DNA of 64,000 nucleotides from Agelas oroides (taxonomy: Eukaryota; Porifera; Demospongiae; Agelasida; Agelasidae). The DNA lies in NCBI GenBank assembly GCA_949130485.1, contig OX422186.1:6887292-6951291 (forward strand). The letters run 5' to 3'. The position numbers and the translations under genes were made by a program. Shown in pieces: positions 1 through 64,000 of the stretch (positions are counted from its first letter, which is position 1; the number at the start of each line of letters is the position of its first letter). Under the pieces are notes generated by a model. The model saw only the letters and a program-made list of their open reading frames with translations. It had not been told where the DNA came from and did not search any database.

Positions 1-904
1 AAGACTAGCTGGTAGGGTGCCTGTGACCAAAAGCTGGTAGGGTGCCTGTGAGCAAGACTAGCTGGTAGGGTGCCTGTGAGCAAGACTAGCTGGTAGGGTG
101 CCTGTGACCAAAAGCTGGTAGGGTGCCTGTGAGCAAGACTAGCTGGTAGGGTGCCTGTGAGCAAGACTAGCTGATAGGGTGCCTGTGAGCAAGACTAGCT
201 GGTAGGGTGCCTGTGAGCAAGACTAGCTGGTAGGGTGCCTGTGAGCAAGACTAGCTGGTAGGGTGCCTGTGAGCAAGACTAGCTGGTAGGGTGCCTGTGA
301 GCAAGACTGGCTGGTAGGGTGCCTGTGAGCAAGACTAGCTGGTAGGGTGCCTGTGAGCAAGACTAGCTGGTAGGGTGCCTGTGAGCAAGACTAGCTGGTA
401 GGGTGCCTGTGAGCAAGACTAGCTGGTAGGGTGCCTGTGAGCAAGACTGGCTGGTAGGGTGCCTGTGAGCAAGACTGGCTGGTAGGGTGCCTGTGAGCAA
501 GACTAGCTGGTAGGGTGCCTGTGAGCAAGACTAGCTGGTAGGGTGCCTGTGAGCAAGACTAGCTGGTAGGGTGCCTGTGAGCAAGACTAGCTGGTAGGGT
601 GCCTGTGAGCAAGACTAGCTGGTAGGGTGCCTGTGAGCAAGACTAGCTGATAGGGTGCCTGTGAGCAAGACTAGCTGGTAGGGTGCCTGTGAGCAAGACT
701 AGCTGGTAGGGTGCCTGTGAGCAAGACTAGCTGGTAGGGTGCCTGTGAGCAAGACTAGCTGGTAGGGTACCTGTGAGCAAGACTAGCTGGTAGGGTGCCT
801 GTGAGCAAGACTAGCTGGTAGGGTGCCTGTGAGCAAGACTGGCTGGTAGGGTGCCTGTGAGCAAGACTAGCTGGTAGGGTGCCTGTGAGCAAGACTAGCT
901 GGGT
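1..904. repeat. 28-bp minisatellite, about 32 copies
   Basis: The window opens inside a head-to-tail array whose unit contains GCTGGTAGGGTGCCTGTGAG and is mostly 28 bp long. A few units are 25 bp through a 3-bp loss, and scattered units differ by A/G changes (GACTAGC versus GACTGGC). The left edge is outside the window. It lies upstream of the first visible exon of the Vac8-like gene, so it is either in an intron of that gene or in its 5' flank. Confidence 0.97.
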
Positions 905-1746
905 CTTGTTACATGTATTAGGAATTTATGACTGTGTGCATTAGAAGCTCGTTAGACAATAGCCTCAGCCGACTGCAGATTGCATGTCTGAACATCAAAG
1001 CATCTAGGCGGAGTCTCCTTTAGCCGAAACGTCTTCCTACACTACCACAGTGTCTGCATTAACTACTTGCTTGACTTTAGAGTGAAACTCTGCTGTTGCA
1101 CTAATGTCCAATAAAGACTTGCATATGTGGGAGGGATACAGGTGTGATGTACTGGCATAGTAGCCTGCAATAAATAGTGAGAGCAATTAACACCAATACA
1201 CCTTTATTTGAAACTTGCTCAGTGATTACCACCAGGTGAGTTGTAAATGGACAGTTTCGATTTTGTAAAAGCATTTAATCTCCTCACACTGCATGCAGGA
1301 GTTGCTTGACCACCCCCAGACAGTGTATGCCATGCCTCTCCTTTGGGGGTGGGCTGAACTACCAGAGGCTAGTGCTGCACATTAGCAGGAGCAGTTAGGA
1401 AGGCACATGCATCCAGTAATTAGGTTAGCCTCGTCCCCAGGCCTTCCCCGGCTCCAGTTTTTGATCACTTGCAGTATGCAAAAAGCCTCCAGGTATATGC
1501 CCAGCTTGGGTCATGTCCAATGAAGACGGAGTAGTTTTGATCTAGAAGGGATGGGTACGAGGGTGGGAAAATAAATGCAGCTGTGACTGAGTGGAAAGCA
1601 GAGTGACTGCCCACGCTGATCGCGCTGATGTGAGTATGTGCAAGCCCCACCCAGTATTATGTGACTGCACAATACATGATCAGAACTCGTCTATCATTAA
1701 ACTTGCTTTGGCCACGTTACATACACTATTGCTGTCCATCTTGTAT
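905..1746. other. non-coding stretch between two minisatellites
   Basis: I see no coding exon here on either strand; the only open frames are short and lack conserved motifs. I looked for the armadillo residues that should precede the 2417 exon and did not find them. The sequence is otherwise unremarkable. Confidence 0.5.
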
Positions 1747-2266
1747 TACATGTAGCCTCATAATCAGGCTCTTAGTGTCCACCCACTAATAGCCTAACAG
1801 CCTGGGTACGGGGCTAGAGTACATGTAGCCTCATAATCAGGCTCTTAGTGTCCACCCACTAATAGCCTAACAGCCTGGGTACGAGGCTAGAGTACATGTA
1901 GCCTCATAATCAGGCTCTTAGTGTCCACCCACTAATAGCCTAACAGCCTGGGTACGGGGCTAGAGTACATGTAGCCTCATAATCAGGCTCTTAGTGTCCA
2001 CCCACTAATAGCCTAACAGCCTGGGTACGAGGCTAGAGTACATGTAGCCTCATAATCAGGCTCTTAGTGTCCACCCACTAATAGCCTAACAGCCTGGGTA
2101 CGAGGCTAGAGTACATGTAGCCTCATAATCAGGCTCTTAGTGTCCACCCACTAATAGCCTAACAGCCTGGGTACGAGGCTAGAGTACATGTAGCCTCATA
2201 ATCAGGCTCTTAGTGTCCACCCACTAATAGCCTAACAGCCTGGGTATGAGGCTAGAGTACATGTAA
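1747..2266. repeat. 73-bp tandem repeat, seven copies, made from a foldback element
   Basis: Seven near-identical 73-bp units start at 1747, 1820, 1893, 1966, 2039, 2112 and 2185, with a 9-bp stub at 2258. Each unit runs from TAGCCTCATAATCAGGCT to CAGCCTGGGTACGAGGCTAG, so it is itself an inverted repeat with TAGCCTC...GAGGCTA ends. Those are the ends of the short foldback elements scattered through this window, which suggests that one foldback element was amplified in tandem. Confidence 0.95.
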
Positions 2267-2416
2267 CCCACTACTGTATAGCTAGCTTCCAATCTTCTGT
2301 GGAGAATTTTCTACTTATTTGCCACTACATGGGGACACACACTCCCTCTCAGATTTATGTACTATAACTCACACCCTCTCCCCTCACATCACACCGGACG
2401 TCATACCCTTACCCAG

Positions 2417-22662
<20,246 letters not shown>

Positions 22663-23604
22663 ATTACCGTACATATATTCATTTTCTGCTCCACTTCACA
22701 ATTAAGGGAGAAGGCCTGTTGAACCTTACCACGTGATACATGGGACAGATGTCATCACAAAATCTAGATACAGATATGGAGGCTTGTTTACATTCACATC
22801 TAGGAATGACTACTTCCCTCCCCCTCTTTGCCTGTAGCACACACATGCACACACTACTCAACTCCACCTATAGCTGCATGTGAACTATAATTATATATAT
22901 TTGATTTGTGTGTGTGGAGTGGTGTAGGGGGGGGGGGGGGGGTAATTATGCAGGCCAAGTGCTGGCGTGCACATGCTGCTATGAATAGTAAACTTAATGT
23001 TTATTTTCCGGTTGACGCTGACAGTGGCCGAACCATTGCCCCTCCGCCGCCACTCATCGTACAAAGAAGTCAAGTAGCATGACAATTTATAATAGCAACC
23101 CAATACTAGTGCTAGAAGATGTAGGTTACAAATTGCAGTGAAATTTCATCAGTTATCGCAGATCACAGAAGAGCCATCTTGTGTGAAACAACTAGCTAGC
23201 TGCACTGTGAAACCATGTGTATGAAATGTGCTGCACAATTTGTTGACATTGACATTTTTGCTAAGAGAGCGAGAAATAAATACACGGGGAATATTGATGA
23301 CATACGAACCCACCACCTTCTGAATACTATTCAGAAGGTGGTGGGTTCGTATGTCATCAATATTCCTGAGTGCCTACTGCTGTTTACAGTAAACAACATT
23401 GTGCCTCTGGATTTGTTGACATTATTATTTGTTGACATTATTATTTGTTGTAAAATAACACAAGAACTTCAGTTCTGAGAATTTATGGGGTGATAAGTAA
23501 GGTCAAGGCAGTTTTCAGCAGAAGAGCTAGTCCGTAAATGTTTTTTCTAGCACTTGATAAACCTGTTGTTGCTGCAGCTGCCGAGAACCTCATTTCTTGA
23601 CTAT
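22663..23604. other. intergenic stretch after the Vac8-like gene
   Basis: I see no supported gene. It contains a poly-G run (22927-22942) and the hairpin at 23288-23366. An AATAAA hexamer near 23276 is too far from the stop codon to assign confidently as the polyadenylation signal. Confidence 0.5.
23288..23366. repeat. perfect 39-bp hairpin with a one-base centre
   Basis: GAATATTGATGACATACGAA...CCACCTTCTGAATA is followed by a single C at 23327 and then the exact complement. The arms span 23288-23326 and 23328-23366 without a mismatch. No relative is seen elsewhere in the window. It may be a very young foldback or a small-RNA precursor. Confidence 0.95.
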
Positions 23605-25633
23605 AGGAAATCTAGAAATAAAAGACTTAGTAATTTGCTTTGCATTGTGTGTCAAGCTGCCACACTACAAAAAAATTTCCCATTACAGCACATCATCTAA
23701 TCTAGCCCAAGAAGATCGATTCCTGGATATGTGTGTGTAGATATAACCTTTGCATGCCCACTGATCAATTGCTTGCATCATTTCTCATGAGCACATTGTA
23801 ACAATAACATTACACACTCTTACACACATGCCAGGACTTTCCAGGAGAGACAGTGTTATAGGAAGTTCCTTATGCAATGTTGATTTTCAATCCACACAAA
23901 TTATTAGAACTTTTGCAACTATAATCACATTTTTATGTGTATAGTGCATGGGTGTTTTTTGTGCAGTATGTATATACTGTGTGAAGTGCATTACTTTTTC
24001 TGTGTCCAATCTTTGTCTACTGCAAGAGTATGAAACTGAATATTTTAAAATCTGTGTGGCATGTACATGCTAAATAATCTAAACTGTATTCATGGACCAT
24101 ACAATGTTGGATTATTAAGTAAGTGCTTGACATGTAACTACCTACCTAGATGTATTGTGACGCTTTTAAATAGCAAGCAACAATAAACATTCACACAATA
24201 ATGTAACTGTCACACCCAGTAAGACTACAATACAAGCATAAGGTAGGTAGCAACACTCTTTTGAGTTTTACTCTTCTCCATGCATTGTCATTGACACAAA
24301 TTAAAAAGATGAATGGTTAATGAATCCACTCATTTGATATATTATGGTGAGCAGTTTGTCAAAACCATGATCTGCACACATCACAGCAGTAGCTCCTTCC
24401 TCTTACTCCACATACAGTCTCTCAAAAACTCAGAAGATTCAAAAATAGGCAGTAATGATCCTTCAAATTTGAAGTCTATAAAAACAATTTTAACCACAGC
24501 TGAAGAGACATTAGTTTGATAATAGTCTAAAACTAAAAGAGGCTGATTGCATAAGACCACCAGATTTGCTATAGAGCTCTTCATCTTAATTCTGTATACT
24601 AATCTTAAGCTGCCGAAAATAGCTGTATGCTTACCTGTAGGGTTTCAATCATATATTGCCATTGACGTACTGTACATGCTGTTACACCATTACAACTACC
24701 ATGTCTGATTCAACACATACTAGAAGCATTGTGAGTATATCTCTCCCTTTTCCAAGATCACCACTGTCACCAACATGGCAGCTTCGTATGCTTGGAGGTG
24801 ATGATGTCTCATGAAAATAGTATAACCTGACCACACAACCCACAAATAGTACGTAAATAACCACTGCATGGAGAGATTCCCACTGCCCCCTTTTGCACTC
24901 AATTCTTCTCAGTCGAAAGGGAGTGTCTAGATCTGCCACATCTGCTGTTACTGTATAATTTTGAACTAGAGTAGGGTGAATCCCCATAGTCAAACTGCCC
25001 ATATGAACTCTCCCAAGCATTTCACTCTGAGGATACAGTAGGCCTTAGAGAAGAGGGCTAGATCCCAGCTGAGACATTTGCTTACCTCACGAGTAGGCAA
25101 CTATATATAGCATCGGGGTTGGACAACGTAGAGGTGGGAACAGATGTAGCTGAGCAGATGTAATGCTGCACGTGCTGATACTGACCATACTCATTACTGA
25201 CAAGTCCAGCATATAGCATGTGACCAACAGTTCATAACAGTACATGACTCCTATGTTAAATTAGCTCTGCTTGGTCTAAGATTTTAGTACTGTACAAAAT
25301 ATTTGGAAAATTAACTAAAATATATTGCTGAAATTTACCTTCAAATAACTAACATTGATGATTGAATGACTGATTCCTAGAACTGATTTCTTAGGTCAAA
25401 ACTATAAACCCAACACTTTAAAACCAAGCACAAACTAGTTTCTTAAATCCAAAATAACTATGACCAGAAACCAGTAACTAAAACTGTACTCAGAGAACAC
25501 AGGATGCTAGCATTTATACACACCGTAGGCAATGCACAATTTCTGTTCTGCAAATTATATGTAGCTACATGCATGAATGTGTGTATACAAAATAATGTAA
25601 CTGTAATAGCTATCAAAGTACATGGCACTGGTA

Positions 25634-27523
25634 TCAATGTACAGATCCATAGTCATTGGTGTATGCACCAATAACTGGTAGATTATCAGTTTCGGAACCA
25701 TCACCTTCATCGTTGTCCCTGTTCTCTGGCAGGGGCTGGTACTCACACGGATTCACCATCCTATCTGGAAGCTGCTCTTCATCATCACACAACTCTTGTT
25801 GCCTCAAGTTTTGGCCATGCCACCTTTGTTGTATTGACTGGGAGATGCTTCTTAACTTTTGCTGACATTTCTGAAGTATTTCCAACCAGGAAAGAAGTCT
25901 ATATGCCACATACACAACAAAATACACTAGCGGTAGTGCTATGACAGACCCAGCCAACTGAATCCACTCTCCTCGTGTTTCTATACTGTGACATATCCAC
26001 ATTGCTGCAAGACCTAGTGATGCTAGAATTAGACTGTCCAGAATGTTTAGCCAGTTTTTCTTGTATGGACGCAGCAGAGCGAACATCAATGATCCTATAA
26101 TAAGGATTATCACTGCTATGGTCCATCCAAGTGTTGCAATATTGGGAATATCACATGTCACAAATAGTATGATATGCAGAATAAAATACAATGCAGCGAA
26201 CCACCTGCAATCATATTTGCCATCTGCTCTGTTCTTGTAACAGCCCTGAAAAACATCAGCGAAAATGTGCAGTGAAGGCCACCTGATTTTCAAGCAACCA
26301 AGCAGCTTCTGAAATGTTTTTGTGGGGTATATAAGGAGAAGCAACGGAGGTAGAGCAATGAAAGTTGACAAGACTGCAATTGCCAGGATGGCAAAAGGGA
26401 GGTGTTCCTTACCAAAGTAGGGAACCGTTGGAGCAAGTATCAAATAGTATGACGAATTCCCTCTAAGGTCTGTTACTCTTGATCCACCTAGAAGTTCACT
26501 TGATATTAAGATAAGTTTGTTGTGGACTAGGGTCAGAAAAGTTGCAAAAGTGCTGACAATGGAAGCCTTTGGATCCCACTTTAATTTTCTTTGGAAAGGA
26601 GCAAGACACCTGTGAAAGGGCCTCCACATCCACACAACTACTCTAACATTTCTATCGTGTAGCTCAATAAGAATATATGTGACAACTATCAGAAGCAGTG
26701 GGTAAAATGCTGGTAAATACTGCGGAGCTATTGCTTGAAGTGTAGTGATATTCTCACTTACACAGAATGGTGGAAGCACAGAACGAAAGAAGTCTAAATT
26801 CCATACACCATAGAATGTCATCAAAATCTGTTGAATGACCTGGGATGATGATGATCGAGAAGCAAGCAATAAATTGTCAAGGCTCATGACACTTGCAATG
26901 ATTTGTGCAGAGAATATGAACGCATTCAGTGGCCCTGAAGTTGCACTGACTTGAAACATCACAATGACCAGGTAGAACAAAGTTACTGGCAAGAACCCAA
27001 TAAGTAGGTACAGTGCCCAGCCATAATTCTTGGTAGAACACTTTGCACACTTAAAGTCTGTAAGTAGTGCAGGACCATACCCTTTCTTACATGTTCCACA
27101 TAACTGACCTTCTCTGTTAAATCCTCCACACACGAAATCATTCAGTTCTGAGACATTTGAGGGCAAGGTAGTCATGATTTCTGTCAAGCTTTCGAAGAGG
27201 CAAAATCCTATGACTTGAGTTCTTGTCACAGGATTGTAGGTCAAGCACTGCTGAATACGAAGTGATGTGTCACATGTTTTTGGGTGACATCTGATCCCAT
27301 AGTTTGGAGGGCCACATACACACTCAACAGTTGCATTAGTACTCGCTGTTCTGTTTTGTGGTATGAACCAGGGTGGACAAGGGTCAGTATCCTCATCACT
27401 GGGAGCTGGAACAAACCAGTGTTCTTGGTCACTGCCAGCTACAACTGCAGGAAAGCAAAGCAATCCAAACAATACCTCGCACCAGATGAACACTTGAAAA
27501 ACTGCTAGCCGAAACTTCTCCAT
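25634..27523 (-). CDS. Cys-rich, nine-span membrane protein, paralogue 1 (sponge-type family)
   Basis: A single uninterrupted exon of 629 codons. A signal peptide (residues 1-30, ending AVVAG) is followed by a short ectodomain with about 14 cysteines and N-glycosylation sequons. Its conserved core reads FNREGQLCGTCKKGYGPALL (135-154). Hydrophobic spans lie near 168-190, 197-214, 268-288, 319-342, 373-399, 440-458, 464-484, 494-511 and 520-543. An odd number puts the tail in the cytosol. The tail holds NPCEYQPL, in which YQPL is a YxxL/YxxPhi-type motif, and ends GAYTNDYGSVH. I know similar proteins from sponge genomes but no established function; a receptor or sorting role is speculation. A TATA-like ATATATAT lies about 55 bp upstream of the ATG. 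Confidence 0.85.
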   Translation of the reverse strand: MEKFRLAVFQVFIWCEVLFGLLCFPAVVAGSDQEHWFVPAPSDEDTDPCPPWFIPQNRTASTNATVECVCGPPNYGIRCHPKTCDTSLRIQQCLTYNPVTRTQVIGFCLFESLTEIMTTLPSNVSELNDFVCGGFNREGQLCGTCKKGYGPALLTDFKCAKCSTKNYGWALYLLIGFLPVTLFYLVIVMFQVSATSGPLNAFIFSAQIIASVMSLDNLLLASRSSSSQVIQQILMTFYGVWNLDFFRSVLPPFCVSENITTLQAIAPQYLPAFYPLLLIVVTYILIELHDRNVRVVVWMWRPFHRCLAPFQRKLKWDPKASIVSTFATFLTLVHNKLILISSELLGGSRVTDLRGNSSYYLILAPTVPYFGKEHLPFAILAIAVLSTFIALPPLLLLIYPTKTFQKLLGCLKIRWPSLHIFADVFQGCYKNRADGKYDCRWFAALYFILHIILFVTCDIPNIATLGWTIAVIILIIGSLMFALLRPYKKNWLNILDSLILASLGLAAMWICHSIETRGEWIQLAGSVIALPLVYFVVYVAYRLLSWLEILQKCQQKLRSISQSIQQRWHGQNLRQQELCDDEEQLPDRMVNPCEYQPLPENRDNDEGDGSETDNLPVIGAYTNDYGSVH

Positions 27524-27574
27524 AGCAGCTGTCCAGTATACCCAACCAATCTATACCATGCAGTCTGCAACCGC

Positions 27575-27582
27575 AATATATA
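27575..27582 (-). promoter_or_regulatory. TATA-like box of paralogue 1
   Basis: ATATATAT lies 52-59 bp upstream of the ATG at 27523, a spacing that would give a 5' leader of about 25 nt. The corresponding site in paralogue 2 is mutated and displaced by a transposon. Confidence 0.45.
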
Positions 27583-27633
27583 TGAGCCTTGTCTGTCACG
27601 GAAGAGCGCTTTTCTGTTTCCGTGTGTCATTTA

Positions 27634-28001
27634 GGCCACTCCAAATGAGACTATAGTTTCCCGTCCTCCGCCCGCCCCCTCCGGAGTCTACCGCGCCATT
27701 TGACCATTATGTCCATTATTAACTGCAGCGCCGTCCAACGTACTACGCGCGCACTAGTACGCAGTACAGTAGCAAACGTAGACTCGTGTAAAAGCATTGC
27801 GCCAAAGTTGGCAGATTCGGTGGAACGATAGTAGTGTGAATGGGTTCGACAGCTCCAGGATGCGCACATTCCGCAGTTAGATTTTATTTCGGACGAATTT
27901 ATAATGAGATTCATAGTAATGGTTAATGGTAATAGACCGCCCGCCCGCATGTAAAATCACAGAAGTCAGGACGGGAAACTAAAGTCTCATTTGGAGTGGC
28001 C
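27634..28001. mobile_element. PIF/Harbinger-like MITE M with TTA target duplication
   Basis: The ends GGCCACTCCAAATGAGACT and AGTCTCATTTGGAGTGGCC are perfect inverted repeats, extended by a similar TTTCCCGTCCT segment. TTA flanks both sides (27631-27633 and 28002-28004). Length is 368 bp, with no coding capacity. It sits about 110 bp upstream of paralogue 1. Confidence 0.85.
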
Positions 28002-28004
28002 TTA

Positions 28005-28506
28005 CGCAAACCGAAAGGGGGGCAGATGGAAAAGCAGGAAATGGAAGCGAAATGGAAGCCGAAATGGAATCTGGAAACGGAAACTGGAACTGTAGGATTG
28101 GAAAAGGAAGTGGAAACGCACCGATTGCTGGTGCAGTATTTTCTTCACGGACTCATGAGTAGTGTGCTTTGTCATTACTCTTATATTGCCCGGTACCTTG
28201 GATTACTTAGCAATGGTTATGCAATCGGTCATGTGCTTTGCCTTTATTTATAACTACGGCATGAACTCTCTTGTTGACTACAGATGTAACTACAAGGTCT
28301 CACAATTACACCCTCCAAGTTCCATTTGCTCGTACCACAAGCTACTTCAAGTCTTTCTTTTGTGAAGCCCCCTGGCTATGGAATGAACTACCAATTGAGG
28401 TCGTTCTCATCTACATATTTTACCTCCTTTAAGAGAGCATGACATTGTATATTTCTTTACCCTGAATAATACATACACCTCCTTGTTATGTTTCCCTTCA
28501 TGTTTT

Positions 28507-28537
<31 letters not shown>

Positions 28538-29192
28538 GGGGGGTGCATGATCTGTATTAGCACACCTGCTACCCATGTATCCTATGTCCTGTACATGAAT
28601 TATTAAACAAGTTACTATCTGAAATTTCCATTTATGATTTTAGGAGCATGCAAACCTTCACTGAAGCATACATGTATAACATTCACCTAGAATATGAATT
28701 TAGTACCTTGCACAGGTTGTCATAATTTAATGGTTATCTGACTAAAAAAACTGTCATGGTTATATACAAATTTGGTACCCCTCTTCGCTGGCCAGGAGTG
28801 TACAAATTTGTACACCCATCTCCAAGTGTAGCTACAAATTTGCACATCCTTGACCATGAGGAGAAAGTACAAATTTGTACACCCATGCTAGTAGTGCACA
28901 TGAAGTTGCACATTCGCTTGATCATGCCTCATTTTGTCAAACATTTGGTAAGCAAAAAAGCAACCATTTTGACCTTTAGATAAACATGTGGTCACATTAC
29001 CACTAGGGAAGCTAGCTTCTGAAAATGTATGACAGGTCAGGTAGAATATCTGGTGAAAATGCCTCGAGTTTAACACACCTCATGGACATATAATTTCATA
29101 CTGCATTAGAACTGAAATGGGATAGCAAGAATTGAAGTATATGTGACTGGTTCTGAGACACCATGAGATGTCACAAGACAGTATGAGAAATT
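28005..29192. other. intergenic spacer of the duplication
   Basis: It contains a purine-rich block at 28018-28125 built of GGAAATGGAAGC-like units, a T13-G26 homopolymer pair at 28504-28542, and an inverted/direct repeat cluster of GTACAAATTTG at 28770-28885. No gene is supported. Confidence 0.6.
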
Positions 29193-31109
29193 AAAGACTT
29201 AGTTAGTTCCTTGCTTTGCATTTTGTGTGAAGCTACCACACTAACAAAACTTTTCACTTTTGAACCCATTACAACACATCATCTAATCTAACCCAAGAAA
29301 CTCTGCTGAATCTGTGGTCTCCACATCTATTCAACGCCTTTGTTGAATATGAGATCAATTCCTGGAATTTGTGTGTAGATATAACCTTTTGCATGCCCAC
29401 TGATTACAATTGCTTGCATCATTTCTCATGAGCATGTTGTAACAATAACATCACACACTCTTACACACATGCCAGGACTTTCCAGGAGAAACAGTGTTGT
29501 ATGAAGTTCCTTATGCAATTTTGGTTTTCAATCCACACAAGTTATTAGAACTTTTGCAAACTATAATCAATCACAATGTCATGTTTATGTGTATAGTGCA
29601 TGGGTGGGTTTTGTGCAGTATGTATAATAATTATACTGTGTTAAGTGCACTACTTTTTCTGTGTCCGATCTTTGTCTACTGCAAGAGTATGAAACTGAAT
29701 ATTTTAAGATCTATTCCATAATTGTGGCATCTACATGCTAAATAATCTAAACTGCATTCATGGGCGATATCATGTTAAATTAGGTGTGCAGCCACCTACC
29801 TACCTAGATGTATTGTGACATTTTTAACCAGCAAGCAATAATGAATATTCACACCCAGCAAGACTACAATACAAGCACCAGTTTTACTCTTCTTCTCCAT
29901 GCATTGCCATTGACACATATTACAAAGATGAATGGTTAATAAATCCACTCATTTGATGTATTATGGTGAGCAGTTTGTCAAAACAGCCGTAGTTCCTTTC
30001 TCTTACTCCACATACAGTCTCTCAAACTCTCAGTAGGATTCATCAACAGTAACAATTTTAACCGCAGGGTCGTTGCAGACAAGCTGAAGAGACATTAGTT
30101 TGATAATAGTCTAAAACTAATTTGAGGTTGATTGCATTGTGTATACTGTGTACAGCATGTACAGTACGTCAACGGCAATATATGCAGTATTGATTGAAAC
30201 CCTACATGTAAGCATACAGCTGTTTTAACAACCATGTCTGATTCAACACATACTAGAGTATATCTCTCCTATTTCCAAGATCATCACTGTCACCAATATG
30301 GCAGCTGTTTTCCTTGGAGGTGATGATGTCTCGTGAAAGTAGTATAGCCTGACCACACAACCCACAAATAGTAACTACTGGAGAGAGTCCCACTGCTCTC
30401 TTTTGCACTCACTGATTCTCAGTCGAAAGGGAGTGTCTAGATCTGCCACATCTGCTGTTACTGTATAATTGTGAATTAGGAATTTTAGAGTGGGGTGCAT
30501 GAAACCCTGTAGTCGAACTGCCCACATGAACTCTCCCCGTCATTTCATTCTGAGGACATTGTTGGCCCTAGAGAAGCGAGCTAAATCCCAACTGAGACAT
30601 TTGCTTACCTCATGAGTAGGCAACTATATATAGCATGGGGGTTGGACAACTTAGAGGTGGGAACAGATGTAGCTGAACAGATGTAATGCTGCATGTGGTG
30701 ATACTGACCATACTCATTATTGACATGTCCAGTAGCACGTGACTCCTATGTTATTAGCTCTGCTTGGTTAAATTCCATCTAAGATTTTAGTATTGCTTGG
30801 AAAATGAACTAAATTATTGCTGAAATTCACCTTCAAATAACTAACATTGATGATTAAATGACTGATTCCTAAAACTGATTTCCTAAATCGAAACTATAAA
30901 TCTGACACTTTAAAACCAAGCACAAACTAGTTTCTTAAATCCAAAATAACTATGACTTGTACTCAGAGAACACAGAATGCTAGCATTTATACACACTGTA
31001 GGCAATGCACAATTTCTGTTCTGCAAGTTATATGTAGCTACATGCATGACTGCGTATATACAAAAGAATTATGTAATTGTAATAGATACCAAAGTGCATG
31101 GCACTGTTA

Positions 31110-32991
31110 TCAATGTGTAGAACCATAGTCATTGGTGTATGCACCAATAACTGGCAGATTATCATTTTCAGAACCATCTTCATCTTTGTCCCTGTTCTGA
31201 AGCAGTGACTGGTACTCCCATGGGTTCACCATCCTATCTGGAAGCTGTTCTTCATCACACAACTCTTGTTGCCTCAAGTTATGGCCATGCCACCTTTGTT
31301 GTATTGACTGGGAGATGCTTTTTAACTTTCGTCGACATTTCTGAAGTATTTCTAACCATGAAAAGACTCTGTATGTCACATACACAACAAAATACACTAG
31401 CGGTAGTGCTATGATAAACCCAACCAACTGAATCCACTCTCCTTGTGTTTCTACATTGTGACATATCCATAGTGCTGCAAGCCCCAGTGATGCTAGAATT
31501 AGACTGTCCAGAATGTTTAGCCAATTTTTCTTGTATGGACGCAGCAGAGCAAACATCAGTGATCCTATTATTAGGATTATCACTGCTATGGTCCATCCAA
31601 GTGTTGCAATATTGGGAATAACACATATGACAAACAGTATGATACGTATAATAAAATACATTGCAGCGAACCACCTGAAATCATATTTGCCATCTGTTCT
31701 GTTCTTGTAACAGCCCTGAAAAACATCAGCAAAGATGTGCAGTGCAGGCCATCTGATTTTCAAGCAACCAAGCAGCTTCTGAAAAGTTTTTGTGGGGTAT
31801 ATAAGGAGAAGCAATGGAGGCAGAGCAATGAAAGTTGAGAAGACAGCAAATGCAAGAATGGCAAAAGGGAGGTGTTCGTTACCAAAGTAGGGAACTGTTG
31901 GAGCAAGCAACAAATAATACGATAAATTCCCCCGAATGTCTGTTACTTTTGTTCCAAGCAGAAGTTCACCTGATATTAAGATAAGTTTGTCGTAGACTAG
32001 TATCAGAAAAGTTGCAAAAGTACTGACAATGGAAGCCTTTGGATCCCACCTTAAGCTTTTTCGGAAAGGAGCAAGACACTTGTGAAAAGGTTTCCACATC
32101 CACACAACCACTCTAACATTCCTATCATAAAGCTTAATAAGAATATATGTGACAACTATCAGAAGCAGTGGGTAAAAAGCTGGTAAATACTGCGGAGCTA
32201 TTGCTTGAAGTGTAGTGATATTCTCACTTACACAGAATGGTGGAATCACATAACGAAAAAAAGTCTAAGTTCCACACACCATAGAATGTCATCAAAATCT
32301 GTTGAATGACCTGGGATGATGATCGAGAAGCAAGCAACAAATTGTCAAGGCTCATGACACTTGCAATGATTTGTGCAGAGAATATGAACACATTCAGAGG
32401 CCCTGACGTTGCACTGACTTGAAACATCACAATGACCAGGTAGAACACAGTTATTGGCAAGAACCCAATAAGTAGGTACAGTGCCCAGCCGTAGTTCTGG
32501 GAAGAACACTTTGCACACTTAAAGTCTGTAAGTAGTGCAGGACCGCACCCTTTCTTACAGGCTCCACATAACTGACCGTCTCTGTTAAAGCTTCCACACA
32601 CAAAATCATTCAACTCTGAGACATTTGATGGCAAGGTAGTCATGATTTCTGTCAAGTTTTCGAAGAGACAGAATCCTATGACTTGAGTTCTTGTCACAGG
32701 ATTGTAGGTCAGGCACTGCTGAATACGAAGTGATGTGTCGCATGTCTTTGGGTGGCATCGGATTCCATAGTTTGGGGGACCACATACACATTCAACAGTT
32801 GTGTTACTACTTGCTGTTTTGTTTTGCAGTATAAACCAGGGGGGACAAGGTTCAGTATCCTCATCACTAGGAGCTGGAACAAAGCAGTGTTCTTGGTCAC
32901 TGCCAGCTACAACTGCAGGTAAGCAAAGCAATCCAAACAATACCTCGCACCAGATGAACAGCTGCATAAATACTAGCCGAAACATCTCCAT
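31110..32991 (-). pseudogene. nine-span membrane protein, paralogue 2, frameshifted
   Basis: It aligns end to end with paralogue 1: signal peptide, Cys-rich ectodomain, all spans and the YQSL/YGSTH tail. The first frame (32991 to about 32224) runs to the segment YGVWNLDFF and then leaves frame. The second frame resumes at IPPFCVSENITT. The break lies in an A-run at 32256-32262, where paralogue 1 reads GAAAGAAG and this copy has one extra base. A 280-bp transposon also separates the ATG from the ancestral promoter, and the TATA-like box is lost. The rest is well conserved, so inactivation is recent; a sequencing error in the homopolymer is the main alternative. Confidence 0.8.
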
Positions 32992-33020
32992 AGCAGCTGT
33001 CCAGTACTATATACACAACC

Positions 33021-33300
33021 GGTGCGTGCACTTTTCGTACAACTAAAAATCAATTTTCCAATTTTCTAGAAAATGGATTTCATCGTCCTTTGACCTACCA
33101 GGAAATGAAAAATCAAATTCGCGTGCCTAAAGGAAACAAAAAAAACAAACTCAGACTGATGCATTCCTTTTTCCTTTTTCTGAAAGGAATTCTAAATCAT
33201 GCATTCCTTTTTTCCTTTATCCGAAGAAAGCATATTACACCCCAAGATGCAACTTAAAGGACCCGCGGAAATATTTAGTTGGACGAAAAGTGCATGCACC
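33021..33300. mobile_element. inverted-repeat element L in the leader of paralogue 2
   Basis: GGTGCGTGCACTTTTCGT at the left and ACGAAAAGTGCATGCACC at the right. The 6-bp direct repeat ACAACC flanks it (33015-33020 and 33301-33306). The paralogous empty site near 27540 shows a single CCAACC. Length is 280 bp. Confidence 0.88.
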
Positions 33301-33345
33301 ACAACCAATCTCTGCCATGCAGTCTGCAAATGCTATGTGAGCCTC

Positions 33346-34439
33346 GTCAGTCCTTAACAACTCAACGGGGGAAGCCTGGGAACAAGACTAAGTGCTCACC
33401 CAAGCCGCATAGCTAATACTACTCAGGTGAGTGAACATTAATCATGCATTTTGTAGTCTTTGGTGGAACATTGATTGCTGCAATGTGCTTTGCATTCCTG
33501 TCCATTCATGTGATATGTTTACTCACCTAAAACTCAACAATGACTGGTCAGGCAATTTAGGACTAACTTCTGTGACATCATCATCATGCAGAAGCAACAA
33601 ACACTTTCATAACAGCAACGAGTAAAGAACTAAATTGTATTGGCAAGTGCTCTAAAAAAAAGGATATGGTTTCTTATTTTTATTTTTATTTTTCGAGGAT
33701 AACCGCACCCCAAGTGGAAAGAAAAGGTTGACTGGGGTGCAGGCAGTAACTGCATCCAAAGTGCAAAGTATCGGGTGTAGGTGGTAGGCCATTTCGTCTT
33801 GCGCATAACAGGAGGTCCAATAGAGGCACACACTTCCAGGTGGTGAGCAAGCAGCAAGAGCACAAACTTTGACTATAAGAGAAAGGTCATAGGTATGAAG
33901 GGTATGGTAAGCAAGGGTGAAGGACAGAGGGCTAAATGAACACATGGTCCTACTGACAACAAAGGCACTGAAGAGCAGGGGGTAAAAATGAGGTGCAGTA
34001 TCCAGCCATTAACAGCCGTGCATGTAGAGTGAAGTGAAGCTAACTTGGCTTTGTAGCTAATGTATGTGTAGTGTGTCTGTTGGAGTGGGGGGGGGGGGGT
34101 ATTGTAGGAAAGTGTGTCTTAAACATTGACAGGTATGTACGGTATGTTTTGTGGGGCGTGGGCTAAACAGGGGGGTTGGCATACACTGGGTGTATGAGTT
34201 GTATCAGTGTGCATGAAGCTCCTTGTTCACAGAGGAACATCTTGTCATAATTATGGGTGTTGTGATAGTCAGAAGCTCAAACTGTCGTCGTTGGATAAAA
34301 GTGTAGGTAGCCAAGATATTTCTAGGTAAAGCTACTTGACTTGACAGTGTACAGGCCTGGAGCAAGCTAAATTTAAGTTGTCCGGCCAGAGCATGTGCAC
34401 AACGCATCTGCTAGGGTGGTCGGGGGGGGGGGGGGGGGG
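33346..34439. other. intergenic, retroposon tail and low-complexity sequence
   Basis: On the minus strand, a segment ending CGAAAAATAAAAATAAAAAT at about 33672-33693 looks like a retroposon 3' tail. A similar segment without the tail lies at 35660-35703. Poly-G runs occur at 34088-34100 and 34423-34442. No gene is supported. Confidence 0.5.
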
Positions 34440-34637
34440 GGGGTGCGGCGAGCGCGAAGCGCGAGGCGCATAAAGCTCAGATGTCATGACAGTCAGAAAA
34501 GTCAAAGAAAAAGGTGTGAAATAAAGACGAGAAAATAAACACGGAGGGAAAAAAAGACAGTGACTCAGGGAGGGACTTGAACCCGTGACCTGGCAAATGG
34601 CCTGCCATGCTCTAACCAACTGAGCGACCGAATCACC
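34440..34637 (-). mobile_element. tRNA-derived SINE-like element
   Basis: The first 77 nt (34636-34560) resemble a tRNA. Seven acceptor pairs form (GTGATTC/GAGTCAC). An A-box-like TCGCTCAGTTGG and B-box-like GGTTCAAGTCC are present, and a five-pair stem sits where the anticodon arm should be. The loop lacks U33 and the T stem is mismatched, so it is not a working tRNA. A T/A-rich tail follows. Confidence 0.6.
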
Positions 34638-34640
34638 CGG

Positions 34641-35697
34641 CAACTCAGTGGCTGAGTTCTGAGTACTTAAGGCTGAGCTCCCAGGGATCCAGCTGAAGCG
34701 GATACCAAGCTGGCATGTTCGATGGGGAGGTGAAATGGTTTTGATCTTGTTGAACTCAAATTAATCAGTACAAAACCAGCATACCTCAAACCTCAAAGAA
34801 GGTAATGTGTTTTCGAGATGCAAGTTTCACAGGCTGGGTGGCAAAGGAAGAGCTACATCTGTTGGTGAGGCTGCTGATGTCACATGCACTGAACACAATC
34901 GTCCACAAGATCAGGCATCAAATAAGGCAAAGAAGCTGGTGTCCTCCACAAGGAAGGGACAATACAGCCTTAGCGATTATCTACATGCCATAGACTATCA
35001 AACAGTGTCGCTATGCTCCGTTGAAATAAATCTGCCACCAGAGATTTGTAGCTCATGGATACAGTTGAGATGGCTCGAAAGAAACACTGTTGCCATAAGA
35101 AGCGATGTGAATGCACAGGATGTGCCGCACTGCAGTGAGCCAGTAGCTATGTATGCATTTCTCTGAAGTGTCAAAGTGACTTGTAGCTCAGTGTGGCCCT
35201 GCTGTATTGGTAGTCTGTTATCAGAAAGTAGTAGCTAATAGATCTAGCTTGTTAACAACGTACCCACCTTAGCCTTTATACAAAGCTCCGGAGTTGCAAG
35301 TGAGGATGAAGTTTGTGTGGTCACTGAAGTGTCAACAGGTTAGCAGGGGTTTAAAAAAATCGTATATTCTCAAATGTAAGTACATTCATGTTAAAATGGC
35401 TAGTTTGGTCACTGTGTCACCGTAGGTCCAATTCTGTATGGCCCCATAGCTACAATTGCCGTGGATTAGCTCTCGACCTTAGCGCTTGCACAGTAGATAC
35501 TTCAATGATAACTGTTTCAAGCTGTGGTGTCAAACTTCAGTAAGTCCTCTCTGGCTGGGAAAGAAACATTGGGCATGCACTTGCACTTTTGTGGCTTTTC
35601 ATTCATTCATTCATTCATTACTGTATATATTTTTCTTTCCACTTGTGGTGAAATTAGTATTCTGTCGAGGCTAACTGCATGCCAAGTGGAAAGAAAA
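34641..35697. other. uncertain region with a possible exon
   Basis: A 119-codon frame at 34807-35166 (plus) has a serine/lysine-rich start and a well-balanced composition, but no recognisable domain or clear start context. The segment 35200-35410 is a degenerate duplicate of 36040-36265, and 35440-35600 of 37367-37540. I do not assign a gene. Confidence 0.3.
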
Positions 35698-35699
35698 CG

Positions 35700-35952
35700 A
35701 TGACTTGAATGTGGGTGGACAAACCACTATATAGTGACTTGAATGCAGGTGGACAAACCAGTTTGTTCTGTCTATATGGTGACTTGAATGCAGGTGGACA
35801 AACCAGTTTGTTCTGTCTATATGGTGACTTGAAGGAAGGTGGACAAACCAGTTTGTTCTGTCTATATGGTGACTTGAATGTAGATGGACAAACCAGTTTG
35901 TTCTGTCTATATGGTGACTTGAATGCGGGTGGACAAACCAGCTTGTTCTGAC
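35700..35952. repeat. 45-bp tandem repeat, about 5.6 copies
   Basis: The unit contains GACTTGAATGCAGGTGGACA...TTTGTTCTGTCTATATGGT. Because 45 is divisible by 3, open frames run through on both strands (repeating YRQNKLVCPPAFKSP on minus). These are probably not genes. Confidence 0.93.
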
Positions 35953-36304
35953 AAATTATTAAGGACCTAGTGTAGAAGCCTAGGTACAATAGGGCAATTG
36001 TGGAACAAGGAATCAAATCCAGTTGATCAGCTGGTGTGCTTAATCGATAATCTGCTACCAGAAATGTGTAGCTAATGGTAGCTTGTGAATGGTGTACATA
36101 CATTAGTCTTTGTACAAAGCTAAAGAGCTGCAAGTTGCAGGTAACATTGGTGTTGTCACCGAAGGGAAAGTACTTTTGATCATAACTCAGGTTAGCAGTG
36201 GTAAAAAAATAGCATATGCCCAAGTTCTGCAAATACAAGTACCTTCATATTAAAACATGAGACTTCCTGTCCATCTACGAGCTAACCTTCATACACCTAC
36301 CTCA

Positions 36305-36742
36305 TCATCTGCCATAGCCTCGTCCCCGGCGCGCGCGATAAAACGGAGAAGCGCCTGGTACACACTGTTTGCGCATGCGTTTAATCTCCCCAAGATGTGG
36401 GGACTCCGGACTATTTTCTGATTCTTCCGTGTTATTTGACGTCAGAGTTCGGACTCGATATAGTAAACTTGTCAGGATAATGAAAGTTCGGATTTTCAGC
36501 AAGCAATTTATCAAGCCCTTCAGCGACTTGCGACCCCAAGTATGGTTCTCTAAACTTTCAACTCTCCGCTTGCACTTCGCACACATGAGATTCGGTAAGT
36601 CGTCGTCATGGTTCAACGTTATATCCAACAGAGTGCTTATCCTTGATGCTAGTCTTTCCTGGTTAGCTTTTTTACCAAACAATGCTACTCTATGGTGGCT
36701 ATAAGCCACAGAGGATCAGCAAAGGCGGCACACCGATGCCAT
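36305..36742 (-). pseudogene. ZAD-like zinc-finger N-terminal domain inside an inverted-repeat element
   Basis: From an ATG at 36742 the frame reads MASVCRLC, hits TGA at codon 9, then continues open to 36305. The continuation includes VALFGKKANQERLASRISTL and DDLPNLMCAKCKRRVESLEN. The CxxC...CxxC spacing and the D-LP--C--C-RR-ESLE pattern match ZAD-type domains found at the N-termini of zinc-finger proteins. The fragment lies between inverted ends (TAGCCTCGTCCCCGGCGCGC at 36313; GCGCCGGGTACCAGGCTA near 36905) that also carry GGTACACACTG. A captured or element-encoded domain with a premature stop is the best reading. Confidence 0.6.
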
Positions 36743-36906
36743 TTTCGCTGACTGGTCCACGTCGGGATGTTTACTACTTAAATTTTGTCAGAGCATACGC
36801 CCCTAAACAGTGTAAACGTCATAAACGTGAGCAACGCCATTTTTAATTAACCGGAAGCGCATCAGTGTGTACCAGGCGCTCTTCCTCCGCGCCGGGTACC
36901 AGGCTA
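36313..36906. mobile_element. family C large element carrying a ZAD-like fragment
   Basis: The ends GCCTGGTACACACTGTTTGC (about 36352) and CAGTGTGTACCAGGCGC (about 36863) are inverted copies of each other, as in the elements at 20567 and 63774. The interior holds the zinc-finger relic. Confidence 0.65.
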
Positions 36907-37570
36907 CATCTGCCACTGCATGAAGAGTCTTCTGAAGGGGAAGAGAGTGAGGACGCCAATGATGGAAAAGGAGCTCAGTGTGCTCGGGGCTCAGAGTCAA
37001 CTCCGGTTGCTGCCAGAACTATCTCAAAACTCAAGACCTAATTACTTATAACTAGTTGTATTCGTAGCTTATGTCTTGTTGTTGTGTTGTTGTTTGGTTT
37101 CCATAGTATAACAAGATCTTTGTGTTGTATCTTCTTGTGTGTTAGTTGTCCAGGCTGCCAGTCAACTCTGGTTGTCCCACAGTGCACAAACATTCTCACT
37201 CTTCACTTACTACCCATTCACAATATTTATACTCATGCTCTTTAACACACATAATCATTTGTGTACTGTGAAGCAGTAATAATAATCGTAATAATAATAA
37301 TAATAATAATAATAATTGTGAAAACCTGTGTTCAATTTGTGGATGTCAAATATTTGGCCTCATGCACTTGTCGTGGATTAGTTCTCAGCCCTAGAACTTG
37401 AACTGTACATACTTTCAATGATAACTGCTTCCAACTGCCTCGTCAAAGTTGAGTAGGCCCTGTTAGCCTGGGAGAAAATGGCCAATAGTAGGCATGTGCA
37501 AGCACTCGTATGGGTTTTCTCAACTTTCACTTGTTCATTCATTTATATAACTAGATGAATGCAGGGCATT
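36907..37570. other. intergenic with a possible acidic C-terminal exon
   Basis: Plus frame 36904-37041 reads HEESSEGEESEDANDGKGAQ and later ISKLKT before TAA, an acidic tail that could be a genuine last exon, but I find no partner exon. An (AAT)n run is at 37290-37316. The segment 37367-37540 duplicates 35440-35600. Confidence 0.3.
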
Positions 37571-38723
37571 GTGGGGCGAGCCTGAGCAAGCAGTATGCCA
37601 AGGACTACAATTGCGCATGCGCAGTTCATACACACGTGCGCGTACCCCTTCGCACTTGTCAAGGTGTCGAAGTTGGCGTGGCGTTTAGTAAGAAGTAAAG
37701 TTGCTGTTTGCTTACTGTGCCTCATCCAAGTGTAGAAATGACAAAGGCAGCGTTGTACGTTATTCACACTGAATGACCTCGTAATTGAAAGTCTTCAATT
37801 CTTGGCCAACCCACATCTAGTTTTCTGCTTAGGGGTGAGAAACAATGAATTGGTTTGGAAGAGGCTAACATGCAATTTTTTGTGTACACAATCACCGTTA
37901 TGGTTTATCAATTTTTGTTGTAAACAACATGACATTACACTAATAACGATATAAAAGTGATGACATAATATTTCCTGTTTGCATGAGAGCTTACATTGGA
38001 GTTTCTATCGACCAAATGAGCTTCAAATGGTAGTTTTTTTACACATTGCCAGTGAGTTAATGGATGTTGGTTGGTTCAGTTTTTCCATTAGGGCTGTGTC
38101 ATTGCTATCTCAACACCATTGTTGGTAGCGACAAAAGTTTTCCATTTTTTCTATGACATTTTCTCTGAGAGTTTCTACTCCAGGTTGCTGAACGTCGTGC
38201 TGGCTAGAAAAGTCTATATTTGCATCATCATTGTCTCTGGCAGATTGTGTAGTGGAGACAATTGTGGCAAATGCTTCCCATTCTTGCTTACCTGGGTAGC
38301 CTCGTTCCCAGGCTCTCCCCGCTAAGAAGGGCCCTCCCCCCTCTTAGTGGGGAGAGCCTGGGAACGAGGCTACACCTGGGTACAGTTCACTGAAATCACA
38401 CAGCTATTGCTTGAATTCTTTGTTGTTAAAGATCACCTGACGGATGGTGTCCTTTTCCTCCTTGACGTCGGGCTTCTTCTCTTGCGGTCACGGAAGCCAT
38501 GTACGCTAATGCGCTATTGGAAGCCCTACATACTTCATGCGACCAAGCGCGGCGCGCGGGTGATTCTCTTGCGGTCACGGAAGCCATGTACGCGAATGCG
38601 AAGCCCTACATACTTCGTGCGACCAAGCGCGGCGCGCGGGTGACGGTCGTACGATAACGATAATACATATATGAAATCTCCCAGCTGTACCGCCTATGTG
38701 GGGCTCGCTCAGGCTCGCCCCAA
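37571..38723. mobile_element. element D-type ends enclosing about 1.15 kb
   Basis: GTGGGGCGAGCCTGAGCAAGC at 37572 and the inverted GCTCGCTCAGGCTCGCCCC at about 38704 are the termini of element D. The interior does not resemble the other copies. It contains a nested family C foldback (38297-38372) and a 90-bp direct duplication around TTGCGGTCACGGAAGCCATG (38479-38643). It may be one long element or two unrelated ends. Confidence 0.5.
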
Positions 38724-40865
38724 TCAGAGAGTCGGTAGACTCTCTATGTAGGGATGGCGCCGACGCGCAATATACAGTGGCGGATTTAGGGGGGGTAAGG
38801 GGGGTGCAAATGCACCCCCCTTTGGCGGCTAGTAATGTATTTTGCGTACATAACTGCACGAGTCCATCAAATGATTATGCAGCAGTGGCATGCAGCAACA
38901 ACAACCAGGCACAGTTACACACGTATCAGTTCCTTACTGATCTCCAGACGTTTGACTAGGCCTAGAGTTGCTTCGAGATATTCAGTTCGGCCCGAGGGGT
39001 CCGCCACGGCGTGCCTCGGCGTACGAGATTTCGAAATCCACTGGATTTCACGTGGATTTCGGATTTCAGAGTGGATTTCTGGATTTCACAGTGGATTTCT
39101 GGATTTCAGTTTGGATTTCTGGATTTCAGTTTGGATTTCTGCAGACAGGTTTCTTAAAACAACACTGTCGGACAGTGTACGAGATTTCTTTTGTGACGGA
39201 CCCCTCGGTTTGGCCTTCCAGCTATATTTTGTATGAATGCGTTCACGTGACCGAAAGTGGGCGTGGCAACCCAAAAATTTTCGGCGCGCTTCGCGCGCCA
39301 GTGACTCAACCCCCCTTTCTAAATTTCTAGATCCGCCACTGATATATGCAATACAAAACCTTATTTAAGCGCCCAGACGTCCTCTTTGAGTGCCTTTGTG
39401 ATCAGCAAGACTGATATAGTTGCCCAAAAGCCACGCGGAAGAAAGCTAAACACAAAAGTGTGCGGTAGCAAAAGTGCCATTTTTCGTATTCTTCTTTCTT
39501 TCTTCGTTACGACTTTTGTTCAAACAACGATAACTCAAAAACGGTTCAAGCGCTCACCTTGATTTTAGCACGAAACAGATGCTCATCACAGCTCGCAGCT
39601 TCCCAACCACTCGGCGTCTTCATAGCTTCAAATTCAGCCTGGTCAACAAAAGCCATTCACAACAGTCTGAGGCTGCTGTCCGTTGCTTAGGACGCCATTT
39701 TCTAATTTTGTACGCATGCGTACACGAAGTCTCGTTCCCAGACCAAAGACCACGGTCATTGGTCTGGAAGCGAGACTAGTACACAAGCGAAATAGCCAGC
39801 GGGCAGTACTCGTGGGGGGCACGGTCTTTTCCCCCCGCGGCATTGGGCAAGGCTTCTGAGCACCACGTAGGTAAGGCGCTACCTACTTGTAGCTACACTA
39901 AAAACAGCCTACTCACAGCTTTAGTGAACTGTAAAGCTAGGATGGTCAGTTGTCAGTATGATAGTTTTCTGTGCTGCAGCTGGTCAGTCGTCGTGACAAC
40001 TGAATCATGAAATTTGTTTCACAAAGTTTGGTAGGGAGAGTGGTTGTCCCTTCATCAGGTTCTAGCTGGCTATATTACACATAATTATTACATGCCTGGA
40101 ACCACTACTAAACTGTGAACTGTGCCGTTTCAAAAGTCCTGGTGTTGCGGTTACACTTGAAATATTCTTCTTAGGTCTAACTGTAACTGAGATTAACATC
40201 AAAAAAGTACAGAAACAAGACTTAAAAAGCATTAAAAATGTAAAAAGATGTAGGGATGGCATGCCAAAAAGTAGGCAAACAAGGGTAGGGATAATGCATG
40301 AAAGCAAAGGTTAACATATTGGCAAAGCCCCATCCCTACATCTTTTTCACACTACAGCTGATGCAATGCTGCTAGATCATATTAGCCTCGTTATGAGCCG
40401 GCATGTGGGAGAAGAAAAGGGCCTGGGGATGAGGCTAAAACCATGCCATATACTTTAAAGACAGTATCACAAGTCTGCAGTTAGCCTCGTTCCAAGGTCA
40501 AACAGGCCTGGGGACGAGGCTAGTCTGCAGTCTACTCCAACTAACTGCTTAAGTTGTTGAAGAGGTTCATAATGCTACCAACAAGGTCATACTAGCCTCG
40601 TTCCCAGACCACGTGGGAGGAGGAAGTGGCCTGAGAATGAGGCTACAGCCATGAACTGCCAGTGATGGTTGTGAACTTGTGGTATGTTTTAGGAAGACCC
40701 CATGCACTGTCTATTAACTGTAGTGTGAAAAAGATGTAGGGATGGGGCTTTGCCAATATGTTAACCTTTGCTTTCATGCATTATCCCTACCCTTGTTTGC
40801 CTACTTTTTGGCATGCCATCCCTACATCTTTTTACATTTTTAATACTTTTTAAGTCTTGTATATA
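38724..40865. mobile_element. composite element A, copy 2 (inverted), interrupted by element B
   Basis: It mirrors 11707-13200, from CAGAGAGTCGGTAGACTCTC and ATGTAGGGATGGCGCCGACG at the left to the foldback arms around GATGTAGGGATGGCATGCC at 40248 and 40735. Element B is inserted at 38775. The terminal foldback carries three family C hairpins (40382, 40482, 40593). Confidence 0.78.
38775..39341. mobile_element. element B, copy 2, nested in element A
   Basis: CAGTGGCGGATTTAG...GATCCGCCACTG, 567 bp, inverted relative to 4939-5351. Comparison with the uninterrupted element A (13130-13165) shows a 5-bp ATATA duplication. A stretch of GGATTTC/TGGATTTC repeats (39037-39140) is absent from copy 1. 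Confidence 0.85.
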
Positions 40866-41009
40866 TTCCACTTGGGCTGTAATTTGTTTTACATGAATTG
40901 TATTAAGATTCAAAGTTCATGTGGGTTGCTTTGCAGTGAGCAAGTGTAGCTTTTGGGATGGCAAACTGCTTTCTGTGTTGAAAGTATTGATCAGATAGGT
41001 GATTTACAT

Positions 41010-42371
41010 TGTTATCATGCACTGTATAGAAGGGTGTATACATCAATAACAGGGAGATTATCAGTTTCAGGACCATTTACGTCTTTCTCCCTGTCCTGGA
41101 GCAGTGACTGGTACTCCAATGGATTCACCATCCTATCTGGAAGCTGCTGTTTATCACACAACTCTTGTTGCCTAAAGTTGTGGCTTTGCAAATCTCCTTG
41201 GCACAACCCCTGTTATATATTCATTCGTGCTCATGTGTGATTGCAGTGCGAAGGAGTTAAGGTGGCAGCCATGTTCAAGTTGCTATACATGCATGAAAAC
41301 TGAAAACCAAATCATGGAATAGTTAAAGCACTGCAAGTCAGCAAGTTCAAGTCAGTAGCTAAACAACACAGAATTATACATGCACCAATAAAATGTACTA
41401 CATGTTGATACAAAGGTTGTATAGCAAGGCTAGAACAGCTGTTTTTAATTTCAGTGATGTATCAATATACAGAACCATAATTATTGTCACACAGTGCATG
41501 GCACTGTTATCAATGTATAGAACCATAGTCATTGGTGTATGCACCAATAACTGGTGGATTATCAGTTTCTGAACCATCTTCTTCATCTTTGTCCTGTTCT
41601 CTGGCAGTGGCTGGTACTCACATGGATTCACCATCCTATCTGGAAGCTGCTCTTCATCATAACACAGTTTCTGTTGCATGAAGTTTTGGCCATGTCACTT
41701 TTGTTGCAGGCACTGACAGATATTTCTTGAGTTTTGGTGACATTTCTGTAGTGTTTTCAGGAAAGGGGTCTGCATGCTACATACACAACAAAGTACACCA
41801 GTGCCATGGTATAGTGCTTCGATGAAGCCTACCAGCCAGACCCACTTTCCTTGTGTCTCTAAATTGTAAAGTATCCAGTGTTGCAAGGCACAATGATGCT
41901 AAAATCAGACTGTCCAGAATATTCAACCAGTTTTTGTCTTGTATGGATGCAGCAGAGCAAACAGCAGGGAACCTATGATAATGACTACTGCATATATGGT
42001 CATTCCAAGTAGAACACTAGAAATAGAACAAACTGCCAACAGCATGACACTGGGGTAAAATTTAAAAATGCAGCGAATTGTACCAGTCCAATAATCATTT
42101 GTGCCATCTGTTCTGTTCTTGTAACAACCCTGGAAAACATCAGCAAAGATGTGCAGTGCAGGCCACCTGATTTCCAAACAACCAAGCAGCTTCGAAATGT
42201 TGGTATAAAATGGGAAGCAGTGGAGGCAGAGCAATGAAAGTTGACAAGACTGCAATTGCAAAAGGGAGGTGTTCCTTACCCCAATAGAGAACTGTTGGAG
42301 CAAGGAACAAATAGTAAGATGAATTCCCCCGGATGTCTGTTACGTCCACCTGATACTGCAATGAGTTTGTT
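41010..42371 (-). pseudogene. decayed 3' fragments of the nine-span family
   Basis: Two tail fragments lie side by side. One at 41010-41206 reads LPDRMVNPLEYQSLLQDRE and TDNLPVID. The other starts at about 42371 with DVTDIRGNSSYY and runs through LEIRWPALHIFADVFQGCYK, GSLLFALLHPYK and EQLPDRMVNPCEYQPL to about 41510. The second corresponds to roughly residue 345 to the end of paralogue 1 and needs at least four frame changes. The N-terminal half is missing and the break is followed by LINE sequence. Confidence 0.85.
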
Positions 42372-42464
42372 TATCCTTTTGTTGTACAGATAGTCCTAAC
42401 TCAGCCTGACAAAGGTCCAGATTGGTCTAAAACATCACACGTTGTACTGTTGCTGTGCAAGACA

Positions 42465-43410
42465 TGAAGTTTTTTTGTTTTTTTATTTATAATAATTTTG
42501 CATATATAGAGCATGGATACACAAATAGCATGATGCTAATACAAGTGTGGACCCAATGTTACAATTATAGTACAAGTCATATATTTAAATGTATTGGTGT
42601 GCATTAAAGAAGTAATATTATACTAGGTATGATATAGGTAGTTAAAAAATACTATTTTAAGGTAGGAACTAATGCATGTTTCTGAAGTGAACAGATAATT
42701 TACTCTTGAAGTGTTCGGCATCAGGAGAGTCAATAATATCATGTGGAAGTGCATTCCATTGGTCTTATATAGCATATGAAACTTTCAAGGTGAGACTGTG
42801 AGATCGGGAGTAGTGGTGGTACTCTCTTATTTCGATAGGTGTGTTGTGTGGCAGACTGTATACTCCTTTAACAATATTAAATAGAAAACTTAGACGTAAA
42901 AAGAACCTTCTTTTGGACAGACTTGGAATGTTATTCGTGGAGAGCAGGGTATGGTAATTGGTGTCCCAATTCCTAAAACATACACGCAATGCAAGTTTCT
43001 GAACAGATTCAAGAGTGTCAATTTGACCCTTTTGGTGAGGAGACCATACAGTGGCAGCGTACTCTAGTTCAGGTCTAATACAGGAAAGATAGAATTTCAG
43101 CATTGTGGCATTGTTGGCATTTTTGCAGCATTTGTGATAGAGGATGCCCACCTTTTGCCTAGCTTTGCGACACACTTCTGTGATATGTTTGTTCCAAGAA
43201 AGGTTGGATGTTATCCAGACTCCAAGGTATCTGTAGTTGTCAACTCTTTCCATGGTGACACCGTTTATTTGGAGTGGAGGCTGGGACTCCAGGGAAAGGT
43301 TTATTTGATGTTTCCTGGAGATTACCATATACTTACATTTGTCTGCATTGAATCGTAGAAAATTTTGTTCAGTCCAAGATGTAAGGCTGTCAATGTCAGA
43401 CTGTAACATG
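42465..43410 (-). mobile_element. 5'-truncated non-LTR retrotransposon (LINE) with reverse-transcriptase C-terminus
   Basis: An open frame of 214 codons (43409-42765) carries the end of a LINE reverse transcriptase: FNADKCKYMVISRK, YRYLGVWITSNLSWNKHI, FYLSCIRPELEYAATVWSPH and QIDTLESVQKLALRVCF, in the order seen in CR1/Jockey-type elements. The catalytic palm is missing, so the copy is dead. The 3' UTR ends in an A/T-rich tail at about 42470-42500. Confidence 0.82.
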
Positions 43411-43439
43411 GTAAAGTTTGAATTCTGTCATGCTATTAC

Positions 43440-45130
43440 AAGATGTCTATTGATAACTTATGTTGTCATTTGATGTCTCATGAAACATCAGGAGATATCA
43501 TCACATCACAAGAAACCATTTTGGGTCACAAGACAGTATGAAACACCACAAGATATCATGAAACAAATAAGGAACCATGAGACAACATGAGACATAATAA
43601 GACACCACATCATGAGATGCCATATGAGACACCATGCAAATCTAGTCTCTTCCCCAGACCCCACCCTCTCACGAGGAGAAACAGTCTGGTGAACCAAGTT
43701 GAATTTCTTGGGCTAGTGCACGCTTTTGCGACAATGTAACCTAGCAATGATCAAAACATTTTGCGGCCAACCCGCTCAAAAAAGGTACGGATACTCAAAT
43801 GGAGATTAACAAATTTTACTGTTGTAATGGCAGTGCTACGTAATAATTACCAACCTCGCAATCTCATTGGTCATTACCACTTTTGGGGAATAAGCCCAAG
43901 GAATTCGACTTCGTTCACCAGACCGTTTCTCGCCGGGAGGCGCGTGCGGGTGGGGCATGAGACTAATGCAAATCATGAGACATCATGAGAAAAAACAAGA
44001 GATATTTTGAGACATCATAAGACACAATGAGACGTCATGAAACATCATGAAACATCATGAGACACCATGTGGCATTTTGAGACACCATGAGATGTCGCGA
44101 CACCATGAGACACCATGAGACACCATGAGGTACCATGAGACACCATGAGACACCATGAGGCATTTTGAGACACCATGAGATGTCGCGACACCATGAGACA
44201 TCATGAAACATCATGAGACACCATGTGGCATTTTGAGACACCATGAGATGTCGCGACACCATGAGACATCATGAGACACCATGAGACACCATGAGGCATC
44301 ATGAGACACCATGAGACACCATGAGACATCATGAGACACCATGAGACACCATGAGACATCATGAGACACCATGAGACACCATGAGGCATCATGAGACATC
44401 ATGAGACACCATGAGACACCATGAGACATCATGAGACACCATGAGACACCATGAGGTACCATGAGACACCATGAGGTACCATGAGACACCATGAGACACC
44501 ATGAGACACCATGAGACACCATGAGGCATCATGAGACACCATGAGACATCATGAGACACTGTGAGACACCATGAGACACCATGAGGCATCATGAGACATC
44601 ATGAGACACCATGAGACACCATGAGACATCATGAGACACTGTGAGACACCATGAGACACCATGAGACATCATGAGACATCATGAGACACCATGAGACATC
44701 ATGAGGCATCATGAGACATCATGAGACACCATGAGACATCATGAGACACCATGAGACACTATGAGACACCATGAGGCATCATGAGACATCATGAGACACC
44801 ATGAGACACCATGAGACATCATGAGACACTGTGAGACACCATGAGACACCATGAGACATCATGAGACACCATGAGACATCATGAGACATCATGAGACACC
44901 ATGAGGCATCATGAGACATCATGAGACACCATGAGACACCATGAGACATCATGAGACACTGTGAGACACCATGAGACATCATGAGACATCATGAGACACC
45001 ATGAGACATCATGAGGCATCATGAGACATCATGAGACATCATGAGGCATCATGAGACATCATGAGACACTATGAGACACCATGAGGCATCATGAGACATC
45101 ATGAGACACCATGAGACATCATGAGACATC
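43440..45130. repeat. large satellite of 10-bp ATGAGACACC/ATGAGACATC units
   Basis: The array is regular from about 43975 to 45130, over 100 units with higher-order alternation of ACACC, ACATC, GCATC and GTACC variants. It is degenerate from 43440 to 43640. Element F is inserted between the two parts. Reverse-strand frames reading MVSHGVSWCLM are artefacts of the repeat. Confidence 0.95.
43643..43965. mobile_element. MULE-type MITE F, copy 2, inserted in the satellite
   Basis: TAGTCTC...GAGACTA, 323 bp, flanked by the 9-bp duplication ATGCAAATC (43634-43642 and 43966-43974). The orientation is opposite to copy 1. Confidence 0.9.
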
Positions 45131-45422
45131 TATGCTATAAAATGAAGCCTATATGTAACACAAACAAAACAAAATGCGGGAGGGGTGTGTGCAATTATAT
45201 CTTAAATTCCCGACCATTAGCAGAACAGCTGTTTAAGTGCATATACATGTTCAAGTTGTTTACATGTATGAAAACTGAATGCAGAAGATCATGGGAAGTG
45301 CTGCAAGTCAGCAAGTTCAAAAATAAAAATAAAAAAGATTATACATGCAACGCTAAAAATGTACAGGTTAATACAAAATTCATAGCTTAGGATAACTGTT
45401 TTCGATTCAGTGATTGTTCTTA

Positions 45423-47315
45423 TCAATTGATAGAACCATATTCATTAGCATATGCACCAATAACTGGCAAATTATCAGTTTCAGAACCATCTTCATCTTT
45501 GTCCCTGTTCTGGGGCAGTGGCTGGTACTCACACGGATTTATCAGCCTATCTGGAAGCTGTTCTTCATCACACAACCCTTGTTGCCTGAAGTCATGACCT
45601 TGCCACCTTTGTTGCAGAAACTGGCATATGTCTTTAGACTTTTGCTGAAATTTCTGAAGTATCCTCAACCAGGAAATGATTTTGTATGCCACATACATAA
45701 CAAAATACACCAGTGGAATTGATGCAATGAACCCTATCAACTGAAACAACCTTCCTTCTGTCTCTAAATTGTAAACTATCCACAGTGCAGCAAGACTAAG
45801 TGATGCTAGAATTAGACTGTCCAGAATGTTTAACCAGTTTTTCTTGTATGGACGCAGCAGAGCAAACATCAGTGATCCTATCATTAGGATTATCACTGCT
45901 ATGGTCCATGCAAGTGTTGCAATATTGGGAATAACACATATGACAAGCAGTATGATACGCAGAGTGAGATAAAATGCAGCAAACCACCTGTAATCATATT
46001 TGCCATTTGTTCTGTTCTTGTAACAACCCTGGAAAACATCAGCAAAGATGTGCAGTGAAGGCCACCTGATTTTCAAGCAACCAAGCAGCTTCTGAAATGT
46101 TTTTGTGGGGTATATAAGGAGAAGCAACGGAGGGAGAGCAATGAAAGTTGACAAGACTGCAACTGCAAAGATGGCAAAAGGGAGGTGTTCCTTACCAAAG
46201 TAAGGAACTGTTGGAGCGGCCATCAAATAACAAGATGAATTACCTTGAATGTCTTGTACTTTTGTTCCAAGCAGAAGTTCACCTGATACTATGATGAGTT
46301 TGGTGTATGCTAGTGTCAGGAAGGTTACAAAAGTGGTAACAATGGAGGCCTTTGGATTCCACTTTAAGCTTTTTTGAAAAGGAGCAAGACACTTTTGAAA
46401 AGGCCTCCACATCCACACAACCACTCTAACATTTCTATCATGTAGCTCAATAAGAATATATGTGACAACTATCAGAAGCAGTGGGTAAAATGCTGGTAAA
46501 TACTGCAGAGCTAGTGCATGAAGTGTGGTAATATTCTCACTAACACAGAATGGTGGAATTGTGGATGGAAAGAAGTCAAAGTTCCAGATGCCGTAGAAAG
46601 TAATGAAAATCTGTTGCATGACGTGAAACCACGATTGAGAAGTGTATGCAGTAAATACTAACTTGTTGGTGTCCATCACAGTTGCAATGATTTGTGCAGA
46701 GAATATGAACACATTCAGAGGGCCTGAAGTTGCACTGACTTGAAACATCACAATGACCAGGTAGAACACAGTTATTGGCAAGAATTGAAGAAGTAGATAT
46801 AGAGCCCAGCCATACTTTTTGTTCTTGGTAGAACACTTGGCACAATTATAGTCTGTCAGTAGAGCGGGACCATATCCTTTCTTACATGCTCCACATAACT
46901 GACCTTCTCTGTTAAAGCCCTCACACATGAAATTATTCAGTTCTGAGACATTTGATGGCAAGGCGGTTATGCTGTTTCTCATGCTTTTAAGGAAACAATC
47001 ACCTACAACTTGAGATCTTGTGACAGGATTGTAGGTCATACAGTGTCGAATATGAAGTGATGTGTTACATGTTTTTAGATTGCATATGATCCCTTTGGTT
47101 GGAGGACCACATGCACAGTCAACAGTTGTGTTATCTCCTGCTACCATTTGCGGTATAAACCAGGGTGGACAAGGGTCAGTATCCTCATCACTAGGAACTG
47201 GAACAAAGCAGTGTTCTTGGTCACTGCCAGCTGCTACTGCTGACAAGCACAGAAATCCAACTAGTACTTCACACCAGACGAACAACTGTAGATCTGTCGA
47301 CCAAAACCTCTCCAT
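45423..47315 (-). CDS. Cys-rich, nine-span membrane protein, paralogue 3
   Basis: One exon of 630 codons from the ATG at 47315. I prefer it to the in-frame ATG at 47333 because it aligns with the paralogue starts (MERFW versus MEKFR) and because a TATATAG-type box at about 47344-47350 would place transcription start downstream of 47333. Domain order matches paralogue 1: signal peptide ending AAG, ectodomain with FNREGQLCGACKKGYGPALL, about nine membrane spans, and a tail with NPCEYQPL and YGSIN. It is the most divergent intact copy and lies outside the tandem duplication. Function unknown; the family appears lineage-restricted. Confidence 0.85.
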   Translation of the reverse strand: MERFWSTDLQLFVWCEVLVGFLCLSAVAAGSDQEHCFVPVPSDEDTDPCPPWFIPQMVAGDNTTVDCACGPPTKGIICNLKTCNTSLHIRHCMTYNPVTRSQVVGDCFLKSMRNSITALPSNVSELNNFMCEGFNREGQLCGACKKGYGPALLTDYNCAKCSTKNKKYGWALYLLLQFLPITVFYLVIVMFQVSATSGPLNVFIFSAQIIATVMDTNKLVFTAYTSQSWFHVMQQIFITFYGIWNFDFFPSTIPPFCVSENITTLHALALQYLPAFYPLLLIVVTYILIELHDRNVRVVVWMWRPFQKCLAPFQKSLKWNPKASIVTTFVTFLTLAYTKLIIVSGELLLGTKVQDIQGNSSCYLMAAPTVPYFGKEHLPFAIFAVAVLSTFIALPPLLLLIYPTKTFQKLLGCLKIRWPSLHIFADVFQGCYKNRTNGKYDYRWFAAFYLTLRIILLVICVIPNIATLAWTIAVIILMIGSLMFALLRPYKKNWLNILDSLILASLSLAALWIVYNLETEGRLFQLIGFIASIPLVYFVMYVAYKIISWLRILQKFQQKSKDICQFLQQRWQGHDFRQQGLCDEEQLPDRLINPCEYQPLPQNRDKDEDGSETDNLPVIGAYANEYGSIN

Positions 47316-47333
47316 GGTAGTTGCAGTGTGCAA

Positions 47334-47916
47334 GGACCCAAACTATATAGATAGTGTGGACTACATTTAGCAAACTAGTTCATGTTTTAAGTTTTAGAGT
47401 GAAACAGAATGTTGAAAGTTTTAAAGTTTTATATCTTTGGAGCTAAACAGAATCTATGCAGATGTTGTGATCAGATTACTGAGGGTTTTTTAATGTTGTT
47501 TGGGGGACTATAGTTAGTTGCTTGTTTTCTGTAATGTGCGGTTTCAGTTTTCCCATGATTGTAGTTCAACAAAAACTAATTCCATAAAAGGGTGTGTCAA
47601 GATAAGAAAACACTTCGAACTGGACTGCAGACAAACTGCAAGCATGCATGGTGATCCAAAAACAGTGAGTATGCATGTGTGGCTAGTATTCAAGATAACC
47701 TAGCTTGATATATATATAGCTGTCCTGTTCTTTCTTCACATCACTGCATGGGAGAGCAGTGTTCTCAGCCACTACTGGCTAGCAGCTACAACTGAAGACA
47801 AGCAAAGCAAGCCAACTTATTCTGCACAACAACAAATCTGAAACCGCACATTAAGCAACACATGCTATGGACCAGTTCATCTAGTCTAATGGATGGACAT
47901 CTTGCTGATCATGAAT
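47334..47916. other. intergenic, no gene seen
   Basis: The first part is the promoter of paralogue 3. Around 47750-47840, a weak match to family ectodomain coding sequence (minus strand, near AGCCACTACTGGCTAGCAGC) may be a further decayed fragment. Confidence 0.35.
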
Positions 47917-48141
47917 GTCCATTTCTGCGACTACAAGAGCCAGTTTTGTGGCCAAATTCAGAATCTGGCTACCGACTTTGATGAAGCTACATTTATATCT
48001 TGGCACCATTAACATTAACATCATGCAATTACGATGCTAAATCTTTTAGTAGTGTCAAGATATAAATATAGCGTGATCAAAGTCAGTAGCCAGGCTCTGA
48101 ATCTGGCCACAAAACTGGCTCCTGTAGTCGTAGAAATGGAC
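47917..48141. repeat. foldback element with about 90-bp arms
   Basis: GTCCATTTCTGCGACTACAA...TTATATCTTG pairs with CAAGATATAA...TTGTAGTCGTAGAAATGGAC-type sequence, with a spacer of about 45 bp. There are several mismatches, so it is not recent. Confidence 0.85.
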
Positions 48142-48717
48142 AATCACTCAGAGTATAGTTCAGCAGTGTCACTATGCATGTTGAGGTATAAGATGAGCTT
48201 CTCACTCAATACTCTTTTGCTTTAATTTGCTTCTGAACACTAGATTGCTTTGTCGTGAAATAACATGGGAATTCTTGCCTGAACATCCAAGAGACAATAG
48301 AGAGGTAAATTTGTAAAATGCCCCAAAACAAATTGTTAATCCTTTGTAGCCATTCCCAAGATGTACATCTAATACACATGCTGAATAATGCAACAGAGTG
48401 TGATAAATAATGACATGAAGGTGATTCTGCTCCATTCTAGCCTCGTACCCAGCACTATTTAGAGGAGGACAAATGTTTCATCTCCTATGTGGTCTGGGTA
48501 CTAGAAGATAAAATCTTTCACTTCATACATATGATGAAGTATGGCAGAAACCCTGTATTATGTCCATTACTACACAACAATATTATTATTAATTTATTAT
48601 ACTGTACAGGGAGGAAATGGCGTCAGCTACCAACAGCAAAATATCATGTATCCAATAGTTTAAAAGAGCATGTATTAACCCAACTATAGATAACACAGTT
48701 CAGTTAGAGTTGAGTAC

Positions 48718-51700
48718 TCAGTACTTCTTGGGCATGCCGGCGACAATGCCTGACTCAATCCCCACTTCGTCATCCCCACGAAGGATCTTGAAGTAGCCTA
48801 TGGGAAAGAATGTGACATCCATTCTATACCCAGTCTACATTTTTATACAAAACTAATAAGCTAGGGTAAAATGTACAATCTCAGAAAATACTCAGAGTCA
48901 TTCATTTAGATCTGCTGTACCATGAGGTATAAACCCACCAAGTATACAGTAAAACCTCTAATAACGGACCCTCCGAAGAGCGGACAACCTCTGTATAGCG
49001 GACAGATCACTTGCCCCCGATTGATTTTACCATAGAACTAATACATTTTGAACCTCCGAGAAGCGGACACCTTTCAACTCCAAACAACTGACACTGATGA
49101 GCCCCAGATGTACCTTGCTAATACAAAAATTACCTCCAAAAACGGATAGTGATCGACGGCTTTCGTAAGATTGTGCGCCACCATCGCTGGATTCAAAGAC
49201 CGGGCATTATATTAGCACTGCTGCTTATCGTGCTAGCCTTTCTCGCCATGGTACAGCAACGGAGAGGTCCAAAAATGCGACCTCATCATGTTCAACAGCC
49301 CGAGCACACATTACCACGCCTACCGGAAGTATACTGAATGTCCGTAACGGATACCTCCCTATATTCCGGATATGCAGCGGTCGTCCTTTCAACTGTTCTC
49401 GCAAATGAGCAGTTACGCATAATCGAGTGTTTATTTTGCTACTGTTGTCATAATTGCAATCATTCTACTTTTTTATGCAAGTAGTATTGCTCTTGCCATC
49501 TTGCAATTGAAAATACCATCAAAATATATGGACAGAATACATTCTAATAATACATTTTAAAAAGACTTAAGTGTTAGTTATTTGTGTTTTAGGACTTTCC
49601 AATAGGTTTAAAAGAAAACCTCTGAGAAGAGGACAACCTCTCTACAAGGGACAAATGGCCCGTCCCCAATGTGTCCTTTGTTCGGAGGTTTTACTGTATA
49701 CAACTTACCTTATTTGCTATATATTACATAGGAGCCCTAAAGTGGATTGGTTTTTTTCTGTTAGACAATGGCCTATAATAGTAGTGGCCACAGTGGCTAA
49801 GGTCTCTGGCCATACAGTTTCTGTTTCACATTCTATTGCTAATAGTAGCATGCTTAAACAAACACAGTGCTATTAGTTACCACAACAACAAATGGTTTTC
49901 AATTTTAGAATTGAGAGGAACTGTTATTACCATACCACTGGTAAAAACCCCATGCTCATACTGCCAATTATTATGACAATTATTGAGTTGTACGTACACA
50001 ACATGTATGTACTGTAGTCTTGCGAAAGAGCGCCCACTCACAAAAGAGCGCCCACCCCCTACTTTGTCCCAATTTCCTGTATAGGGTCAAAGTTTACTTG
50101 AATGAGCGCCCACCTTGGAGTGAGCTTTGCGTGGAGTTTGAGAAGCATAGCCTCAAGCGCTATGCATATCTGAAGTAAGAAACTTCATGTAATACTACAA
50201 GGCATCTTTGCATAGATGGACATAGCTAATGCGGTGCGCACCGTGAGCTACACCATGCTCATGGTTATCGTGGTGGCGTTCAGAGTGTTGTGCGCCATCA
50301 GGACTTGACTTCGAAGCCGCTGGTGGTTCCGTTGTACAATTTGTTTGTCCAATTATTTGCTTTGAGGGCATAGAGATGCTGTAAAAATGACAAGGGCGCA
50401 CTTTTGCGGTTAAATGCGCCAACACTCGAAAGAGTGCCCATCCCCCTCTTTGGCAACCTTGTAAGGTGCTCCGCCCATGGGCGCTCTTTCGTGAGACTAT
50501 GGTATGTACATAGGCCACCTTAACTGTTTTTAGTAGGAAGAGGTGGGGAGGAGTGGGGAGTTTGGGCAAGAGAAAGGCAGAAGGGTGGGTTCCCTCCCTT
50601 TCCTCTCTGCCACCTTCCCCTTCCACACTGTCTTTAGCAACCAATCTCTCTGCGACACACACTCTTCATTTCCCTTTCCTCTCCACTACTCATCCTCACC
50701 ATTTTCTCCCCAGGTTGGGTTCCAAGAATTGGCTACCAGCCAGTACGGGGTGCCATTCTCAGTGCCCCAGCCAAGAATCTTGACAGCATGCCCTCCGAGC
50801 AATGAACCTGACTTGTGCTGGTACACACCTGTCAAGTATCAGAGTAGAAGTGTCACTCATTAAGATTAGCTTAGAACATGTATCCAAGTTGGCATACAGA
50901 ACCTAGAGTTTAGTGCTACCTTAACTAAAATACTTTACATGCTGACAACTTAGTGGTAATTAGCTAAAAGCTTATTCATAACGTGCATTGGGATGTGTAG
51001 TTTTATGTTCAAACCATCATATAAACTTTTTGCTTCAAAATATAATAGTGACATGAGTATAATGAATATTAGAACTAATTTCATGAGCCACACTAACCTG
51101 ATTTGTAAGTGAGGAAGTCAGAATACACTTCAAAAGCAGCTTCCACAGGCCCATTGGTCATAATCTCCGTCTGAATCTCCTTCACATTGTCACTCACAGA
51201 GTAGGCAGACTCTCCAAAATGTAGGTCATTGGTAAAGCTCTTAGAGTAGCCAGCCTCACATTGCTTACTGCACTTTGGTGTCTTGGCAATGGAGCCACAT
51301 GGTGGATAAGGGCCAGGGATGTGGTGCTCACATTTTGGGATGAGGTACGGCTGGCACCCCTGACTGGAGTTGTACTGGCCACCAGTGACAAGGCCATCGT
51401 TTTTCCAGTAGTCCCTGTGTAAGGTCAGAGGTCAAAGTCTAAAGTAACAAGCTCCTCTTTCCCACGCTTGTAGAATATCTTAACTAGTGAGATGATTCAT
51501 CATCATGGGGCGAGCCTGAGCAAGCAGCAAACTGCTGCTTTACTACCTTGTCATGGCACACAGCAGGATTTGTCACTGTCGACTGTTTAAGCCAAATTTG
51601 ACAACGCATAAGTAGCTAAGTCCTCACCAGAGATAAATATGAGTATCACATATGCCAACCATTTCTCCAGCCAGGGGAGCTAACGTGGCTACACATGCAT

Positions 51701-54561
51701 GGACTAAGCTTTACACCGAAATCGTGAGTTAAATTTCTGGCGTTTATGAGTGCCGTTTATGCATCAGGGCCCACTACCTGAAGCAGGCGACCCAGTCAAC
51801 CGGCCACCGCCATATTATCGCCTGTGAGCGGCCTGCCGTTGTTGGTAGAAGCACAAACCAGTGCCACACGTGCTTCAACTTCAGTCGTCTTCGCTCCAGG
51901 TCCCCGACGCTGCACTCTGACAGTAGCCCTGCACTGGCCTTCACATGCTTCACGATATCAACTTCGAGAAATATTTGAATGTGCTCATTTAAAATTTTCG
52001 GTAAGTGGTCGGTCCAAGCACGCAAGCAAGCAAACATACACACGCATGTGCGCAATGAAGTCACGCTAGTGTGGGGCTCGCTCAGGCTTGCCCCAATTAA
52101 CTGCTTCATTCAAAGTCCTCCAATTAAAACTCACCAAGCAGCTATTGGGAATCCTCCATTGCACCTGGAAAGAAAAAAAAAAGTTTCAAAGAGACAAGGA
52201 GTCTGAGCATAAATATCAGCACATACACATATGATACACTGTACTTGTTTGAAGTGAAAGGGCATTGCTATAATGCAAGGAATCAATGTGCAGGTTTTAT
52301 AATAGTTTGTTCAGCGTTTGCTACTTTGACTCTGGCAGACTAAAGTCTCTTGCTGCCGAATCACCCTTCCTCTACATTGGTCAGGCTCTCATTGGGGGCT
52401 AGCCAACTAAAGTACAGCTATTCCTCACCCCATTCCACAGTTATCACAGCAGGTCATCAGCTCTTCAGCTGAAATGTGGGCCTGCTCACCAAAGGCGACG
52501 CAGTAACGATCACTCATGGCTTCCACTGCACCGAGTGCCTGACAAAAACATAGAAGTCATGCACAAGATCTTTAAATTTGTAACTTGCAGTTGCAGTAGT
52601 AATCAAAACGCAGCCCCAGAAAATACACTGAATGTTGGGCCACCCAGTACCATTGGGAATGAAGTCTGCTAGCCTTTTGTGAATGGTGAGCCTTGGATAC
52701 TGTAATGCTACAGATAATTTAATAATGTGATTAATGCGAGCAACATAGGATTGCAATATCAAATATTTAACAATTAGTGTGACCACGGTTTGTGGGTGAG
52801 TTTTCATCAAAGATTAAGCTGCAGATAGCAGTAGCTGTAACGGAGCCAGGGCACCACTGGCATGCATGGCAGCTGTAGGCAACAACCGGCACAATTGTCC
52901 TGGTGTTATTGATGTCGAGACAAACTGCATGTAGCACTTTGGACAGTTGGTGCCATTTTTTGGTGAACAGCAACGCCAAAAAATGACAGCAGATGGCAGT
53001 AGCTCCATTCGTAAGCGCAGAATAACTAGTCAACTGCACTATTTCAATAGCATTAAACATTCTGAAATTGCATTATTATTGTCCTGCATTATTTTGTAGC
53101 AGTACTTTATGAACACTACCCTAGAAGTCAGTTGCATGCTCGATACCTTGAAGCAAGCCAGTAGAATAGCCTCATAATACATACTGATATGTTACTGCAC
53201 TTGGTAGTCAGAAGGAAACCTACAGTACGTATCTGTAGTTGATTAATGCACCTGTCAATGTTATCCCCCACTACCCCCCCAGTACAGGATTAGTAGGGGC
53301 GAGGTGAGGATTTGACATACAGGAAGTTCAAAACCCCTACCCCCTGGGAGGTTATTTAGAGGAAAATCCCGTGTATACTTTTCCCATTCAGGTTACAGAA
53401 AAATTCAAGCCAGTGTATCTTGCTGCACTGTTCTCCGCCATCTTCTTGACCACGAGGCACATCACAATGCAGTCTTAATCCTGGTTCCGTCTGAGGACAA
53501 GCTTTGTACCATATATGACACTATTACTCTTAGAATGCAGCGAGTTCAAATTTCCCCTACCCTGGAGGTTGCTCGGCGTCAAATTCCCAAGTTACCCCCA
53601 CTCTTCCCCCTACTAATCCGGTACTAGGGGTAGTGGGGGATAACATTGATAGGTGCTTAGTCTTTCAAGAAACCATAAAATGTGATTGTCTGTCTTTACT
53701 GTAGCCTATGAAGCCATTGATTGACCAGGTGAACCACAAGTTTACTTCACTCTTGTATTATAAACTGTTGACAGTATATAACACTTTGTACTACACTGTG
53801 TGGGTGGATTAAAGGCACCGCTGCTTACTGCAAACCACAAGGAGTACTTACAAGTACCAATTAGGGTCCATCCTGTAAGTTCCAGTTATATAGAAGGTAG
53901 TGAAGCCATGCTTAGTACAAGCTTGGTATACTACAGGCTAGCATGGTCAGGATATACACTGGTAGAAGCCTTGGCTTCTAATTGAATAACTGCCTCCTGT
54001 ATGCCCTGTAACCACACTTAGCCTGTAGTATATCTATAACGTGGACATAATTACGCAGAAGTGTAGCGGTGTGGACTCAAATGCGGATCACTAGGTACCG
54101 TGACTCCTTCTAGCCCCACCCACTTAGGCAAACCGACTTGTACGGCAGAACTCCTTCTACAACCCGCCCACGCACGATCGGGGGTGCCCCCTTATTTAGT
54201 CTAGCTACATAGTAACTAGTCGCCACTCACTCACCCAGCAGCTTCCGCAAGAGCCCTGGTCCCTGATTTCCTGTATGGTGGGGCAGTGCGGCCACTGCGT
54301 GCGAGCATCAAAAGTGTCCGGAATATCCTCGAGCGGCGTAATATGCTTGACCGGCAGTTTCTTGTCGAGGTAACCGCCCTTCAGGACACCGCATAGCCCG
54401 CGGGCGTAGTCTTCATCCACTCCGACAAATCGCTGGTTCACGCCAGCCTTCCATGTCGTACCGAGGCTGTTGATAATGTTGATATTTTCTTCGCCAAACA
54501 TCCTCGGGGTGCTGGCGGACGCAGCGACGCAAAGAAGCGTTAAAACAGCAATTCGCAACAT
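48718..54561 (-). CDS. CTSB: cathepsin B, complete six-exon gene
   Basis: Exons on the minus strand: 54561-54235, 52538-52429, 52164-52135 (30 bp), 51414-51098, 50828-50700 and 48797-48718; all GT-AG and in frame, giving 330 residues. It is a lysosomal papain-family cysteine protease. A signal peptide (about 1-17) and a propeptide precede the mature enzyme. The catalytic Cys108 is in QGSCGSCW, the histidine in [11 protein letters not shown] (His275) and the asparagine in VANSWN (Asn295). The occluding loop [13 protein letters not shown] (His186-His187), which gives dipeptidyl-carboxypeptidase activity, identifies cathepsin B rather than L. Introns hold element N, element D, a pogo-like element and element G. 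The gene is divergent from UQCC2 across a 106-bp gap. Confidence 0.95.
48953..49697. mobile_element. pogo/Tigger-like non-autonomous element, copy 2
   Basis: TA|CAGTAAAACCTCTAATAAC at the left and GTTCGGAGGTTTTACTG|TA at the right: inverted ends beginning CAGTAAAACCTC, with TA flanks as expected for the pogo branch of Tc1/mariner. The interior is homologous to 11296-11699. No transposase. It lies in cathepsin B intron 5. Confidence 0.85.
50008..50506. mobile_element. element G, copy 2
   Basis: AGTCTTGCGAAAGAGCGCCC at the left and GGGCGCTCTTTCGTGAGACT at the right. It is inverted relative to 5371-5822 and lies in cathepsin B intron 5. Confidence 0.75.
51507..52097. mobile_element. element D, copy 2
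   Basis: TGGGGCGAGCCTGAGCAAGC and the inverted GCTCGCTCAGGCTTGCCCCA. It fills most of cathepsin B intron 3, and its interior is shared with 3287-3741. Confidence 0.78.
53248..53656. mobile_element. inverted-repeat element N in cathepsin B intron 1
   Basis: The ends GCACCTGTCAATGTTATCCC and GGGATAACATTGATAGGTGC extend into inverted arms of about 50 bp (CCACTACCCC, GGATTAGTAGGGG). Length 409 bp. Flanks TTAAT/TTAGT suggest a short target duplication. No coding capacity. Confidence 0.82.
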
Positions 54562-54667
54562 CTTGGTCGGTGAGTGCAAGTGTGCCACGGAACAACAAAC
54601 AGCTCTGCCGAAGTGTATGTGTGTGACTGGCGTCATGTGACTTTAGATCACGTGTTCACAAAGTAAT
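54562..54667. promoter_or_regulatory. bidirectional promoter CTSB/UQCC2 with CLEAR-like E-boxes
   Basis: Only 106 bp separate the two start codons. The interval holds GTCATGTGAC (54632-54641), one base from the CLEAR palindrome GTCACGTGAC bound by TFEB/MITF-type factors, and a CACGTG core (54649-54654). Cathepsin B is a known CLEAR-network target in vertebrates. Use of the sites here is inferred. Confidence 0.55.
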
Positions 54668-57465
54668 ATGGCAAGATTGGGAGTTCAGCGTCAGTTGCTC
54701 AAGAGGCTGCAAAGAGTTATGAAGGAATGGCCCACGGATCCTTCTAGGAAGGGAAGAGACCTCGGCGAGTTTCTCAAGGAAAGCTATGTGCAGCGATTTA
54801 AGGAAGAGTGCGTTTCAAATGTGAGACCTCTGTACTCGTTCCCTGACTAGACATACTCGAATGGGGCTTGGGAACGAAACTCAGCTGAGTGGGTGGGGCT
54901 TGGGATGAGGCTATTATGCTCAAAAATTTAACGTTTATGCTATGCTAGAATGCTTCAAACTATGTCTGATTATGCTCTTGGTGTGTCCCTATTATGCTCA
55001 TGCAGCAAGTTAATCAATTAATAGAATGTGGTTAAAACTGCACCCCCAAGATGCTCACACCAACAAAATTAGCGCTGCTGCTCCATCCTTTAGAGTGTAG
55101 TGCGACTTAGCTGGTTTATCATGATCTTTATCAAAGCAAGCTTCACCAAAAGGAGGAGTCAGACATGAAACATCCCCTTATGAGTAGAAAGGCATACCTC
55201 TAACAGCTTTATACCCGTGCACGCAGCCAGAAGGACCTAGTGCGCCCAATGTTGCCTTCTGCTTATTCCTGATTATGCTCGCTCCACAGAGCTACGGAAA
55301 CTATGCCCGCATATTAGCCGCATCTCTAGTACTAATGATCCAGATTTGTAATAAGCGATCTTAAACAATCCTTCCAACCCTATTCTACCATAGCACCTAC
55401 CTATAGACAATGTATTCTACTACCTTGTGTGATACATCTCTAATCATCATGAGGCCTTGCAAAGTAGATTTATTGTTTCACATCAGCACCCGCTTCATTA
55501 GAGACCTGCCACCTCAGCTGTCGTTATTGCTGTCCAAACCATGACACACCCACTTTTAATGGCTGTAGCACCATAGATTTGCTGAGCAGTGGTGGTTCCA
55601 GACCCAGGCAAGCCCGGGTAAAATTCTGGTCAATTGTGGTTATTGCTTACAGAAACTCGGCTGTGACATAGCGGCTCAGCTGCGCGTGTCACCTGCCCGG
55701 GTAACCTGGCAGCTCTGAAACCGCCAATGTTGCTGAGTGTGTATAGTGTTTGCTGGTAACAAGTAACAAAATTTAATAATGACTGTTTGTCCACACACAA
55801 ACTGAGTAAGTGGCTGATGCCAAACAATAAATCTACTTTGCCTGGCCTAAGCACAAGCCTGTGTTAGTTTATCATGTACTGCTAGGCCATTCTCTGGCAA
55901 AAGTTTAACATACTCCACATCTAGCCTTGTTCCCAGGCCCTGCCCACCTTTTAGGGGAGGAGAACCTAGGAATGGGGCTACTCCACATTGTCCACAAAAG
56001 CATGCTAACACTGCTACATTTCAAACTTTTCTGTAGCCATCAAAGGCACTGGACTCAGTTGAATGTCTGGAGAAGCTGAGTTCCAACCATTACCGTAAGC
56101 TGTACCCCAGGGAGAAGGAATACTCATGCACTGGAGAGGTGGTTGCAAAGAACCCATGGGTTCTTTCTAATGGTACGTAACCCTGACATCTGCTCTCTAC
56201 CGGATATCCTAGTTTAGCAGGCTACTCGAGTTGGGAGCACTTGTTCATATTTGCTAGTTTAGCAGGCTACTCGAGTTGGGAGTGTTTTAATAGGAAGCTA
56301 CTCGAGTTGGGAGCACTTGCTCATATCTGCTAGTTTAGCAGGCTACTCGAGTTGGGAGCACTTGTTCATATTTGCTAGTTTAGCAGGCTACTTGAGTTGG
56401 GAGCACTTGGTCATACCTAGTTTTAATAGGAAGCTACTTGAGTTGGGAGCACTTGCTCATATTTGGCTAGTTTAGCAGGCTACTAGAGTTGGGAGCACTT
56501 GCTCATATTTGGCTAGTTTAGCAGGCTACTCGAGTTGGGAGCACTTGTTCATATCTGCTAGTTTAGCAGGCTACTCGAGTTGGGAGCACTTGCTCATATC
56601 TGCTAGTTTTAATAGGAAGCTACTCGAGTTGGGAGCACTTGTTCATATCTGCTAGTTTAGCAGGCTACTCGAGTTGGGAGCACTTGCTCATATCTGCTAG
56701 TTTTAATAGGAAGCTACTCGAGTTGGGAGCACTTGCTCATATCTGCTAGTTTTAATAGGAAGCTACTCGAGTTGGGAGCACTTGTTCATATCTGCTAGTT
56801 TTAATAGGAAGCTACTCGAGTTGGGAGCACTTGTTCATATCTGCTAGTTTTAATAGGAAGCTACTCGAGTTGGGAGCACTTGCTCATATTTGAAATCAGT
56901 TGGGCTCCAATGTGCTGGTAATTGCGTTATGCACCAATAAAAGTTTAACAGTATGTTCACGGTGTTTGTTGCACCATTCGTGAACAATAATTATGAGCTT
57001 AGTGTTCTTATTATTATTATGTGACATGCACACCATTCTGTGAAGTGATCTTAGTTTTTCTCTCACAGCATGCAATAGTCACGTTCTTGATGTTTGCAAT
57101 GTTCCCGATGTGAAAAGGTGTCCCTAACTCGAACTTGTTTGTACACACTGATAGGTTTTTTGTGCATGCTATACTTTGACCCAGGCAATGCAGGCATACA
57201 CTCCAGCATTGGTAGGCTGCATTAATTATTAACAGTGGAGAAAGATCTGGTAAACTTAATTGTTGCGTGTAGTTTTAGATGTACACTATGGAATGGCATA
57301 ATATATTCCTTTTGTGATAAAAAATCGCTGACCCTATATATATTTTTAATTGAGTGTCATAAAGAAACAAGATCTTTCTCCTTTTTGTCACTTACAGAGA
57401 ACTTGAGTGCAATGGAGAAAAGATCCAAGTCTCTCTGGGCCAGACTGACTAGCTGGAAGAGATAG
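54668..57465 (+). CDS. UQCC2: UQCC2, mitochondrial complex III assembly factor 2
   Basis: Exons 54668-54820, 56037-56172 and 57398-57465, joined at AAT|GTGAGA...TAG|CCA and AATG|GTACGT...CAG|AG, encode 118 residues. UQCC2 acts with UQCC1 in the mitochondrial matrix to stabilise newly made cytochrome b during complex III assembly. The conserved N-terminal block is EWPTDPSRKGRDLGEFL; the second exon carries LEKLSSNHYRKLYPREKEYS, matching the family's LxxLxSNxYxxKYPR motif. Length is close to the human protein (126). Intron 2 holds a 0.7-kb minisatellite. The 3' end converges on the prolyl oligopeptidase gene. Confidence 0.88.
54841..56036. other. UQCC2 intron 1
   Basis: No second gene seen. 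A weak inverted-repeat element lies at about 55589-55732 (AGTGGTGGTTCCAGA / TCTGAAACCGCCAATG) and a family C foldback at about 55922-55980. Confidence 0.4.
56196..56892. repeat. 45-48-bp minisatellite in UQCC2 intron 2
   Basis: About 15 units built on CTACTCGAGTTGGGAGCACT TGCTCATA. Two linker types alternate: TAGTTTAGCAGG and TAGTTTTAATAGGAAG. The second type becomes more homogeneous toward the right. Confidence 0.95.
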
Positions 57466-57534
57466 CTCCCTCAGACCTACACCAGCCAGCTCTCATACAT
57501 ACATACACAATTGTACTGGTTTTGTGATCATGAT

Positions 57535-57660
57535 CATTCCTGGGCTCTCTCCACTAAGGCAGGGAGAACATGGGAACGAGGCTATGATCATGATGCTACA
57601 TAACCTCGTTCCCAGGCTCTCTCCACCAAGGCAGGGAGAACCTAGGAACGAGGCTATGAT
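57535..57660. repeat. two adjacent family C foldbacks
   Basis: Tandem hairpins (CCCAGGCTCTCTCCACCAAG...CTAGGAACGAGGC) just after the UQCC2 stop codon, so probably in its 3' UTR or flank. Confidence 0.75.
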
Positions 57661-58141
57661 CATGCAGCATTACCTTAAAATGGATCACTGAAGACTTAAA
57701 GCTTGCGGTAGCACATGTGAAAAAGGAACCTCAGTCACATTTTCATTTGTACGTGTATTTTGTTATTTTATTAACATAGCCGCATGCTTGTAATCTAGCC
57801 TTTGCCACCTCCAGTATTTGACCACTTCCAGTTAGAGGCCAGGGGGAAGGCCTGAGTCACCCTTGTCACATGCACAGGAGGTGATACTCTTTCAGTACAC
57901 TTCCAGTATGCTGGGTACTGGAAGTGGCCAAGGTCTGCATTATGGGAACTGTTTGTGTAGTTGATGTCCTCAGCATAAACAAAGCAATTCCATAAATTAT
58001 CACCTGCTGATTTCTAACTGAATTGAGTGTTTAATTCTGCATAGTATAATCATATATAATATTATAAACCTAGGCCTGCCTTTCAAATATACAAGGATGT
58101 GGTCTATTGACTGTCTGTGCCCTAATTATAAAATAAAATAC

Positions 58142-59989
58142 TCAATGCCACGTAGCTCCAAGGCTCTCAGCAATGAATCCATACACATCAGCCGATTCAT
58201 CAATCTGCAGTGGAAGGGCAGAGTCAATGCATTGCACAAAAAATATAACCAATCTGTATTTCCCTTGAAACGTGAGTGTAAAGCAGTTCGTGAGCAATTT
58301 TGTAATGTCAACTAGCTAGAACTGAACTCTCACGTCACGGAGCATTGCTTGGGGTGTGAATCCAAGAGCTATATAGTTGCAATCCTAGGTGCAACAAAGA
58401 GTTCTCAAAATGATACAGCCCGGAGGAAGTGCATATCCAATAATATTCATTTGAAGTGCTGTATTACATGCAATTTAACTTTTATCACAAATTTTACTAC
58501 AGTGTACTGTTAAGTTAGCCTTGTTCCCAGGCCCAGCCCAGCTTTCCATTGCTTTCAGTATGGAAAAGAGGGAGAGGGCCTGGTATCTTTTCTCACATGA
58601 GTGACGTCAGGATAGAAAGGATGGTAGAAAGGGTTTAATTGTGAGGGCGATTTGTCATATACATCGAGTGTTGAGCATGTAGTCGGTTGAACAATACGTG
58701 AAACGCAGCCAGTAAAATTTTCCGATTATGTCATGCTCACGTGAGAAAAGAAAAGATACCAGGCTCTCCCCACTTTTCCGTACTGCAAGCGACGGAAAGC
58801 TGGGCAGGGCCTGGGAACGAGGCTACTGTTAAGAACCCTTTACCCTATAATGCACTTTTGATTACATCATACTGTGCACTGCGCAGAAAAGATAGTCTCT
58901 GCGCACTTGCGCACAGGTGCTGCATCAGCAGAAAGGGTGGGACAGGGGGAGGTGGGTGGGGTCACCCGCAGGGTGCTGTGCACATGGCAGATGATAGGCT
59001 TGGCTTAAAAAAGCCATGGTTGGTACCGAGTGAGCCAATTCTCGACCTAGCCGCATAAACAGGCTTAGAAAGCACTATTCTCACCTTGTAGGGGGTTCAT
59101 TTCTGGCAGGGAAGGCAGCTGGGGCTCTGAGCGGGTGTATGACAACTGAGAGTGCTGACTATTGCATGCTCGTTAGTGAATGAGAATGGTTAAGATCACA
59201 AGTCCGCTTATTTTCCCTGAAAGTGCACTTGGGTTCTGAATCAGTTTTGGAGTTAGAGCTCAGACAGAACGAAGATATGGTGCGCTACAGGCAGGCATGT
59301 ATATGCTAAAAGTAGTCTCAAGTGAAAAAAAAGTGAGGTGTGAAATACAAATGCAATAGATGCATCGACCTAACACATCAAGTTGTAATGTCCTACATAC
59401 ACGTTTTGTGGTTGGTTTTCCAGCGCCATGACCTGCCTTCGTCTCAATACGAATCATCAAAGGATTAGTCTGTGTGCGTGTGTGTGTGTGTGTGTGGGGG
59501 GGGGGGGACCAAGTGGCAATCATTAACTTCATAATGCACATATACACACACACCAGATCCACAGCCATAGTTATACAACACACACATGCACACATACATG
59601 CACATATGCAAGTACACACACGCCCACACACACCTGATTTGGCCTTCCTCCCAGCTGGTGTTGTAACTGTGAGATGAATTTGAAGGAATGCAGGGGGACA
59701 ACTCTGTCGTCATGGTCACCGGTAAGGAGGAGGGTGGCAGGATACTGGGTGTCGCCGGGAGGAGCTATGATGGTATGGAGGGGGGAGTACCTGGTGTGTG
59801 TGTGTGTGTGTGTTTGGGGAAAATGGGCCACCCCTGCTTGTTGGGAGGTTACCGTCTCATTCCCAGGCTCCTCCCCTTATGTGCCCAAAAAGGGGGAGGA
59901 GCTTGGGAATGAGGCTAGGGAGGTCATCCATCAGAGAACATTAAAGAATGCGCATAGTTCAAAATACACACAGGTACATTATGCACACA

Positions 59990-60028
<39 letters not shown>

Positions 60029-63000
60029 TGCATGCTCACTCTCATATGCACACACATGCACAGTCTCACATGACGCACACACACAGTCACGCACACACTC
60101 ACATGCACACATACACACATACTTGTGTATCCACTGAAAGTCAGGTTCTTCGTCTGGATTCCCAAAGTCAGTTACCCTACACAAAGTAGAGGGAGGGAGG
60201 GAGGGAGGGAGGGAGGGAGGGAGGGAGGGAGGGAGGGAGGGAGGGAGGGAGGGAGGGAGGGAGGGGGGGAGGGAGGGAGGGAGGGAGGGAGGGGGGGAGG
60301 GAGGGAGGGAGGGAGGGAGGGGGGGAGGGAGGGAGGGAGGGAGGGAGGGGGGGAGGGAGGGAGGGAGGGAGGGAGGGGGGAGGGAGGGAGGGAGGGAGGG
60401 AGGGAGGGAGGGAGGGAGGAAGGAAGGGAGGGAGGGAGGGAGGGAGGGAGGGAGGGAGGGAGGGAGGGAGGGAGGAACAAATACATTGTGTATTGTCTGG
60501 TTAGCAATCACATGATTCAGTTGGTAAGCAACTACACTGTGACAGTAGATGAGATGTCCATAGAATTTGACAATAGCAACAGCAGTGATGCAAGCATATT
60601 AATGTTCCAGTACCTGTAACAGCTGCTCTGGCAGTAAGTCACAATGTAGTTGCAGCTGTGTACCCTATGTGACCGCTGACCAGGTGATTAGCTAACTGCA
60701 CGGTTTTGATTGATTGTCTTGTGTACTCTTGGTTTGTATGGGATGCATGTGCACACGTTAGTCTCATTCAGTTTTGCCAACAAATGAGAGGGAGGGGCTG
60801 GTAGATTTATCTTGAGTGATGTTCAAGTGTTCATGTAGCCTGATATGTCAGTGTCTATGTAGTGGACAGAGGGGGGAGGGTACAAAAATGATTTTAAGGC
60901 CTTGAGGGGTGTCCGTTAAGTGGGGTTCCACTGTAGTTAGCAGCGTAACAGAAACATGGAGTACTTCCAGAGACAAAGAGCTGCATGGTATATACTGCTA
61001 TACTCACCATGCATGGGTACACTGCTATACTCACATACATGCATGCGTACACTGCTATACTCACCATGCATGCGTACACTGCTATACTCACCATGCATGC
61101 GTACACTGCTACACTCACCATGCATGGGTACACTGCTACACTCACCATGCATGGGTACACTGCTACACTCACCATGCATGCGTACACTGCTACACTCACC
61201 ATGCATGGGTACACTGCTACACTCACCATGCATGGGTACACTGCTACACTCACCATGCATGGGTACACTGCTACACTCACCATGCATGCGTACACTGCTA
61301 CACTCACCATGCATGGGTACACTGCTACACTCACCATGCATGGGTACACTGCTATACTCACCATGCATGCGTACACTGCTATACTCACCATGCATGCGTA
61401 CACTGCTATACTCACCATGCATGCGTACACTGCTATACTCACCATGCATGGGTACACTGCTATACTCACCATGCATGCGTACACTGCTATACTCACCATG
61501 CATGCGTACACTGCTATACTCACCATGCATGGGTACACTGCTACACTCACCATGCATGGGTACACTGCTACACTCACCATGCATGCGTACACTGCTACAC
61601 TCACCATGCATGCGTACACTGCTATACTCACCATGCATGCGTACACTGCTATACTCACCATGCATGGGTACACTGCTATACTCACCATGCATGCGTACAC
61701 TGCTATACTCACCATGCATGCGTACACTGCTATACTCACCATGCATGGTACACTGCTATACTCACCATGCATGGGTACACTGCTATACTCACCATGCATG
61801 GGTACACTGCTATACTCACCATGCATGCGTACACTGCTATACTCACCATGCATGCGTACACTGCTATACTCACCATGCATGCGTACACTGCTATACTCAC
61901 CATGCATGCGTACACTGCTATACTCACCATGCATGCGTACACTGCTATACTCACCATGCATGCGTACACTGCTATACTCACCATGCATGCGTACACTGCT
62001 ATACTCACCATGCATGCGTACACTGCTATACTCACCATGCATGGGTACACTGCTATACTCACCATGCATGCATACACTGCTATACTCACCATGCATGGCC
62101 GATAGTGAACTTGTGAAAACGCAACATGTCTAGTACTCTACAGGGAGAAGAAGAGGACGACAGTAAGTAATGCAATTGGTTCAGCAGGAAAGTCACACAT
62201 TGAAATTATCCAAAGACATGTTTGCAGTGAAGGAGAGAAAACCTGTAGCCACTGGGAATCGAACCCAGGATACCTGGCTTGAGCTACCAGTGCTCTGACT
62301 GCCGAAGCTACGATCACTGGGCAGCCACCAGCCCTCACAATCCTCTATATACAGTACAAGATGTATTGAGTGGGTGCTGAAGCATTCAGTACCACCTGTG
62401 CAGTATATAGAGAGGATTGTGAGGACTGGCGGCTGCCCAATTGTTGTAGCTCAAGCCAAGAGGCATAGGTTCAATTCCCAGTGGCTTCTGACTTTCACTT
62501 TTGTATCCTTCACCTCATTACAGAAAATGTATCTTTATGTCCAGCTGAAGCAAGATGTTCTAATTATTCACTATCTTCCACGGTGATATTTCTTGGACAG
62601 GTGTGTGGCTAGCCTTGGCCCTGATCTTCAGTTATACCTCACCCCACTTGTGATATGATACACTGGAAGAGGTCTGGTCTCTGGTTGGCACACGCACACA
62701 CCAGCAGGCCCCCATTGGACCCACCCTGGATTGCCAGCCTGGGACAACAAAAATAACAAGAAGAAGAAGTTTGAGTAATGCAGGAAAGGCATAATATCCA
62801 TGACAAGACTAAATAATTCATTATGGGGGGAGGGGGAGGGGGGAGGGGGGAGGGGGAGGGGGGAGGGGGGAGGGGGAGGGGGGGGAGGGAGGGGGAGGGG
62901 GAGGGAAGGGAGGGGAGGGAGGGGAAATCCATCCAAGCAATAATGTATAAGTGTTGTTCTAGTCCTACAGGTAGTTGTGACAACTAAGTGGTACTTGTAT

Positions 63001-63402
63001 CTTTCTTCAGGACTATAAATTTTGGCTTCAGAATCAACCTCAGACAATTTTCTCTAACCTTCCATTTAATATGCAGAACACAATCGAAAACACGCGTGCA
63101 TTCAAGATTCATGCAGACTAGAACAGCCAATCAGGAGGGATGACTGGAGCGTCAGCTACTACTGTATGTGCCAGTAGGGCAAGAAGGCAACTCACCCAGG
63201 CTTGTCCCCACAATGCATTATGGAAAACACTAGCTATCCACAAGCTTCATTTTAGGAGGCCATCTGCTACACTGTAGCCACTCACTTCTGAGGGTTGGTG
63301 TACTTGTTTTGGATGAGGTACTCTGCAGCAGCAATAAAGTCGTCAAACACATTCTGCTTGTTATCAAACATTCCCGCCTTGTGCCAACTGTCACCATACT
63401 CA
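58142..63402 (-). CDS. PREP: prolyl oligopeptidase, 3' seven exons
   Basis: Exons on the minus strand: 63402-63286, 62738-62643, 62137-62090, 60176-60123, 59790-59634, 59469-59401 and 58204-58142. Phases agree throughout and give the last ~200 residues; the propeller and earlier exons lie beyond the right edge. PREP is a cytosolic serine peptidase that cuts short peptides after proline. The triad is visible: Ser in [20 protein letters not shown], Asp in [15 protein letters not shown], His in [13 protein letters not shown]. The 48-bp exon reads [15 protein letters not shown] plus a split Trp. The final exon reads [15 protein letters not shown] and ends at TGA. Introns contain the 27-bp satellite, a GGGA tract and a GGGGGA tract. 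Confidence 0.93.
58524..58826. mobile_element. family C long variant
   Basis: TAGCCTTGTTCCCAGGCCC at the left and GGGCCTGGGAACGAGGCTA at the right. The interior GAAGGGTTTAATTGTG and TAGTCGGTTGAACA match the 16.9-17.2 kb segment. It lies in the last PREP intron. Confidence 0.75.
58835..59210. mobile_element. element K, copy 2 (degenerate)
   Basis: Shares GAAAGGGTGGGACAGGGGGA and CCTTGTAGGGGGTTCATTTC blocks with 21784-22145. Boundaries are uncertain. Confidence 0.4.
60188..60475. repeat. (GGGA)n purine tract, about 290 bp
   Basis: An almost pure GGGA/GGGGA repeat 12 bp upstream (in the gene's sense) of the 60176 acceptor. Read on the PREP sense strand it is a (TCCC)n pyrimidine tract, so it may serve as the polypyrimidine tract. 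Long frames across it are artefacts. Confidence 0.95.
60986..62095. repeat. 27-bp satellite starting at a PREP splice donor, about 40 copies
   Basis: On the minus strand each unit is CATGCATG|GTGAGTATAG plus CAGTGTACG/C. The outermost unit is the real exon-intron junction (exon end 62090, donor 62089-62084 GTGAGT), and the rest of the array lies in the intron. Because 27 is divisible by 3, long open frames appear in several frames (up to 400 codons); they are not genes. Confidence 0.95.
62225..62500. mobile_element. inverted pair of tRNA-like SINE fragments
   Basis: On the minus strand, 62340-62225 contains GGGTTCGATTCCC, an excellent Pol III B box, and a tRNA-like arm. On the plus strand, 62400-62500 carries a related copy (GAGGATTGTGAGGACTGGCG ... 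AGGTTCAATTCCCAGTGGCT). Both are inside the PREP intron 62138-62642. Confidence 0.6.
62824..62929. repeat. (GGGGGA)n tract
   Basis: A G-rich purine tract in the PREP intron 62739-63285; a pyrimidine tract on the sense strand. It could form G-quadruplex or triplex structures on the plus strand. Confidence 0.9.
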
Positions 63403-63773
63403 CTAGTGGATACATATAAGAATATTTGTTATCAATGAGTTTTACAGAGATGTATTTCCACATGTAAACCATACTGTTGCAGCTACAAATGGAGTCTTGG
63501 GTGACATATTTCAAACTCCTTTTCTACCACAGAAACAGTATAAATGACTATGGGCAAGTTATCCCATACCACCTGCATGCCTCTAGTTAATATATCAAAC
63601 AACAAGGCTAAAATATCTTCAAGAATACGGATTGGGTTTTGATTGCATAGTAAAAAAAATTGCTTTTCTGGATTTTCAAATTGTGAATCTAATAACTGCA
63701 ATGTGCACTGGATTCTGTTTTTGTTGACACTCACACAATAGCCGAAGCACATGGGTGAGCCAGGGCGCTGTAT

Positions 63774-64000
63774 AGCCTTGTTCCCAGGCTCTTGTGTGGG
63801 GAAGGAGGAAAGAGAGCCTGGTACACACTGTTCGCGCATGCGCCAAGTTCCCTTGGTAACCTGCATACTACTCCGCTACACTAAAATTACGGTCAATTTC
63901 TGCTTACCTGCTGAAGGCCGCACTGCATAGTTATACTCCCTGTGGGACACATACGAGCGATTTTGGAGTCAAAACCAATATCGCTTTGACGGTAACAGTC
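63774..64000. mobile_element. family C large element, cut by the window edge
   Basis: TAGCCTTGTTCCCAGGCTCT, then GGTACACACTGTTCGCGCAT, near-identical for about 200 bp to 20567-20790. The right end lies outside the window. Confidence 0.8.

Follow-up and report, generated by a model that had tools for sequence, protein, structure and literature searches.

The prolyl endopeptidase (PREP) gene of the sponge Agelas oroides raises the question of how one 5' splice site is chosen when 41 of them follow the same short exon, and how such an arrangement is tolerated in a conserved gene. We analysed the locus in a window of 64,000 nucleotides (the whole stretch of DNA under study, to which all coordinates without a contig prefix refer) and compared it with the 259-Mb genome. 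The features of the locus are listed in Table 1; a slash marks an exon-intron boundary throughout.

Table 1. Features of the array-bearing PREP intron and its flanking exons
Feature	Position	Strand	Details
PREP (prolyl endopeptidase) exon, 48 nt, 16 residues	62090..62137	-	3' end CATGCATG; phase 2 (TG/G)
Donor GTGAGT of array unit 1, putatively the authentic 5' splice site	62084..62089	-	sole frame-keeping donor of 41; conserved join HAW/VTD
27-bp minisatellite GTGAGTATAGCAGTGTACGCATGCATG	60994..62097	-	about 41 units, 41 GTGAGT; last 8 exon bases included
(CCCT)n tract, 287 bp	60189..60475	-	directly upstream of acceptor; putative role as pyrimidine tract
Next PREP exon	60123..60176	-	acceptor TTTGTGTAG/GGTAAC; 3' end placed by eye

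The repeat is the top of the 46 rows that Tandem Repeats Finder gave for the window (60994-62097, period 27, 40.8 copies, 97% matches, score 1978). A first-pass annotation of this DNA had placed a satellite of donors beside the PREP exon at 60986..62137. By direct count we found 41 GTGAGT in 27-bp units on the minus strand, with first intron bases running from 62089 down to 61007 and with unit 1 supplying the donor of the exon itself. The satellite is real; the exon starts at 62137, and the array begins at 62097. That start lies 8 bases within the 3' end of the exon, inside CATGCATG, and the array terminates at 60994 in a degenerate unit at CATGCA. The context ATG/GTGAGT is found at 40 of the 41 donors, the exception being TAT/GTGAGT at 61034, and the 40 donor-to-donor steps measure 27 nt (38 steps), 26 nt (one) and 30 nt (one). 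The 38 pieces that measure exactly 27 nt differ from one another only at unit positions 7, 18 and 19; these pieces were cut at GTGAGT, which makes the hexamer invariant by construction, and the even spacing shows that no donor is missing. Most units are near-identical, and the unit variants are grouped in blocks. The array is not due to chance.

The unit core in its commoner form, GTGAGTATAGCAGTGTA, occurs 28 times in the genome, each time inside the PREP array. A dispersed repeat family was rejected on this ground. The shorter query CATGCATGGTGAGT was found at 22 places outside the array, and none of the nine that we inspected lay in a tandem array within the inspected stretch. Four closely similar stretches bearing CATGCATGGTGAGT occur within 40 kb at C3:2122593-2160996, apparently a local duplicated family.

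The gene that carries the array appears to be intact. The 16 residues of the 48-nt exon together with the next exon gave PDB matches to prolyl endopeptidases, the best with E 9.8e-11. Among the 120 proteins listed, the PREP of another demosponge, Halichondria panicea, is the nearest (73%), and the protein join across 62090/60176 is the same in that species. A tblastn search with a human PREP query returned 18 same-strand pieces that together span human residues 66-688 in the right order, and one stray match; some pieces are weak singly (E up to 0.4), and residues 1-65 had no match within the span searched. The join checked among the exon joins was that of the array-bearing intron. All five genome matches to the C-terminal 152 residues fall at the window locus, and this search found no second PREP copy in the genome. 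The choice of the first donor is deduced from protein conservation.

We joined each of the 41 donors to the exon at 60176. The frame stays open for the first donor only, and the remaining 40 (40/40) all read TGG TGA and end at the same stop, as the first-pass annotation had said of any downstream donor. The PREP exons after this stop encode the GDHDDRV and KAGHGAG stretches, as seen in the tblastn pieces. We take these stretches to be the carriers of the catalytic residues, so a product stopped by a decoy donor would be inactive.

Neither sequence nor predicted structure distinguishes the first donor. The same annotation had described the donors as sitting in a shared exon-like context, and this was confirmed: in 39 of the 40 decoys, 8 or 9 bases upstream and 6 to 17 downstream are identical to those of the real junction, and one decoy shares none upstream. 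The duplex energy computed with the U1 end is -11.8 for the real site, -11.8 for both common decoy forms and -8.1 for the single broken decoy. The openness predicted by local folding is 0.0026 for the real donor and 0.0001-0.0945 for the decoys. We rejected the possibility that RNA structure hides the decoys, because the real donor is no more open than many of them. According to these models, the first PREP donor has no advantage over its copies in sequence or in structure.

A second array at an exon came to light when the flanks of other GGTGAGT arrays on contig C1 were read. It lies in a glycerol kinase gene (C1:1197300-1198960, minus strand), has 14 donors in 22-bp units and follows an exon that ends ACCTCTGCAA/GTGAGT and that matches the Pfam domain FGGY_N (E 1.7e-13). 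The intron concerned spans C1:1198771-1197976. The units repeat the last 10 bases of this exon, ACCTCTGCAA, and the 14 donors consist of 10 GTGAGT, 3 GTGAGC and 1 GTGGGC. The frame into KFFGIPQEILPNIR is kept by the first donor only, and all 13 others read AAG TGA. The exon side is CAG/ at 10 of the 14 donors and CAA/ at four, the real donor (CAA/GTGAGT) included. In predicted U1 pairing the real donor reaches -5.8, the CAG sites -12.4 (seven), -11.3 (two) and -10.5 (one), and the other CAA sites -5.8 (two) and -4.7 (one). The real donor is therefore predicted to pair more weakly than 10 of its 13 downstream copies, the nearest stronger one lying 44 bp downstream. The kinase array is a sharper test of donor choice than the PREP array.

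The kinase peptide has seven matches in the genome: three at the array locus, two at a tandem paralogue, one at C1:1936918 and one on C16, which is distant and intronless. The tandem paralogue (C1:1181852-1182368) is about 16 kb away. It holds two exact units at a spacing of 22 bp, and the end of the matching exon, as placed by alignment, is about 60 bp from them. Exact units number 13 in the long copy and 2 in the paralogue, in one haplotype, and one further lone match lies on C13. The PREP and kinase arrays have the same anatomy and differ in unit, length and copy number. With the kinase array and the units of its paralogue in the same genome, the PREP case is not unique.

Choice among identical donors has mostly been studied with artificial minigenes. 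Natural repeats of a comparable kind have been named in amphioxus, where mirages are minisatellite-like tandem duplications of exon-intron boundaries, described in Adh3, the globins BflGb6 and BflGb9, TnC and PGBD5 (PMC3087553, PMC3902484). Many mirage units bear splice signals that could yield aberrant transcripts, and yet the Adh3 data and globin RT-PCR suggest that regular splicing is unaffected (PMC3087553). The Adh and TnC mirages are reported to produce no aberrant mRNAs; for PGBD5 their absence is inferred there, most splice sites resting on prediction (PMC3902484).

The two sponge arrays share the anatomical features of these mirages, judged from their sequence. In both, the repeat crosses the exon-intron junction, a splice signal stands in many units, and the host gene otherwise looks intact. 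The units of 27 and 22 bp compare with 10-72 bp in the Adh3 mirage, and mirage lengths are described as unstable (PMC3087553). The sponge arrays differ in their host, in including only 8-10 exon bases and in that their splicing is read from DNA; the PREP array also has about 41 units, against 6 and 3 in two BflGb6 haplotypes. On these features, the PREP and kinase arrays join a kind of repeat that already has a name.

A minisatellite in IFI6 (6-16, G1P3) was reportedly described by Turri, Cuin and Porter in 1995. This human minisatellite supplies several splice donors (PMC4526556), as the sponge arrays offer several donors within one transcript. Use of two downstream IFI6 units gives isoforms (PMC4526556), whereas each of the 40 downstream PREP units would give an immediate TGA. 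The first-pass annotation knew of no described satellite with this property; the accounts of the amphioxus mirages (PMC3087553, PMC3902484) and of IFI6 (PMC4526556) contradict this. Human segmental duplications offer a further likeness. Their exon-intron boundaries carry variable internal tandem repeats, which average about 30 bp x 4 and were proposed there as a route to new introns (PMC2812944). These repeats are often kept in the exon of alternative transcripts (66% of intron modifications), and the part of that work on boundary repeats does not describe a long donor array like that of PREP (PMC2812944).

We also asked how common donor arrays are in this genome. Minisatellites are dense: a 200-kb sample of C1 (20 x 10 kb) holds 35 arrays with a period of at least 10 and at least 3 copies, covering 6,702 bp, and some would therefore be expected on splice boundaries, an expectation drawn from density and not from a gene-model calculation. 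None of these 35 arrays has GGTRAGT in half or more of its units. Three spaced copies of GGTGAGT gave 412+830 = 1242 matches, slightly more than the 511+538 = 1049 of the reversed motif. The same search gave 25 matches in 10 arrays for MAG/GTRAGT against 42 for the reversed control, and 68 matches in 10 arrays for ATG/GTRAGT against 126 reversed, with 37 of the 68 coming from the PREP array. These figures count overlapping matches, to which large arrays contribute the most, and not arrays. Across the genome there is no clear preference for donor-bearing arrays. Genome-wide selection for them was rejected, as the motif count is above its reversed control in one of three comparisons and below it in two.

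We read eight flanks among the 10 GGTGAGT arrays listed, all on C1. One array abuts a donor exon (glycerol kinase) and one lies by an opposite-strand acceptor, and in the other six upstream flanks no exon was seen by eye. For the two further motifs, the reading of flanks covered one of the 10 MAG/GTRAGT arrays and two of the 10 ATG/GTRAGT arrays. The array by the acceptor (C1:11943070-11943370) has a 25-bp unit and lies just upstream of the acceptor; the exon AVLVIDPGIDTDPLYKPYADGLRDDVFIK, placed by eye, is presumably glycoside hydrolase 31-like.

Taken together, we favour the view that the PREP array is a mirage-type minisatellite, which arose by duplication of the boundary, has undergone ordinary minisatellite turnover and is tolerated because the first donor is picked by its position and not by its strength (probability about 0.75). 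The boundary duplication can be read directly in the PREP sequence. A short stretch over the exon 3' end and its donor would have been duplicated in tandem and then have grown by ordinary minisatellite turnover. The first donor would be chosen for being transcribed earliest and for closing the shortest exon (48 nt), not for a better sequence; since most kinase decoys pair better with U1, position rather than strength is the likely rule. Use of a later donor would bring an immediate TGA and loss of the message, probably by nonsense-mediated decay. The array may thus be close to neutral, any cost being small and dependent on its length. The proposed donor use rests on protein conservation and on the published mirages, and the PREP array is known from one haplotype of one assembly, with its splicing deduced from DNA and protein conservation. 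The slight GGTGAGT excess (1242 against 1049) and the human transcripts that keep their repeats (PMC2812944) count against a purely silent array, and an effect on splicing efficiency is possible.

The array might instead be at work in regulation. If a fixed share of transcripts used a decoy, met the TGA and was degraded, array length would tune PREP output through unproductive splicing. This would agree with the common stop at all 40 PREP and all 13 kinase decoys, with the equal or better predicted U1 pairing of most decoys and with the frequent alternative transcripts at human boundary repeats (PMC2812944). However, the accounts of published mirages report no interference with regular splicing (PMC3087553, PMC3902484), donor arrays show no clear enrichment in the three motif counts against reversed motifs, and we regard such tuning as unlikely. 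Another explanation would be an assembly artefact or a decaying gene. A stretch of 1.1 kb is well inside a single long sequencing read. Although the PREP array is seen in a single assembly, its unit variants come in blocks and an independent second array stands at glycerol kinase, while the PREP exon pieces are conserved in order and the genome search returned no second copy; this explanation is very improbable.

Two further readings look to the content of the units. UGCAUG, which we take to be an Rbfox-type motif, could strengthen inclusion of the 48-nt exon through the copies overlapping and following it: the transcribed strand has 42 TGCATG in 60994-62137, against 77 on the same strand elsewhere in the 64-kb window. 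No copy occurs in the glycerol kinase array, so that the motif is not common to both mirages; we set this reading aside on that ground and hold it slightly less probable again than an artefact. The least probable of all is that the array acts through U1, either as a sink for it or by letting it shield the intron from premature polyadenylation. There are 41 U1-type sites in the 1.9-kb intron, 40 of them full ATG/GTGAGT, but neither AATAAA nor ATTAAA occurs in that intron. Compared with the U1 pool of a cell, some 40 sites on a single pre-mRNA are a negligible number, and the U1 titration put forward in the first-pass annotation finds no support.

If RNA proves the first donor to be used near-exclusively, as the mirage-type reading predicts, transcription order and exon closure would outrank donor strength in an early-branching animal, and each mirage would be a natural allelic series measuring the first-site rule. 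The arrays of 41 and 14 donors stand in conserved genes, every later choice leads to a stop codon, and they allow a direct test of first site against strength in an animal distant from the usual models. They extend mirages beyond the lancelet genes treated in PMC3087553 and PMC3902484. More tentatively, sponges may carry mirages as a recurrent class, and at glycerol kinase the weak true donor would have to prevail over ten copies that are clearly stronger and stand in nearly the same context. Both array-bearing introns are phase 2 and begin with GTGAGT, which together give the immediate stop in both genes; with two genes (n=2), this may be coincidence or selection.

Other repeats occur around these exons. 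The (CCCT)n run forms an outsized pyrimidine tract before the acceptor of the array-bearing intron. The PREP donor after the next exon (CACAA/GTATGTGTG, 60123-59984, minus strand) is followed by a TG-rich repeat that contains GTGAGT, and the acceptor that follows it was placed on a CA repeat. Thus, several PREP splice sites border simple repeats. The other long arrays of the window lie at 43972-45130 (10 bp x 116) and 1-902 (28 bp x 32). A frame from the open reading frame list at 54205-54642 on the minus strand is a candidate cathepsin-type cysteine protease by likeness.
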